Assembly: GCF_001434575.1 (NCBI RefSeq)
Contig: NZ_AZDA01000018.1
Span: 1 to 64,000 of the forward strand
Direction: 5' to 3'
Source: Loigolactobacillus bifermentans DSM 20003
GTDB taxonomy: Bacteria > Bacillota > Bacilli > Lactobacillales > Lactobacillaceae
Length of the DNA stretch: 64,000 nucleotides
Below are positions 1 through 64,000 of the stretch, piece by piece (positions within the stretch are counted from its first letter, which is position 1; each line of letters starts with the position of its first letter). A program made the position numbers and the translations under genes. The notes beneath the pieces are model-generated. The model made no database searches. It saw only the letters and a program-made list of their open reading frames with translations, and was not told where the DNA came from.

Positions 1-27
1 ATTACGTAAAACTGATAATTTGGCCAA

Positions 28-837
28 TCAATTTGATGCATATGCATAATTCAGGATAAGTGTTTGGCTATTTAGATTGTTGTTAGGACGCGTTTTGTTG
101 ATTGCATTAGCAGATTTTTGATAACGTTTAGCAATGACGGCCATACTTTTTTCATTATAGTTTTTTGGTTTTGTCATAACTTCGGAATCAACATTATTGA
201 TAAATGATAATAGTGGACCATTAGTAACAGCGCCAGACAAAGGATTCCAAAAGTCTCTTGAATCTTTGATTTTTGTAGCAAATCTATTTGAAATACTGTT
301 AGCGTGATTTAATGTGAAAATACCACCGATCGTTAAACAACAAGGAACTAAGATTAAAATACGAAAATACCAAGGTAATCCTTTATCGCGCTTGAAGCGA
401 TGCTGTAGCCAAAAAGTTAGCCCAATGCCGATTATTAATACCGCAAGCAACATTAAAACGGATTTAATGCTAATCATACCAATGAGTGAATCGGCTTCCT
501 TGTACATTGCCAAGTCGCTTGGTAAAAGTGGCTCATCACGAAGCATTGACTTTTGAGAGTTTGCAAAACCAAAAATAAGCAGAATGAAATATATAAGTCC
601 GGTTGCATACCAAAAACGATTGAAAATACCAATCAATGCTAGGTAGAATACAAAAATAATACCTGCTGTTGTTAAACCAAAGATTGAGTGATATTTAAAA
701 AACCAAGTAATTCCGGCCTTTACGTCACGAAATTGAAAAATTTGAAGTATAACAGTTAACAGTAAACTAGAACCTATAACAATCAAACTTCGGAGAATGA
801 ATTGTAGACGAGATGCTTTAATTACCAAAAAGATCAT
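28..837 (-). pseudogene. LTA synthase-like protein, membrane half only (truncated)
   Basis: The 269-residue product has about five hydrophobic segments in its first 170 residues, with the EPLLPSDL signature typical of LtaS-family phosphoglycerol transferases. An extracellular linker follows (GPLLSFINN). In the family this leads into a sulfatase-fold catalytic domain that starts with a strand like QTVIYVLSESF. Here the frame reads QTLILNYAYASN and stops, so the whole catalytic domain is missing from this frame. Only 27 bases remain before the window edge, so a frameshift with the rest continuing outside cannot be excluded. It lies 85 bp downstream of the TIR-like gene on the same strand. I infer a broken gene without transferase activity. 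Confidence 0.6.
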
Positions 838-922
838 TCCTTTAATATTTGAATTAGAATGCTATTATTTTAACGCTTTCAGGCGAAAACAATGAAGTAT
901 TTTGTGTGCTTTTAGTTAATAA

Positions 923-1324
923 TTAAATATTTGATAGGAAAATAGTTCGAATTTCATCAAAAGCAAAATCATGAATCCAATGAACATCAAAATCGTATAC
1001 TTCATAAGGTGACAAATAAGAAGAACGTAATTTATAAATGAGAACAGGCTTATGTAGCTGAACAGCAGTTGTGATTTGCCAGCCCAACCAATAAGAATTG
1101 TCCATTGTTTGACTGCCAATTAAAACTAACAACGCATCGGAACCTTTTAAAGATTGATATGCAGTTTTAGGAATAGCTTGCTGGACTTCATCATCTGCTA
1201 AATGTTGGGATTGAAATGAAACTTGTGGGAAATTTGGATTTTTACTCCACTTTTTAAGAAGATATTGGTAGCCTTTCACTTCATCTTGATCGTCGTATAA
1301 ACTCACTAATAATCTTTTTTGCAT
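923..1324 (-). CDS. TIR-like (DUF1863 / ThsB-like) protein
   Basis: The 133-residue protein has the layout of MTH538/ThsB TIR-like domains: an N-terminal strand (RLLVSLYDD), the YLLKKWSKNPNF segment, the second strand SDALLVLIGSQT, then WLGWQI and the third strand KPVLIYKL. In this family the segment after LIG.T usually reads W..WEI, with a glutamate; here residue 83 is glutamine (WQI). The start is the ATG at 1324 with AGGAG about 7 nt upstream. ThsB relatives signal in Thoeris phage defence together with a ThsA effector; no ThsA is visible in this window. Family is fairly sure; role is not. It could be co-transcribed with the LtaS fragment. Confidence 0.65.
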   Translation of the reverse strand: MQKRLLVSLYDDQDEVKGYQYLLKKWSKNPNFPQVSFQSQHLADDEVQQAIPKTAYQSLKGSDALLVLIGSQTMDNSYWLGWQITTAVQLHKPVLIYKLRSSYLSPYEVYDFDVHWIHDFAFDEIRTIFLSNI

Positions 1325-1564
1325 GGCTCGCTCCTGAAATTTAGATTCAGTCTTAATCGTATCATTAATTGATTACGAGTAGGACCAAATTGTTCGTTTT
1401 TCCAGAATTAATTCGGTGAATTTCTTACAATTTAATTAAATAGGTGCGGAAAACCAGGAAATTAATTGCTTCTGATTTAAAAATACCGTATTCTATGAAT
1501 ATTTAAATCACATGTTATAACACTTGAATTTTGGTTCTATGAGTGGTCAGCACATTGCGTCAAC

Positions 1565-1593
1565 TTGTGTTTCATGGATTTTTTGGTTATAAT
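1565..1593 (+). promoter_or_regulatory. Candidate promoter of the EPS operon
   Basis: TATAAT lies at 1588-1593, with a weak -35 (TTGTGT, 1565-1570) 17 bp upstream. It is the only good -10 in the 383-bp gap between the divergent TIR-like gene and the priming transferase. The rest of the gap upstream (1325-1560) is AT-rich, without a gene that I can support. Confidence 0.5.
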
Positions 1594-1609
1594 TGTGCCT
1601 GTTGTAAGG

Positions 1610-1690
1610 ATGGGTCGCTAGTGGCCCATAAATGTGACGGAATTTTTCCACTTTGCGTCACCGAGAGTATGGTTTTAACACCACTCTCTT
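1610..1690 (+). other. Structured leader with successive hairpins before EPS operon
   Basis: Downstream of the candidate promoter are a GTGACG...CGTCAC stem (about 1634-1661) and a GAGAG..TGGT...ACCA.CTCTC stem (about 1664-1690) that ends immediately before the GAGGAGG ribosome binding site. There is no T-run, so these look like leader structures rather than a terminator. Their proximity to the ribosome binding site suggests post-transcriptional control, which is inference. Confidence 0.4.
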
Positions 1691-1707
1691 GAGGAGGAAA
1701 GCAACAA

Positions 1708-2415
1708 ATGGAAAAGAAAGAAATTGCTCCTTGGCGGACAACTCACGTTAGTCATACCACAGTGAGTCCACTTTTTGGAGAAAAACAAATGAATAAATCA
1801 ATGTCCTATTTGATGACGAAACGCTTGATTGATATTGTTGTGTCACTATTGGCAATTGTGTGTCTAATTCCTGTTTTTGTTGTGATGTTTATTTTTTACC
1901 GCTTTGGTGAAAATAAAGGGCCAATGATTTATAAACAGGAGCGAATTGGTAAACATGGTCAGCCTTTTAAAATTTGGAAGTTTCGTTCGATGATTGTTAA
2001 TGCAGATGAGAAATTAAAAGCTAACCCGGTACTTTACAAAAAATATGTTGAAAATAGCTATAAGCTGCCTGCGGAGGAAGATCCAAGAATCACTAAGTTT
2101 GGTCGCTTCATCAGAAAGACATCGATTGATGAATTACCACAATTTATCAATATTTTAAAAGGCGATATGGCTTTAGTTGGCCCACGCCCCGTTGTAAAAG
2201 ATGAATTAAAAGAGTATGGCAATCAAGTGGATAAATTGTTATCCATGACACCAGGGGCGATGGGCTGGTGGCAAGCCAGTGGTCGAAGCAATATCGAATA
2301 TCCAGAACGCTGTGATGTGGAGCTTTACTATATTGATCACGCCAGCTTAGGATTTGATATTAAAATCGTATTTTTGAATATTGTAAGTATTTTTAAACAC
2401 ACAGGTGCTTACTAA
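1708..2415 (+). CDS. Priming sugar-phosphate transferase (EpsE/WbaP family)
   Basis: The 235-residue membrane protein is of the bacterial sugar transferase family (polyisoprenyl-phosphate hexose-1-phosphate transferases), which load the first sugar-phosphate onto undecaprenyl phosphate at the inner face of the membrane. One hydrophobic segment (RLIDIVVSLLAIVCLIPVFV, residues about 40-65) is followed by the conserved KFRSM, RKTSIDELPQ, LVGPRP and PGAMGWWQASGR blocks. It is the short single-anchor type without the large N-terminal domain. The start is ATG 1708 behind GAGGAGG. It heads the EPS operon and is therefore the likely committed step. Sugar specificity (glucose or galactose) cannot be read from sequence. 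Confidence 0.93.
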   Translation: MEKKEIAPWRTTHVSHTTVSPLFGEKQMNKSMSYLMTKRLIDIVVSLLAIVCLIPVFVVMFIFYRFGENKGPMIYKQERIGKHGQPFKIWKFRSMIVNADEKLKANPVLYKKYVENSYKLPAEEDPRITKFGRFIRKTSIDELPQFINILKGDMALVGPRPVVKDELKEYGNQVDKLLSMTPGAMGWWQASGRSNIEYPERCDVELYYIDHASLGFDIKIVFLNIVSIFKHTGAY

Positions 2416-2490
2416 ATAACATGAATGTATTGATAGTTAGAGCTGTCAGTACATTTTTCTTGTAATTAGGCATGAATGGGAGACATGATT

Positions 2491-3258
2491 GTGAATATCA
2501 AAATATTAGTGGCAGCACATAAGAATTACGTGATGCCCGCTGATCAAACATTGTATTTACCGGTTTTTGTCGGTAAAGCACTTCACCCTGACGTTAATCA
2601 GACGTTTCAAGGGGATAATACAGGGGATAATATTTCCGAAAAGAACAGCCATTACAATGAATTAACGGCTGTTTATTGGGCGTGGAAAAATTTAGATGCT
2701 GATGCAGTCGGATTGGTCCATTATCGCCGGTATTTAAGCAAAAGCGGCAAGAAGGATTTGAAACAGATCTTAAATCGTCAGCAAGCAGAAGCTTTATTAG
2801 CCGATCATGATATTATTTTGCCAACGAAGCGGCATTATTATATTGAAACAAACTATTCGCATTATGTTCATGCACATCATCATGCACCGCTCGATTTAGC
2901 TGAGAAAATCATTACACAGGATTATCCAGCTTACTCGGCTGCCTTTAAAACGGTAATGCAGCGTCGAAGCGCGCACATGTTTAATATGTTTGTGATGAAA
3001 CGTCGACCGTTTAACGAGTATTGTCAGTGGCTGTTTGATATTTTAGGGAAAGTAGAACAGCAACTGGATATGACCGATTACAACACATATGAAGCACGGG
3101 TCTACGGCTTTATTAGCGAACGCTTATTGGATGTATGGTTACTACAAAATACACAGTATAAAACCTGTGAAGTACCATTTGTATTTATGGAGAAACAAAA
3201 TTGGTTTAAAAAGGGTGGCACCTTTTTAAAACGTAAGCTGTTACCACAATATAAATAA
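2491..3258 (+). CDS. DUF4422 glycosyltransferase
   Basis: The roughly 255-residue cytosolic protein has the DUF4422 hallmarks: ILVAAHKNY near the N-terminus, ISEKNSHYNELTAVYWAWKN around residues 50-70, and GLVHYRRYL. Proteins of this family occur in capsule and EPS loci and are taken to be glycosyltransferases that add an early sugar to the lipid-linked unit. A start at ATG 2476 is possible, but GTG 2491 has GGGAG 8 nt upstream and gives the usual N-terminus MNIKILVAAHK, so I chose it. It follows the priming transferase by 75 bp with no terminator. The acceptor and donor are unknown. Confidence 0.85.
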   Translation: MNIKILVAAHKNYVMPADQTLYLPVFVGKALHPDVNQTFQGDNTGDNISEKNSHYNELTAVYWAWKNLDADAVGLVHYRRYLSKSGKKDLKQILNRQQAEALLADHDIILPTKRHYYIETNYSHYVHAHHHAPLDLAEKIITQDYPAYSAAFKTVMQRRSAHMFNMFVMKRRPFNEYCQWLFDILGKVEQQLDMTDYNTYEARVYGFISERLLDVWLLQNTQYKTCEVPFVFMEKQNWFKKGGTFLKRKLLPQYK

Positions 3259-3281
3259 GTGATGAAATAGGGGAAAGAGAC

Positions 3282-3878
3282 ATGGAAAAACAACTGACTT
3301 TTGGCGAGTTAATACATATTTTCTGGAAGAAACTGTACTTAATCATTATTTTGACTGTTATTGGCGGAGCTGCTGGTTTTGCGTGGTCGCGAATTAGTTA
3401 TCATCCGGTTTATACAGCATCGACTTCTTTTATTGTTTTTCATAAAAATTCTAAGAAAATCGAGTCCGATCTGAAAGCAATCCCAACATACGAAAGTATT
3501 CTGACAAATCGCTCAACATTACGCTCCGTTCAGAAAAAGATGAATAAAGTTTCAGGGTATAAGGGCTCTGTTAGCACTTTGAGCAGTGGTATCACAACTG
3601 TAACAGCACCTAATTCCTTGATTATCAAGGTATCGGCTGATGCGCCATCAGCTAAAATAGCAGTTGCTATGGCAAATAATAGTGTGACTGTTTTTAAAAC
3701 ACGCATTAATCATGTTATAAATGCTGGAACAGTTCGTCAATTGGCAAAAGCTGATACTAGTAATGTTACCAAAACACCGACAAACAGTAAAAAGCAGTTG
3801 TTAATGGGTGCCATGATTGGTTTTGCTGTTAGTATTTTACTGGTATTGTTTCTTGAACGTAAACTTCTATTTGCGTAA
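3282..3878 (+). CDS. Wzz-type chain-length determinant / polysaccharide co-polymerase
   Basis: At 198 residues it has the two-helix Wzz architecture: TM1 at about 18-36 (LIIILTVIGGAAGFAW), an extracellular middle with the YTASTSFIV strand, and TM2 at about 172-190 (LLMGAMIGFAVSILLVLFL). In Gram-positive EPS loci this membrane modulator usually works with a separate BY-kinase. Here the cytoplasmic tail after TM2 is only a few residues (ERKLLFA), and neither a BY-kinase nor a PHP/Wzb phosphatase gene is visible. The start is ATG 3282 with GGGGAAAGAG upstream. It sits 23 bp after the DUF4422 gene and 38 bp before the polymerase gene. Confidence 0.85.
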   Translation: MEKQLTFGELIHIFWKKLYLIIILTVIGGAAGFAWSRISYHPVYTASTSFIVFHKNSKKIESDLKAIPTYESILTNRSTLRSVQKKMNKVSGYKGSVSTLSSGITTVTAPNSLIIKVSADAPSAKIAVAMANNSVTVFKTRINHVINAGTVRQLAKADTSNVTKTPTNSKKQLLMGAMIGFAVSILLVLFLERKLLFA

Positions 3879-3916
3879 GGCAATCTAAATAAAGCGATGG
3901 AAGGGGAGAGAGACCG

Positions 3917-5284
3917 GTGCCAGCGTTACTTTTACCTATTAGTCTTTTTGCGAAAACATTAAGCTATACTTTACCTGCAATAATGCAGTCATTACCCTTT
4001 TATATTTTTGTGCTTCTTTTTTGTATAAAATTTATGGAAAATAGGCGATCACTTTTAAATATTCCTATTAATTATAAAGTATCCTTGTGGATGAGTTTAA
4101 TTCTACTAGCACAATTAATTGTAATTATTTTCAGCTACGCGACTGCTACTGATAAAAAACTTACAAGTGGTTTAACAACTGGTCCACTGAGTATTTTTAT
4201 ATTTTTTGGAAATATTATTTTAATATACTTTTTAGTTTACTTAGTGATAGATTCTGATAGTTCAGAAAAATTATTTTTTAAGTCACTAATGGTTACGTTT
4301 GTTATTTTCTTTGTGGTAGTTTTATTACCGCAAATTATTGCAACTTCATCAACAATATTAGATCCGCTAGTTAATTTCACTGGTCATCTTTTTGAATCCC
4401 ATCACAAAGGGAGACAAACCTTTTATTTTAATGGTAGTTATACGACTTCATTAAGACGTGTAAATGGATTTGAACCAGAGGCTTCGTATTTAGCTGCACT
4501 TTTAGGAATTGTATTTATACCGCCTGTATTAGCTGCATTAAAAAATAAATTCAATTTATTTAAAGGAAAAGCCACGCAGCATATGACGTTTATGTGGTTG
4601 ATCTTAGGAGTAATTCTCATTACTTTATTTTTTGCAAAAACTTCCACAGGATTTTTAGTTATCGGTTTAGTCGGATTGTGCTTATTTATTGTAGTACCTA
4701 GAAAATCAAGGGGATTATTATTTGGTAGTTATTTAGTGATTGTTTTTGGAATTTTATTTTTGTATATTGCTATTCCTGGTATTCATACGATGCTTAATCA
4801 GTATGTATTTGCTAAAAAGGGTACTGATAATCGTTTGGGTGGGACTATCGCTGCTATTAAGACGTTCTTACATTATCCGATTTTTGGAGTTGGGCTAGGA
4901 TATACCAATCATTTCTTTATTGAATTTGTTCCTCAAGCAACGATCCATAATTGGGAATATCAACATGTATATTCTAAAATAGGATATCCATGGCTAACTG
5001 TTTTAGGTGGATCATTAGCAAGTTTTGGATTGTTTGGTATTTTACCATTAAGTGTTTTTTTAAGAAATAAAGTAAGAGATACAATAAGGCTAAAACGAAA
5101 ACTGATTATGAAAACTAATGAGAGAGCTGTATTTTTGAGAACGGTTATAGATAGTTTTTATTTTTATTTATTATTTTTTGGAATTTTATCAATCTTTATC
5201 TTTTCTTGGCAGGATGAAATATATTTGTTGATGTTAATGGTCTATTTACAAGTTATCCGTCGGGCAAAAACAATAGATGGATAG
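3917..5284 (+). CDS. O-antigen ligase-like / Wzy-type polysaccharide polymerase
   Basis: The 455-residue protein consists almost entirely of hydrophobic segments (about ten to twelve), with a larger loop at about residues 145-195 and another near 290-350 containing FGVGLGYTN and HNWEYQHVYSKIG. This topology and its place after wzz fit the repeat-unit polymerase that joins flipped undecaprenyl-linked units outside the membrane. The start is GTG 3917 with AAGGGGAG 8 nt upstream. The coding sequence is visibly AT-richer than the priming transferase and Glf genes, as is typical of serotype-specific genes acquired horizontally. An O-antigen ligase role is the alternative. Confidence 0.8.
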   Translation: MPALLLPISLFAKTLSYTLPAIMQSLPFYIFVLLFCIKFMENRRSLLNIPINYKVSLWMSLILLAQLIVIIFSYATATDKKLTSGLTTGPLSIFIFFGNIILIYFLVYLVIDSDSSEKLFFKSLMVTFVIFFVVVLLPQIIATSSTILDPLVNFTGHLFESHHKGRQTFYFNGSYTTSLRRVNGFEPEASYLAALLGIVFIPPVLAALKNKFNLFKGKATQHMTFMWLILGVILITLFFAKTSTGFLVIGLVGLCLFIVVPRKSRGLLFGSYLVIVFGILFLYIAIPGIHTMLNQYVFAKKGTDNRLGGTIAAIKTFLHYPIFGVGLGYTNHFFIEFVPQATIHNWEYQHVYSKIGYPWLTVLGGSLASFGLFGILPLSVFLRNKVRDTIRLKRKLIMKTNERAVFLRTVIDSFYFYLLFFGILSIFIFSWQDEIYLLMLMVYLQVIRRAKTIDG

Positions 5285-5396
5285 CTTGGGATAATATTTC
5301 TATTTTTAATTAAGGATATTAGATTTATGATGAATTAAAAATATGTACTTAGAAATATAATTTGATTGCACAGTAAGAATTGGTGCTACTGTCAAA

Positions 5397-5438
5397 TACG
5401 TTGCCACCTTATTGTATGAAAGTGGTAACGTATTTTTC
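5397..5438 (+). terminator. Intrinsic terminator inside EPS locus
   Basis: An 11-bp stem (5397-5407 with 5422-5432, one G-U pair) and a 14-nt loop are followed by TTTTT at 5433-5437. It sits between the polymerase and the GT4 gene and could end or attenuate the upstream transcript. Confidence 0.7.
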
Positions 5439-5532
5439 TATAATATGGCAACTAAGTTATAAATTAACTTTAAGTAAATGTATAAGATGTCAAAATGAAT
5501 GCTTTTGTTTTTTCAAGAACCTTATAAATAAA

Positions 5533-5558
5533 TTAGCAGAGGTGTGTATCTCTGCTAA
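5533..5558 (+). other. Leader hairpin before GT4 gene
   Basis: A perfect 9-bp stem (TTAGCAGAG / CTCTGCTAA) with an 8-nt loop lies about 20 bp before the ribosome binding site at 5576-5584. There is no T-run. The 294-bp gap 5285-5587 otherwise holds only the terminator at 5397. Confidence 0.45.
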
Positions 5559-5587
5559 TAGAATGTAGCTTTAATGAGGTGGAGTAC

Positions 5588-6697
5588 ATGAAAATATTAG
5601 TAGTTGTTAGAAGCTTAAAACAAGGTGTCGGAATTTCTGAATGGGTATCAAATTATTATTCAAGAATGGCTCAAAAAGATGATTTATCTATTGAACTTTT
5701 AACAGAAGAGGGAGATAGAAGTGTTAAAAGTGTTAAATTATCTTCAAAAATAAAAATAATAACAGTTCATGATATGAGGAAAGACCCAATAAAATACATG
5801 ATTGACTGGTGGAAAATTTCGAGGAATGCTGAATCCGAGTATGACTATGTGCATATACATCTTGATAATTTTGTTCGCTTTTTCTATCTTATCTTATTAC
5901 GGAAGAAGAAAAATATAATTTTACATTCACATAATTCATTCAACGATAAGATAAAAAACAGTCGTGTGAAATGGAGAATGCATAAATTTGGAATGTTTAT
6001 TGTTAAAAACGGTAATTTTATACATTTTGCTTGCTCTGATTTGGCTGCCAATTGGCTTTTTGGGAGAAAAAAATATATACAAGTCAATAATGGAGTTGAT
6101 CTAGCTAATTTTGAATTTAACAAAGTGGAACGAAAAAGGTACCGAGATGAATTGGATTTAAATAAATGTGAAGTTTATGGTCATATTGGGAGATTTGAGT
6201 TTCAAAAGAATCATGAAAGACTAATTAGAATATTTTCTAAGATACATGCACATAATTTCAAGACAAAATTACTTTTGATTGGAACTGGCCCTAATATGGG
6301 AGAGATTAAGCGCTTAGTTTCTGATTTGAACTTAGATGAGGCTGTTTTATTTTTGGGTCATCGTGATGATGTTGGAAAAATTTTAAACGCTATTGATTAC
6401 ATTATATTTCCTTCGAGATATGAAGGCCTTCCAATTTCGTTAGTTGAAGCTCAGGCTAATGGAATTCCAGTCTTTTATTCAGATACTATTACTAAAGAAA
6501 TTGAATTGTTACCATCTTCCCAATCGTTTTCTTTGCAGGAAAATGATGATAAAATTGCTTACAAAATTTGTAAAGGGGAACCGTTAATTGATAGGGGGAG
6601 TGCCGTTGATGTTTTAAAGCGTAAAGGATACGATAGAGAGGATGTTATTGAAGGACTATATAAATTCTATCAAAATGGTTATTGGCCCGTGCAATAA
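5588..6697 (+). CDS. Glycosyltransferase family 4 (GT-B)
   Basis: The 369-residue GT-B enzyme has an N-terminal acceptor domain opening with KILVVVRSLKQGVG and a C-terminal nucleotide-sugar domain with GRFEFQKNHERLI, LLIGTGPNMGEI, FLGHRDDV and the EX7E-like block FPSRYEGLPISLVEAQANGIP. These are GT4 hallmarks (EpsF-like). An in-frame GTG at 5579 exists, but ATG 5588 sits behind GAGGTGGAG and gives the usual N-terminus. It assembles part of the repeat unit in the cytoplasm on undecaprenyl-diphosphate. It is AT-rich, like the next gene, and unlike glf. Donor sugar unknown. Confidence 0.88.
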   Translation: MKILVVVRSLKQGVGISEWVSNYYSRMAQKDDLSIELLTEEGDRSVKSVKLSSKIKIITVHDMRKDPIKYMIDWWKISRNAESEYDYVHIHLDNFVRFFYLILLRKKKNIILHSHNSFNDKIKNSRVKWRMHKFGMFIVKNGNFIHFACSDLAANWLFGRKKYIQVNNGVDLANFEFNKVERKRYRDELDLNKCEVYGHIGRFEFQKNHERLIRIFSKIHAHNFKTKLLLIGTGPNMGEIKRLVSDLNLDEAVLFLGHRDDVGKILNAIDYIIFPSRYEGLPISLVEAQANGIPVFYSDTITKEIELLPSSQSFSLQENDDKIAYKICKGEPLIDRGSAVDVLKRKGYDREDVIEGLYKFYQNGYWPVQ

Positions 6698-6834
6698 TTA
6701 AAAGTATATCAGTATTGTATGGTTCATGGTTAAGTACCTTTTAGTATCCTTATTATTTGATTTAGTTTTTATGAATGTGTGTATTTATAGTAATATGAAG
6801 AATGTATTTCCAAAAATTGAGGTAGGTTAATTTT

Positions 6835-7995
6835 GTGCAAAAAATTAAAAGTAAAATAAAACATAGCCCTTTATTAGGAAAATTATATCTAATGACAATG
6901 GGATTGGTTTTAAAAATTATGCAGTTGTTCATTCCGATTGATAACAAAAAAATAATTTTTTCGAGTTTTTCTGGTCGACAATTAAGCGATAGTCCTTACG
7001 TAATATATCAGCAGTTTTTACAGGATCCTGATTTTAAGGATTATGATATGGTTTGGGCATTTGTAGAGCCTCAGAATTTCCCTAAAATTCCTCCCGAATG
7101 TAAAGTTAAAATAGACACTTTTTCTTTTTGGAAACAGCTGTTAGAGTCGAAATTTTGGGTTTCTAATTCAAGCATAGAACGGCTTATACCAACTATTCAC
7201 GGTAAACATATTTATATAAATACATGGCATGGTATTCCTTTAAAGCATTTAGGACCAGATGAAGGAAATTTGGAATTTCTCGTTAAGAATTGGTTTAAAA
7301 CTGTTAACTTTGATCTTTTATATTGTAGTGGTAAGTATGATCAAAAAATTTTTAAACATATTTTTCCTAACACTCAGAATATACAGGTTTTAGGACTACC
7401 CAGGAATTTGGAACTGACTCATCAATTCTCAGAAACAAAACGAGAAAAAATGTTTCATAATTTGAATTTGAGTTTGGAAAAGGAAACAATTTTATATGCG
7501 CCGACTTTTAGAGAATATAGTGATGTAAATGGATTGAATGAATTTGCTTTACCATTCAGTAATCGATTTATTAATGAAATTACAAAGGATTTTAATGTAT
7601 TGGTTCGAGGACACTATTTTGTTGAAAGTTTGGATGTTGAGAATGCATCGCAAAGAAAAATTATTAATGTGTCGGATTACAGTAATTTAAATGATTTATT
7701 TCAAATTTCAGATATTGTTATTAGCGACTATTCAAGCCTAATATTTGATTATTCACTTTTGAATAAAAGAATAGTTCTGTATTTAAACGATATAGAGGAG
7801 TACGAAAAATATAGAGGCTTTTATTTGAATCCAAAGCATTTAGATTTGCCTAAGGCCTATAATGAAGATGAATTAATTGAAAAAATATATAGCAGTAATG
7901 ATGAAAAAGCGGTGAAGACATTAAATATTAAATTTAATGAATATTTCGATTCCAATTCTCAGTATCTTAAAAAATTCATAATAAACAAAAGCTAG
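6835..7995 (+). CDS. CDP-glycerol glycerophosphotransferase family protein (TagB/TagF-like)
   Basis: The 386-residue protein carries the signature blocks of CDP-glycerol:poly(glycerophosphate) transferases: NTWHGIPLKHLG (about residues 125-136), GLPRN, ILYAPTFREYS, RGHYF and the C-terminal DYSSLIFDYSLLNKRIVLY. The family moves glycerol-phosphate from CDP-glycerol to a lipid-linked glycan or teichoic acid. The start is GTG 6835 with GAGGTAGG upstream. It is short for TagF, which has a long N-terminal extension, so it more likely adds one or a few glycerol-phosphate groups to the EPS repeat. tagD, 2.6 kb downstream, would supply CDP-glycerol. The 137-bp gap before it holds no gene. Confidence 0.9.
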   Translation: MQKIKSKIKHSPLLGKLYLMTMGLVLKIMQLFIPIDNKKIIFSSFSGRQLSDSPYVIYQQFLQDPDFKDYDMVWAFVEPQNFPKIPPECKVKIDTFSFWKQLLESKFWVSNSSIERLIPTIHGKHIYINTWHGIPLKHLGPDEGNLEFLVKNWFKTVNFDLLYCSGKYDQKIFKHIFPNTQNIQVLGLPRNLELTHQFSETKREKMFHNLNLSLEKETILYAPTFREYSDVNGLNEFALPFSNRFINEITKDFNVLVRGHYFVESLDVENASQRKIINVSDYSNLNDLFQISDIVISDYSSLIFDYSLLNKRIVLYLNDIEEYEKYRGFYLNPKHLDLPKAYNEDELIEKIYSSNDEKAVKTLNIKFNEYFDSNSQYLKKFIINKS

Positions 7996-8072
7996 TTTTT
8001 ATTAGCTATTTTATTTAATAAACTTGTATTGAGGCTGAATAGTTATTCTTAATCAATTAAACGGAGGAAATT

Positions 8073-9191
8073 ATGTCAAACTATGATTATCTAGTGGTTG
8101 GTGCTGGTCTTTTTGGTGCCACATTTGCTTATGAAGCTGCAAAACGTGGTAAGCGCGTTAAAGTGATTGAAAAAGAAGACCATATTGCAGGGCACATTTA
8201 TACAAAAAATGTAGCAGGTATCAACGTTCATGAGTATGGTGCGCATATTTTTCATACTAGTAATAAAAATATTTGGGATTACGTTAATCAATTTGCTGAA
8301 TTTAATCGGTACACTAATAGCCCAATTGCCAACTATAAAGGCGAAATCTACAACCTGCCGTTTAATATGAACACCTTCAATAAAATGTGGGGTGTGATCA
8401 CACCGGCTGAAGCCTTGGCGAAAATCAATGAGCAACGGCAAGAAATGGCAGGCAAGGAACCGGCTAATTTAGAAGAGCAAGCGATTTCTCTCATTGGCCG
8501 GGATGTTTATGAAAAGTTAGTTAAAGGTTACACTGAAAAACAATGGGGGCAAAAAGCAACTGAATTACCTGCGTTCATTATTCGCCGCTTACCAGTGCGT
8601 TTAACCTATGATAATAACTACTTTAATGATACTTACCAAGGTATTCCAATTGGTGGCTACACGCAGATTGTGGATAAGATGCTGGCTTCTGATTTGATTG
8701 ATGTTGAAACAGGTGTGGATTTCTTTGCGAACCGCGATCAATATTTGCAAGATTATCCAAAAGTGATCTTCACAGGGATGATTGATCAATTCTTCAACTA
8801 TCAATTGGGGACGTTAGAATACCGCAGTTTACGGTTTGAAACTGAAATGTTGGATCAAGACAATTATCAAGGCAATGCCGTTGTAAACTACACAGATGCT
8901 GAAACACCATATACCCGAGTCATTGAACATAAGCATTTTGAATTTGGCAAAGGCAATGATTATCAGACGATTATTACCCGTGAGTATTCTAAGACTTGGG
9001 AAAAGGGCGATGAACCTTACTATCCAGTGAATAATGAGCGGAATAATGGCTTATTTGCACAATATAAAGACTTAGCCAAGCAACAATCTAACGTAATCTT
9101 TGGTGGACGTTTAGGCCAATATAAATACTATGACATGCATCAAGTCTTGCAAGCAGCTTTGAAAATTGTTAAACAAGAATTCAGTGATTAG
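8073..9191 (+). CDS. glf: UDP-galactopyranose mutase
   Basis: The 372-residue flavoenzyme converts UDP-galactopyranose to UDP-galactofuranose, the donor for Galf residues. The N-terminal FAD motif is GAGLFGATFAYEAAKRG, followed by VIEKEDHIAGHIYT; other family blocks are YGAHIFHTSN, NLPFNMNTF, EKQWG, RLPVRLTYDNNYFND and FGGRLGQYKYYDMHQV. The start is ATG 8073 after ACGGAGG. The gene is less AT-rich than the transferases before it, suggesting a different origin within a mosaic locus. It implies a Galf-containing polymer together with the transferase at 11103. Confidence 0.97.
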   Translation: MSNYDYLVVGAGLFGATFAYEAAKRGKRVKVIEKEDHIAGHIYTKNVAGINVHEYGAHIFHTSNKNIWDYVNQFAEFNRYTNSPIANYKGEIYNLPFNMNTFNKMWGVITPAEALAKINEQRQEMAGKEPANLEEQAISLIGRDVYEKLVKGYTEKQWGQKATELPAFIIRRLPVRLTYDNNYFNDTYQGIPIGGYTQIVDKMLASDLIDVETGVDFFANRDQYLQDYPKVIFTGMIDQFFNYQLGTLEYRSLRFETEMLDQDNYQGNAVVNYTDAETPYTRVIEHKHFEFGKGNDYQTIITREYSKTWEKGDEPYYPVNNERNNGLFAQYKDLAKQQSNVIFGGRLGQYKYYDMHQVLQAALKIVKQEFSD

Positions 9192-9194
9192 TCT

Positions 9195-10610
9195 ATGAAA
9201 GTTGTTAAAAACTATCTCTATAATGCGGGCTATCAGATTTTCTTACTGTTAGTACCCTTGATCACAACGCCCTACATTGCGCGTGTTTTAGGACCGCATG
9301 GGGTAGGAGTAAACGCCTATACGAATTCAATCATTCAGTACTTCGTTTTGATCGGTAGTATTGGGATTAATTTGTATGGGAATCGTGAAGTGGCGTATCA
9401 TCGGGATGATAAACGTAAGCTAAGTCAAATCTTTTGGGAAATTGAGTTATTACGAATCGTTGCGATTATTGGCGCTTGTGCGGCGTTTCTGATTTTTATG
9501 ATGTTGGCGCACAAGTATCACGTTTATATGTTAATGCAGTCGTTGCTCATTGTGGCGGCTGGGTTAGACATTTCTTGGTTCTTTATGGGAACTGAAGATT
9601 TTAGAACCACTGTTATGCGTAATACCATGGTGAAAGTACTATCTGTGATTTTGATTTTTATGTTTGTTAAATCAATTCATGACTTAGCGCTTTATATTTT
9701 GATTCTAAGCGGTTCTCAGCTGTTTGGGAATGTGACGTTGTGGCCATACTTGCGCAGTCGTGTGAATAAAGTCCCATTACGTGAGTTACATATTTGGCGT
9801 CATTTTCGACCAGCATTATTGTTATTTGTACCACAGGTTGCCACCCAAATTTATTTAGTTTTGAACAAGACAATGTTAGGGAGTATTTCAGGTGTCAACT
9901 CATCTGGTTTTTTTGATAATTCAGATAAGTTGATCAAAATGGTGCTGGCTATTGTCACAGCAACTGGGACGGTCATGTTACCCCGGGTGGCTAATACCTT
10001 TGCGAAAGGGAATATTAAGAAGGTCAATGCTTACTTGTACAGTACCTTCGATTTTGTAACCTGCATTTCAATTCCAATGTTTTTAGGATTGGCTGCGATT
10101 GCGCCTAAGTTTTCAACTTGGTTCTTTAGCGCCAAGTTCGCTGGCATTGACCAGCTAATTATGTGCGAGGCACCTGCAATCTTAATGATTGCCTGGAGCA
10201 ATGCATTAGGAACCCAGTATTTATTGCCGACCAATCAGACCCGCTCGTATACCATTTCAGTAACCATTGGTGCGATTGTCAATTTAGTGTTGAATATTCC
10301 ATTGATTATGATGTGGGGTGCCGTTGGTGCGGCCATTTCAACGGTTTTGTCAGAAGCCAGTGTGACGCTTTACCAGATTTATGTTGTGCGCAAGCAGGTT
10401 TCCATTAAAAATCTATTTAGTGACATTTGGAAGTATATTATTTCAGGATTGGCAATGTTTATGGCAGTCTATGCATTAAATCTAAAGCTCGAATTTAACA
10501 TTAAAACTTTAATTTTAGAAGTGGCGTTAGGTGTTATTATTTATGTAATTGGTGTTTGCGTATTGCAGGCCAGAATTTTAAAACAATTTCGTCATTTTAT
10601 TGGCAAATAA
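9195..10610 (+). CDS. wzx: Polysaccharide repeat-unit flippase
   Basis: The 471-residue membrane protein has about twelve to fourteen hydrophobic helices and the N-terminal pattern of RfbX/PST transporters: KNYLYNAGYQIFLLLVPLIT, then TPYIARVLGPHGVGVNAYTNSI. It would move undecaprenyl-linked repeat units across the membrane for the polymerase. It begins 3 bp after the glf stop and is therefore translationally close to it. The start is ATG 9195. The C-terminal helices are more variable, as usual. No truncation is seen. Confidence 0.92.
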   Translation: MKVVKNYLYNAGYQIFLLLVPLITTPYIARVLGPHGVGVNAYTNSIIQYFVLIGSIGINLYGNREVAYHRDDKRKLSQIFWEIELLRIVAIIGACAAFLIFMMLAHKYHVYMLMQSLLIVAAGLDISWFFMGTEDFRTTVMRNTMVKVLSVILIFMFVKSIHDLALYILILSGSQLFGNVTLWPYLRSRVNKVPLRELHIWRHFRPALLLFVPQVATQIYLVLNKTMLGSISGVNSSGFFDNSDKLIKMVLAIVTATGTVMLPRVANTFAKGNIKKVNAYLYSTFDFVTCISIPMFLGLAAIAPKFSTWFFSAKFAGIDQLIMCEAPAILMIAWSNALGTQYLLPTNQTRSYTISVTIGAIVNLVLNIPLIMMWGAVGAAISTVLSEASVTLYQIYVVRKQVSIKNLFSDIWKYIISGLAMFMAVYALNLKLEFNIKTLILEVALGVIIYVIGVCVLQARILKQFRHFIGK

Positions 10611-10623
10611 GGAGAGAATTCTT

Positions 10624-11010
10624 TTGAAAACAGTCATTACCTATGGTACTTTTGATTTATTACACTGGGGCCATGTGCGCCTTTTAGAACGTGCAAGTAA
10701 ATTAGGTGATAAGCTGATTGTTGGCTTATCGACAGATGAATTTAATGCCATTAAACACAAAGAAGCTTATCATAGCTTTGAACACCGTAAGTATATTTTG
10801 GAAGCCATTCGTTACGTCGATCTGGTCATTCCTGAAGAAAATTGGGAACAGAAGATTAATGATGTTAAAAAATACGATGTCGATACATTTGTGATGGGTG
10901 ATGATTGGCGCGGTCAATTTGATTTTTTGAAGGAGTACTGTGAGGTTATTTATTTACCACGAACTGAAGGTATCTCAACTACAAAAATTAGAACGGATTT
11001 AAGATTATGA
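10624..11010 (+). CDS. tagD: Glycerol-3-phosphate cytidylyltransferase
   Basis: The 128-residue cytosolic nucleotidyltransferase makes CDP-glycerol from CTP and glycerol-3-phosphate. The HxGH motif is seen in GTFDLLHWGHVRLLERA, with GLSTDEFN, the RYVDLVIPEENWEQK region, MGDDWRG and the C-terminal RTEGISTTKIR block. An in-frame ATG 10600 lies inside wzx; I chose TTG 10624, which has GGAGAG 7 nt upstream and matches the usual 129-132 aa length and the KTVITYGTFD start. It feeds the CDP-glycerol transferase at 6835. Confidence 0.95.
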   Translation: MKTVITYGTFDLLHWGHVRLLERASKLGDKLIVGLSTDEFNAIKHKEAYHSFEHRKYILEAIRYVDLVIPEENWEQKINDVKKYDVDTFVMGDDWRGQFDFLKEYCEVIYLPRTEGISTTKIRTDLRL

Positions 11011-11028
11011 TTCTAATCAGTAGTATGT

Positions 11029-11065
11029 AAAATGGCTTTATTCCAATTTGGTGTGAAGCCATTTT
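11029..11065 (+). terminator. Hairpin after tagD (attenuator or weak terminator)
   Basis: A perfect 10-bp stem (AAAATGGCTT / AAGCCATTTT) has a 17-nt loop. The 3' side ends in TTTT, but no long T-run follows, so termination is uncertain. Confidence 0.45.
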
Positions 11066-11102
11066 GTGTGTAATCTTAATAAAAATTTTGGAGGTTTCCC
11101 TT

Positions 11103-12128
11103 TTGAACAAGTATGTCATTAATATTCTACAACCAAATAGTTATAATGCGATGTCTAAGGCAAAAGATGATGTGAATCATTTTTTGAATGAATTAAATTT
11201 TCAGTCTATAAATGTTAGAAAATTCAAAAATAAATTTGAAAAATTTGCTAAAACAAGGCTTGTTATTGATAAAAAATTTGGATTTTTACAGCAGGGGGAT
11301 ATTCTGTTAATGCAATTTCCAACATATCTTGGTAGACGTTTTGAACGTAAATTAATAACTCGTTTGAAACAACGTCATGTAAAACTACTTGTTTTAGTAC
11401 ATGATTTGGACATATTGCGTTTTTCTAATAAAGATGGGTCGCATATACCAACGCTAAAAATGGATGTGGAAGATTTAAATGAATATGATGTCGTTATTTC
11501 TTCAAATTCAAAAATGACAGAACTTCTCCAAAAAAATGGATTAAAACGGCCAGTTGTTGATTTAGAAATTTTCGATTATTATTATTCGAAACCTGTATCG
11601 AAATTACCAAAATTTGAAACAACACTAAACTTTGCAGGAAACTTAAAAAAATCTGAATTTCTGTATGATTTTTCGGATACACTCCAAACCAAACTGCGTT
11701 TATTTGGTTTATATGATAAGTCTCTTAAACTGCCCAAACAGAGTGAATATTGTGGAATCTTTACCCCAGAAGATCTCATAATACATTTAGACCGGGGATT
11801 TGGATTGGTTTGGGATGGGTTAAGTTCAAAAGCAATCGAAGGAAAGCTGGGTAATTATTTAAAATATAATAATCCGCATAAAACATCTTTATATTTGGCT
11901 TCTGGATTGCCGATTGTTATGTGGTCTGGAGCGGCCTTGAGTAGCTTTATTAGTGAAAATCATATAGGTATATTGATTGAGTCACTAGATGATATTGATC
12001 AAGTTTTAGAAAAGATTAGTGAACCTGATTATATAATGATGGCCCGAAATGCTCAAAAATTGAGTGAGAAAATTACGAGTGGTTATTTTGTGAAAAATGC
12101 TGTTAATGCTGCGCTAAGTAAGATTTGA
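11103..12128 (+). CDS. Galactofuranosyltransferase-like / Gtf3-type glycosyltransferase
   Basis: The 341-residue protein looks like the beta-1,6-galactofuranosyltransferase (WbbI-like, Gtf3 fold) group. The N-terminal half has GDILLMQFPTYLGRRFERKL and KLLVLVHDLDILRF; the C-terminal half has LNFAGNLKKS, FGLVWDGLSS, NNPHKTSLYLASGLPIVMWS and the KISEPDYIMM region. With glf in the same locus, transfer of Galf is a reasonable inference. An in-frame ATG at 11064 has no ribosome binding site; TTG 11103 has GGAGG 8 nt upstream. It is very AT-rich. It is the last intact gene before the IS982 remnant. Confidence 0.75.
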   Translation: MNKYVINILQPNSYNAMSKAKDDVNHFLNELNFQSINVRKFKNKFEKFAKTRLVIDKKFGFLQQGDILLMQFPTYLGRRFERKLITRLKQRHVKLLVLVHDLDILRFSNKDGSHIPTLKMDVEDLNEYDVVISSNSKMTELLQKNGLKRPVVDLEIFDYYYSKPVSKLPKFETTLNFAGNLKKSEFLYDFSDTLQTKLRLFGLYDKSLKLPKQSEYCGIFTPEDLIIHLDRGFGLVWDGLSSKAIEGKLGNYLKYNNPHKTSLYLASGLPIVMWSGAALSSFISENHIGILIESLDDIDQVLEKISEPDYIMMARNAQKLSEKITSGYFVKNAVNAALSKI

Positions 12129-12252
12129 AATAACGACTGTTAAATTAGTATTTTTCTCTGTTAATACGAAAAACAGCTTTCAATCAAACTGTTTTAATAT
12201 CATATGTAGTAGGCTACATAGAAATAGGCGCTAGTTAGATATTATTGTACAA

Positions 12253-12277
12253 AAATAGCCTGAATCGGCTATATTTT
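12253..12277 (+). terminator. Probable terminator at end of EPS operon
   Basis: ATAGCC / GGCTAT stem (12255-12260 with 12267-12272), 6-nt loop, followed by ATTTT. A second small palindrome ATGTAG..CTACAT lies just upstream, near 12203-12218. Confidence 0.5.
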
Positions 12278-12306
12278 AGCTACCCCTAACTATGGAAGTG
12301 AGGTCG

Positions 12307-13139
12307 ATGCTAGATTATGTTAAGTGTCATCAAAATGCTATTAAATTTCAATCACCATTAAACCGATGGATCACTTCTCTAAAGCAGTTATAACAATGTT
12401 TCATCCCAAGTTCAATTCGTTTTAGACTAAATATTAAACAGGCTAGATTATCAGACATCACTATACTGGCAAGTTGAATTGGGAATGGCTAATCAACGAT
12501 GATTTTATTGCTTTCTGATTAGCTTTGGCTTTCAGAATATTCTCGTTTTAGCCGTGTTTGTGCACGTATGAATCAACTTTTCCAATTGATTCGGGTTGGC
12601 CTAATTCAAACAATGATGCTAAAGTCAAGTTATACCATCATTGATAGTTTTCCAATGTCGCTTTGCCAAGACATCCGCAATCGTCGTGCTAAGTTGTTCA
12701 AATCTAATGCTGATATTGGTTATAATGCGACCAAAAAAATATAGTATTACGGTTTTAAAGGCAGCTTTGATACAATAAATCAGGGTGTTGCAGTCGCGTA
12801 TACAATTACGGCCTCATCAAAGCACGATATCAAGATAGTCTCTACATTAATTAACCAATATTCATGTACTCATGGTTTGGGTGATGTTGTCTATTTATGC
12901 AAAGACTTGCATCGGCGATTGGCTAAAAGTGGAATTGATTTTTGGACACCAAAACAAAAAAATATGAAATAACCCAAAGTGGATCAACGCTTGTAAAGTG
13001 TCAATACCGCTATATAGAGACAGTTTTTTAATGGATCGGTTGTTTTGATCTTGAGCATAATCGCGCCAGATCATTGGTCGGTTTCCAAACGAGAATTGAA
13101 CAATATTTGTTTGTCGATACCTATTTTAGAATTAACTAG
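12307..13139 (+). pseudogene. Decayed IS982-family transposase
   Basis: Translating this gap in the frame starting ATG CTA GAT gives a recognisable IS982-type transposase with several stops. Clear blocks are IIDSFPMSLCQDIRNRRAKL, FKSNADIGYNATKK, then a stop, YYGFKG, a GDVVYLCKDLHRRLAKSGID stretch, FWTPKQKNMK, then a stop, and finally GCFDLEHNRARSLVGFQTRI before the terminal stop at 13137-13139. At least two in-frame stops occur in the best-conserved part, and more in the first third. It is not mobile by itself. I could not define terminal inverted repeats. It fills the 1.08-kb gap between the EPS operon and the GT-C genes. Confidence 0.85.
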
Positions 13140-13206
13140 CGACACGCGTAGTATGTATATAATTCATATTAATAAAGGATATTAAGGTGTAGGGAGTGTT
13201 TCATAG

Positions 13207-15858
13207 ATGATGAAAGGCCATAAAAGGGAGTATTTAATAATTGGTTTAATAACATTTCTAATGCCGGTTGTTATTTTGTGCGTTATATTTGCATATTCTG
13301 AAATAGTACCTTTTGGAAATAACAGTTTGATTGTTAATGATTTTAATAATCAATATCTTAGCTACTTTATTTATTTAAAACATAACTTTTTTAGTATTCA
13401 TAATTTATTCTATTCATATTCATTGAGTTTAGGTGGCAATTTCTTTGGTATTACAACATATTATTTATTAAGTCCTTTTAATTTATTATTTATTATTTTT
13501 CCAGTAAATGAGTTTCCGATTGTCATAACAATTATGACAATTATAAAAATTAGTTGTTTAGCAGTTACGATGTACCTTTATCTAGGGTACCTTTTAGTGA
13601 AATATCGACGAAATATGCAGTTATCATTGCAAAAATACGATATTAGAATGACTGGTTTACTTGCGGTTAGTTTTTCGTTGATGTCTTTTGTGATTAACTA
13701 TAAATCTAATATAATGTGGCTTGATTCAATAATACTATTACCACTGATCATGTTAGGATTAGAGCAAATTTTAGATAGTAAAAGACCGTATTTGTATATT
13801 GTCACATTATCTTTTTCAATTATTTTAAATTATTATATTGGCTTTATTTTGTGTCTATTTACGGGACTGTTTTTTATCTACAGACTATCTCTTTTCGAGT
13901 TTAAAAAAGATAATTTGAAAAAATTATCTGAAAAGATATTTAATTTTGTTGTCGCAAGCAGTATAAGTGGCGCTCTATCTGCTTTTATTTTACTACCGAG
14001 TTTTGAATCAGTTCGTTTAAACGGCGCGGTTCCTTACTCATTCAGTGATCAACTGCGTTTTTCGCCATTAGATATATTACCAATGGTTTTCAGTAACGTT
14101 ACAGTTGATACTGCAAAAGGCGGCTTACCAAGTATTAGCTGTGGATTGTTAGTTGTTATACTATTAGGACTTTATTTTCTCAAAAGCAAAATAACAATCC
14201 GTGAGAGAATGACTTCATTTATTTTTTTAATATTACTTGTATTTTCACAATCTGTTTTGGGTACTTATTTAATTTGGCACGGTCTGACTGCACCAAACGG
14301 ATTTCCAGATCGTAATGCATTTATTTTTTCATTTATTTTTGTTTACTTAGCTTTTCGTGCTTGGTGTTACCATGAAACATGGTCATCTAGAACTTTGAGC
14401 CAGTTACTTGTAGCATACATTTTGGGAATGCTGGTATTATTTAAAACATATAGTAATTTGATAACATTCCATGCATTGGTATTTGATTTAGTTTTAGGTG
14501 GTTTGATAATTGGAAGTCTTTATTTGTTGCAAAATAGGTCATACAGATCCATTTTTTTGTGTTTGATGATTGCTTGCACATTTGACATTACACTTAATGC
14601 GTATCATTGGCAAAAAATGACGCATAGAAGCTTGGCAGTTAGTCAATTTAATCGGTATTATTCATCTACTCAAGGTATTATAAATAAATTAAAATCGAAA
14701 GATACTACATTTTATCGATTGGGTACGACATTTATGCGGGCTGATACTGATCCATTAATGTTTGGTTATGTAGGACTTAGTAATTATAATTCAGCAGATA
14801 ATACCAATAACGTTCAGTTTTTAAATAAGGTTGGATATTTCCAAAAATATTCTTATTGGCGATGGATGAATTATAATAATGGTGCAACACTTGGTATGGA
14901 TAGTTTACTGGGTATTAAATATTTAGTAACAAGCAATAATAAATGTTTTAATCAAAATTTCGATCAGGGTATGTCTGATATGGGGGCACGTAATGAAATA
15001 AATGCTACTTCAGTATGGCAGCAAAATAAATTGGGAGATAATACGCAATATCAAGTTTATAAAAATCCACTGGCTTTAGGTCTGGTAAGTTTAGTGAGTT
15101 CGAAAGTAACGAATGCAAATATTGTAGGGAATGATAATGTTTTTCAAATCCAAAATAGCATCTTTGATGCTTTGAATCATAAAAATAATCGTATCTATCA
15201 GTCGAATCAAGTTATTCGTAAGGGGAAAAATAATTATCAAATAGTTATTCATCATCCGGGTGATGCCTATGCTTATCTACCTGCTGAAAACTGGGCAATT
15301 ATAGGCTCTACGAGTACACAAGCTATTTTATCAGTGGATGGTAAAACGATTAGTTATGGAAATCAGGCTGAAAATGGCATTGTTCGTTTAGGTAACTTTA
15401 AAAAAGGACAAAAGGTGAACTTAAGAATACGGCCACAAGATAATAAAAACCAGAAACAATTTAATTTGATTTATCAAAAGCAACCTATTGTTCAAAGCGA
15501 GAATAAAAATCGATTAACTCGAGTACTTACACAGATGAAAAATACAGCACCCGTTACATCAATTTCAGGAACAAAGATTAGTTTTAAAGTGGATGGTTCA
15601 AAGCAAAAAGCTGCTTTATTGACAATTCCATATGATGCTAGTTGGCATGCGGTAAGTAATGGACAAAATGTTAAGTTGAAAAAGAGTTTTAATAACTTAT
15701 TAACAGTACCGTTAAAATCGGGAAGACAAAAAATAACATTATCATTTTCACCGTTAGGCTTAAAGAAAGGATTGGTAATTTCATTTGGAGGCTGTTTAGG
15801 TTTAATCATATTTGGTATCTATGATGAAAAAAAACGTCATTATTTTAAAGAGGGATAA
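13207..15858 (+). CDS. yfhO: YfhO-family GT-C membrane glycosyltransferase
   Basis: The 883-residue protein has about twelve to thirteen hydrophobic helices in the first 470 residues and a large C-terminal extracytoplasmic part with a final helix (GLVISFGGCLGLIIFGIY). YfhO signatures are the N-terminal LIVNDFNNQYLSYFIYLKH, SLGGNFFGITTYYLLSPFNL, and YLPAENWAI and IPYDASWHA near the C-terminus. In B. subtilis, YfhO uses undecaprenyl-phosphate sugars made by CsbB to glycosylate lipoteichoic acid. The csbB-like gene starts 4 bp after its stop. The start is ATG 13207 (or 13210) with GGGAG upstream; a TATAAT at 13158-13163 is a possible -10. Confidence 0.88.
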   Translation: MMKGHKREYLIIGLITFLMPVVILCVIFAYSEIVPFGNNSLIVNDFNNQYLSYFIYLKHNFFSIHNLFYSYSLSLGGNFFGITTYYLLSPFNLLFIIFPVNEFPIVITIMTIIKISCLAVTMYLYLGYLLVKYRRNMQLSLQKYDIRMTGLLAVSFSLMSFVINYKSNIMWLDSIILLPLIMLGLEQILDSKRPYLYIVTLSFSIILNYYIGFILCLFTGLFFIYRLSLFEFKKDNLKKLSEKIFNFVVASSISGALSAFILLPSFESVRLNGAVPYSFSDQLRFSPLDILPMVFSNVTVDTAKGGLPSISCGLLVVILLGLYFLKSKITIRERMTSFIFLILLVFSQSVLGTYLIWHGLTAPNGFPDRNAFIFSFIFVYLAFRAWCYHETWSSRTLSQLLVAYILGMLVLFKTYSNLITFHALVFDLVLGGLIIGSLYLLQNRSYRSIFLCLMIACTFDITLNAYHWQKMTHRSLAVSQFNRYYSSTQGIINKLKSKDTTFYRLGTTFMRADTDPLMFGYVGLSNYNSADNTNNVQFLNKVGYFQKYSYWRWMNYNNGATLGMDSLLGIKYLVTSNNKCFNQNFDQGMSDMGARNEINATSVWQQNKLGDNTQYQVYKNPLALGLVSLVSSKVTNANIVGNDNVFQIQNSIFDALNHKNNRIYQSNQVIRKGKNNYQIVIHHPGDAYAYLPAENWAIIGSTSTQAILSVDGKTISYGNQAENGIVRLGNFKKGQKVNLRIRPQDNKNQKQFNLIYQKQPIVQSENKNRLTRVLTQMKNTAPVTSISGTKISFKVDGSKQKAALLTIPYDASWHAVSNGQNVKLKKSFNNLLTVPLKSGRQKITLSFSPLGLKKGLVISFGGCLGLIIFGIYDEKKRHYFKEG

Positions 15859-15862
15859 GCGC

Positions 15863-16795
15863 ATGACTAAAACAATTTCATTAATTGTACCTTGTTACAA
15901 TGAAGAACAAACCATACCATTATTTTATGATGCACTTGAGAAAACCAAATCGGCATTACGTGGTTACAGGTTAGAGTATCTTTTTATAAACGATGGATCT
16001 AAGGACGATACTTTGAGCGAATTACGTAATTTGCAGCAATCTCATCCGAACGATGTACATTATCTATCATTTTCAAGAAATTTCGGTAAAGAAGCAGCGT
16101 TATATGCAGGACTTCAAAATGCTTCAGGTAACTATATTGCAGTTATGGACGTTGATTTACAAGATCCGCCAGAACAATTACCGAATATGTTGGCAGGAAT
16201 TGAAGATGAAGGTTATGACATTGTGGGGACGCGACGCGTTGATAGAAAAGGTGAGCCACCTGTTCGGTCATTCTTTTCTAATTTATTTTATAAGCTCATC
16301 AATCGTATTTCAAGTACACAAATGATTAGTGGTGTTCGTGATTATCGCTTAATGACGCGTCAGGTTGTTGACGCTATTTTAGAAATGAGTGAATATAACC
16401 GTTTTTCTAAGGGTATTTTTAGTTGGGTAGGATTTAAAACAAAATATTTGACCTATCAAAATCGTGATCGTGTTGCCGGAAATACATCATGGTCGTTTTG
16501 GAAATTATTCAAATACTCTTTAGATGGTATAGTGGCATTTTCTGAAGCGCCGTTAGCTATTGCATCATTTGTAGGTTTAACTTCTTTCTTAGTTTCAATA
16601 GCGGCAATGTTTTACATTATTTTACGAAAATTATTAATTGGTGGCAGTGTTAATGGTTGGGCCTCAATGGTTTCCATTTTACTAATGATTGGTGGTTTAC
16701 AATTACTATGTTTAGGGATTGTAGGACGTTATATCGGCAATATTTATTTAGAAGTTAAACAACGACCAATTTACATTATTAAAGAGAAAAAATAG
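15863..16795 (+). CDS. csbB: CsbB/DPM1-type polyprenyl-phosphate glycosyltransferase (GT2)
   Basis: The 310-residue enzyme makes an undecaprenyl-phosphate-linked sugar at the inner membrane face. The GT2 domain begins ISLIVPCYNEEQTIPLFYDA; the NDGSKDDT motif and the D-x-D region in MDVDLQDPPEQLPNM are present, with SGVRDYRLM and NRFSKGIFSWVG. Two C-terminal membrane helices follow at about 225-300. The ORF can be extended upstream into yfhO, but ATG 15863 has GAGGGA upstream and gives the standard N-terminus. It pairs with yfhO (4-bp spacing) and with gtcA at 19374 as flippase. Confidence 0.92.
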   Translation: MTKTISLIVPCYNEEQTIPLFYDALEKTKSALRGYRLEYLFINDGSKDDTLSELRNLQQSHPNDVHYLSFSRNFGKEAALYAGLQNASGNYIAVMDVDLQDPPEQLPNMLAGIEDEGYDIVGTRRVDRKGEPPVRSFFSNLFYKLINRISSTQMISGVRDYRLMTRQVVDAILEMSEYNRFSKGIFSWVGFKTKYLTYQNRDRVAGNTSWSFWKLFKYSLDGIVAFSEAPLAIASFVGLTSFLVSIAAMFYIILRKLLIGGSVNGWASMVSILLMIGGLQLLCLGIVGRYIGNIYLEVKQRPIYIIKEKK

Positions 16796-16810
16796 TAAAT
16801 GGGGAGTAAC

Positions 16811-16898
16811 TAGGGGCGGATCCCTAAACTATTTTAATAAAATTATGATCGTACAAATGTGTACGGTCGCTAAAAAGCTGGTAAGCCAGATTTTTAGC
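16811..16898. other. Three consecutive hairpins downstream of csbB
   Basis: TAGGG....CCCTA (16811-16826), GATCGTAC/GTACGGTC (16847-16868) and a 13-bp stem with one mismatch and a TAAG loop (16869-16898, GCTAAAAAGCTGG) follow each other. They may serve as terminators of csbB or be the end of the IS5-type remnant; only the third is strong. Confidence 0.45.
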
Positions 16899-16955
16899 GT
16901 GTTGCGAACCAGCTAAAGTTCTTTATTTGATTTTGGTGGAAATAGGTTCCTTGGG

Positions 16956-17330
16956 CTAAATTGTTTCAAGTAAATCAGGCGCTATGATACTGTCATGTGT
17001 TTGACCACCAGAAAGTGAGAACTTGAGCGGATTTCCTAATTCATCCACTAGTGTATGCACTTTTGTCGTAAGCCCGTCACGACTTCTCCCTATGAATTGA
17101 TTGTTTTCTGTGTTAACGTATTTTTTTACGCCAGTCGCTTTTTGATGGACATGGATACTGGTTGAATCCAAACTGATATTTTTCATATCTGGATTTTTAG
17201 CAAGTTCTTCAAGTATTTTAAGAAAAAGGTCAGTATCCGACCAACGCCGAAAACGACCGTCGATTGCTTTCCAGTGTCTGTAACGCTTAGGAATGTGTGT
17301 CAAGCCGCACCACTTAGAATACCGTTAAAG
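16956..17330 (-). pseudogene. IS5-family transposase fragment
   Basis: The readable part (16956-17303) gives HIPKRYRHWKAIDGRFRRWS, then NISLDSTSIHVHQKATG, IGRSRDGLTTKVHTLVDE and SLSGGQTHDS, which is the central DDE part of an IS5-type (IS427/IS1031-like) transposase with the first catalytic Asp in LDSTS. Just upstream on the minus strand, in another frame, NGILSGAA is recognisable, so there is a frameshift and loss of the usual WVLR segment. The C-terminal half is absent. I see no gene in 17331-17634. Confidence 0.8.
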
Positions 17331-17634
17331 ACAGTTCACTTGTCGATAGTGGTAGGTTGGATAATACGGTAAGCTGGAAATATTGGTTTAATATGCTTTT
17401 ACCGTTTATCGGCCAATTCATAGCGCTTTGGTATAGTCATGATAAACTTCGATCCGTTTTTGATGAGGTATATTAAAAATTAATGTTTAGGAATAGACTC
17501 TAATTGGATATAATTTAATAGCAGATAAACCGTATTCAGCATAACATTGAGCTGAACAAAAGGCCGTGTATAAAGCGGATACCGAAATATTTAATAAAAG
17601 TCTTGAATTCATACCGATTTTTAGGGGGAAAGAG

Positions 17635-19326
17635 TTGAAAAAACAATATTTTTCAAAAAATAAGTCTATTTATCTTATATTTTTATGTATGGCTATTGTA
17701 TATATATCGGGACCGTTACATTCTGGCGTTATTTTAGTAGGAAGTGACCGTATTTTTCATTTATATAGAATGGAAGAAGTCTATTTAAGTCTTAAAGCAG
17801 GTCACTGGGTACCTTGGATATCAACACATATGATAACTAGTGTTGGACAAGCTACGAATATGTATTATCCATGGGGCAATATCGTACCATATGCTTTAAT
17901 CAGAATTGTAATTAAGAAACCAATTCTTGCATTTTATCTTTACATGCTGTTGATGCAATTTTTGGGATTATCATTTGCTTATTATTCAGCACGTAAAATC
18001 GGTAGTCAGCAACGACATGCATTTATATTCGCTATTCTGTTACGTTTTTCAGCTTATATAATGCATAATGATTTTGCTAGGGTAGATATCGGTGAAGCGT
18101 GGGCATTGATTTTTGTTCCGTTAGTTTTTGCTGGGTTAGTATTAATCACATTGAAGTCACAATATTTAGAGGGAATGTTTCTTTTATCATTTGGACTTGC
18201 TGGTATATTATATAGCCATTTATTGACGACACTGTTGACTGTTTTTGTATTATGCCTAGTTTATTTATTAACATGGAATGCACAGCAGCATAAAAAAGTA
18301 ATACTGGGTTATATTTCATTAAGTGCAATTGTTTTTCTCGTACTAACAGCTGCATTTTTAGTGCCGTTTATAATATCAACCTTACAAAATAAGACAATTT
18401 TACCGCCAGCTGGTGATCTTTCGAACTATAAGTTAAGCTTTGATCAGCTTGTATCTTGGTCATTAGGTAATTCGTTGCAGATGAATCAGCCTAATATTGG
18501 TATATGGTTAATTCTGACTGCTTTTTTTGGAATAATTGGATTTAAACGTAATTCAATTTTTATGAAAGGCACTTATTTATGTGGCATATTACTATTGGTA
18601 ATGTCATCGAACCTCTTTCCGTGGCGGTTATTCCGTAATACACCAGTAAAAATGATTCAGTTTCCATGGCGATTATTATCAATGTCAATTATTTTTTTAG
18701 CATATTTTTCGGCTAAAAAAATTGTTGAATTGGATAGAATTGAAGTGGTATTCGTAACTTTATTGGTATTAATTATTTCGATTGGGGCTTTTCAACAGTA
18801 TCGAAGCACTCAAGATGATCGTTGGGCTGCCAGTACTAGTCAAATGACTATTCATCCATGGGGATACTTGTTTAATGACAAAAACTATAAATTAGGCGTG
18901 TCTCGTTCACAGTATACTGACTATCTTCCAGCATCGGCCAAATCAAGTGAAAAAGATACATTTAAAAAATACGCTTTTATTGATGATAAGAAAGTAAAAT
19001 TACGAACTGATCAGATAAAGTCTAGTTATCAGTCACAGACTTTTCATTTACAGTTGCAAGCGGATCAGCAAAAGATTGTTTTACCATTTTATATTTATCA
19101 CGTACCAGATTATCAGTTATCGGTGAATGGTAAAAAAGAAAAAGTGATGGTCAACGCAAATGCATTACCGGTAGTTCATGCTCATCATCGACGGAACTTA
19201 AAGATAACGATAAAGTTTGTAACACCTAAATCGTACGTGTTAGCCCAATTTGTATCAATTATCGGAGGTATTACAGTGCTTTGTTACTATAGTTTGCAGC
19301 GTTATGGTCTTCGAAAAAAAATGTAA
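17635..19326 (+). CDS. GT-C-like polytopic membrane protein (YfhO / PTPS-related type)
   Basis: The 563-residue protein has about twelve membrane helices and a soluble C-terminal domain (about residues 410-535) before a last helix. The N-terminal LVGSDRIFHLYRMEEVYLSL, then WISTHMITSVGQ and MYYPWGNIVPY, resembles membrane proteins annotated as 6-pyruvoyl-tetrahydropterin synthase-related, a GT-C-like group. The ORF could extend to GTG 17566, but TTG 17635 has GGGGG 6 nt upstream and starts with the typical charged-then-hydrophobic segment. It lies between the CsbB/YfhO pair and gtcA, so it is likely a second enzyme using undecaprenyl-phosphate sugars. Substrate unknown. Confidence 0.7.
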   Translation: MKKQYFSKNKSIYLIFLCMAIVYISGPLHSGVILVGSDRIFHLYRMEEVYLSLKAGHWVPWISTHMITSVGQATNMYYPWGNIVPYALIRIVIKKPILAFYLYMLLMQFLGLSFAYYSARKIGSQQRHAFIFAILLRFSAYIMHNDFARVDIGEAWALIFVPLVFAGLVLITLKSQYLEGMFLLSFGLAGILYSHLLTTLLTVFVLCLVYLLTWNAQQHKKVILGYISLSAIVFLVLTAAFLVPFIISTLQNKTILPPAGDLSNYKLSFDQLVSWSLGNSLQMNQPNIGIWLILTAFFGIIGFKRNSIFMKGTYLCGILLLVMSSNLFPWRLFRNTPVKMIQFPWRLLSMSIIFLAYFSAKKIVELDRIEVVFVTLLVLIISIGAFQQYRSTQDDRWAASTSQMTIHPWGYLFNDKNYKLGVSRSQYTDYLPASAKSSEKDTFKKYAFIDDKKVKLRTDQIKSSYQSQTFHLQLQADQQKIVLPFYIYHVPDYQLSVNGKKEKVMVNANALPVVHAHHRRNLKITIKFVTPKSYVLAQFVSIIGGITVLCYYSLQRYGLRKKM

Positions 19327-19327
19327 T

Positions 19328-19375
19328 AAAAAATGGTAGAAATAAACTCAAAAAAAGTTTATCCTACCATTTTTT
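19328..19375. terminator. Bidirectional terminator between GT-C and gtcA
   Basis: AAAAAATGGTAG (19328-19339) pairs with CTACCATTTTTT (19364-19375), with an inner ATAAAC/GTTTAT stem. A/T runs on both sides serve the two converging genes. Confidence 0.85.
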
Positions 19376-19778
19376 AACGTTTCCGAAAAATAAACACCTT
19401 ACTAAACACATAATTCGCTACGATCACAACAACATTGTCTACAACCTTCACAACGATTGCGTTTTGTTTGAGCAGTGAGACGCCGATCCACATGATGACG
19501 AGTTCCATGACCAGGGAAAGCAAGCGGAAAAAGAAAAAGGAACTCATTTCAGTGAAGAAGGCTTTAAGGCCAGTGGTATGTGAGCTGAACACCCACAGCT
19601 TATTGGTAATGTAGGCGAATAAAACGGAGAGGAACCAGGCGATGACGGTTTCGACTTGGTAGTTCCAAGCTGTGAGCAGTTGTAAAGCCGCGAAAACGCC
19701 AATGTTGATTACGGTGGTTAAGACGCCGAAAAAGAGGTAACTGATCACGCGGTAATACTGTTTGAAAAGTTTAATCAT
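19374..19778 (-). CDS. gtcA: GtrA/GtcA-family polyprenyl-phosphate sugar flippase
   Basis: The 134-residue protein has four hydrophobic helices: VISYLFFGVLTTVINIGVFA, TVIAWFLSVLFAYITNKLWV, the FFFFRLLSLVMELVIMWIGV stretch and the NVVVIVANYVFSKVFIF end. It matches the GtrA family by length, by NKLWVF and by the terminal YVFSKVFIFRK. It likely translocates undecaprenyl-phosphate-linked sugar made by the CsbB-type enzyme. ATG 19778 is preferred over ATG 19787 because AAGGA lies 9 nt upstream of the former. It is convergent with the GT-C gene. Confidence 0.9.
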   Translation of the reverse strand: MIKLFKQYYRVISYLFFGVLTTVINIGVFAALQLLTAWNYQVETVIAWFLSVLFAYITNKLWVFSSHTTGLKAFFTEMSSFFFFRLLSLVMELVIMWIGVSLLKQNAIVVKVVDNVVVIVANYVFSKVFIFRKR

Positions 19779-19859
19779 AAGTGCCATCCTTGTATTGAGT
19801 TAGTTTGATTATAGCACGGCCAAATTTTGAATGAAAATGCGTTTTGAAAGGAACCACAT

Positions 19860-20684
19860 ATGTCAATTTTATTAGGTTTAAAAGGGAGTACGGATCCCGT
19901 CCAATTAGCGGACCGCTTACGGTATCGTCCTGATGTTTATGAATTTTTTCTAAATGAGCAAGATTTTACGGCAACGGGGTTACAGCGTTTGAGAGCTGCC
20001 ATTGCACAGGTGCAGCAGGTGACGCCACGAATCGTGCTGCATCAACCCATGCGCTATCAAGGGCAGTTTACGGAGCTGATCACTCGAGAGCAGGCTTATC
20101 CTGACCTGTATCGGTTTATTTGGCGCAGTACCTATCATTTATTGAATATTGCAGCGACAATGGGGGTCCAGGTCTTGATCCACGGGGCCTATGCCCGTCA
20201 AACAGCGCAGCAGATTGCGACTTATCCTGATTTTGCCACGGCGCAAGCAACGCTATTTCAGCGCTTGGATACTTTAAAGCGAATCGGGGGCAAGCGGGTG
20301 ATGTTTGAAAACTCAATGCATCCGTTGTTCTCATACAGTGTGCCGGCGTTTAACCAGCAGTTGCTGCAGCACCATTACCGCTTGGCGTTTGACACCAGTC
20401 ACTGTTTTATTGGGGCAAACGGCGATCAGCAAACCTTGCAACAGGCTTTAATGCAATTGGCGCCACAGGTGGTACATTATCATTTAGTAGATTCCTTTGG
20501 AAAAACCCATGATAGTTTGCCCTTGGGACATGGCAAAATAAATTGGTCTAGTGTCTTGCCACGTCTGAATCCCCGTGCTAGCTACATTTACGAGATCAAT
20601 TTGGTAGACCAAAACAGGTGTCGTGAACAAATTGCCAGCTACCGTTACTTGCAATCCGTGGCATTACAAATGGGGATTCACTAA
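19860..20684 (+). CDS. Xylose isomerase-like TIM-barrel protein (sugar-phosphate epimerase / endonuclease IV fold)
   Basis: The 274-residue protein follows the AP-endonuclease-2/sugar-epimerase TIM-barrel pattern. Candidate metal ligands lie at strand ends: HQPM, LIHGAY, MFENSM, AFDTSHCF, YHLVDS, LPLGHGKINW and YEINL. The SFGKTHDSLPLGHG region is typical of such epimerases. Substrate cannot be told from sequence; the neighbouring glycan genes suggest a sugar. The start is ATG 19860 with GAAAGGAA upstream. It marks the return to less AT-rich DNA after the accessory cluster. Confidence 0.7.
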   Translation: MSILLGLKGSTDPVQLADRLRYRPDVYEFFLNEQDFTATGLQRLRAAIAQVQQVTPRIVLHQPMRYQGQFTELITREQAYPDLYRFIWRSTYHLLNIAATMGVQVLIHGAYARQTAQQIATYPDFATAQATLFQRLDTLKRIGGKRVMFENSMHPLFSYSVPAFNQQLLQHHYRLAFDTSHCFIGANGDQQTLQQALMQLAPQVVHYHLVDSFGKTHDSLPLGHGKINWSSVLPRLNPRASYIYEINLVDQNRCREQIASYRYLQSVALQMGIH

Positions 20685-20722
20685 GAAATTTCTAAGAGTT
20701 AACTTAGAGTGGCACATAGAGG

Positions 20723-20750
20723 TTGCAGCCTAACATGGATGTGTTATCTT
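20723..20750 (+). promoter_or_regulatory. Candidate promoter of first 79-aa protein gene
   Basis: TTGCAG (20723-20728), 16-bp spacer, TATCTT (20745-20750). A TCTAAG/CTTAGA palindrome lies just upstream, near 20691-20710. Confidence 0.4.
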
Positions 20751-20797
20751 AGTCTCAATGATTATTAGTGTTCACATCAAGAAAGGAAGTTTTTATC

Positions 20798-21037
20798 ATG
20801 TTAGCCCCCGAAGAAACTGTTTCTGATTACGCCTTATTTCAACAGTTTAAACAATTCATCCGTAACCATCGGGCTGAAGTTGTTGCTGCAGCAAGCTTGG
20901 AAAATTATGTTCATTCCCATCGCCCAAAGCTCCACATTTTAGCGCATTCCGAATGTATTCCTGCACGTTATAAGCGTGTTCTTCGCCAATTAACGCCAGA
21001 TGATTTTAAAGCTTTAGAACAACAACTACATGATTAA
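20798..21037 (+). CDS. Small conserved protein, paralog A (unknown function)
   Basis: The 79-residue soluble protein is not recognised. It starts MLAPEETVSDYALFQQFKQF and ends with ARYKRVLRQLTPDDFKALEQ and LHD. ATG 20798 has AAGGAAG about 9 nt upstream. It shares a clear pattern with the protein at 21307: TVSDY.L.QQFK.F..NH..EV near the start and IPA.Y.RV.RQLTPDD..A near the end, with a variable middle. No signal peptide, membrane segment or metal-binding cluster is visible. The C-terminal basic segment could bind nucleic acid or a membrane, which is speculation. Confidence 0.75.
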   Translation: MLAPEETVSDYALFQQFKQFIRNHRAEVVAAASLENYVHSHRPKLHILAHSECIPARYKRVLRQLTPDDFKALEQQLHD

Positions 21038-21078
21038 GTATTTCTAGACGAACAAGGTGTGGCTTGTTCGTTGCAATG

Positions 21079-21111
21079 AAAACACATCGTGCATGGCATG
21101 GTGTGTTTTTT
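21079..21111 (+). terminator. Strong terminator after paralog A
   Basis: A 14-bp stem with two G-U pairs (AAAACACATCGTGC with GCATGGTGTGTTTT), an ATG triloop and continued T-run. Another 8-bp hairpin CGAACAAG/CTTGTTCG lies just before it at 21049-21070. Confidence 0.8.
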
Positions 21112-21306
21112 GTCGGGTTAAAAAGCGACTTTTTGATGGTAGCTTATGATAAGATTCGTTTTAGTGTTAAATGCTGTTAAACCAGCATTTAGATTGTGTT
21201 TTAAATAAAAATTAAAATACCCTGTAAATGTCAGCTAATTGCTTGACCCAAAATAGGGAACGCGTTAGATTAAACGTGACAAAACAAATTGAAATGAGGT
21301 GTTCAG

Positions 21307-21546
21307 ATGTTTACACAGGAAACAGTATCTGATTATGAATTATTACAACAATTTAAGGATTTTTTGAAAAACCATTTAACCGAGGTGCGGCAGTACCCAG
21401 ACTTGGCCACCTATGTTGAAAATGCGCGCAGTGGGTTCTTCTTCACGCCAATTGAAACGACTAAGATCCCAGCCCATTACAATCGGGTGATTCGGCAATT
21501 AACACCGGATGATTATCAAGCCATCAGTCGGATGATTCATTTATAA
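21307..21546 (+). CDS. Small conserved protein, paralog B (unknown function)
   Basis: The 79-residue protein starts MFTQETVSDYELLQQFKDFL and ends IPAHYNRVIRQLTPDDYQAI followed by SRMIHL. It is clearly homologous to the 20798 protein at both ends, diverging in the middle (SGFFFTPIETTK against a His-rich segment in paralog A). ATG 21307 follows GAGGTG. It has its own 270-bp upstream region, so the two copies are probably transcribed separately. Function not recognised. Confidence 0.75.
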   Translation: MFTQETVSDYELLQQFKDFLKNHLTEVRQYPDLATYVENARSGFFFTPIETTKIPAHYNRVIRQLTPDDYQAISRMIHL

Positions 21547-21629
21547 GCGACAGCTTTACTAGGCGCAATGTACAGACCGTGCTAAAATAAAAACGACAGG
21601 TCAATCGAGTCTAGCAAAGGTGGTCTATA

Positions 21630-22601
21630 ATGGAGAATATTTTAGTGATCGGCGGTTCAGGGTTCGTAGGCAGTAATTTCATTCATTACTTGTTGGCGGA
21701 TCAGGCGAATGTGCAGGTCACCAATTACGATGCCATGACGTATATGGGCAATTGGCATAATTTAGCGGACGTTGCGGCAGATAGTCGGTATCAGTATCTT
21801 GAAGGCGACCTCAGTGAAATTGAGAAATTAGAGGATTTGATTTTAGCACAACATTTTGATGCCATCGTCAACTTTGCCACTGAATTACATGTGGCACCGA
21901 ATCCGGCGCATCCCGGCGCGTTTTTAGATACCAATGTGAAAGGCGTGCTGAATGTGCTGGATATTTTGCGGTCAGCGCCTGACACGCGGTTTGTCCAATT
22001 ATCCACGGATAAAGTTTACGGCTCACGAGAACGGGATTATTTTACCGAAGAAGATCGGCTGCGGCCAAATGCGCCGTATGCGGCGAGTAAAGGTGCTGCG
22101 GATCTCTTGATTCGGTCCTACGTCCACGCGTATGGGCTGAATGCGGTGGTCGTGCGCAGCGCTAACCAATACGGGCCATATCAGTTCCCAGATCATTTCA
22201 TCCCTAAAATGATCACCAATAATTTATTGCAGATCAAGTTGCCAGTTTATGGGGATGGCTTAAACGTACGGGACTGGCTGTATGTGGGTGATGCTGTCAA
22301 GGCGATTGCGATAATTATGGAACAAGGCGTGGCAGGGGAAACCTACAATATTGGTGGGCATAACGAAATTACCGATTTAGAAGTGGTGCGCTTGATTACC
22401 AAGCAAATGAAGGCCCCGGATCGGTTGATCGAGCACGTGCCTAAGCCAGAGCTTTCTGATCAACGTTATGCGCTATCCACTAGCAAAGTGGAGCGGGAAC
22501 TGGATTGGCGGCCGGAAACCAGCTTTAAAGTGGGGGTCCAACAAACCATCAAGTGGTATGAGCAAAATGATGATTGGTGGTTGCCTTTAAAAGAAGATTA
22601 G
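21630..22601 (+). CDS. RmlB-like NAD-dependent epimerase/dehydratase with altered active site
   Basis: The 323-residue SDR protein resembles dTDP-glucose 4,6-dehydratase. The Rossmann motif GGSGFVGSNF (8-17), YMGNWHNL, SANQYGPYQFPDHFIPKMI, VYGDGLNVRDWLYVGD and the YAASK catalytic pair (Tyr150, Lys154) are all present. RmlB normally has a Thr-Asp-Glu triad (STDEVYG); here it is STDKVYG, with Lys128 in place of the glutamate. The usual ESHVDRS block reads ELHVAPN. No rmlA, rmlC or rmlD is near. It may act on another sugar nucleotide or have lost dehydratase chemistry. The start is ATG 21630; AAAGGTGG lies upstream. Confidence 0.85.
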   Translation: MENILVIGGSGFVGSNFIHYLLADQANVQVTNYDAMTYMGNWHNLADVAADSRYQYLEGDLSEIEKLEDLILAQHFDAIVNFATELHVAPNPAHPGAFLDTNVKGVLNVLDILRSAPDTRFVQLSTDKVYGSRERDYFTEEDRLRPNAPYAASKGAADLLIRSYVHAYGLNAVVVRSANQYGPYQFPDHFIPKMITNNLLQIKLPVYGDGLNVRDWLYVGDAVKAIAIIMEQGVAGETYNIGGHNEITDLEVVRLITKQMKAPDRLIEHVPKPELSDQRYALSTSKVERELDWRPETSFKVGVQQTIKWYEQNDDWWLPLKED

Positions 22602-22616
22602 TAAACTTTACTTATT

Positions 22617-22650
22617 AAAGATACTATCAAGCGTTGGTAGTATCTTTTTT
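22617..22650 (+). terminator. Terminator after rmlB-like gene
   Basis: AAAGATACTATC / GGTAGTATCTTT stem with one G-U pair and a T6 run. Confidence 0.85.
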
Positions 22651-22773
22651 GGAGTTGTGGTAAAATACTGAACTGTTCACAAAAAGCGGTTTCAATTCTA
22701 AGATGATTCTCAGGTTGGACCAGCGGAAGTAGTGTATAATGAAACATAATTTTGAAAACTGGAGGGACAAGGA

Positions 22774-23673
22774 ATGAACGTACATAAAGCCATTATTCCA
22801 GCGGCCGGCTTAGGCACGCGGTTTTTGCCTGCAACAAAGGCAATGGCAAAAGAAATGTTACCGATCGTTGATAAACCAACCATTCAGTTTATCGTCGAAG
22901 AAGCACAGGCTTCGGGTATTGATGACATTTTAATTATTACAGGGAAGGGCAAGCGCCCAATTGAGGATCACTTCGATTCCGTTCCTGAACTTGAACAAAA
23001 CTTGATCAAAAAACATAAAGATGCCATGTTAAAAGTCGTTCAAGAAACCACCAACATGAAGGTCAACTTATTCTTCATTCGGCAATCACATCCTAATGGT
23101 TTAGGTGATGCAGTTCGGTTGGCGAAGTCGTTTGTCGCCAATGAACCCTTTGTGGTCATGCTTGGCGATGATCTCATGGAAGATAAGGTGCCGTTAACCA
23201 AGCAATTGATGAACGACTACGAACGGACCCATGCGTCGACGTTAGCGGTCAAGCGGGTGCCACATGAAGAAGTTTCAGCATATGGCGTGATTGATCCAGA
23301 AGCAGAAGAATTTCCAGGGTTGTTCAACGTGCGCCAGTTTGTGGAGAAACCAGCCGTTGAAGATGCCCCAAGTGATTTGGCCATTATCGGTCGTTACTTA
23401 TTGACGCCTGAGATCTTTGATATTTTAGACCATCAAAAACCAGGTGCTGGTGGGGAAATTCAATTAACAGATGCCATCGATACACTGAACAAAACCCAGC
23501 GTGTTTTCGCCCATGAATTTAAAGGCGATCGCTTTGATGTCGGGAATAAGTTTGGTTACGTGAAAACGAATATTGAATTTGGTTTGCGCCATCCCGAAGT
23601 AAAAGACGATTTGAAAAAGTATTTAATCGACTTATCACATCGTTTGGAAGCTGAAAAGAAGGCTAAAAAATAA
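22774..23673 (+). CDS. galU: UTP--glucose-1-phosphate uridylyltransferase
   Basis: The 299-residue cytosolic enzyme forms UDP-glucose, the entry point to UDP-galactose and thus to Glf and EPS precursors. The nucleotide-binding [62 protein letters not shown] and [12 protein letters not shown] blocks are all present. Full length for the family. The start is ATG 22774 with GGAGGGA upstream; a TATAAT at 22735-22740 is the likely -10. It is monocistronic, with a terminator on each side. Confidence 0.97.
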
Positions 23674-23679
23674 GTGTCA

Positions 23680-23730
23680 AAAAAGCGTTGTGACCAAAAT
23701 CTCATTGAGAGACTGGTCACAACGCTTTTT
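23680..23730. terminator. Bidirectional terminator galU/ansA
   Basis: A 17-bp perfect stem (AAAAAGCGTTGTGACCA with its complement), A-run before and T-run after, serving both convergent genes. Confidence 0.93.
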
Positions 23731-23732
23731 GA

Positions 23733-24707
23733 TTAGGAATTGGCGTTTTGCATGAAGGTTTGCAGCGCAGCAGCTTGTAAACCAGCGGAAACAGCCACTT
23801 GGAGTTTGACCCGTGCTTTTTGGCCGTTTAAGCCTTGGCAGAAGATCACCCCTAGTTCGGCGAGTTGACGCCCACCGCCAATATCTCCATAAATCGGGGC
23901 AGCCACCCCATTTATGCAACGGGATACTAAAACAACTGGGATGTGCTGGGCTAATAAAGCCTGAATGGCCGGTACGGTTTCAGGTGGTAAATTGCCCGCG
24001 CCTGGGGCTTCGATTACAAGGCCATGGGTGGTTGGCAAGTTGATGGCGTTAAATAAAGTGGCGTCCATCCCTGCGTAGGCTTTCAACAAGTAAACGTTTG
24101 GCACCAGTTTTGAAATCGGGCAGGCCGTGGTGGTTAGCAACTGTTGGAAGAACTGTGGCTGTCCCGCAACGAGGATCCCTAATGGCCCCGTTAAAGGCGT
24201 TTGGAAAGTGGCAACGTTGGTGGTATGGGTTTTAGTCACATAGCGGGCGGCGTGGATCTCATCATTTAGAGCCACTAAGACGCCTTGGCCAATGGCAGCA
24301 TCCGCAGCGGCAGTGGCAATGGCGGCTTGTAAATTATGTAAGCCATCACTGCCAACTTCATTAGACGAGCGCATGGCCCCGGTGAGCACAACGGGTACCG
24401 GGGTGTCGAGCACAAGGTCTAAGAAATAGGCAGTTTCTTCCAAGGTATCCGTGCCGTGGGTGATCACAATCCCAGCTACATCCGTGGTGAGGGCCTGTTG
24501 AATTGTTTGGCTCAACGTCAGCATATGGTCAGGGGTGATGTGAGAGGAAGGTAAGTTGAAAACAGACTGCGCCGTCACGGTATAATCAGCTGTGCTCAGT
24601 TGGTCAAAGGCCATCAGGGGATTTTGATCCGTAGGCGTCACAGCGCCTTGGTCATTTTTAGACATGGCAATCGTGCCACCAGTATGTAAGACGAGAATTT
24701 TTTTCAT
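23733..24707 (-). CDS. ansA: L-asparaginase (type I)
   Basis: The 324-residue enzyme hydrolyses asparagine to aspartate and ammonia. The first catalytic motif is LHTGGTIAMS (Thr12), the second THGTDTLEET (Thr86-Asp87); TGAMRSSNEVGSDG and GAGNLPP are also typical. There is no signal peptide when started at ATG 24707, which has AGGAG 8 nt upstream. The frame is open to 24785, but that stretch contains the promoter and has no ribosome binding site. It is convergent to galU. A good promoter is seen at 24736-24764. Confidence 0.95.
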   Translation of the reverse strand: MKKILVLHTGGTIAMSKNDQGAVTPTDQNPLMAFDQLSTADYTVTAQSVFNLPSSHITPDHMLTLSQTIQQALTTDVAGIVITHGTDTLEETAYFLDLVLDTPVPVVLTGAMRSSNEVGSDGLHNLQAAIATAAADAAIGQGVLVALNDEIHAARYVTKTHTTNVATFQTPLTGPLGILVAGQPQFFQQLLTTTACPISKLVPNVYLLKAYAGMDATLFNAINLPTTHGLVIEAPGAGNLPPETVPAIQALLAQHIPVVLVSRCINGVAAPIYGDIGGGRQLAELGVIFCQGLNGQKARVKLQVAVSAGLQAAALQTFMQNANS

Positions 24708-24735
24708 ATCAAAACTCCTAACATAAATTATCTCT

Positions 24736-24764
24736 ATCATAGAGAGCCAATTGGTTAAATGCAA
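24736..24764 (-). promoter_or_regulatory. ansA promoter
   Basis: On the minus strand, -35 TTGCAT (24764-24759), 17-bp spacer, -10 TATGAT (24741-24736). The -35 lies only about 8 bp beyond the end of the candidate small-RNA terminator. Confidence 0.7.
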
Positions 24765-24771
24765 GATTGGC

Positions 24772-24868
24772 AAAAAAAAGAACACCTTGGGTGAAAGGTG
24801 TTCAGGGAGAGGCGCTTTCCGGGTGAGAAAAGCGCTGAAAAATGAAAAAGGTTTGGTTTGTTTTGGTT
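24772..24868 (-). ncRNA. Candidate small RNA with C-rich loops and intrinsic terminator
   Basis: Reading the minus strand, a 9-bp hairpin (24835-24812, one mismatch) presents the loop UCACCC. A short linker contains UCUCCC. A second 8-bp hairpin (24802-24781) again presents UCACCC and is followed by C and eight U residues (24779-24772), a good intrinsic terminator. No minus-strand gene upstream would need this terminator. A -10-like TATAGT/TATAGA lies at about 24876-24885, but the -35 is poor. The three C-rich motifs complement Shine-Dalgarno-like GGGUGA and GGGAGA. This is inferred, not matched to a known family. Confidence 0.5.
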
Positions 24869-24971
24869 ACAGTCTATACTATAAAGGCAGGACATGAAAA
24901 AATACCCAGAATTCCATCATAATTCAACGAGTTTTTTCTCATTTTAAACTCATTTAATGAGGGCAGATGTC

Positions 24972-25000
24972 TTGTCAGCTCTGTCTTTTTGAACTATACT
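24972..25000 (+). promoter_or_regulatory. folT promoter
   Basis: TTGTCA (24972-24977), 17-bp spacer, TATACT (24995-25000); the expected start near 25007 places the riboswitch at the very 5' end of the RNA. A second possible promoter, TTGGTT-16-TATACT, lies at 24853-24880. Confidence 0.75.
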
Positions 25001-25019
25001 AGCAGGGTAACTAAATAAC

Positions 25020-25125
25020 GGAGTAGGCGGCGAAGCGTTAAGTGCTGATGGAACGGAATGTGAACATCAGACGAAAATAAGGCAACTTATTGCGGTTTCG
25101 CTGTCGCATTCGCCGCAAGTTTTTT
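25020..25125 (+). promoter_or_regulatory. Tetrahydrofolate (THF-I) riboswitch
   Basis: The sequence carries the conserved GCGUUAAGUG core, a CUGAUG/CAUCAG helix (25045-25050 with 25065-25070) enclosing GAACGGAAUGU, an ACGAA junction, a tetraloop hairpin AAUAAG-GCAA-CUUAUU and the 3' strand GCGGUUUCGC...CGCAUUCGCC. It precedes folT, a known THF regulon gene. The 3' part can alternatively form AACUU..GCGG / CCGCAAGUU followed by U6 (25120-25125), a terminator overlapping the aptamer. This fits ligand-dependent premature termination. Confidence 0.92.
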
Positions 25126-25212
25126 GGGAAGCGCGCGGAGTGAAAAAAGTGGGCTTTTTTTATTTGCGCGGGACACAAGGGTTTGTGACAGCTCCACTGG
25201 GAGATGTTTTGA

Positions 25213-25746
25213 ATGAAGGTTTCAGTTCAGTATTGGCGGTTAAGTGTGCGTAAAGTGGCCGTGCTGGCGTTATTGTTAGCCGCACAGTTGGTACTCGGTA
25301 AGTTTCCGGTGATTGGAATTTGGTCCGTGCGGATCGATTTTGTATTTCTCGCGACCTTTTTAATGGGCTGGTGGTTTGGACCAGGGTGGGCTGCCATTGC
25401 GGCTGGCTTAGGGGATATTGTCAATGCGCTGATTTTTGGCGCCGGGGCGCCTTATTTTCCTGGTTTTACCGTATCAGCTATTTTAGGTGGTTTGATCTAC
25501 GGGGCATTTTTCTATCGGCAGCCGATGACTTGGTGGCGGGCAATTGGCGCTAGCCTGTTGATCATGGTGGTGATCAATGTGGTGTTAAATACCTACTGGT
25601 TGACCTTGCTGTACCACACGCCATTTTGGGGGATGCTTCCCATTCGGCTGTTAAAGGATTTGGTGCTGACACCGATTCAGATTGTTTTATTATATTCACT
25701 TGGTCACAACACCAGCTTGCAACGGTTGCAGGCGCGGTTGTTATAA
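25213..25746 (+). CDS. folT: Folate ECF transporter substrate-binding subunit
   Basis: The 177-residue membrane protein has about six helices. It is the S component that captures folate and docks to the shared EcfA-EcfA'-EcfT module, encoded elsewhere. The RIDFVFLATFLMGWWFGPGW region and the NTYWLTLLYHTPFW segment near the C-terminus match FolT proteins of lactobacilli. The start is ATG 25213 with GGGAG upstream. Identity is strongly supported by the THF riboswitch in its leader. Monocistronic. Confidence 0.93.
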   Translation: MKVSVQYWRLSVRKVAVLALLLAAQLVLGKFPVIGIWSVRIDFVFLATFLMGWWFGPGWAAIAAGLGDIVNALIFGAGAPYFPGFTVSAILGGLIYGAFFYRQPMTWWRAIGASLLIMVVINVVLNTYWLTLLYHTPFWGMLPIRLLKDLVLTPIQIVLLYSLGHNTSLQRLQARLL

Positions 25747-25756
25747 AATCTTTAAG

Positions 25757-25792
25757 CGCAGTCAGGCATTTTGTCGCGACTGTGTTTTTTTT
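25757..25792 (+). terminator. Terminator after folT
   Basis: CGCAGTC / GACTGTG stem and T8. TTGTCG-18-TATAAT (25771-25800) overlaps it and is a likely promoter for tsaB. Confidence 0.75.
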
Positions 25793-25887
25793 GCTATAAT
25801 GGTAATGAATTGATTCAGTTTAGCTGAAAAAAACGGTGAGCTATGCTAGGATAGCAACATAATCTTATAGGATGAAGGAAGTTAGCA

Positions 25888-26616
25888 ATGTTAGTTTTAG
25901 CAATGGATACCTCAAATCAGGCGTTAAGTGTGGCGTTAGTGCGGGATGAGGCGCTACTGGCGGAAACCACGATCAATATTCGTAAAACCCACAGTGAAAG
26001 TTTGCTGCCGGCAATTGAAAATTTAATGACGGCGGCCAATATTGAACCTGCTGATGTGGATCGTTTTGTGGTGGCACAAGGGCCAGGCTCTTATACTGGG
26101 ATTCGCATTGCCGTGACCACTGCCAAAACCTTTGCTTGGACGTTGCAAAAGGAACTGGTGGGGATCTCAAGTTTAGCAGTCGTGGCTAGCAATACACAGG
26201 CAACTGGGCTGATCGTGCCAGTATTTAATGCCCGGCGCAATGCGGTGTTCACCGGTGCCTATTGCTGGCAGCAGGGCCAGTTAGTGAATGTCTTGCCAGA
26301 CCGGCACCAAGACTTAGCACCTTTATTAGCAGAGCTTGCTAGTCAAACAGCACCGGTTACCTTTATTGGCACTGATGTCCCACTTTTTCAAGATCAGATC
26401 CAAGCAGCACTCGGCGACCAAGCACAGTTTGTCAGTGGTTGGGCGGCATTGCCACAAGCGCGTCAGTTGGCCTGGTTAGGCGAACAAGGCCAGCCAGTTG
26501 CAAACCAGCATCGATTTGCACCGCAGTACCTCCGACAAACAGAAGCGGAGGTTAATTGGTTGAAACAACATCCCACAGCAAGTAAGGGGCATGAGCCATA
26601 TGTGGAAGAAATTTAA
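25888..26616 (+). CDS. tsaB: tRNA t6A biosynthesis protein TsaB
   Basis: The 242-residue ASKHA-fold protein is the TsaD partner in the TsaBDE complex that makes N6-threonylcarbamoyladenosine at position 37 of ANN-decoding tRNAs. AMDTSNQALSVAL at the start, KTHSESLLPAI and AQGPGSYTGIRIAVTTAKT are conserved. The start is ATG 25888 with GGAAG upstream. It overlaps the next gene, and the tsaB-rimI-rimI-tsaD order is the same as in related Firmicutes (B. subtilis ydiC-ydiD-ydiE). Confidence 0.95.
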   Translation: MLVLAMDTSNQALSVALVRDEALLAETTINIRKTHSESLLPAIENLMTAANIEPADVDRFVVAQGPGSYTGIRIAVTTAKTFAWTLQKELVGISSLAVVASNTQATGLIVPVFNARRNAVFTGAYCWQQGQLVNVLPDRHQDLAPLLAELASQTAPVTFIGTDVPLFQDQIQAALGDQAQFVSGWAALPQARQLAWLGEQGQPVANQHRFAPQYLRQTEAEVNWLKQHPTASKGHEPYVEEI

Positions 26617-27181
26617 ATCTTGGTACAACGGGTTACAACATTTAAAACCAGTGGTTGATTTTCCAGATCAAACCGTGACCTTAAATGGCCAGAACTTTGT
26701 TTATCGTCGCGCCGTTGAAGCAGATGTAGAAGGGTTATTAGCCGTGGAGCGGGCTTGTTATGCTGGGACGACCCCTTGGGACCGCTTTGCTTTTTTGGCA
26801 GAATTACGGAAATTCGATAAGTCACTGTATGTGGTTTTGGAATTAGATCATCAGATCCAAGCGTTTATTGGGTGCTGGTTCACCCAAGATGAATCGCACA
26901 TTACCAACTTGGCTGTTTTGCCTAAGTGGCAAAATTTAGGCATGGGCCACTTTTTAATGGCTAGCATGATCCAAATTGCGCAAGATTTACCATCTTGGTG
27001 TGTCACGCTGGAAGTGCGGGTCAGCAATGAACCTGCCAAGCACTTATACCACCGATTAGGTTTTTCAGATCAAGGCATCAAACGGGCGTATTATAGTGCG
27101 AACCATGAAGATGCGTTGGATATGTGCTTGCCGTTGCGGCAGCACCAACCAGTGCCTAAAACGGTGTCATCGCTGTCATGA
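26600..27181 (+). CDS. RimI-like GNAT N-acetyltransferase (first copy)
   Basis: The 193-residue protein has a GNAT domain at about 35-180: YRRAVEADVEGLLAVERACY, IGCWFTQDESHITNLAVLPK, the acetyl-CoA loop WQNLGMGHFLM, and LEVRVSNEPAKHLYHRLGF. RimI-type enzymes acetylate protein N-termini such as ribosomal protein S18. ATG 26600 is chosen over ATG 26591 because AAGGGG is 10 nt from the former and only 1 nt from the latter. It starts inside tsaB, and its stop overlaps the next start (ATGA). Confidence 0.85.
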   Translation: MWKKFKSWYNGLQHLKPVVDFPDQTVTLNGQNFVYRRAVEADVEGLLAVERACYAGTTPWDRFAFLAELRKFDKSLYVVLELDHQIQAFIGCWFTQDESHITNLAVLPKWQNLGMGHFLMASMIQIAQDLPSWCVTLEVRVSNEPAKHLYHRLGFSDQGIKRAYYSANHEDALDMCLPLRQHQPVPKTVSSLS

Positions 27182-27642
27182 AAATTTGGCAACCGGAAAA
27201 AACACTGTTGATCGCACAGGCTGAAACACTGGCCGCTACCTGCTATCACTTGGCGATGGCAGGTTATCGAGATGGTTCACCTTGGTCAGTGGCAACTTTT
27301 ACGTCGAATTTACAAGCAGCCCAGCAACATTACTTGTTTTTAAAACAAGGTGACACGCTGTGCGGCTTTTTAAGTTATAGCCAGGTGTTGGATGAAATTG
27401 AAATCACGAATATTGTGGTGGCACCTGCTTGGCAACAACAAGGCTGGGCTTGGTTTCTGTGGCAAGAATGGCTGGCGAGTTTGCCCAGTGCACAGCTTTT
27501 TTTAGAAGTGCGGGCAAGCAATACACCAGCTTATCAGCTTTATCAAAAATTGGGGTTTACGGTGATTGGGCGCCGTAAGGCCTATTATCAGGTGCCAGTG
27601 GAAGATGCAATTTTAATGAAAAAAGAATGGAAGGTTCAATGA
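27178..27642 (+). CDS. rimI: RimI-like GNAT N-acetyltransferase (second copy)
   Basis: The 154-residue GNAT protein is of RimI size. [20 protein letters not shown] carries the acetyl-CoA loop with tryptophan where glycine is common (QQQGWAW), and [20 protein letters not shown] is the typical C-terminal block. It overlaps the previous gene by 4 bp (ATGA) and is followed after 1 bp by tsaD, so translation is probably coupled. The pair looks like an old duplication with one copy specialised. Confidence 0.85.
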
Positions 27643-27643
27643 T

Positions 27644-28681
27644 TTGGCAAAACGAGAATTGATTTTAGCGTTTGAATCTAGTTGCGATGAAACCAGTGTG
27701 GCGGTAATCGAAGATGGGGCTAAAATTTTAAGTAACATCATTGCGTCACAAATTAATAGTCAAAAACGCTTTGGGGGTGTGGTGCCAGAAGTCGCCAGTC
27801 GCCATCATGTGGAACAGGTGACATTGTGTGCCGAAGAGGCCATGACAGAAGCTGGCGTGACTTATGCTGACCTGAGTGCCGTGGCTGTGACTTACGGGCC
27901 AGGCTTAGTGGGGGCGTTGTTGATCGGCGTGGCCGCTGCCAAAACTGTGGCTTTTGCCCATCATTTGCCGCTGATCCCAGTGAATCACATGGCGGGGCAT
28001 ATTTATGCCGCACGTTTTGTGAAACCGTTGGTGTACCCTTTGCTGGCACTGTTGGTGTCTGGCGGTCATACTGAGATCGTTTATTTAAAAGCCGCTGGTG
28101 AGTTTGAGATCATTGGTGATACCCGGGATGACGCTGCCGGCGAAGCCTTTGATAAGGTGGGGCGGGTGTTAAATCTCACTTACCCAGCTGGTAAAAAAAT
28201 TGATGATCTCAGCAAGCAAGGCCAGGATACGTTTAATTTTCCACGGGCCATGTTACATGAACCAAATTATGACTTTAGTTTTAGCGGGTTGAAAAGTGCT
28301 TTTATCAACACGGTGCACAACGCCGAACAGCGTGGGGAAACCTTGTCGAAGGTTGATTTAGCGGCTAGTTTTCAGGCCAGTGTCATTGATGTGATCGTTC
28401 AAAAAACCATGCGGGCGGCGAAAGCCTACCCTGTACAGCAATTAGTCGTCGCTGGTGGGGTAGCCGCTAATTCAGGGTTACGCGCTGCGTTTCAACAGGC
28501 GGTGGCTGCTGAGACCCCAGACATGGATGTGATCTTCCCACCATTACGCTTATGTAGCGACAATGGCGCTATGATCGGTGCGGCGGCTCATGTGTTATGG
28601 GCCAAAGGGGCACACGCAGACGGGCGCTTAAATGCTGATCCAGGGTTGAGTTTCGACTATGCCAGTGATTTTCAAGCCTAA
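27644..28681 (+). CDS. tsaD: tRNA N6-adenosine threonylcarbamoyltransferase
   Basis: The 345-residue catalytic subunit transfers the threonylcarbamoyl group from TC-AMP to A37. The N-terminus is [19 protein letters not shown]; metal ligands are in [43 protein letters not shown] and [12 protein letters not shown] are conserved. Full length. The start is TTG 27644, 1 bp after rimI, with GGAAGG 9 nt upstream. Last gene of the t6A operon. Confidence 0.97.
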
Positions 28682-28682
28682 T

Positions 28683-28720
28683 AAAACGCCTGACCAATTT
28701 TCAGTTGGTCAGGCGTTTTT
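28683..28720. terminator. Bidirectional terminator tsaD/ABC-F
   Basis: A perfect stem AAAACGCCTGACCAA with its complement, 7-nt loop, A/T runs on both flanks. Confidence 0.93.
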
Positions 28721-28728
28721 GCTTGGGA

Positions 28729-30675
28729 TTAGCTTTCCAGTTCTTCTAAGGCTAAGCTTTGGGCTTCCCATTGGGCTTCAACAGCGGCTTGTTCCGCGTC
28801 TACGGCATCCACTTGCTTTTGTAAGTCGGTTAAGGCAGCTGGGTCTTGTAAGGTATCCGGTTGGGTCATTTGAACTTGCAGGTCATGACTTTGTTGTTCC
28901 AATGCGCTAAGCTGATCTTCTAGAGCGGCAATGTCACGTTGCAATTTACGTTGTTGCTTTTGGGTGGCTTTGCTGTCTTGATAAGATTGAGCAGAAGTCG
29001 AAGGTTGGGCCACTTCAATGGGCTGTTCGGCTGCTTTTGCGGCGGCAATTGCCGTTTCCTCAGCTTTTTTATCCACATAATAATCGTAGCCACCAAGGTA
29101 CAGTTTGGTGCCTTGATCCGATAATTCAATCACTTTTGTGGCGATCCGATTCATAAAGTAACGGTCATGAGACACAAATAGAATTGTGCCGTCAAAATCG
29201 ATCAATGCGGATTCCAATACTTCTTTACTATCAATATCCAAATGGTTGGTGGGTTCGTCAAGAATCAAAAAGTTGTTGTGATTCATGGCCAACTTCACCA
29301 GCATTAATTGGGCTTTTTCCCCGCCGGATAAGGCAGCAACTGATTTTTCAACGTCATTACCAGTAAATAAAAAGCTGCCTAGAATTTGACGAATGTCGCC
29401 TTCAGGTAGGAGAGGATGCTCATCCCAAATTTCTGCCAGCACCGTTTTTTTACGATTTAAGGTGGCTTGTTCCTGATCATAATAACCAATGTCCACGCCA
29501 GTTCCTAATTGCGCACTGCCTTTTAAGAAAGGAATCATGCCTAAAATACTTTTCAGTAAGGTTGATTTGCCTACACCGTTGGGCCCAGTAATGGCAACAG
29601 CTTCTTGGCGCTTAACGTGTAAGTTGATGGGCTCGGATAAGACTTGATCGGCACTGTATCCAACAGCGGCATCGTTGACGTCTAGGACTTGATTACCAGA
29701 CTGCTTGTCTTCGCTAAAGTGGAAGCGCACGGTTTTATTATCATTGATGGGTTTTTCCAAGCGGTCCATTTTTTCAAGTTGTTTCCGCCGACTTTGAGCC
29801 CGCTTAGTGGTTGACGCGCGGACTAAGTTTTTATTCACAAAGTCCTCTAATTTGTTGATCTCTGCTTGTTGCTTTTCATAAGCTTTCCAGGCGGACGCTA
29901 AATTAGCGGCTTTTTGTTCGCGATAGGCAGTATAATTGCCTCGGTAGTGTGTGGTCGTGTGCTGACTCATGTCGTAAACTTCAGTGGTGACCTTATCCAA
30001 AAAGTACTGATCATGGGAAACAATTAGCAAGGCACCGCTGTAGTTTTGTAAATAATCTTCTAACCAAGTCATGGTATCAATGTCTAAATGGTTTGTCGGT
30101 TCGTCTAAAATCAATAAATCGTGCTTTTCCAGTAACAGCCGTGCAATGGCCAAACGGGAACGTTGCCCACCAGAAAGGGCGTTGATCGGACGTTCAAAGT
30201 AGTCTTCACCAAAGCCAAAACCATGTAAGACGGTACGGATCTCGGCCTGATAGCCATAACCGTTTTGATCACTAAAATCATGTTGCAATTGATCATAATG
30301 TTTCAAAGTGGCTTGGTAGGCCTCGTCATTGGCAATCAAGTCAGGGTCACCGAGCTTGGCTTCCAATTCGTGCATTTTTTGTTCCATGTCTTGTAAGCTT
30401 TTGAAGACGGTGAGCATTTCGTCAAAGACGGTTTTTTGTGAATCTAAACCGCTGTTCTGCGGCAAATAACCGATGCTGGCGTTTTTACCATAGATCACTT
30501 GCCCTACATCAGGTGGGTTTTCATCGACTAAGATCTTCAGCAAGGTTGATTTACCAATCCCATTGCGTCCGACCAATGCGACCCGCGCTTTACTCTGAAC
30601 TTCTAAATGAACATGTTCAAAAAGCACTTCACCTCCAAAACGGCGTGTGATATTTTGAGCTTGTAGTAAAATCAC
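28729..30675 (-). CDS. ydiF: ABC-F ribosome-associated ATPase (YdiF type)
   Basis: The 648-residue cytosolic protein has two ABC domains and no membrane segment. Domain 1 has GRNGIGKST, LSGGQRSRLAIARLLL and LLILDEPTNHLD; domain 2 has GPNGVGKSTL, LSGGEKAQLMLVKL and FLILDEPTNHLD. The basic linker STTKRAQSRRKQLEKMDRLE lies between them, and a C-terminal coiled coil spans about 560-648. Such proteins act at the ribosomal E site. The start is GTG 30675 behind AAAGGAAG. Its place between tsaD and rex matches B. subtilis ydiF. It is oriented against its neighbours. The gap 30676-30876 upstream holds no gene I can support. Confidence 0.94.
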   Translation of the reverse strand: MILLQAQNITRRFGGEVLFEHVHLEVQSKARVALVGRNGIGKSTLLKILVDENPPDVGQVIYGKNASIGYLPQNSGLDSQKTVFDEMLTVFKSLQDMEQKMHELEAKLGDPDLIANDEAYQATLKHYDQLQHDFSDQNGYGYQAEIRTVLHGFGFGEDYFERPINALSGGQRSRLAIARLLLEKHDLLILDEPTNHLDIDTMTWLEDYLQNYSGALLIVSHDQYFLDKVTTEVYDMSQHTTTHYRGNYTAYREQKAANLASAWKAYEKQQAEINKLEDFVNKNLVRASTTKRAQSRRKQLEKMDRLEKPINDNKTVRFHFSEDKQSGNQVLDVNDAAVGYSADQVLSEPINLHVKRQEAVAITGPNGVGKSTLLKSILGMIPFLKGSAQLGTGVDIGYYDQEQATLNRKKTVLAEIWDEHPLLPEGDIRQILGSFLFTGNDVEKSVAALSGGEKAQLMLVKLAMNHNNFLILDEPTNHLDIDSKEVLESALIDFDGTILFVSHDRYFMNRIATKVIELSDQGTKLYLGGYDYYVDKKAEETAIAAAKAAEQPIEVAQPSTSAQSYQDSKATQKQQRKLQRDIAALEDQLSALEQQSHDLQVQMTQPDTLQDPAALTDLQKQVDAVDAEQAAVEAQWEAQSLALEELES

Positions 30676-30876
30676 GTTATTTCTTCCTTTCTAAGCATTA
30701 TTAGGGGTTGAAAAATTCTTGATTGTGAATTATTGTAATAAGTAAGGAATCCTTATTAAAGTGATGATGGCATCAGATTTGAAATTTTTTAAGACGTCAT
30801 CATAAATAGCTTCCTTAGTTTAACATAAAAAGGCGGTTCCCTTACAAGCTTCCGTCTAAAAAATCACGAATTCTGA

Positions 30877-30935
30877 TTGCTTTTAGTAAGTAACTACGGT
30901 ACCATAGCAATTGTCAAAGTTGACAAATTTCACAA
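30877..30935 (+). promoter_or_regulatory. rex promoter with candidate Rex operator
   Basis: TTGCTT (30877-30882), 17-bp spacer, TACCAT (30900-30905). Just downstream is the inverted repeat TTGTCAA-AG-TTGACAA (30911-30926), running into TTTCACAA (30928-30935), the right half of the Rex consensus TTGTGAA-N4-TTCACAA. Autoregulation by Rex is inferred. Confidence 0.5.
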
Positions 30936-30977
30936 GCAGTTTGCAAAAAATTATATGAAGTCTGGAGGACCAAGCGA

Positions 30978-31610
30978 ATGGTTGCAGCAAAAATACCAAA
31001 GGTAACTGCCAAGCGCTTACCAATATATTATCGCTATTTAAATATGCTTTTTGAAGCCGGCACGAAACGGGTGTCATCAACGGAATTGTCTGAAGCTGTC
31101 CAAGTGGATAGTGCGACGATCCGACGTGATTTCTCTTATTTCGGTGCCCTTGGGAAGCGTGGTTATGGGTACGACGTTGAAGATTTGTTGAATTTCTTCA
31201 AAAAGACCTTGAACCAAGATCGATTGACCAACGTTGCCTTAGTGGGGGTAGGTAATTTAGGTCACGCCTTATTAAACTATAACTTCCGGCAAACCAACAG
31301 CGTACGAATCAGTGCTGCGTTTGATATTGATCAAACGATTGTGAACACAATTCAAAGCGGTGTGCCAGTTTACCCAATGGATGAACTGAAAAAGCAATTA
31401 GAAGAACAACAAATTAATGTTGCCATTTTAACAGTACCAATCGATCATGCCCAAAAAGTCACGGATGAAATGATCGCAGCAGGTGTTAAAGGGGTGATGA
31501 ACTTTACACCATTGCGCATTTCTGTCCCAGCGAATGTTCGGGTGCAAAATGTTGATTTAGCCAATGAATTACAAACATTGATCTATTTTTTGGATCATTA
31601 CAGTGAATAA
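30978..31610 (+). CDS. rex: Redox-sensing transcriptional repressor Rex
   Basis: The 210-residue repressor senses NADH/NAD+. The winged-helix N-terminal half contains [20 protein letters not shown] and the [19 protein letters not shown] wing; the Rossmann half contains [16 protein letters not shown]. The C-terminus has the swapped helix ending [16 protein letters not shown]. The start is ATG 30978 with GGAGG upstream. Likely target in this window is adhE, which has a half-site in its promoter. Confidence 0.96.
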
Positions 31611-31616
31611 AAAAAT

Positions 31617-31652
31617 AAAGTTTGAGGCAAGCTGCGCTCAAGCTTTTTTTTA
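31617..31652. terminator. Terminator rex/ydiL
   Basis: AAAGTTTGAG / CTCAAGCTTT stem with one G-U pair, followed by T8; the A-run before it may serve the convergent gene. Confidence 0.85.
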
Positions 31653-31679
31653 CGCAAAAATTTGATTTAAAAACGAACC

Positions 31680-32309
31680 TTAGTGTAAGGCCACCAAAAT
31701 GACAACAGCATTCATTAACATATGACTGCCCATGGAAACGGCAATTTGACCGGTGCGGTGATAAATATAACAAAAAACCAGGCTAATGGCGGTGTAAGTC
31801 AGTAAATGCCCATCTGCATGGGCGGCTGCAAACAAAACACTGGCAATGAGAGCGGCGCCAACAACCCCTGTAAAACGTTGTAAATAACCAAAGAGGATCC
31901 GCCGAAAAACGAGTTCTTCCATAATAGGCGCGGCAATAATGCTGGCAATCAGGAAGTAAGGCTGACTTTTGATCACCGTTAGGATCAAGTTGGTGTTGGC
32001 CGAGCTGGTCACGGAATGAAAAATCACGATTTCGATCATCCGGGCGACCATTTGGCCCACAAAGGCCGCTAACGCCCCTAGCACGATCCAGCCAAAGGCC
32101 TGCGTCCAACCAAAGGCTTTTTTTTCAAACGTTAAAGGTGCGTCTCGGCGATAAATCGCGTATAATAAGCCAGCACCGATAATGTAGTCGATGGTGGTGA
32201 CCAGGTAGGTTTGCGCCCCAAGCTGCCACCAATGATTTAGCGTGGCTGGCAACAAGTAAATAAACAAATAAAGTATTAAGGTTAAAATCGGTGTTTGACG
32301 CGCTGACAT
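31680..32309 (-). CDS. ydiL: CPBP-family intramembrane metalloprotease (YdiL type)
   Basis: The 209-residue membrane protein has about six helices and the CPBP/Abi motifs: EELVFRRILFGYL (motif 1, EExxxR), VLFAAAHADGH (motif 2, FxxxH) and GSHMLMNAV (HxxxN). These are the glutamate and histidine ligands of the Rce1-like protease. The start is ATG 32309 with GAGG 8 nt upstream. It is divergent from groES and convergent with rex, as in B. subtilis rex-...-ydiL-groES. Substrate unknown. Confidence 0.9.
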   Translation of the reverse strand: MSARQTPILTLILYLFIYLLPATLNHWWQLGAQTYLVTTIDYIIGAGLLYAIYRRDAPLTFEKKAFGWTQAFGWIVLGALAAFVGQMVARMIEIVIFHSVTSSANTNLILTVIKSQPYFLIASIIAAPIMEELVFRRILFGYLQRFTGVVGAALIASVLFAAAHADGHLLTYTAISLVFCYIYHRTGQIAVSMGSHMLMNAVVILVALH

Positions 32310-32446
32310 TGAAAAACCTCTATTCTTTTAAATAAAATCAGGTGTTAATAAAGTCTTAATGTCTTTCAGTGTACCTTGCGAGGCCTATAAAATAAAGACT
32401 TGGTCAGCTGCTTTCAACAAAATTTGATTTTTTCTGACCTTTATTC

Positions 32447-32512
32447 TTGCATTCCATTTAGAACATGGTATTATGAATATTGTGATTAGCACTTAACTGC
32501 TAGGAGTGCTAA
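32447..32512 (+). promoter_or_regulatory. groESL promoter with CIRCE operator
   Basis: TTGCAT (32447-32452), 16-bp spacer, TATTAT (32469-32474). CIRCE at 32486-32512: TTAGCACTT-N9-GAGTGCTAA, one mismatch to the consensus in the left arm. It is the HrcA binding site for heat-shock control. Confidence 0.95.
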
Positions 32513-32542
32513 AACTCATTAATGTTAATGGAGGGATCAAAC

Positions 32543-32827
32543 GTGTTAAAACCATTAGGCGATCGCGTCATTGTTACAGTAGAAGAACCAGAAGAAAAAA
32601 CAGTGGGTGGCATTGTGTTAGCTTCCAATGCAAAAGAAAAACCAACAACTGGTAAAGTTGTTGCAGCCGGCCCTGGCTTAACAGCCCATAACGGCAAATT
32701 AATTGAATTGACCGTCAAGGAAGGCGACACGGTAATGTTTGATAAATATGCCGGCACAACTGTTTCCTATGATGGCGCTGACTATTTAGTTTTACATGAA
32801 AAGGATTTACTCGCAATCGTTGATTAA
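32543..32827 (+). CDS. groES: Co-chaperonin GroES
   Basis: The 94-residue subunit of the heptameric lid of Gro[22 protein letters not shown] at the start and the mobile loop [16 protein letters not shown] are typical; it ends KDLLAIV. Upstream in-frame ATGs at 32522 and 32528 lie before or in the ribosome binding site; GGAGGG sits 7 nt before GTG 32543, giving the standard N-terminus. So groES starts with GTG here. It is in an operon with groEL, 51 bp apart. Confidence 0.96.
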
Positions 32828-32875
32828 TTTAATCGCGATGAACTGATTGAAAATTCATTTATGAGGTGAAAGTAA

Positions 32876-34513
<1,638 letters not shown>

Positions 34514-34532
34514 GCCAACCATCTTGACAAGG

Positions 34533-34564
34533 AAGCTGTGACTGAAAAGTCATGGCTTTTTTGT
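34533..34564 (+). terminator. groESL terminator
   Basis: AAGCTGTGACT / AGTCATGGCTT stem with two G-U pairs, GAAA loop, T-run. Confidence 0.85.
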
Positions 34565-34589
34565 TTTGTAAGTTTTGTGAATATTTTGA

Positions 34590-34735
34590 TTCACGCAACC
34601 AGGTTGGCTACCAGGTAGCCGTTACGTTAAGTGAGCCACCAATTAAGGCCCAGCAGGCGAATTGACGCAGCTTTAATAACGTGGGTTGGCAGCCCATTCA
34701 TGTCAATTGAGTGTCACTTAACCAATCCTTTTTTA
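34590..34735. other. Structured intergenic element between groEL and ymdB
   Basis: It contains GGCTACC-A-GGTAGCC, then GTTAAGTGA (34626-34634) facing TCACTTAAC (34714-34722), with pairing extending inward to AATT/AATTG. A small GGGTT-GGC-AGCCC hairpin (about 34683-34695) lies inside, and CCAATCC followed by seven T lies at the right end. The complementarity is far more than expected for a plain spacer. A 64-codon ORF across it has no ribosome binding site. It could be a structured RNA or a decayed small mobile element. A TATAAT at 34753-34758 follows, probably for ymdB. Confidence 0.5.
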
Positions 34736-34821
34736 TTCCACCTGAAAAATGCTATAATTTACGCTAGTATGGACATCAATCAGGATCAGAAGGCTGATCA
34801 AAAAGGGGATAAATTTAGATT

Positions 34822-35628
34822 ATGATGCGGATTTTATTTGTAGGCGATGTTATGGGTTCACACGGACGGCAAGTGCTGAGCACTTATTTACCACAGTTAA
34901 AGGCCAAATATCGTCCACAAGTGACCATTGTGAATGGCGAAAATGCTGCTGGTGGTCGTGGGATCACTGGGAAAATCTATAAGCAATTGCTACAAACCGG
35001 TGCAGATGTGATCACCATGGGCAATCACGTTTGGGATAACCGCGATATTTTTGAGTTTATCCAAGATGCTAAGAAGATCGTGCGCCCGGCTAACTTTCCC
35101 GAAGGCACAACGCCAGGGCAAGGTGTGGTTTACGTTCAAGTGAATCAAGTGAAATTGGCGGTGATCAATTTACAAGGCAACGCGTTGATGATGCAAAACC
35201 TGGACAATCCCTTTTTAAAGGTTGATGCCATGTTGACAGAAATTGAAAAAGTAACGCCTTTTGTCTTTATCGATTTTCATGCGGAAACCACCGCTGAAAA
35301 AGAGGCACTGGGCTGGTATTTAGATGGTCGGGTGTCCGCAGTGGTGGGGACGCATACCCACGTCCAAACCAGTGATGGGCGTATCTTGCCTAAAGGCACC
35401 GCTTATTTAACAGATGCTGGGATGACAGGGGCCTACGATGCGATGTTAGGGGTAAAACCTGAAAAAAGTATTGAGCGTTTTCTGACCCAGTTACCAACCC
35501 GGTATGAAGTCCGTGAAGATGGCCGTGATTTGTTAGGTGGCTGTTTGATCGACCTTGATGACCAAGGGTTGGCCAAACACATTGAACCAGTATTGATCAA
35601 CGATGATCATCCCTTTGGCCTTGACTAG
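34822..35628 (+). CDS. ymdB: YmdB-family metallophosphoesterase
   Basis: The 268-residue protein of the TIGR00282 family; B. subtilis YmdB hydrolyses 2',3'-cyclic nucleotides and affects biofilm and motility fate. Metal-binding motifs are visible: FVGDVMGSHGRQ, NGENAAGG, GNHVWDN, DFHAETTAEK and GTHTHVQTSD. Two tandem ATG codons at 34822 and 34825; AGGGGAT lies about 12 nt upstream. It starts the ymdB-ymcA-mutS-mutL run. Confidence 0.95.
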   Translation: MMRILFVGDVMGSHGRQVLSTYLPQLKAKYRPQVTIVNGENAAGGRGITGKIYKQLLQTGADVITMGNHVWDNRDIFEFIQDAKKIVRPANFPEGTTPGQGVVYVQVNQVKLAVINLQGNALMMQNLDNPFLKVDAMLTEIEKVTPFVFIDFHAETTAEKEALGWYLDGRVSAVVGTHTHVQTSDGRILPKGTAYLTDAGMTGAYDAMLGVKPEKSIERFLTQLPTRYEVREDGRDLLGGCLIDLDDQGLAKHIEPVLINDDHPFGLD

Positions 35629-35655
35629 GCAAGGGATAAGCTAGAAGGTGATAAA

Positions 35656-36027
35656 ATGGTCGAAAAGAGTTTAATGGATCAAGCAACGCGCGCTGCGTTA
35701 GACCATTTGGTGACCTTGATCCAACAAGATGAAAATATTCAAAATTATCAAAATATTGCTGCACAAGTCCAAGGTAACCAGGCCTTAGATCAGTTACAGG
35801 CTGATTTAAAGACCACGCAAAAGTTGATCGTCAATGATCAACATTACGGCAAGCCTAAACTGGCAGCACAGGCCACAAAGCAAGCCGATGCGCTGAAGTC
35901 ACAATTGGAGCATCATCCTTTGACCCAGGCCTATCGCAATGCGCTAAGTGACGCCAACGAATTAATCACGCAAATTACGGAACGGTTGGAAACAACCGTC
36001 AACGATGACATTCAGAAAGAAGGCTAG
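35656..36027 (+). CDS. ymcA: YlbF/YmcA-family protein (RicA-like)
   Basis: The 123-residue helical, Gln-rich protein of the YmcA/YlbF family, which in B. subtilis forms the Y-complex with RicF and RicT that affects RNase Y. The pattern LVTLIQQDENIQNYQNIAAQ and the HPLTQAYRNALSDANELI block fit. It is located right before mutS, as ymcA is. It is distinguishable from YlbF mainly by context. The start is ATG 35656 with GAAGGTG upstream. Confidence 0.85.
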   Translation: MVEKSLMDQATRAALDHLVTLIQQDENIQNYQNIAAQVQGNQALDQLQADLKTTQKLIVNDQHYGKPKLAAQATKQADALKSQLEHHPLTQAYRNALSDANELITQITERLETTVNDDIQKEG

Positions 36028-36030
36028 TTT

Positions 36031-38715
36031 GTGCCCCAGAAAACCAAAGAAACGCCAATGATGGCACAATATCAGGCCATTAAAGATGATTATCCGGATG
36101 CCTTTTTATTTTATCGCATCGGTGATTTTTATGAATTATTTTACGATGATGCCATTAAAGGGGCTCAGTTATTGGAACTCACATTAACGGCCCGAAATAA
36201 AAGTGCCACAGATCCCATTCCAATGTGTGGGGTACCCCACCACGCTGCTCAAAATTACGTGGATATTTTAGTGGATAAAGGGTATAAAGTGGCGATTTGT
36301 GAACAAGTGGAAGACCCCAAAACAGCCGTGGGCATGGTGAAACGTGAAGTGATCCAGCTGATCACGCCAGGGACCATTATGGACCAAAAGGCCGCTACTG
36401 CGAAAAGTAATAACTACTTAACCGCTTTGGTGGAAGCAAAAGGCGCTTATGGGTTTGCGTATACGGACTTATCCACCGGTGAATTAAAGGTCAGTCGCTT
36501 AGCGGATGAAGAGGCGGTGATCAACGAGGCCGTCAGCTTACGCACCAAAGAAATGGTGGCCAATCATCAAGTTTCCCAGTCCATTTTGGATGATTTGGCA
36601 AAACTGAATATTTTAGTGTCCTACCAAGATCAGGTGACGCCTCACGCTGAATTGGCCTTTGTCTCCCAAGGTTTAACCGATGCTTTGGAACAACAAGTGG
36701 TGGCCCAACTGTTGATGTATTTGACGATTACGCAAAAACGCAGTTTGGCACACTTACAGGTGGCTGTGCCTTATGAACCGTCTCATTTCTTGAAAATGGA
36801 CCATTCTGCCAAGCGCAACTTGGAATTGGTAACCTCACTGCGCAATGGCACCCGCAATGGCACCTTGTTGTGGCTACTGGATATGACCAAAACAGCGATG
36901 GGCGGCCGGTTATTAAAGCAATGGTTAGATCGGCCGTTGATCAATCGACCGGCAATTTTAAAACGTCAAGCCAAAGTGGCCAGCTTATTGGACCACTTTT
37001 TTGAGCGCTCCAGTTTACAAGATGAATTAACCAAAGTGTATGATCTAGAGCGCCTAGCAGGTCGGGTGGCGTTTGGCAACGTGAATGGCCGCGATTTGAT
37101 TCAATTGAAAACATCGTTGTTACAAGTACCGAAAGTGAAATCCATTTTAGTGGGGATCAACGATGATGGCACGTTTGATGATGTGGTAGACCATTTAGAC
37201 CCAGTCAGTGACGTATCAGATCTCATTGAGCGCGCGATCAACGATGATCCGCCGATCTCCATTAAAGACGGTAATGTGATCAAGACCGGGTACAACCAAC
37301 AGTTAGATGACTATCGGGATGCCATGGCCAACGGGAAAAAGTGGATCGCCGAGTTGCAGGCCCAAGAACGGGAAGCCACTGGCATTCATAATTTAAAAAT
37401 CGGCTTTAATAAGGTTTTTGGCTACTACATTGAAGTTACCAAAGCGAATTTAGAGCGGTTACCGGAAGACCGTTATGAACGGAAACAAACCTTAACCAAT
37501 GCTGAACGTTTTAGTACGCCAGAATTAAAAGCAAAAGAAACGTTGATTTTAGAAGCCCAAGAAAAATCAACGGCTTTAGAATACGAATTATTTACAGCAG
37601 TCCGCGAACAAGTGAAGGCCCAGATTCACCGGTTGCAACGTTTAGCCCGCGGTATTGCCAGCTTAGATGTGTTACAAAGCTTTGCGGTGGTCAGTGAGAC
37701 CTACCATTATGTGCGGCCAACCCTAACCAGCCATCAGCATGACTTGCAGATCGAAGCCGGGCGGCATCCGGTGGTGGAAAAAGTGTTAGGCGAGCAAAAG
37801 TATATTCCTAACGATGTGAAAATGGCACCAGACCAAGCCATTTTATTGATCACTGGGCCAAATATGTCTGGGAAAAGCACGTATATGCGGCAGTTAGCGC
37901 TAATGGTGATCATGGCGCAAATGGGCTGCTTTGTGCCGGCTAAGTCCGCGACGATGCCGATTTTTGACCAGATTTTTACCCGAATCGGGGCCGCAGATGA
38001 CTTGATCTCGGGCCAAAGTACCTTTATGGTCGAAATGATGGAATCCAATGCTGCGTTGGCCCATGCCACGGCGGATAGTTTGATTTTATTTGATGAAATT
38101 GGACGTGGTACGGCCACTTATGATGGGATGGCTTTAGCACAGGCTATCATTGAATACTTGCATGATCACGTCCATGCCAAAACACTATTTTCCACGCATT
38201 ATCATGAATTAATAGCGTTAGAGGCCAAATTGCCCGCTTTACGTAACGTGCATGTTGGCGCTGTGGAAGAAAACGGCAATTTAGTATTCTTGCATCAAAT
38301 GTTGCCTGGGGCGGCGGATAAGTCCTACGGGATCCATGTGGCGAAATTAGCTGGGATGCCCACCAATTTACTGCAACGGGCCACTGAGATCTTGACTAAA
38401 TTAGAAGCGGCACCGGTGACGGCTGTGACTGAAGCACCGACTGCAACCGAGTCAGCTGCAACTAAACAGGAAGTCACCCCGGCACCAGCGCCAAAGTCGG
38501 CGCCAGAAGCGACGCCGGTTGCAGCACCTGTAACGGCTCAGACAGACACTGTAGATGAACAATTAGCCTTGTTCAATTACCAAGCCGGCGATTTAACCAC
38601 TACGGAAGCCAATGTGTTGCAAGATTTAAAGTCAGTTGATTTAATGGATCTGACGCCAATGGCCGCCATGAATCAGTTGTACGCTTGGCAGAAGCAATTA
38701 AAGAAAAAGTCCTAA
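36031..38715 (+). CDS. mutS: DNA mismatch repair protein MutS
   Basis: The 894-residue mismatch-recognition ATPase. The mismatch-binding FYELFYDDA segment (Phe in the F-x-E motif) is at about residues 29-38; Walker A is [28 protein letters not shown] and FSTHYHEL are conserved. Between the ATPase and the C-terminal part is a low-complexity Ala/Pro/Thr/Glu stretch (about 785-840), before the terminal QLALFNY beta-clamp-like motif. The start is GTG 36031, 3 bp after ymcA, with AGAAGG upstream. Confidence 0.97.
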
Positions 38716-38730
38716 GAAAGGTGAGTGCGT

Positions 38731-40677
38731 ATGGCCCAAATTCATGAATTAGCAGAAGTATTAGCCAATCAAATCGCAGCTGGTGAAGTGATCGAACGGC
38801 CAGCTTCAGTGGTGAAAGAGTTGGTTGAAAATGCGTTGGATGCCGGTAGTACGCAAGTGGATGTTTTAGTGACCGGGGCTGGCTTAACCAGTATCCAAGT
38901 GATCGATAATGGCGGTGGTATTGCGCCAGAGGACGTTGAAATTGCCTTTCGGCGTCATGCCACCAGTAAGATCTCATCACGGCAAGACCTGTTTAAAGTC
39001 CACTCCTTAGGGTTTCGTGGTGAAGCGTTGCCTAGTATTGCGTCTGTAGCAGATGTGGTGCTGGAAACGGCCACGGATTCAGCAGCTGGTGTGCGGGTGC
39101 ATTATCGCGGTGGCAAGCTATTGGAACACGCCACTACGGCTTTGCGTCCTGGCACAACGGTCACCGTCACCGACTTGTTTTACAATACACCGGCGCGACT
39201 GAAGTATGTGAAATCACCCCATACGGAATTAGGCCAAATCGGGGACATTATCAATCGGTTGGCGTTAAGCCATCCTGATGTGGCGTTTTCACTGGCCAGC
39301 GAAGGCAATATTTTAGTGCGCACCACCGGCAATGGTGGGTTGCAACAGACCATTGCGGGGATCTATGGGGTGAAACTCGCCCGTAAAATGCTGGCGATTC
39401 AAGCCGAAGACTTGGACTTTAAGCTGCAAGGGTTTGTATCACTACCAGAATTGACCCGCTCGGCACGGCGGTATTTAACGGTGCTGATCAATGGCCGGTA
39501 TATTAAAAATTTCCAGCTGAACAAGGCCATTATTGCCGGTTACGGGTCAAAGCTAATGGTGGGGCGGTATCCGATTGCGGTGATTGCCATTGAAATGGAT
39601 CCCATCTTGGTAGATGTCAACGTGCATCCCACTAAGCAAGAAGTTCGGTTAAGTAAAGAAGAGGAACTGGGGAAACTGTTAGAAACCACTATTTTTAAGC
39701 GGATCGCCCAGGAAAATCTCATTCCAGATGCGCAAGAAAATTTAAATCACGCCACGCGGTCTAAAACCACAGCGAAACCCAACCAATTAACCATGGCCTT
39801 AAACAATGCCAGCCAGAAGTGGACGGAGCAAGTGGTTCCTGTTACCCGGCAAGCCCCTGCTAAAATTGCGGAACCAGAACCGGCCCCATTTGTACCGCAA
39901 AATGGGGTGACAACCGACACTGACCCCACCAAGGATCTGATTTTTGATGACCCACAACGGTTAGCCCAGTGGGACCAGCGCTATCAAGCCGAACAGCCAG
40001 GTCCAATCTTTGATGAACCGGCGCCTGTTGCGCACCCAACGGCGGCACCTCAACCGACTGGTCCACGTTTTCCAACGCTAGACTATATTGGTCAGTTACA
40101 TGGGACGTACTTATTAGCAGGTGGTGCGGATGGATTTTACATCATCGATCAACATGCTGCCCAAGAACGGGTGAACTATGAGCATTATCGTCAAGCCATT
40201 GGGGAAGTGAGTCATGACCAGCAAAACTTATTAGTGCCGTTGGTATTGGATTATCCCGCTAGTGATGCCGTGCGGATTCGCGCACAGCAGGATCTGTTTG
40301 CTCAGATTGGCTTGGTATTAGCGTCATTTGGGCAAAACAGTTTTATTTTACGGGCGCATCCCACTTGGTTCAAAGCAGGGCAGGAAGAAGACACCGCCAA
40401 AGAAATGATCGACTATGTATTAGATGATCAGAAACTGGACATTGCCAAGTTCCGTGAGAAAACGGCGATTATGATGAGCTGTAAACGGGCGATCAAGGCC
40501 AATCATCATTTAGATGAGCAGCAGGCGAAGGCCTTATTACAACGGTTACCGCAATGCGAGAACCCATTTAATTGTCCACACGGTCGCCCAGTTGTCGTGC
40601 ATTTTACCCAAACGGATCTGGAAAAGATGTTTAAGCGGATCCAAGACCAACATGAAAGTTTACGAGGTGCAGAATGA
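38731..40677 (+). CDS. mutL: DNA mismatch repair protein MutL
   Basis: The 648-residue GHKL ATPase. The N-terminal [20 protein letters not shown] and DNGGGI, KISS and [13 protein letters not shown] motifs are present. The C-terminal domain has the nicking-endonuclease motif [12 protein letters not shown] (DQHA-x2-E-x4-E) with [11 protein letters not shown] and CPHGRPVVV, so strand nicking is predicted, as in MutH-less bacteria. A Pro/Ala-rich linker lies at about 350-460. ATG 38731 is preferred over GTG 38725 because of AAAGGTGAG spacing. Confidence 0.97.
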
Positions 40678-41255
40678 CGTTTATTTTAGCTTCTGGTTCC
40701 CCGCGGCGCCAAGCGCTGCTGCAGCGCATTTTACCCACATTTCAGGTTCAGCTTGCGCAAGTGAGCGAACAGGTACCAGATGGGTTAGCCCCGGCTGTGC
40801 ACGTGCAAACCTTAGCCACTCGTAAGGGGGAAGCTGTGGCGACACAATTTCCCACAGCGACCGTTTTAAGTGCGGATACGATCGTCAGCTTTCAAGGCGC
40901 CGTTTTTGGGAAGCCCCATAGTCGTCAGCAAGCCGGCGCACGATTGGCCAAGCTTTCAGGCCAAACCCATCAAGTCTACTCTGGCGTTTGGTATCATCAA
41001 CCAGGGCAACCAGCACAAACGGCGGTGGTGTGTACCGATGTCACGTTTTATCCTTTGACCCCGGCACAGATCGATCATTATCTCGCAACAGGTGAAGCCG
41101 ATGATAAAGCAGGGGCTTATGGCATCCAAGGCTATGGCGGCCTGTTTGTCAAAGCAATCCAAGGCGACTACTACAATGTGATGGGCCTACCATTGGCCAC
41201 TGTTAGCCGCATGATTTTGCCGGAACAACTTTTCAAAACAGCAGAAACCCAGTGA
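40674..41255 (+). CDS. maf: Maf-family nucleoside triphosphate pyrophosphatase
   Basis: The 193-residue protein hydrolyses non-canonical or m5/pseudo-UTP-type nucleotides in the family. The [15 protein letters not shown] start, [31 protein letters not shown] and [21 protein letters not shown] blocks are typical. Its ATG overlaps the mutL stop (ATGA), so it is translationally coupled to mutL. No oddity seen. Confidence 0.94.
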
Positions 41256-41309
41256 AAAATCTGGTACAATAGATAGGCAAACGTATGTACGGAAAAGTGA
41301 GGCAAAAGC

Positions 41310-41915
41310 ATGTATGAGTATTTAGTAGGTGCGATCACCTTTGTGAGTCCTTTTTATGTGGTGATCGAGGTAGCCGGAGTTGGCTATCGCGTGCAATTGG
41401 CCAATCCCTTTCAGTTTGAAGTGGGAACTGCCAAAGCGAAGATTTACGTCTATCAGTCGATCCATGAAACCGAAAGCACGCTTTATGGGTTTGCTAAGGC
41501 CAATGAAAAGCAATTGTTTGAGCGCCTGTTAAAAGTGTCTGGTATCGGACCGAAGTCTGCTTTGGCCATTTTAGCCAACCAAGACCATGTGGGCTTGGTG
41601 CAGGCAATTCAATCAGATGATATTGGTTATTTAACCAAGTTTCCAGGGGTGGGCAAAAAAACCGCCCAACAAATCGTGTTGGACTTAAAAGGCAAAGTGG
41701 ATGATTTAGCACCGGCTGCTGAAGTACCTTTGCCGGTGACACCAGCTGAACCAGAAGACGCTGAAACGCCACTGGCAGAAGCACTGGCTGCTTTAAAGGC
41801 CCTAGGCTATAAACCACGTGAAGTCGACCGGATTGCCAAGCAATTACGGTCCTTTAAAGCCACTACCACGGATGCTTATTTAAGTGAAGCATTACGGTTA
41901 TTAATGAAAGGCTAA
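41310..41915 (+). CDS. ruvA: Holliday junction DNA helicase subunit RuvA
   Basis: The 201-residue protein binds four-way junctions and loads RuvB. Domain I starts [20 protein letters not shown]; two helix-hairpin-helix motifs are [17 protein letters not shown] and [20 protein letters not shown]; the C-terminal RuvB-binding domain ends [12 protein letters not shown] 41310 with GAGGCAAA upstream; a TACAAT at about 41265 may be its -10. It is 19 bp from ruvB. Confidence 0.97.
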
Positions 41916-41934
41916 TCAGAAAAGGGGGTTCAAG

Positions 41935-42945
41935 ATGACAGAGGATGCGCGTTTTGTCACGCCGGATACATTAGATGATGGCGAAGCCAGTTTAGAAAAG
42001 TCGTTACGGCCCCAACGGTTGGCGCAATATATTGGTCAAGACCAAGTTAAAACGGAGTTGCAGGTGTACATTGCAGCCGCTAAACAACGACAGGAAAGCT
42101 TGGACCATGTTTTATTGTACGGCCCGCCAGGTTTAGGGAAAACCACCTTAGCCATGGTGATCGCCAATGAGATGCAAGTGTCCATTCGCACCACAAGTGG
42201 CCCAGCTATTGAGCGTCCCGGCGATTTGGTGGCGATTTTAAATGAGCTGGAACCAGGAGATGTGTTGTTCATTGATGAGATCCACCGGTTGCCGAAAGTG
42301 GTTGAGGAGATGTTGTACTCTGCCATGGAGGACTTTTTTGTGGATATTATTATTGGACAAGGCCCCACTGCTCACCCGGTGCATTTTCCGTTACCACCTT
42401 TTACGTTGATCGGCGCAACTACCCGAGCCGGACTTTTATCGGCCCCCTTACGTGATCGATTTGGCATTGTGGCGCATATGGCTTATTATGATGAAAGTGC
42501 CTTGACGGAAATCGTGCAACGGTCTGCTGATATTTTTGATACGCAGATCGCCGGTACCGGTGCCCATGAAATTGCCCGGCGGTCACGGGGAACACCGCGG
42601 ATCGCCAACCGCCTGTTAAAGCGGATCCGTGACTTTGCACAGGTCGCCCAACAGGACACCATTGATCAAAGCATTGTCCAACGTGCGTTACAGTTACTCC
42701 AAGTGGATACCCGCGGGCTGGATGTGGTGGATCAAAAGCTATTACACACTATGATCGAATTTTATAACGGTGGTCCAGTGGGGTTAAGCACGTTAGCCGC
42801 TAATATCGGTGAAGAAACGGATACCATCGAGGAAATGTACGAGCCTTATTTGCTCCAAATTGGTTTTATTAAACGTACCCCGCGGGGACGCATTGCAACA
42901 GAATTGGCGTACCAGCATTTAGGGCTGACGCCACCAACGAAATAA
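41935..42945 (+). CDS. ruvB: Holliday junction branch-migration ATPase RuvB
   Basis: The 336-residue AAA+ motor. [20 protein letters not shown] at the start, Walker [12 protein letters not shown], Walker [13 protein letters not shown], sensor [17 protein letters not shown] and the C-terminal winged helix with [17 protein letters not shown]. Full length. The start is ATG 41935 behind AAGGGGG. In an operon with ruvA; queA follows after 20 bp. Confidence 0.98.
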
Positions 42946-42965
42946 TTTAAGAGGAAGTATCAACA

Positions 42966-44000
42966 ATGGGACTGTCAACAGAAGATTTTGATTACGATTT
43001 ACCACAAGAATTAATCGCACAAACGCCTTTAAAAGAACGGGACGCATCACGGATGCTGGTACTGGATCACAAAACGGGTGCTTATTCTGATCAACACTTT
43101 TATGATGTGTTAGAGCAATTAAACCCCGGCGACGCTGTTGTGATGAACGATACGCGGGTGATGCCAGCACGCTTGTATGGCATCAAGGCAGAAACGGGTG
43201 CGCACTTAGAAGTCTTGTTATTAAACAACACCGAAGGCGACCATTGGGAAACGCTGATGAAGCCAGCCAAGCGGGCGAAAGTCGGCACTGAGATCACCTT
43301 TGGGGATGGCCAATTAAAAGCCGTTGTTACCGAGGAATTGGAACATGGTGGCCGGATGATCGAATTCCATTATGATGGGATCTTTATGGAAATTTTGGAA
43401 CAATTAGGGGAAACACCATTGCCCCCTTATATTAAGGCGAAGTTGGATGACCCTGAAATGTACCAAACCGTTTACGCCAAAGAAAATGGCTCTGCCGCTG
43501 CCCCTACGGCCGGTTTGCATTGGACGAAGGAATTATTACAAAAGGTGCAAGATAAAGGCGTGAAGCTGGTTTATTTAACCTTACACGTTGGTTTAGGGAC
43601 TTTCCGGCCAGTGGATGTGGACGATATTGATAATCACAAGATGCACAGTGAATTTTATCGGCTCACACCTGAAGCCGCGGCCCAATTAAACGAAGTGCGG
43701 GCCAACGGTGGCCGGATCATTGCCACTGGGACCACTTCCATTCGGACGTTAGAAACCATTGGCACAAAATTTGACGGCGAGATCAAGCCAGATTCTGGTT
43801 GGACGGATATTTTTATTAAGCCAGGTTACCAGTGGCAGGTGGTGGATGCCTTTATTACCAATTTCCATTTACCAAAGTCCACATTAGTCATGCTCGTCGC
43901 TGCCTTTACCGGCCGGGACAACATTTTGAATGCTTATCAGCATGCCATTGACGAACGCTATCGTTTCTTTAGCTTCGGGGATGCCATGTTTATTAAATAA
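42966..44000 (+). CDS. queA: S-adenosylmethionine:tRNA ribosyltransferase-isomerase
   Basis: The 344-residue enzyme makes epoxyqueuosine from preQ1 on t[23 protein letters not shown], the [12 protein letters not shown] block, [37 protein letters not shown] and the [20 protein letters not shown] end are conserved. ATG 42966 with GAGGAAG upstream. It is followed by a terminator, so tgt has its own promoter although it acts earlier in the same pathway. Confidence 0.97.
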
Positions 44001-44006
44001 CACGCT

Positions 44007-44040
44007 AAAGGGCCGTGACGTTAAGTCACGACCCTTTTTT
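44007..44040 (+). terminator. Terminator after queA
   Basis: AAAGGGCCGTGAC / GTCACGACCCTTT stem with one mismatch, GTTAA loop, T-run. Confidence 0.9.
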
Positions 44041-44250
44041 GAAGTCTTGTCCGGCCCAAGATTTTGTATCGCACAAGCTGTTAAAACTAGTGTGGGGTGT
44101 TACAAATTTCACTAAACGCCGTTTCCAAAATTGTACGCTCATGGAGAATTGAAAAAAGTCTTTATTTTGAAAAACTTAGGTTGTTCATCGAAGCGAGTAA
44201 AATCAAAACTTGGGTATCAGAACGGCTTCTAATTGTATTTTAGCACATTA

Positions 44251-44264
44251 ATAAAGCGCTTACA
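44251..44264. promoter_or_regulatory. cre-like CcpA site
   Basis: Read on the minus strand, the site is TGTAAGCGCTTTAT, which differs from the cre consensus TGWAARCGYTWNCW at one position. It lies in the 399-bp queA-tgt gap, which otherwise has no gene that I can support. Confidence 0.4.
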
Positions 44265-44374
44265 AATATACTTCGTGGCTTTCTGAAAGTTAAGGACTTG
44301 TTGACGGCCACACAAACCAGTGACTTTTTAAAAAGGTTCATGGTTGAGGAGCATGCGTTAAAAGAACGTTCGTT

Positions 44375-44402
44375 TTGTGAAAAACGCCGAACATGTTAGA
44401 AT
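44375..44402 (+). promoter_or_regulatory. tgt promoter
   Basis: TTGTGA (44375-44380), 16-bp spacer, TAGAAT (44397-44402). Confidence 0.55.
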
Positions 44403-44424
44403 AGCAAGGTTAAGGACAAAATGA

Positions 44425-45582
<1,158 letters not shown>

Positions 45583-45655
45583 TTTCACTGGAAGTTAAAG
45601 GGTAAATTTGTTACGCTGGTCTTATGACTTAAAAATTAAATGAGGTGTTCAATTT

Positions 45656-46054
45656 ATGAGTAGTGGTTTGAGTACAACCCTTATGATGGTAATTTTGTTG
45701 GCGTTGATGTATTTTATGATGATCCGGCCACAACGTAAACAACAAGATCAAAAGAAACAAATGATGTCTGCCATGAAACCAGGGGACTCAGTGGTGACCA
45801 TCGGTGGTTTACACGGTGTGATCAACCGCATCGATGAAGCAAAACAAACAATTGAATTAGATATTGAAGGGGTTTATTTAACCTTCGATCTCCGTGCAAT
45901 CGGTCGTGTGGATAAGCAAGAACCAGTTGCGCCCGAAGCACCTAAAGCAGCTGAAACAACGTCAGAAGCACCTGCAACTGACGAAAAGGCTGACGCAGAC
46001 GCCACAGAAGCACCTGCAGCAGAAGCCCCAACAGAAGATAAAAAAGAAGACTAA
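45656..46054 (+). CDS. yajC: Preprotein translocase accessory subunit YajC
   Basis: The 132-residue protein has one N-terminal helix (LSTTLMMVILLALMYFMMIR) followed by PQRKQQDQKKQM and a small beta domain GDSVVTIGGLHGVINRIDE. The tail from about residue 85 is acidic Ala/Glu/Pro/Thr-rich and longer than in many YajC proteins. No secDF is adjacent. ATG 45656 behind GAGGTG. The tgt-yajC neighbourhood is conserved. Confidence 0.93.
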   Translation: MSSGLSTTLMMVILLALMYFMMIRPQRKQQDQKKQMMSAMKPGDSVVTIGGLHGVINRIDEAKQTIELDIEGVYLTFDLRAIGRVDKQEPVAPEAPKAAETTSEAPATDEKADADATEAPAAEAPTEDKKED

Positions 46055-46063
46055 TGGCTGCTC

Positions 46064-46098
46064 AAGAAGTTGACGCATGACGTTGGCTTCTTTTTTTT
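46064..46098 (+). terminator. Terminator after yajC
   Basis: AAGAAGTTGACG / CGTTGGCTTCTT stem with three G-U pairs, 5-nt loop, T8. Further on (46225-46254) a CGAAAAAA/TTTTTTTCG hairpin occurs in the 465-bp gap; no gene is seen there. Confidence 0.85.
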
Positions 46099-46440
46099 AT
46101 ACCTAAAATGCTTGTGAATCAGTATTGTAAGCGGATTCATTTTTAATGGGCTAGTCCTTTTGTACCAGTGGTTACAAGGATATTAGCGTTGGGCTGATTT
46201 TGTGAACAATGTTATGTCGGGTTGCCGGCGAAAAAATAAAATAATTTTTTTCGGTGCTGCGCTTAAAGTTGATGAACTGATTTTTGATTTCACATTGATG
46301 AAGAATAAAGACTGTTAAATCAGCATTTTAAGCTGAATTTGATGGTCTAACCAACTGGCTTCGCTTCCATATATCAGGCTGAAAATCGGAGAAATAGGGA
46401 CTTAGAATTGAAATTAATTCAAAAAAATTCAAATCTAGGC

Positions 46441-46493
46441 TTTACAAACATTGTGTAACGTTGTACTATCTACTTGTGAAATAAATAACATAA
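46441..46493 (+). promoter_or_regulatory. adhE promoter with candidate Rex half-site
   Basis: TTTACA (46441-46446), 17-bp spacer, TACTAT (46464-46469). TTGTGAAATAAAT at 46474-46486 matches the left half of the Rex operator; the right half (TAACATAA) is degenerate. Rex control of adhE is known in related bacteria; here it is inferred. Confidence 0.5.
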
Positions 46494-46519
46494 CTTAATC
46501 CAGATGGGAGATTTGACCT

Positions 46520-49132
46520 ATGAGTAAAGAGCAAATCACTAAGCCTAAAGAAGAAGTAGACGTTAATGGTATGATTGACGAGTTAGTCAAAAAATCACAT
46601 GTATCCTTAAAAGAGATGGCGACTTTTACACAAGAACAAGTCGATAAGGTCTGTGAGGCTGTTGCATTAGCTGCTTTGGATAACCATATGAAGATTGCCA
46701 AAATGGCCGTTGCAGAAACAAAGCGTGGGGTCGTTGAAGATAAGGCAATCAAGAATATGTACGCCAGTGAATATATCTGGAACAGTATTCGTGATGATAA
46801 AACTGTCGGCATTATTGATGACGACGACGAAAAGCAAATGATGAAAATTGCTGAACCAGTCGGTGTTGTTGCCGGGGTTACCCCAGTAACCAACCCAACG
46901 TCAACAGTTGTATTCAAAACTTTAATTTCATTAAAGACACGGAATACCATTATCTTCGGGTTCCATCCACAAGCACAAAATTGCTGTGTTGAAACTGCTA
47001 AAATCATTCGGGCAGCCGCTATTGAAGCTGGCGCACCTGAAGATGCGATTCAATGGATCTCAAAACCTAGTATTGAAGCAACTGGGGCTTTGATGAACCA
47101 TGACGGTGTTGCAACTGTCTTGGCAACTGGTGGTCCTGGCATGGTCAAAGCCGCTTACTCAACTGGTAAACCAGCTTTAGGCGTAGGCCCTGGTAATGGT
47201 CCTTCATATATTGAAGCAACTGCTGATATCAAACAAGCCGTTAATGACATCGTCCTTTCAAAGACATTTGATAATGGGATGGTCTGCGCGTCTGAAAACT
47301 CAGCTGTCGTTGATGCTTCGATCTACGATAAAGTTAAACAAGAATTTGAATACTGGAATTGCTACTTCTTAAAGAAGAGCGAAGTACCAGCTTTAGAAGA
47401 AGCAATGTTTGATGCAAAACGTGGCGGCGTTAAAGGCCCAATCGCCGGGAAGTCTGCTTACGATATTGCTAAATTAGCCGGCATCAACGTTGCACCAGAT
47501 ACCAAAGTTTTAATTGCTGAAACAGATGGCGTTGGTCCTAAATACCCAATTTCTCGTGAAAAATTATCACCTGTTTTGTCAATGTACAAAGCAAATGGTC
47601 ATGAAGCAGCCTTCAAACGTTGCCTTGAATTACTTGAATTTGGTGGCTTAGGTCATACTGCCAGCTTGCATACACGTGACGAAGACTTGATCACTGAATT
47701 TGGTCTTAAAATGCCTGCCTGCCGTGTCTTGATCAACCAACCTTCAGCCGTTGGTGGTATTGGGAACATCTACAATAACATGGTACCTTCATTAACCTTA
47801 GGGACTGGTTCTTATGGTAAGAACTCAATTTCTCATAACGTTACTGATTGGGATCTGTTAAACATCAAGACAGTTGCAAAACGTCGTAACAACATGCAAT
47901 GGGTAAAATTGCCCCCAAAAGTATACTTCGAGAGAAACTCAGTGCGTTACTTGGAGACGATGGAAGGGATTAACCGCGCATTCTTAGTATGTGATCCAGG
48001 AATGGTTCAATTTGGTTACTCTGACCGTGTACTTGCCGAATTACGCAAACGTAAAAACAACGTTGAAATCGAGATTTTCTCTCAAGTTGAACCGAACCCA
48101 TCGATTGAAACAGTTGAAAAAGGTGTTGCCCAAATGGATGCCTTCAAACCTGATACGATCATTGCCCTTGGTGGTGGGTCCGCAATGGATGCCGGCAAGT
48201 TCATGTGGTTAATGTACGAACATCCAGACGTATCCTTCTTCGGCGCTAAGCAGAAGTTCTTGGATATTCGGAAACGTACCTACAAAGTACCTACGTCTAA
48301 CAAGGCGAAATACATTGGGATTCCAACTACTTCTGGGACTGGGTCTGAAGTTACACCATATGCCGTTATCACAGATAACAAGACACATATCAAGTACCCA
48401 ATCACTGACTATGCAATGCAACCAGATATTGCCATTATCGATTCACAATTCGTTGAAACGGTACCACCTCGTACCACTGCTTGGACTGGGTTAGATGCTA
48501 TCACCCATGCAACCGAAGCTTATGTTTCAACGATGTCAACTGAATATACGCGTGGCTGGGCATTACAAGCCTTGAAGTTAGCGTTTGACAACTTGAAAGC
48601 TTCTTACGAAGGTGACAAGGAAGCACGCTACAACATGGCCAATGCCTCAACAATGGCTGGTATGTCATTTGCTAGTGCCTTCTTAGGGATCAACCATTCA
48701 ATTGCCCATAAATTAGGTGGGGAATTCAACTTACCTCATGGTTTGGCAATTGCAATCACTTATCCACATGTTGTTCGTTATAATGCGACAACACCAACTA
48801 AGTTGGCAATGTGGCCTCGTTACAACCACTTCCGCGCTTTGAAAGATTACGCAGACATTGCCCGTTACTTAGGCTTTGAAGGTAATACTGACGAAGAATT
48901 GAAGGAAAGCTTGGTTAAACACTTTGTTGACTTAGCACACTCTGTTGATGTGACCTTAAGCTTGAAAGCAAACCGTGTTGAAAAAGCACACTTCGACGCA
49001 ACTGTCGATGAATTAGCTTCCTTGTCTTATGAAGATCAATGTACAACAGCCAACCCTAAAGAACCATTAATCAGCGAATTGAAACAAATCCTGATCGATG
49101 AATATGATGGGAAAGGCGTCGAAACAAAATAA
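46520..49132 (+). CDS. adhE: Bifunctional acetaldehyde-CoA / alcohol dehydrogenase
   Basis: The 870-residue protein reduces acetyl-CoA to ethanol with two NADH. The N-terminal aldehyde dehydrogenase domain (about 1-450) has the catalytic Cys in NGMVCASENS and GGPGMVKAAYSTGKPALGVG. The C-terminal iron-dependent alcohol dehydrogenase (about 470-870) has GGGSAMDAGK, GIPTTSGTGSEVTPYAVIT, GLDAITHATEAYVS and NHSIAHKLGGEFNLPHGLA with iron-binding histidines. The domains assemble as spirosomes in the family. ATG 46520 with GGGAG upstream. Codon use looks optimised, suggesting high expression. Confidence 0.98.
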   Translation: MSKEQITKPKEEVDVNGMIDELVKKSHVSLKEMATFTQEQVDKVCEAVALAALDNHMKIAKMAVAETKRGVVEDKAIKNMYASEYIWNSIRDDKTVGIIDDDDEKQMMKIAEPVGVVAGVTPVTNPTSTVVFKTLISLKTRNTIIFGFHPQAQNCCVETAKIIRAAAIEAGAPEDAIQWISKPSIEATGALMNHDGVATVLATGGPGMVKAAYSTGKPALGVGPGNGPSYIEATADIKQAVNDIVLSKTFDNGMVCASENSAVVDASIYDKVKQEFEYWNCYFLKKSEVPALEEAMFDAKRGGVKGPIAGKSAYDIAKLAGINVAPDTKVLIAETDGVGPKYPISREKLSPVLSMYKANGHEAAFKRCLELLEFGGLGHTASLHTRDEDLITEFGLKMPACRVLINQPSAVGGIGNIYNNMVPSLTLGTGSYGKNSISHNVTDWDLLNIKTVAKRRNNMQWVKLPPKVYFERNSVRYLETMEGINRAFLVCDPGMVQFGYSDRVLAELRKRKNNVEIEIFSQVEPNPSIETVEKGVAQMDAFKPDTIIALGGGSAMDAGKFMWLMYEHPDVSFFGAKQKFLDIRKRTYKVPTSNKAKYIGIPTTSGTGSEVTPYAVITDNKTHIKYPITDYAMQPDIAIIDSQFVETVPPRTTAWTGLDAITHATEAYVSTMSTEYTRGWALQALKLAFDNLKASYEGDKEARYNMANASTMAGMSFASAFLGINHSIAHKLGGEFNLPHGLAIAITYPHVVRYNATTPTKLAMWPRYNHFRALKDYADIARYLGFEGNTDEELKESLVKHFVDLAHSVDVTLSLKANRVEKAHFDATVDELASLSYEDQCTTANPKEPLISELKQILIDEYDGKGVETK

Positions 49133-49155
49133 GGCGATTGAACACCCCCTTCTAG

Positions 49156-49191
49156 AAAAGGAACTGGCTTAACGGTCAGTTCCTTTTTTTT
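49156..49191 (+). terminator. Terminator after adhE
   Basis: AAAAGGAACTG / CAGTTCCTTTT stem, 10-nt loop, T8. Confidence 0.92.
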
Positions 49192-49310
49192 GAGGGCTTG
49201 ATCTGGAAATGTCAAAAAAATAAACATTATTTTTTTGATGGTATAGACCGCCAAATAAGAGCCTTTTAAGGTCTTTTTCAGGCTTTTTTGCAAAGATAGC
49301 GTTTTTTCGA

Positions 49311-49339
49311 TTGCTGTTCCTTGTTGAAATAGGTACAAT
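49311..49339 (+). promoter_or_regulatory. zwf promoter
   Basis: TTGCTG (49311-49316), 17-bp spacer, TACAAT (49334-49339). Confidence 0.65.
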
Positions 49340-49373
49340 ATCAATAGACTTGAAAACGGAAGTGATAGCATTT

Positions 49374-50873
49374 ATGCAGGATGAAAAGGTTGCTTTGTTT
49401 ATTATTTTTGGTGGGTCGGGAGACCTTGCACGTCGTAAACTCTACCCATCGTTATTTCGCTTATATCAAAAAGGCTATCTTCAAAAACACTTTGCCGTTA
49501 TTGGCACGGCGCGGCGGCCTTGGTCCAATGATTACTATCAACAAATTGTCTTTGATTCATTAGCGTCATTGAACCCTGATGCTGAGCAGGCAAAAGAATT
49601 TGCCAGTCATTTTTATTACCAATCCCATGATGTAACGAATACGGAACATTATGTGGTGTTGCGTGAATTAGCTCAAAAATTAGATACGCAATATCAGCTT
49701 GCTGGTAATCGTATTTTTTACATGGCGATGTCGCCACGTTTCTTTGGGACCATTGCGGGCCATTTAAAGTCCGAAGATGTGTTAGATGATCGGGGCTTTA
49801 ACCGCTTAGTCATTGAAAAACCATTCGGCCATGATTTTGCTTCAGCTCAAGTCTTAAATGAAGATATTCGGGCTTCTTTTGCCGAAAATCAAATTTACCG
49901 AATTGATCATTATTTGGGTAAAGAAATGGTGCAAAACATTTCTGCCATTCGCTTTGGAAATAACATTATTGAATCTTTGTGGAACAACCGCTACATTGAC
50001 AACATTCAGATCACGTTAAGTGAAGCGTTAGGGGTGGAAGAACGCGGCGGGTACTATGAAAACTCTGGGGCCTTGCGGGATATGGTACAAAACCATATTT
50101 CTCAAATCGCCACATTGTTAGCCATGGAACCACCTGTTTCATTTGATGCGGCCGATATTCGTAGCGAAAAAATCAAAGTGTTGCGGAGTTTGCACATTGG
50201 GACACCTGAAGAAGCACGGCAGGATTTTGTTCGCGGTCAATATGGCGCTGCCACAGTGGCCGGTGAAGCATTGGACAATTATCGTGACGCCGCCCAAGTG
50301 GCCCCTGAATCGAAAACGGAAACTTTTGTTGCGGGTAAAATGACCTTCGAAAATTATCGGTGGGCTGGCGTTCCGTTTTACATTCGGACTGGGAAACGTT
50401 TGGCGAAAAAAGCCACGCGCGTGGATGTGGTCTTTAAGCAATTGCCAATGAACATTTTCCAATCGGTTAACAAGCAAGATAATTTAGCTGAAAACGTGTT
50501 GACGATTTATATCGAACCGACGGAAGGCTTTACCTTACAGTTAAACGCTAAACGGGTGGGGCAAGGGTTTGCCACACGGCCAGCAGCGTTAACGTTCCGG
50601 CATAGTTCTGAAGCAGCAACCAACACACCAGAAGCTTATGAACGGTTATTGCTGGATATTCTCAATGGTGATTCAACGAACTTCACGCATTGGGATGAAC
50701 TGGCGCAAACTTGGCGCTTTGCAGATGTGATCGAAAAAGTTTGGGCAAGTGAACCAGCGCCTGATTTTCCAAATTACTTAAGTGGCTCCATGGGGCCGGC
50801 TTGTGCGGATGAATTGTTAGCACGGGATGGCCGTCATTGGGTTTATGATCCAACACAAACAGATTGCGAATAG
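49374..50873 (+). CDS. zwf: Glucose-6-phosphate 1-dehydrogenase
   Basis: The 499-residue enzyme oxidises glucose-6-phosphate with NADP+ as the first step of the pentose phosphate or phosphoketolase route. The nucleotide motif FGGSGDLARRKLYPSL and the active-site block RIDHYLGKEMVQN are clear; GVEERGGYYENSGALRDMVQ is typical. The ORF is open upstream to 49311 but passes through the promoter. ATG 49374 has GGAAGTGA upstream and gives the expected length. Confidence 0.97.
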   Translation: MQDEKVALFIIFGGSGDLARRKLYPSLFRLYQKGYLQKHFAVIGTARRPWSNDYYQQIVFDSLASLNPDAEQAKEFASHFYYQSHDVTNTEHYVVLRELAQKLDTQYQLAGNRIFYMAMSPRFFGTIAGHLKSEDVLDDRGFNRLVIEKPFGHDFASAQVLNEDIRASFAENQIYRIDHYLGKEMVQNISAIRFGNNIIESLWNNRYIDNIQITLSEALGVEERGGYYENSGALRDMVQNHISQIATLLAMEPPVSFDAADIRSEKIKVLRSLHIGTPEEARQDFVRGQYGAATVAGEALDNYRDAAQVAPESKTETFVAGKMTFENYRWAGVPFYIRTGKRLAKKATRVDVVFKQLPMNIFQSVNKQDNLAENVLTIYIEPTEGFTLQLNAKRVGQGFATRPAALTFRHSSEAATNTPEAYERLLLDILNGDSTNFTHWDELAQTWRFADVIEKVWASEPAPDFPNYLSGSMGPACADELLARDGRHWVYDPTQTDCE

Positions 50874-50883
50874 TTGTTTTTTG

Positions 50884-50909
50884 AAAGTCGTGAAATTTCA
50901 CGGCTTTTT
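50884..50909 (+). terminator. Terminator after zwf
   Basis: AAAGTCGTGAA / TTCACGGCTTT near-palindrome with one G-U pair and a T5 run. Confidence 0.8.
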
Positions 50910-50911
50910 CT

Positions 50912-50946
50912 TTGCGGTCAAACGTGTGTTCTTTTATAATGAGAAC
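50912..50946 (+). promoter_or_regulatory. dinB promoter with inverted repeat over -10
   Basis: TTGCGG (50912-50917), 17-bp spacer, TATAAT (50935-50940). GTTCT-N9-AGAAC (50928-50946) spans the -10; it is not the Gram-positive LexA box GAAC-N4-GTTC. Confidence 0.6.
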
Positions 50947-50971
50947 AACGAAACTGTCGAGGTGAGCCAGC

Positions 50972-52108
50972 ATGCGTGAGACGTTGTTAACCATTCCGTT
51001 AAATCAGGATACCAGTCGTAAGATCATCCATATTGATATGGATGCTTTTTATGCGTCCATTGAGGAGCGTGAGCAGCCGGCTTATGTTGGCAAACCATTG
51101 GTGATCGCCCATGATCCACGTAAAACCGGTGGGAAAGGGGTGGTGACCACGGCTAACTATACGGCGCGGCAGTATGGCATTCATTCGGCAATGGCAGCTG
51201 CGAAAGCCTTGGAGCTGTGTCCGCAGGCCCAGTTCAAAACGCCTGATTTTGTGTTGTATCGGCAAGTCTCTGAGCAAATTCATGAGATTTTTCACCAGTA
51301 TACCGATAAGATCGAAGCGGTTGCGCTAGATGAAGCTTATTTAGACGTTACCGAAAATAAATTGGATCAAGCAAGTGCGGTGGCAATTGCGCGCCAACTA
51401 CAAATGGCGGTGCTTAAGGCCACGTCTTTAACGTGTTCAACGGGGATTTCTTATAACAAATTTTTAGCGAAAATGGCCTCAGATTATCGCAAACCGTTTG
51501 GGTTAACGGTGATTCGGCCAGAACAAGCGCGGTTATTTTTAGCGGAATTACCCATTGAAAAATTTCATGGCGTAGGGCGTAAAACGGTTCCTAAATTGCA
51601 GGCTTTGGGCATCAATAAAGGGCGCGACTTACAAGCGAGTTCAGAACTGGAACTGATGCAGCATTTTGGTAAAATGGGTTTTCAGTTGTACCGCCATGCC
51701 CAAGGGGTCGATGGGCGGCCGGTGGATTATCAACGTCAACGCAAGTCGATTGGTCGGGAAACCACATTTCGCCGTCCGTTACGAAGTGATGAAGAAGTGG
51801 TGCCGGTTTTACGCGAGCTAGCAGCAGGTGTCGCTGCTCATTTGGCGAAAGCCCAAAAACACGGTAAAACGGTGGTACTGAAAATGCGCGATCAAGATTT
51901 CAACACCACCACCAAACGGCTAACTGTGGCAGAGTATGTGGGTTCTGAGACACAGGTTTATGAACTGGCACAGGAATTGTGGCAAACATACGGACAACTT
52001 CAAAATGGGATTCGCTTGTTGGGCATTACCGTAACCAATTTGGCGCCGCTTAGTTTTGAAGAGATCCAGTTGCCGTTGTTTCGGGATGATACGCCGCGGG
52101 AAAGCTGA
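50972..52108 (+). CDS. dinB: DNA polymerase IV
   Basis: The 378-residue Y-family translesion polymerase. Catalytic blocks are IIHIDMDAFYASIEEREQP and ALDEAYLDVTEN; the CSTGISYNKFLAKMASDYRK palm-finger region and the helix-hairpin-helix (GVGRKTVPKLQALGI) are present. The little finger carries SIGRETTFRRPL; a beta-clamp-like QLPLF is near the C-terminus. ATG 50972 with GAGGTGAG upstream. Single-gene unit with its own promoter. Confidence 0.96.
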   Translation: MRETLLTIPLNQDTSRKIIHIDMDAFYASIEEREQPAYVGKPLVIAHDPRKTGGKGVVTTANYTARQYGIHSAMAAAKALELCPQAQFKTPDFVLYRQVSEQIHEIFHQYTDKIEAVALDEAYLDVTENKLDQASAVAIARQLQMAVLKATSLTCSTGISYNKFLAKMASDYRKPFGLTVIRPEQARLFLAELPIEKFHGVGRKTVPKLQALGINKGRDLQASSELELMQHFGKMGFQLYRHAQGVDGRPVDYQRQRKSIGRETTFRRPLRSDEEVVPVLRELAAGVAAHLAKAQKHGKTVVLKMRDQDFNTTTKRLTVAEYVGSETQVYELAQELWQTYGQLQNGIRLLGITVTNLAPLSFEEIQLPLFRDDTPRES

Positions 52109-52186
52109 AGTTCCTTTGTGTTTTCGCCGAAATATCGGTTATAATGAAGAAGATTGTAGTCGGTGATGCAAATGTGAGGGAAAACC

Positions 52187-53497
52187 ATGCCAAAAAAACG
52201 GGAACAAGTCATTCAATACATTCAAAAGCGGCCTATCGGTGAACGTGTTTCGGTGCGGCGGTTAGCACGGTCTTTACATGTCAGTGAAGGTACCGCTTAT
52301 CAGGCCATTAAAGTGGCTGAGGAGCGCGGAATCGTTTCGACAATTCCCCGTGTTGGAACAGTGCGAGTGGATATGGCGCAAGATCGGCAGCAGGCCACGC
52401 TGACTTACCAAATGTTGTTACAGGTCATCAATGGTCAGGTTTTCGGTGGGCATGCTGGCTTGGAAAAAGTGTTGCATCGCTTTTTGATTGGTGCCATGAC
52501 CGCTGATCGCATGCTCCCTTATTTAACCCCAGATGCGGTGGTCATCGTTGGCAATCGTGAGGATATTCAACGCACGGCTTTATCCCATGGGGCAGCCGTG
52601 CTGGTGACCGGTGGGCTATCCGTGTCAGATAGTATTATGGCATTGGCGGATCAGAAACAGTTACCCGTATTAAGCACAAAGTTTGATACGTATACGGTGG
52701 CGACCATGATTGATCGGGTGTTGACCAATCAGCAAATTCGCCATAAGATCACCACCGTTGCCGATGTCTTTATTCCGGTGACGGAAGTCCGGACCTTGTA
52801 CAGTCGCCAAACCGTTGCGGACTATAAACGGCTTAACCGCAGTACGACCCATGCACGTTTTCCAGTGATCAGCGAAACAAAGCAACTCGTGGGCATCGTC
52901 ACCGGCAAGGATATTTTAGATTACTCCGGACAAGTGCGCATCGATCAGGTGATGACCAAGTCGCCAGCTAGTGTGAACTTAACCACGAGCATTGCCTCTG
53001 TTAGTCACATGATGGTGTATGAGGGCTACGACCTATTACCCGTGGTGGATCAGCATTTGGTATTGCTAGGGGTCATTAGCCGCCAAGACGTGATGGCCGC
53101 AATGGAAAATAACCGTGATGTGTCACGGATCGCAGGGACTTATTATGGTCAGGTGATCAGTCGCTTACAAGAATGGGAAGGCGGCAAGGCGTACCATGTG
53201 ACTGTTACGCCGCAAATGACCAATCAAATCGGGACCATTGCGTTTGGAATTCTTACCGAACTGGTTACCCATGCGTGTCAGCGCCATTTACAAAGTCAAC
53301 TTCATTTAGCAGCCACCATTGAACAGGTGGACTTGCATTATTTAAAACTCGTTCAGATCGAATCACAGCTTACGATTGTGCCAACTGTGCTGGATTTTGG
53401 CCGCCAAACTGCTATTTTAGATGTGGCAGTGCAGTTCAATCATCAGTTAGTGGCGAAAGCCATCGTAAACTGTCAACTTTTAGAAAAGCACAGGTGA
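52187..53497 (+). CDS. ytoI: HTH-DRTGG-CBS domain regulator (YtoI-like)
   Basis: The 436-residue soluble protein. An N-terminal winged helix (EQVIQYIQKRPIGERVSVRR, LHVSEGTAYQAIKVAEERGI, residues 5-55) precedes a DRTGG domain (about 75-185), a CBS pair (about 190-310, including HARFPVISETKQLVGIVTGKD and LLPVVDQHLVLLGVISRQDV) and a C-terminal hotdog-like domain (about 315-435). This is the layout of B. subtilis YtoI, whose neighbour there is also nrnA. A nucleotide ligand for the CBS pair is likely. ATG 52187 after GAGGGAAAA. Ligand and targets unknown. Confidence 0.87.
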   Translation: MPKKREQVIQYIQKRPIGERVSVRRLARSLHVSEGTAYQAIKVAEERGIVSTIPRVGTVRVDMAQDRQQATLTYQMLLQVINGQVFGGHAGLEKVLHRFLIGAMTADRMLPYLTPDAVVIVGNREDIQRTALSHGAAVLVTGGLSVSDSIMALADQKQLPVLSTKFDTYTVATMIDRVLTNQQIRHKITTVADVFIPVTEVRTLYSRQTVADYKRLNRSTTHARFPVISETKQLVGIVTGKDILDYSGQVRIDQVMTKSPASVNLTTSIASVSHMMVYEGYDLLPVVDQHLVLLGVISRQDVMAAMENNRDVSRIAGTYYGQVISRLQEWEGGKAYHVTVTPQMTNQIGTIAFGILTELVTHACQRHLQSQLHLAATIEQVDLHYLKLVQIESQLTIVPTVLDFGRQTAILDVAVQFNHQLVAKAIVNCQLLEKHR

Positions 53498-53501
53498 AAC
53501 C

Positions 53502-54449
53502 ATGTCGATTGAAAAAGATATTTATGAAACCGTCGAACAGTATGATACAATTATCATTCATCGCCATCAGCGCCCTGATCCAGATGCCTTAGGCTCACAG
53601 GTCGGTTTGGCAACGATTTTAAAGGCCGCTTTTCCAGCAAAACAGATTTATTGTGTTGGGGAAGAAGTGCCGGGCTTGAAATGGGTGGCCCAAATGGACC
53701 AAGTCCCAGATACCGCTTATACAGGCGCCTTGGTCATCGTCACGGATACGGCAAATGCGCCACGCATCAGTGATGACCGGTATGCCAAAGGGGTCAAAGT
53801 CATCAAAATCGATCATCATCCCAATGATGAACCATACGGTGATTTGCAGTTGGTACGGCCAACAGCCTCTAGCAGTTCGGAACTGGTTTACGACTGGGCG
53901 ACAGCTAATGGGTTAACCGTTTCAACGGCAGCAGCACGGCTGTTATACATTGGCATTGTTGGGGATACAGGGCGGTTTATGTACGATGCCACCACTTCCC
54001 ACACATTTGCAGTGACCGCGGCCTTAACGGCAACGGATTTTAAACCAGCGTTGATCAATCAAAAATTAGATAGTATGTCCGCCGCGCAGGCGAAGCTTTA
54101 TGCTTATGTGTTAGGCAACTTGACGGTTTTGCCAAGTGGTGCCGCACACGTTTTGATCTCAGCGGCGACGTTAAAAGCGCTAGGCTTAACGGTACCGGAA
54201 GCTTCCAGCATTGTGAGCTTGCCAGGTAAATTAGCTGAAGTGGTGGCTTGGGTGATTTTTGTGGAACAAGCCCCAGCCGATTACCGCGTGCATTTCCGTT
54301 CTAAAGGGCCCGTGATCAACGGCTTAGCCCAGCAACATGATGGTGGCGGCCATCCATTGGCCAGTGGTGCCCATGCAGTTGGGACTGCTGAAACTGAAAC
54401 CATCGTACATGAATTAGATGCTTTGGTACAAACTGCCGAAGCAGATTAA
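53502..54449 (+). CDS. nrnA: Oligoribonuclease / pAp phosphatase NrnA
   Basis: The 315-residue DHH phosphoesterase degrades nano-RNA and 3'-phosphoadenosine 5'-phosphate. Motifs: IIIHRHQRPDPDALGSQVGL, VIVTDTANAPRI, KIDHHPNDEPYG, GIVGDTGRFMYDATTS and the C-terminal DHHA1 block HDGGGHPLASGA. It starts 4 bp after ytoI at ATG 53502, so the two are co-transcribed. No oddity. Confidence 0.95.
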   Translation: MSIEKDIYETVEQYDTIIIHRHQRPDPDALGSQVGLATILKAAFPAKQIYCVGEEVPGLKWVAQMDQVPDTAYTGALVIVTDTANAPRISDDRYAKGVKVIKIDHHPNDEPYGDLQLVRPTASSSSELVYDWATANGLTVSTAAARLLYIGIVGDTGRFMYDATTSHTFAVTAALTATDFKPALINQKLDSMSAAQAKLYAYVLGNLTVLPSGAAHVLISAATLKALGLTVPEASSIVSLPGKLAEVVAWVIFVEQAPADYRVHFRSKGPVINGLAQQHDGGGHPLASGAHAVGTAETETIVHELDALVQTAEAD

Positions 54450-54465
54450 ACTTGAAGGAGCTTTT

Positions 54466-55821
54466 ATGGAAACTAAATTTACAGATTATCAATTAAAGCC
54501 GTACTTGAAAAAAGCGTTAGCGGCTTTAAATTTTTACAAACCCACGCCAATCCAAGCGCGACTCATTCCGGTGATCCAATCTGGTAAAAGCGTTGTGGGG
54601 CAATCACAAACTGGGAGCGGGAAAACCCATGCTTTTTTGGTCCCGATTTTTAACCAATTAAATGAACTAGATCAATCCGTTCAAGCGGTGATCACCACCC
54701 CGAGTCGGGAATTGGCAGATCAAATTTACGCTGCGGCTCGGCAGCTTGCCAAGTTCAGCCCGAAACCAATTGTGATCCACAATTATGTTGGGGGAACGGA
54801 TAAGCAACGCCAAATCCAACATTTACAACATCGCCAACCACAAATTGTGATCGGCACGCCAGGACGGATTGCTGATTTAGTTCGGAATCAGGCCTTAAAG
54901 ACTTACACTGTCACTAAGTTCGTGGTCGATGAAGCCGATATGACCTTAGACCTTGGTTTCTTAAAAGATGTGGATTTCATTGCGGCAACGTTCCCAGAAG
55001 AATTGCAAATGTTGGTGTTCTCTGCCACGATTCCACAAAAGCTGGAACCTTTCTTGCGTAAGTATATGAACGCACCTGTGATTGAAACCATTCCAACCAC
55101 CACGATTATTAGTCCAACCATTGATAACTGGTTGATTGCTACCCAAGGGAAGGACAAAAAGGCGCTGTTAGCCCAAGTGTTACACGCCATTAATCCGTAC
55201 ATGGCCTTGATTTTTGCCAACACCAAAAAACGCGTTGACGAAGTGAGCCAGTACTTAATTGAACAAGGGTTTAAAGTGGCTAAAATTTCTGGGGAATTAA
55301 CCCCACGAGACCGGAAAAAGACCATGCGTCAAATTCAAAACTTGGAATTTCAGTACGTGGTAGCCACTGATCTAGCGGCGCGAGGCATTGACATTCCAGG
55401 AATTTCACACGTGATCAACTACGAAATTCCAGCTGATTTGGAATTCTTTATTCACCGGGTAGGGCGGACTGGTCGGAACGGCATGAGCGGCATCGCCATG
55501 ACCTTCTACGTGCCAGGACAGGAACAGATCGTCACTGAAATCGAAAAGTTAGGGGTTACCTTCCAGCCAAAACGGGTGAAGCAAGGCGAGATCGTCGATA
55601 CGTATGATCGTAATCGCCGGGCACAACGGACTAAGCAGCAAAAAACACTGGAACCGAAGATGATCGGTTTGGTGAAAAAAGAAAAGAAAAAGCATAAACC
55701 AGGTTATAAAAAGCGGATCCGTAAAGCGATTCAAAAAGACGAATGGTTTAAGCGCCGCGTTGAAAAGCGGGAATCAGCGCGAGCAGAACGTCGCAAAAAT
55801 CGTCGGGATCATCAAGATTAA
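54466..55821 (+). CDS. cshB: DEAD-box RNA helicase (CshB/YqfR-like)
   Basis: The 451-residue RNA helicase. Q motif FYKPTPIQARLIP, motif I GQSQTGSGKT, PSREL, TPGRI, VVDEADMTLDLGF (DEAD), FSATI, then domain 2 with FANTKKRVDE, TDLAARGIDIPGI and HRVGRTGRNG. The C-terminal tail from about 385 is strongly basic (KKEKKKHKPGYKKRIRK), for RNA or ribosome binding. The frame is open into nrnA, but ATG 54466 has AAGGAG upstream. It lies near alaS, as in many lactobacilli. Confidence 0.95.
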   Translation: METKFTDYQLKPYLKKALAALNFYKPTPIQARLIPVIQSGKSVVGQSQTGSGKTHAFLVPIFNQLNELDQSVQAVITTPSRELADQIYAAARQLAKFSPKPIVIHNYVGGTDKQRQIQHLQHRQPQIVIGTPGRIADLVRNQALKTYTVTKFVVDEADMTLDLGFLKDVDFIAATFPEELQMLVFSATIPQKLEPFLRKYMNAPVIETIPTTTIISPTIDNWLIATQGKDKKALLAQVLHAINPYMALIFANTKKRVDEVSQYLIEQGFKVAKISGELTPRDRKKTMRQIQNLEFQYVVATDLAARGIDIPGISHVINYEIPADLEFFIHRVGRTGRNGMSGIAMTFYVPGQEQIVTEIEKLGVTFQPKRVKQGEIVDTYDRNRRAQRTKQQKTLEPKMIGLVKKEKKKHKPGYKKRIRKAIQKDEWFKRRVEKRESARAERRKNRRDHQD

Positions 55822-55848
55822 CGGTTGATTGAGAAAGGCGGCAACGGC

Positions 55849-56844
55849 ATGCAAACAACACAATTAATGGCCCCAACATGGTGGCAACTAACAGCAGCGA
55901 AGCAAGAACAAGTTTTTCGGCAGTTACTCCGTTATTTTGTGAGTCCGTTGCTGACGATTCAAAATGTGACCCCGTATCAGTTTCAATTTTTCGGTCATGT
56001 CCGACAGACCATGGCGGTTCAGATCCAAGGGATGACTTATGTTCTGGTGCCTGGCGCCCAACAAGTGACGTTAGGCTGGCAACAAGGTCTTGGTGCCTTG
56101 GACCTTGCTGAAGTGATCCAGAATCAGCAAGGAACAGCCGTGTTAACAACCGCTCAGGCCAGGGATTTGATCAACGCCAATACTTCGCCACAACGGGTGG
56201 TGGACATGCCCCCTTTACTGGTCGGGCAGCAAGCTTGGCCACTGGCTTGGCAGCCGCAAGGGTTGTACGAGGTCGTCACAGGCAAGTTTAGCGGGAATGT
56301 TTTCTTTGGGCAGCAGGTGTTGCCACAGATTCAGGCCTTGTTGCAACAACCGCAACCTAGCTTAGATCCTTTTGAACAAGCACCGCCTTTACAAACCGAA
56401 AATTTACAGTTGGTGCAAATGACCGACGGTGAACATTATTTGGTGTTTGCCCGCAATCCTGAAAACACCACTGCAACGGCCATTGAAGCAGACCGCCAAC
56501 AGTTAGGCTTTCAGTTACCTACCGTGGATCAGTGGGAATATTTAGCGGGTGCTGGAACGCGGAACCTGTTTAACTGGGGCAATCAAGTCCAACCAACCGG
56601 GGTTTGGGCCCAAGAGGCTAATCCGTTTGGCTTACAGTTTGCCCAAGACCAGCGAACGTTGGAATTAACCCATAACCCAGCGCAGGTGAAGCTGGGCACA
56701 CTACCGGTTAGCAAAGGCTCTTTGTTAAGCGAAAATTTGCCGTTGTCACCTTACTTTCAGCCGACCGTGGCACACATGGCACAACTGCCATTAGTGGCCA
56801 CATATCGTGATGTGGCCCCAATCCACCTTGAAACCGAACCATAA
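55849..56844 (+). CDS. Protein with SUMF1/FGE-like C-terminal block
   Basis: The 331-residue soluble protein. The N-terminal part includes WWQLTAAKQEQVFRQLLRYF and VLVPGAQQVTLGWQQGLGAL; the C-terminal part has LPTVDQWEYLAGAG and FNWGN (about 223-245), the core signature of formylglycine-generating-enzyme-like (SUMF1) folds. It resembles proteins annotated as profilin-like/DUF7278 in lactobacilli, but I am not certain of the family number. The two cysteines of true FGE enzymes are absent (the protein has no cysteine), so sulfatase activation is unlikely. ATG 55849 has AAAGGCGG 7 nt upstream. Function unknown. Confidence 0.6.
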   Translation: MQTTQLMAPTWWQLTAAKQEQVFRQLLRYFVSPLLTIQNVTPYQFQFFGHVRQTMAVQIQGMTYVLVPGAQQVTLGWQQGLGALDLAEVIQNQQGTAVLTTAQARDLINANTSPQRVVDMPPLLVGQQAWPLAWQPQGLYEVVTGKFSGNVFFGQQVLPQIQALLQQPQPSLDPFEQAPPLQTENLQLVQMTDGEHYLVFARNPENTTATAIEADRQQLGFQLPTVDQWEYLAGAGTRNLFNWGNQVQPTGVWAQEANPFGLQFAQDQRTLELTHNPAQVKLGTLPVSKGSLLSENLPLSPYFQPTVAHMAQLPLVATYRDVAPIHLETEP

Positions 56845-56980
56845 ACCGCAATCACAGCCGACGACGCTCACCAAGTCTACGGCGTTCAATGCACCCCGAA
56901 TCCATCATGACCGACCCAGCAGCCGGCCGCCAAATCATCACAAACTTCCTGGTGGTAACGGCGGCAAAAGTGGGGTAGTT

Positions 56981-57140
56981 GTAAAGACCCATTTCGCTCC
57001 GGGTGGCGGGGCCGTGGAACGTAGTGGGCACGACTTGAAGCCAAGAAAATCACTTGTCTCCAAGCTCGGCCTTGTCGTAAGCGATAAATCACCAACGACA
57101 ATTTCACCACTGACGGCCCCACCACCCTCCGCTGCATTAG
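56981..57140 (+). repeat. GC-rich intergenic repeat, degenerate left copy
   Basis: Positions 56981-57021 are nearly identical (two single-base indels) to the reverse complement of 57651-57691, both containing CCCATTTCGCTCCGGGTGGC followed by a G-run and CCGTGGAACG. Further shared blocks in the same order are TAAGCGATAAATC (57077-57089) and CACTGACGG. The copy looks shortened. ORFs across it share no coding signal. Confidence 0.75.
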
Positions 57141-57454
57141 GTTGGCGCTTCGATTCGTCATTAAGGCGCAGCACATTGATTATGTTTTGGCGGCGCTGGT
57201 TGGTCAGTGCCGGCGTTTTGAGCGTGATTTGTAAGTGAACTTGTATGAATTGTGCTGACGTGCGGCACAATATTTTGCGAAAGTAATGCACTTGCTAACG
57301 TCGTTTTACGTGACTTAGTGAAAAATTATTAATAGTGATAGGAGCAATTGTCTGTGAAGCAGATCTTGCTTGTTCGGTGTGGTTAGTTAGCACAATTTTC
57401 GTTGGCTAATTCAGCAACTTGTAATTCAACTTTCGGTCGCTTTATGACAAAAAA

Positions 57455-57691
57455 ATACCAGTCAGAATGGAGCAGAACACGGCGTGGTCGTCAGCCGTGA
57501 CAGTGATACTTAGCGATTTATCGCTTAGTAGTCACGCGAGACGGAGGAAATTCACTTTTGGTGATTTTCCAAAAGTTAGTTCCGTAGCGAGCCACAGCGT
57601 TCCACGACCTAAGCCGTGTGGCGCGGAATGCACTCGACGTGCTAACCTTGCGTTCCACGGCCCCCGCCACCCGGAGCGAAATGGGTCTTAC
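57455..57691 (-). repeat. GC-rich intergenic repeat, longer right copy (inverted)
   Basis: Inverted relative to the left copy. From 57691 leftward it has the 41-bp block and a second degenerate GTGGAACGCTGTGG block. It then has an ACTTTTGG/CCAAAAGT hairpin (57553-57575), and a large palindrome centred on AGCGATTTATCGCT within CGTGAC...GTCACG (about 57496-57536). No protein is supported. The 57022-57454 stretch between the copies holds no gene, and 57692-57750 leads into the alaS promoter. Confidence 0.7.
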
Positions 57692-57752
57692 CATCTAAAA
57701 CATTCAAAAAATAAATCATGAAAAACTGTGTCGGCTGAGCATGCGGCCAAGG

Positions 57753-57781
57753 TTGACACAATGCCGTTAAAACAGTATAAT
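57753..57781 (+). promoter_or_regulatory. alaS promoter (perfect consensus)
   Basis: TTGACA (57753-57758), 17-bp spacer, TATAAT (57776-57781). Confidence 0.92.
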
Positions 57782-57787
57782 TCATGC

Positions 57788-58003
57788 AGAAAATAGTTAA
57801 TGACAGGATAACGACTAAGTCAACACCGTTCAGGAAGATTGGGCGACTGTGAACCAATCCGGTATGTGACTTTAGCCTGCTCCCTGGCCCAGTAATGGGA
57901 ATTGCGGACTCAGCGTTAACGAGTTTAAGAGGGAACGATGAACATCGTTGCAATCAAGGTGGTACCGCGCGTAGGCGTCCTTGAAAGCAACGGTGTTTTT
58001 TAT
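57788..58003 (+). promoter_or_regulatory. T-box riboswitch (alanine)
   Basis: The T-box sequence AAGGTGGTACCGCG lies at 57956-57969. Its TGGT pairs with an ACCA acceptor end, as in tRNA-Ala. The intrinsic terminator is AACATCGTTGC / GCAACGGTGTT followed by T6 (ending about 58001); the antiterminator forms from the T-box bulge. Stem I (about 57800-57890) includes the GATTGG...CCAATC apical hairpin. I could not assign the specifier codon with certainty. Uncharged tRNA-Ala would promote read-through into alaS. Confidence 0.92.
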
Positions 58004-58027
58004 ATTCTGTCATGAAAGGGAGAAAAA

Positions 58028-60670
58028 ATGAAAAAACTAAGCAGTGGTCAAATTCGCCAAATGTACCTTGATTTCTTCAAAAGTAAGGGCCATGATATTG
58101 AACCTTCCGCTTCATTAGTCCCAGTCGACGATCCATCTTTATTGTGGATCAACTCTGGGGTTGCCACCATGAAGAAGTATTTTGAAGGGCGCGTGGTGCC
58201 TAAAAACCCGCGGTTAACCTCATCCCAAAAAAGTATCCGGACCAATGATATTGAAAACGTTGGGAAAACCGCACGGCACCAAACTTTATTTGAAATGCTC
58301 GGGAACTTTTCAGTTGGCGATTATTTCAAAAAAGAAGCCATTCCTTGGGCCTGGGAATTTTTAACTAGCCCTGATTGGATGGCATTTGACCCTGAAAAAT
58401 TATACATTACGGTTTATCCAGACGATAAATTGGCCAAAGAACTCTGGCTTAAAACCGGCGTTCAAGCAGATCATATTTATGAAGATGACGACAACTTCTG
58501 GGATATTGGTGAAGGGCCTTCAGGTCCCGATTCAGAGATTTTCTACGATCGTGGTCAAGCCATGAATAACGTCCCAGAAGATGATCCTGAAAATTATCCT
58601 GGTGGCGAGAATGAACGTTATTTGGAAGTTTGGAATATTGTCTTTTCCGAATTTAACCATAAACCAGACGGGACTTACGAACCACTACCCCATCAAAACA
58701 TTGATACGGGCATGGGGTTGGAACGACTGGTTTCCGTGGTCCAAGGGGCTAAAACCAACTTTGAAACAGACTTATTCTTACCGATCATCAAAAAAACAGA
58801 GGCCTTTAGCGCAGGGAAAAAATACAATGCCAACGCCCAAGATGACGTTTCCTTTAAAGTCATTGCCGATCACGCCCGGGCTGTTACCTTTGCCATTGGT
58901 GATGGGGCGTTGCCTTCAAATGAAGGTCGTGGCTATGTGATTCGGCGGTTGATCCGGCGGGCCATTGTGCACGGTAAAAAGTTAGGCATTAACGAAGCCT
59001 TCTTATATAAGTTGGTTCCGGTTGTTGGTGAGATCATGCAATCTTATTATCCAGAAGTTTTGGAACAAAAAGATTACATTGCCAACATTATCAAATCTGA
59101 AGAAGATCGCTTTAACAATACGTTAAATGATGGTTTGAAGTTATTGGACAAAACCATTGCGGCTGCTAAGCAAACCCCTGATAAGACCATTGCAGGGGCC
59201 CAAGCCTTTAAGCTGTTTGATACTTACGGTTTCCCATTTGAATTAACTAAAGAACAAGCGACAGATGCTGGTTTGACGGTTGACGAAGCTGGCTTTAATG
59301 CTGAAATGCAGGCCCAAAAAGACCGCGCACGGGCTGCTCGGAACCAAGATAACGGGATGGGCGTGCAAAGTGGCTTGTTGTTGGATGTCAAAGACCCAAG
59401 TACCTTTACAGGTTGGGATCATTTAAACAGCGACGATGCTGAACTAGAAGTTTTAGTCCAAGACCAAAGCTTAGTGGCTGCTGTGCAAACTGGTACCGCA
59501 CAGTTGATCTTCTCTGAAACACCTTTCTACGCTGAAATGGGTGGTCAAGTTGGTGATCACGGGGTGATCTTAGATGCTAACGGGACCAAAGTAGCCGACG
59601 TCACAGACGTACAACATGCACCAAACGGTCAAAACTTGCACACGGTAACTGTATTAGCACCGTTAAGCAAAGGCAGTCATTATCAATTGCAAGTGGACCC
59701 AACTTTCCGGCGTTTAGTGTCCCAAAACCATACGGCAACTCATTTGTTGGATCAGGCTCTACGCGACGTTTTAGGCGAACATGTGCGTCAAGCCGGCTCA
59801 TTGGTTGAACCCGATTACTTGCGGTTTGACTTTACCCATGCTGGCCAAACCAGTCCAGACGAATTAAAGCAAATCGAACGGATCGTCAACGAAAAGATCT
59901 GGGCAGCATTGCCAATTAGCTGGGTTGTAACCGACATTGAATCTGCTAAGAAGATGGGCGCCATTGCCATTTTCACTGAAAAGTATGGCGATGAAGTGCG
60001 GGTGGTTTCTATTGGGGACTACTCGCGTGAGTTTGATGGTGGGACCCATGCCAACAATACCGCTGAATTAGGCCTGTTTAAGATCACCAGTGAAACTGGG
60101 ACTGGGGCTGGTGTTCGGCGGATCGAAGCCGTGACGGCTAAGGCAGCGTTTGACTTCCTAGGCCAACGGGAAGCTTGGTTACAGGACACCGCTGATTTGT
60201 TGAAAGAACCACAAATCAAGGCTGTTCCACACAAAGTGGAACAGTTACAAGCGCAATTAAAAGCAGCTAATCGCGAAATTGAAAGCTTACAGGCTAAAGC
60301 AGCCCAAGCTCAAGCTGGCGATGTGTTTAAACAAGTCCAAACGATCGGGGCTACGACTTTAGTCGCCGCTGAAGTCAACGTAGCGGATATGAATCAATTA
60401 CGCCAAATGGCAGATGACTGGAAGCAAAAATCAGCTTCTGATGTGTTAGTTTTAGGCACTGAAGTCAAAGGCAAAGCTAACTTGATCGTTGCAGTGAGTC
60501 CAGCTGGTGTAAAGCGTGGTTTAAAGGCCGGCGATTTGATCAAAGCCATTGCACCTAAAGTCGGTGGTGGTGGCGGTGGCCGTCCGGATATGGCCCAAGC
60601 TGGTGGGAAGAACCCAGCTGGGATTCAGGACGCCTTAAAGGCTGCCGCTGATTTCTTAGCACAGGCTTAA
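58028..60670 (+). CDS. alaS: Alanyl-tRNA synthetase
   Basis: The 880-residue class II synthetase charges tRNA-Ala. The N-terminal catalytic domain has SSGQIRQMYLDFFKSKGH, RLTSSQKSIRTNDIENVGKT and FEMLGNFSVGDYFKKEAIPW; GMGLERLVSVVQG is motif 3-like. The editing domain has HTATHLL and GGTHANNTAELG. The usual editing-site motif is CGGTH with a zinc-binding Cys; here it is DGGTH. The C-Ala domain ends with the Gly-rich KVGGGGGGRPDMAQAGGK. ATG 58028 after AAAGGGAG, under T-box control. Confidence 0.97.
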   Translation: MKKLSSGQIRQMYLDFFKSKGHDIEPSASLVPVDDPSLLWINSGVATMKKYFEGRVVPKNPRLTSSQKSIRTNDIENVGKTARHQTLFEMLGNFSVGDYFKKEAIPWAWEFLTSPDWMAFDPEKLYITVYPDDKLAKELWLKTGVQADHIYEDDDNFWDIGEGPSGPDSEIFYDRGQAMNNVPEDDPENYPGGENERYLEVWNIVFSEFNHKPDGTYEPLPHQNIDTGMGLERLVSVVQGAKTNFETDLFLPIIKKTEAFSAGKKYNANAQDDVSFKVIADHARAVTFAIGDGALPSNEGRGYVIRRLIRRAIVHGKKLGINEAFLYKLVPVVGEIMQSYYPEVLEQKDYIANIIKSEEDRFNNTLNDGLKLLDKTIAAAKQTPDKTIAGAQAFKLFDTYGFPFELTKEQATDAGLTVDEAGFNAEMQAQKDRARAARNQDNGMGVQSGLLLDVKDPSTFTGWDHLNSDDAELEVLVQDQSLVAAVQTGTAQLIFSETPFYAEMGGQVGDHGVILDANGTKVADVTDVQHAPNGQNLHTVTVLAPLSKGSHYQLQVDPTFRRLVSQNHTATHLLDQALRDVLGEHVRQAGSLVEPDYLRFDFTHAGQTSPDELKQIERIVNEKIWAALPISWVVTDIESAKKMGAIAIFTEKYGDEVRVVSIGDYSREFDGGTHANNTAELGLFKITSETGTGAGVRRIEAVTAKAAFDFLGQREAWLQDTADLLKEPQIKAVPHKVEQLQAQLKAANREIESLQAKAAQAQAGDVFKQVQTIGATTLVAAEVNVADMNQLRQMADDWKQKSASDVLVLGTEVKGKANLIVAVSPAGVKRGLKAGDLIKAIAPKVGGGGGGRPDMAQAGGKNPAGIQDALKAAADFLAQA

Positions 60671-60754
60671 GTACGACTGCTTTTAGAGGAAATAGCGTCT
60701 TCACGGCGTTAGATTGCCTTTCGTGTGAATTGTCACATAAATTTAATATTTAGC

Positions 60755-60800
60755 AAAAGGCATCAGTTCTGGTGGTTAAAATCAGGCTGATGCCTTTTGT
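60755..60800. terminator. Terminator after alaS
   Basis: AAAAGGCATCAG / CTGATGCCTTTT stem with a 20-nt loop that can pair further; TTTT at the 3' end. Confidence 0.75.
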
Positions 60801-60849
60801 GACGCGACTTTAACCGGTATTGACCGATTAAAACGCTGGGGCAGCTTCG

Positions 60850-60878
60850 TTGAGAGTTCGCCGGTTTTCGAGTAGAAT
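60850..60878 (+). promoter_or_regulatory. ireB operon promoter
   Basis: TTGAGA (60850-60855), 17-bp spacer, TAGAAT (60873-60878). Confidence 0.65.
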
Positions 60879-60916
60879 ATAGAGTGGAATGATTAGGTAA
60901 AGGCGAGGTGTTAGGG

Positions 60917-61177
60917 ATGAGTTCATTAGATGAAACTGTCAGCTTTGATTTTGGCCGTGAACAACCCAAGGATGTCAAAGAAACGTTAGAAACGGTTTAT
61001 CAAGCATTAGCAGATAAAGGCTATAATCCAATCAACCAAATCGTAGGCTATCTACTGTCTGGCGATCCGGCCTATATTCCGCGTTACAATGACGCGCGTA
61101 ATTTGATTCGGCGGTTCGAACGGGACGAGATCATAGAAGAGTTAGTACGACATTATTTGAAGAAGGACGGTCTTTAA
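60917..61177 (+). CDS. ireB: IreB family regulatory phosphoprotein (UPF0297, YrzL)
   Basis: The 86-residue small dimeric helical protein. [40 protein letters not shown] and [20 protein letters not shown] match the family. In Enterococcus faecalis, IreB is the substrate of the Ser/Thr kinase IreK and affects cephalosporin resistance; the phosphorylated threonines are near the N-terminus. ATG 60917 has GAGG 8 nt upstream; GTG 60908 overlaps that site. Its stop overlaps the ruvX start. Confidence 0.94.
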
Positions 61178-61608
61178 TGCGTTATTTAGGGTTGGATGTT
61201 GGCTCACGAACAGTTGGTGTGGCGGTTAGCGATTTACTGGGCTGGACGGCACAAGGTGTGGAGATCATTCGCATCAATGAAGACGAAGCAGAATTTGGCT
61301 TAGACCGTGTTGCGGAATTGGTCAAAGCTTACGATGTGACCAACTTTGTGGTCGGGTTGCCAAAGAACATGAACAATAGTATTGGGCCACGGGCAGAAGC
61401 GTCGCAGGCTTATGGTAAAATGCTAACGGAGCGCTTTGGTTTACCAGTGGACTTTATTGACGAGCGACTGACCACCGTTGAAGCGGAACGGATGTTGATC
61501 AGTCAAGCCAACACTTCGCGCCAAAAACGCAAAAAAGTCATTGATAAATTAGCAGCAGTGATGATCTTACAAAATTATTTAGATCGCGCAGCAAACCAAA
61601 AATCATAA
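61177..61608 (+). CDS. ruvX: Holliday junction resolvase-like RNase (YqgF/RuvX)
   Basis: The 143-residue RNase H-fold protein, implicated in 16S rRNA 5' end processing in other bacteria. [18 protein letters not shown] (first Asp), [18 protein letters not shown] and [15 protein letters not shown] carry the acidic residues; [18 protein letters not shown] closes it. The start overlaps ireB (TAATG). The ireB-ruvX-yrzB order is conserved in Firmicutes. Confidence 0.96.
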
Positions 61609-61621
61609 AAGAGGTGGCATA

Positions 61622-61936
61622 ATGGCCAATAACCAACAAGTACCAGACAATGATGACGAACGTCAAATCACCTTAGTGGATGAACAAGGTAACGAAGAAC
61701 TTTACGAAATCTTATTTACTTTTGATTCAGAAGATTTTGGCAAGTCTTACGTGTTACTTTATCCAGCTGGTGCTGCTGAAGATGAAGACGTTGATATTCA
61801 GGCGTTTTCTTTCAAGAGTTCTGATAAAGGGGATCCCGCTGAAGGCGATTTATTCCCGATTGAATCCGATGAAGAATGGGACATGGTTGAGGAAGTGTTA
61901 AACACATTCTTAGCCGATGATGATCATCGCGATTAG
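61622..61936 (+). CDS. yrzB: DUF1292 protein (YrzB)
   Basis: The 104-residue acidic protein of the DUF1292 family. [32 protein letters not shown] and VDIQAFSF are typical, with an acidic C-terminus ([21 protein letters not shown]). Function unknown; always next to ruvX. ATG 61622 with GAGGTGG upstream. A compound terminator follows. Confidence 0.92.
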
Positions 61937-61959
61937 GTAAACAAGTGCGATCAGAGAGT

Positions 61960-62020
61960 GGTTTAAAGGTGTTTTGTGGCAACCAACAGGGGTTGCTGGC
62001 CTTTAAGCCATTTTCTTTTT
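61960..62020 (+). terminator. Compound terminator after yrzB
   Basis: Outer stem GGTTTAAAGG / CCTTTAAGCC, inner GCAACC / GGTTGC, then ATTTTCTTTTT. Confidence 0.8.
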
Positions 62021-62108
62021 CAATTGGCGTGACTGTTTATTTTTGGGAAAGCATGCTAAAATATAACACGTTTATTTTTGTGACAAATCACAGAATGGGG
62101 GGCCTAGC

Positions 62109-62372
62109 ATGGCCGAAGAAAAAAGACGCTTTAAAATTCAAATTGGAAACAAAACCTATACGATCGTTGGTGCAGCTAGTGCGGCCCACATGCAGGCGGT
62201 TAGCCGAGTGGTCAACGACCAGTTGACACAAATTAAGGCAGCGGGGAATTTATCCACTGAAACGGCGGCAACGTTGTTGGCCATTAACACGGCCTCGAAG
62301 CAGTTAAAACTGCAAGCGCAAGTCGATGCGCTGACGGCACAGTTAAAAGAACTGAAAAGTGAGGTTCAATAG
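62109..62372 (+). CDS. zapA: Cell division protein ZapA
   Basis: The 87-residue FtsZ-ring stabiliser. EEKRRFKIQIGNKTYTIVGA at the start, HMQAVSRVVNDQLTQIKAA, then the LLAINTASKQLKLQAQVDAL coiled coil, ending in an E/K-rich tail. ATG 62109, with the G-rich run GGGGGGCC just upstream as ribosome binding site. It is 4 bp from cvpA. Confidence 0.92.
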   Translation: MAEEKRRFKIQIGNKTYTIVGAASAAHMQAVSRVVNDQLTQIKAAGNLSTETAATLLAINTASKQLKLQAQVDALTAQLKELKSEVQ

Positions 62373-62376
62373 GTTT

Positions 62377-62910
62377 ATGTGGACAATTTTGATTTTATTA
62401 TTGCTGGTATACGCTTATTATGCCGGTCGGCGTCGCGGTCTGATGCTACAGCTCGTGTATTCTGGCGGCTATTTATTAACGTTTTTGATTGCACGACTGA
62501 GTTATTTAAGTTTAGCGCCACATTTAACGTTATGGGTGCCTTATCAGTCGGCAGATCTTTCTAGCAAGTTTGCTTTTTTCAGTCAAAAAACTGGGTTTAA
62601 GTTGGACAAGGCCTTTTATGCGGCGTGTGCGTTTATGCTGATTATGGTAATCGGCTGGGCGCTGGTGCGGTTTGTGGGTATTTTATCCAGTCAATTGACC
62701 TTTTACCCCTTAAAACAACAACAAAGTTTGATCGGTGGTGCAGTGCTAAATGTGGTGACGGTGTACGTCGGCATCTACTTGGTTTTAACCGTGCTCACGT
62801 TATTCCCGTTACCACTGTTCCAAAATGCGTTTATGCATTCTTGGTTCTTAAAAGGGATGATCAAATTAACGCCGATCCCAGCCCTGTCATGGTGGCTGGC
62901 GGCGATTTAG
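62377..62910 (+). CDS. cvpA: CvpA family membrane protein
   Basis: The 177-residue protein has about four to five helices. TILILLLLVYAYYAGRRRGL is the first; FYAACAFMLIMVIGWALVRF, GGAVLNVVTVYVGIYLVLTV and a last hydrophobic stretch follow. CvpA (YshB) proteins lie between zapA and mutS2 in Firmicutes. ATG 62377 gives the standard start; the open frame to GTG 62359 overlaps zapA. Molecular role unknown (colicin V production and envelope-stress phenotypes elsewhere). Confidence 0.87.
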   Translation: MWTILILLLLVYAYYAGRRRGLMLQLVYSGGYLLTFLIARLSYLSLAPHLTLWVPYQSADLSSKFAFFSQKTGFKLDKAFYAACAFMLIMVIGWALVRFVGILSSQLTFYPLKQQQSLIGGAVLNVVTVYVGIYLVLTVLTLFPLPLFQNAFMHSWFLKGMIKLTPIPALSWWLAAI

Positions 62911-62926
62911 AATCGGATTTAAAGTG

Positions 62927-62955
62927 CGGCAGGTCAGGCGGCCTGCCGTCTTTTG
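62927..62955 (+). terminator. Hairpin between cvpA and mutS2
   Basis: CGGCAGG / CCTGCCG stem, 8-nt loop, TCTTTT; moderate terminator or attenuator. Confidence 0.6.
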
Positions 62956-62979
62956 TGATAAAAGGAAAGGATGTTTGGT

Positions 62980-64000
62980 GTGAATCAAAAAATTCTGCAA
63001 ACGTTGGAATTCGCTAAGATTCGGGCGGCCGTTGCGGCATATACCGTATCAGCTGTTGGGCAACAACTGAGCCGCCAATTAGAGCCGAATCACGATCGTA
63101 AAACCATTCAGCAGATGTTAATGGAAACGCAAGATGCCGCTACGATTTTACGGTTGAAAGGGCCGATTCCAATGCCGAAGCTAGTCGATGTGCAACCTCA
63201 TTTAAAACGGTTGGCCATTGGCGGGACGCTTAACGGCGTGGAATTGGCACAGATCAGTCGGGTGCTGCGGGCAACCGCTGACGTGGACCGCTTTTTAACG
63301 GCTGTTACAGAAGAAGAGGCGGTTACTTTTCAAGAGCTTGATCAGTGGTGGCAACGGTTGACAACCTTACCCACGTTAACCAAACGGCTGCGGCTGTCAT
63401 TGGAGGATGATGGTCATTTAACGGATGATGCGTCACCAAAGTTGCGCCAGATCCGTAATGGCATTCAACAATTAGAAGGCCAGATTCGGAGTCAAATGAA
63501 CCAGTACACCCATGGCAAACAAGCGCAATATTTAAGTGACCCGATCGTCACCATTCGGAATGAGCGCTATGTGATTCCTGTGAAGCAAGAGTACCGCCAT
63601 CATTTTGGTGGTGTGGTGCATGATGAAAGTGCCAGTGGGTTGACGCTGTTTATTGAACCGCAGGCGGTGATGGACTTGAACAACCGCCTGCGCCAGCGAC
63701 AAATCGAAGCGCAACAGGAAGAATTGCGGATCCTAGCGGAACTTTCAAATGAATTGGCCCCTTATCGTCAAGAAATTTTAGATAACGGCCAGATTTTAGG
63801 CCATTTTGACTTTGTAAACGCCAAAGCCCGATATGCAAAAGACTTAAAGGCAACTGAGCCGCATTTAGCCGCTGACAACCACGTTCAATTACGGCAAGCG
63901 CGGCACCCTTTGCTGGCGGCTGAAAAAGTGGTGGCCAATGATATTGAACTTGGTGGCGATTTTAAAGCGATGGTGATCACTGGGCCGAACACCGGTGGGA
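62980..64000 (+). CDS. mutS2: Endonuclease MutS2, N-terminal part (cut by window edge)
   Basis: 340 codons are visible. The N-terminus reads NQKILQTLEFAKIRAAVAAY; the MutS core has HFGGVVHDESASGLTLFIEP and the LRQARHPLL block, and the window ends in the Walker A motif GPNTGG. MutS2 lacks the mismatch-binding domain and has a C-terminal Smr nuclease, which is outside the window; the family acts in recombination control and ribosome rescue. ATG 62971 is possible, but GTG 62980 has GGAAAGGA at good spacing and gives the usual N-terminus. Confidence 0.95.
   Translation, partial: MNQKILQTLEFAKIRAAVAAYTVSAVGQQLSRQLEPNHDRKTIQQMLMETQDAATILRLKGPIPMPKLVDVQPHLKRLAIGGTLNGVELAQISRVLRATADVDRFLTAVTEEEAVTFQELDQWWQRLTTLPTLTKRLRLSLEDDGHLTDDASPKLRQIRNGIQQLEGQIRSQMNQYTHGKQAQYLSDPIVTIRNERYVIPVKQEYRHHFGGVVHDESASGLTLFIEPQAVMDLNNRLRQRQIEAQQEELRILAELSNELAPYRQEILDNGQILGHFDFVNAKARYAKDLKATEPHLAADNHVQLRQARHPLLAAEKVVANDIELGGDFKAMVITGPNTGG

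Follow-up and report, generated by a model that had tools for sequence, protein, structure and literature searches.

The minus strand of the window, by which we mean the whole 64,000-nucleotide stretch of Loigolactobacillus bifermentans DSM 20003 DNA that was analysed, encodes a conserved, separate RNA of about 100 bases at positions 24772–24870, which the comparative evidence identifies as a real small RNA (sRNA). Its structure, its conservation, its own promoter and terminator signals and its family resemblance were established by computation. Together, the conservation of the sRNA, its compensated stems, its matches to Rfam families and to our models R1 and R2, and the similarity of its promoter to those of LhrC lead us to read it as a free-standing LhrC-like sRNA, roughly 100 nt long and acting in trans, directed against Shine-Dalgarno (SD) sequences, a reading that we regard as probable.

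The features of the element are given in Table 1. As the first-pass annotation had noted, two hairpins follow one another on the minus strand, both with UCACCC loops, UCUCCC lies within the linker that separates them, and eight U residues come after the second; its proposal that this is a free-standing sRNA exposing unpaired C-rich motifs is also supported. When folded, 111 nt of the minus strand reached −24.9 kcal/mol; the 200 dinucleotide shuffles averaged −12.4 (sd 2.9), and none was as good. The plus strand folds more weakly (z −1.9). A terminator scan of 2.4 kb returned four where 3.1 are expected in shuffles, so the terminator is unremarkable taken alone, and it is established as real by its conservation. 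Transcription probably begins at about 24870.

Table 1. Features of the predicted sRNA and its surroundings, in window coordinates.
Feature	Position	Strand	Remarks
Predicted sRNA, whole, about 99 nt	24772–24870	−	in 7 of 8 genus genomes; fold z −4.4
U8 terminator tail	24772–24779	−	at least T7 in 7/7
Hairpin 2 (intrinsic terminator)	24780–24803	−	arms and loop GAACACCUU-UCACCC-AAGGUGUUC (24803–24780); loop at 24794–24789
Unpaired linker CUCUCCCU, candidate anti-SD site	24804–24811	−	CUCUCCC in 7/7
Hairpin 1 (loop A position)	24812–24835	−	arms and loop GCGCUUUUC-UCACCC-GGAAAGCGC (24835–24812); loop at 24826–24821
5' single-stranded region GUAACCAAAACAAACCAAACCUUUUUCAUUUUU, 33 bases	24838–24870	−	identical in 7/7
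−10 element TATAGT	24878–24883	−	by eye and conservation; relatives TATATT or TATTAT
Promoter box TTATGATGGAATTCTGGG	24905–24922	−	relatives e.g. TTCTGAGTGTATTCACGG, CTCTGATTAAAATCACGG; like LhrC promoters, at the same distance
AAAATGAG	24938–24945	−	68–75 bases upstream of start; identical in 7/7
THF riboswitch before folT	25017–25117	+	76.3 bits

By DNA search, the sRNA is present in seven of the eight Loigolactobacillus genomes compared. The eighth (G001) keeps galU, ansA and tsaB at the locus (L057), without folT and without the sRNA. A scan for the exact core through 84,980 genomes, with the window's own genome possibly outside it, matched five records, every one from Loigolactobacillus (binensis, iwatensis, jiayinensis, backii and zhaoyuanensis). 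A mobile origin was rejected: plasmids and phages gave no match in a distant blastn search, and the exact core was absent from viral contigs. We found no published work pairing Loigolactobacillus with an sRNA.

Full identity among the seven sequences begins at the predicted start site and covers the first 33 bases; this single-stranded 5' tail, to which the first-pass annotation gave little attention, is the most conserved part of the putative sRNA, and the conserved unit closes with the U-run. Moreover, in the alignment of the seven sequences (six distinct rows), both sides had changed in 5 of 20 aligned pairs (3/9 in hairpin 1 and 2/11 in hairpin 2), the pair cells with both sides changed numbered 10 as against 3.6 in shuffles, and 97.5% of pair cells were kept compared with 41.5–65.3% in slid controls. 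Five of the relatives adopt a similar fold (z −4.3 to −7.7). The expectation in the first-pass annotation of conserved hairpins, loops and T-run was borne out in part, in that the stems, the CUCUCCC linker, the CCC of the terminator loop and the U-run recur in all seven genomes, but the supposedly invariant UCACCC loops do not, being found in the window's genome and replaced in its six relatives. Among these, four genomes have CCCC as loop 1 and two have CGUAACU, which is poor in C, and the terminator loop of the relatives reads CGCCC or UUCCCC. C-runs occur in the linker (7/7), the terminator loop (7/7) and loop 1 (5/7), and the linker is the best-conserved candidate anti-SD site.

The conserved block is also open on the plus strand, where it could be read as a short gene starting ATGAAAAAGGTTTGGTTTGTTTTGGTTAC (MKKVWFVLVT). 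However, its third codon positions are invariant, full identity ends at the minus-strand start site, and downstream of the block the frame, inspected by eye, differs or stops among relatives; we rejected this small open reading frame and give it almost no weight.

Upstream of the sRNA, on the plus strand and in the opposite direction, is folT (ECF substrate component, PF12822), preceded by GGGAGA as the first reading had it; a THF riboswitch was also seen in the G007 locus (57.5 bits). The earlier statement that no minus-strand gene lies upstream agrees with our finding that minus-strand open reading frames from the sRNA to 25888 are at most 65 aa. Downstream, and on the same strand in all seven genomes, lies ansA (asparaginase, PF00710/PF17763), and the U-run stops seven bases before the ansA −35-like TTGCAT (24764–24759, by eye), much as had been described. 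folT was not found in the fetched loci of four species that keep the sRNA, and outside the genus we found no shared gene neighbours.

This constant placement before ansA would suit a 5' leader of that gene, with hairpin 2 as an attenuator read through under some condition, as would our failure to recognise by eye a clear ansA promoter in every species. However, the gap from U-run to ansA varies from 43 to 309 bases with no sequence conservation, for which reason we do not take the sRNA for an ansA leader. Moreover, G002, G004 and G006 have extra sequence inserted there, inspection by eye showed no conserved alternative pairing able to disrupt the terminator, and in the window's genome (G000) a promoter-like TTGCAT-17-TATGAT precedes ansA. 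We rejected the leader on the gap variation and hold it to be quite unlikely. Separately, loci L007/L061 and L011/L056 carry roughly 170–300 extra bases between sRNA and ansA, with repeats visible by eye, and these are possibly small mobile elements. A strong terminator directly before the ansA promoter might alternatively be a mere insulator shielding ansA from stray transcription, but this leaves the invariant 33-base 5' tail, the covariation of hairpin 1 and the upstream promoter box unexplained; rejected on these grounds, it strikes us as very improbable.

The predicted sRNA start lies 6–7 bases below the −10 element in all seven genomes, in none of which did we recognise a −35 upstream of the sRNA. 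A column-wise, start-anchored comparison was made with 29 distinct LhrC promoters, and for three lineages taken jointly the similarity was highest at offset +1 (0.412; offset mean 0.30, sd 0.03). With single lineages (positions −80 to −14), the peak fell at offset 0 (G003) or +1 (G000 and G006), with p ≤ 0.001 in column shuffles over 34 offsets, values that are optimistic as dinucleotides were not kept. For the G000 promoter without its −10, offset −10 stood marginally above +1 (0.448 versus 0.440). The 27 Ref84 promoters of family f3 showed no alignment at offset 0 and peaked at −10. The boxes at the same distance are, for example, TTCTAATTTGATTCACAG in LhrC and TTCTGAGTATATTCACGG in the sRNA. 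According to the Listeria study, the region upstream of −53 is important for LisR-dependent induction, and the sensitive LhrC promoter positions are −55, −57 to −59, −72, −74 and −75 (PMC4132741). We also considered whether the box (TCTGA-N6-TCAC) might be Crp/Fnr- or Rex-like, but dropped this because LhrC promoters fit better. As an observation of its own, a TTCACA-like direct repeat with an 11-base period is visible by eye just above the −10 in many of the loci L092–L110, L145, L150 and L164–L175 (for example TCGTCACAATTTCTTCACA), and it looks like the box of an OmpR-type regulator.

To place the sRNA among known families, the window was compared with Rfam. At gathering score, the THF riboswitch was the only match in the window, and no family reached the sRNA. 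At lax thresholds, Ref84 (Enterococcus sRNA 84, RF02846) matched it end to end with 30.1 bits in the window, 33.8 in G007 and 26.1 in G003, which is below the gathering score of 52 bits in all three species, and was the best Rfam match at the sRNA in each of the three tried. Neither LhrC (RF00616) nor RsaE/RoxS (RF01820) was among the lax matches listed for the window; in G007 they scored 25.1 bits (gathering 110) and 11.5 bits (gathering 79, E 9.7), respectively. The sRNA thus falls outside formal membership of the LhrC and Ref84 Rfam families, though the LhrC-type comparison offered by the first-pass annotation holds up, and better so than the one with RsaE/RoxS, for which C-rich anti-SD pairing is the common point (also named in PMC4132741).

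Structurally, the sRNA has the LhrC order of hairpin A, single-stranded stretch and terminator. Shared with LhrC of Listeria are an A/C-rich 5' tail, hairpin A and a terminator with a C-rich loop, and a CU-rich stretch is AACUCCC in LhrC and ACUCUCCCC in the sRNA. Where LhrC has UCCC-type sites, the window has CCC at all three (UCACCC, UCUCCC and UCACCC). In contrast to LhrC, the sRNA occurs as one main copy with divergent paralogs, and in most species its loops are not UCCC. With Ref84 it shares a 5' (A)UAACCAACAACAACCUUUUUAUUUUUCA, a hairpin, a CUCC linker and a terminator, but differs in that Ref84 is multicopy, that the sRNA scores under gathering and that no common neighbours were found. 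Many Ref84-type sequences have CUCCUCC as the loop of hairpin 1, which is complementary to the Shine-Dalgarno consensus. E. faecalis sRNA_109 has been placed with Ref84, whose relatives a 2020 paper described as having no known function (PMC7724050). Ern0160 is another sRNA (PMC12870237), and the passages of PMC10117718 and PMC3166299 that we consulted name neither LhrC nor Ref84. Our literature searches found no published work joining Ref84 with Enterococcus faecalis, nor any joining LhrC, Enterococcus, Lactobacillus and homolog.

Across 395 genomes of the order, the Ref84 model matched 142 at E ≤ 0.1, with 54 over the cut-off and up to nine matches in one genome, and it matched none of 14 control genomes; with ten candidates scored per genome, this genome-wide search did not report G000 at E ≤ 0.1. 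Model R1, built on the seven Loigolactobacillus sequences alone, placed its best match on the Ref84 site in all 30 fetched loci, these being the top-scoring Ref84 loci (24.5–39 bits, against 14.8 for the next other match). Another 20 stretches contained 21 Ref84-type sites; R1 gave at least 23 bits at 18 of them and stayed within noise at three (L102, L108 and L111; 16.2–20.1 bits). R1 is near noise on LhrC sites, with 9.3–21.6 bits where listed and none listed for L133, while other places in the LhrC loci reach 19.5 bits and outscore the LhrC site in L115 and L141. The LhrC loci were drawn from nine of the 11 genomes in family f8; the presence of LhrC is our reason for regarding this family as Listeriaceae. 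The joint model R2 has 36 rows and includes no LhrC: five are from Loigolactobacillus and 31 are R1 matches at E ≤ 0.02 from 30 of 34 loci, with the R1-matched L067, L102, L108 and L111 excluded. Its best match was an LhrC copy in 30 of 30 LhrC loci (24.4–40.6 bits; next other match 19.6), many of which overlap or are paralogous and so are not independent. A sequence-only HMM lends partial support. When every sequence was set against 50 local shuffles of itself, 15 of 31 Ref84-like sequences and 15 of 31 from LhrC outscored 49 or more, where about one in 31 is expected; the remainder did not, and part of the apparent similarity to both is local composition.

These last results bear on whether the sRNA might be a genuine C-rich anti-SD sRNA of independent origin, its likeness to LhrC and Ref84 having converged on an A/C-rich start, a U-rich middle and CUCC motifs. 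Convergence would account for Rfam scores below threshold, for R1 being near noise on LhrC, for the share of composition in the sequence-only test and for our finding no gene neighbours in common; it sits poorly with full-length best matches that pick out all 30 Ref84 loci with R1 and all 30 LhrC loci with R2, and with a promoter resembling that of LhrC at the same distance. We consider it a real but unlikely alternative. Common descent with LhrC and Ref84 appears likely, rather than proven.

Applied to 397 genomes of the window's family, R1 returned the seven and five weak matches, whereas at E ≤ 0.01 R2 matched 28 genomes, spread over seven genera out of 40. Three of the weak R1 matches (L046, L047 and L048) are taken as chance because their genomes are not among these 28. 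R2 already contained the two best g15 matches, and the other g15 copies, g12 and g6 lay outside the model; the g8 and g14 matches look doubtful by eye. At E ≤ 1 in the eight genus genomes, R2 revealed additional copies, whose loops read CUCCUCC, CCCCUCC, CCCCCC or UUUCCCC: G002 has a tandem set of four, G003 has two and a weak third, and G004, G005, G006 and G007 have one each. None besides the main copy was found in G000, and two weak matches in G001 were judged by eye to be chance. Tandem arrays with C-rich loops (CUCCUCC, CCCCUCC and UUUCCCC) were seen at G002 C40:26635–27378 and G003 C1:63803–64124, the tandem-array loci being L168, L172, L173, L175, L171 and L164, and three of the four G002 copies have upstream sequence in common. 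R1 also finds second copies near Ref84-type sites. The best R1 match outside Loigolactobacillus is L105:2262–2364, which scores 53.5 bits and has CUCCCCC as its loop and ACUCCCC as its linker. In family f2 we noticed a second sub-type, marked by a CUCUUUUCUCCCC-type hairpin and lying near a Ref84-like copy, both at this site and at L100:2663–2757, L104:2267–2366, L110:2686–2783 and L109:1099–1200.

We lean, by a modest degree, towards regarding LhrC, Ref84 and the sRNA as branches of one old multicopy anti-Shine-Dalgarno family across Lactobacillales in the GTDB sense. Such a family would have tandem and dispersed copies, UCCC or CUCCUCC loops and promoters with direct-repeat boxes of two-component regulators, and Loigolactobacillus would hold its main copy beside ansA together with CUCCUCC-loop paralogs.

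As to mechanism, we infer that the sRNA would be transcribed from its own promoter and stopped by its own terminator, and that an OmpR-type response regulator resembling LisR probably activates it. The C-runs of the unpaired linker and the hairpin loops would then pair with the SD regions of several mRNAs, and this pairing, independent of Hfq, would block translation or destabilise the message. The 5' tail, invariant and A/C-rich, may serve as an additional pairing or protein-binding region. Hfq was not found in any of the eight genus genomes (controls positive in 5 of 14), an absence with which LhrC-type action is compatible. In Listeria, the lapB SD is bound redundantly by three LhrC UCCC sites, of which one is in loop A, one in the stretch and one in the terminator loop (PMC4132741), with oppA and tcsA as further targets (PMC8079631). 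That the sRNA works like LhrC is held with fair confidence.

Candidate targets were sought near the sRNA and beyond. The 5' tail and folT give a predicted duplex of −20.4 kcal/mol, ranking second of 53 window genes. With the 34-nt tail, folT gave −15.7 in the window, matched by 17 of 500 base shuffles, and −7.5 in the two other species with folT at the locus. folT, whose preceding GGGAGA the first-pass annotation pointed out, is not supported as a target, since those two species do not preserve the pairing predicted for the window, and folT itself was not found in the fetched loci of the four sRNA-bearing species noted above. Sequences complementary to a portion of the 5' tail showed no enrichment in the eight genomes (186 matches versus 216 for the reversed pattern). 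An oppA-type gene (PF00496) was found in five of the eight genomes, and in G000 its predicted pairing was only mildly better than the window background.

The natural changes in loops and stems among the species make the anti-SD model directly testable. If the link to LhrC and Ref84 is true, a mechanism is suggested for Ref84, and a virulence-linked sRNA regulator of Listeria would have relatives in food-associated lactic acid bacteria, where an older LhrC role, perhaps in envelope homeostasis, would be open to study in harmless strains.
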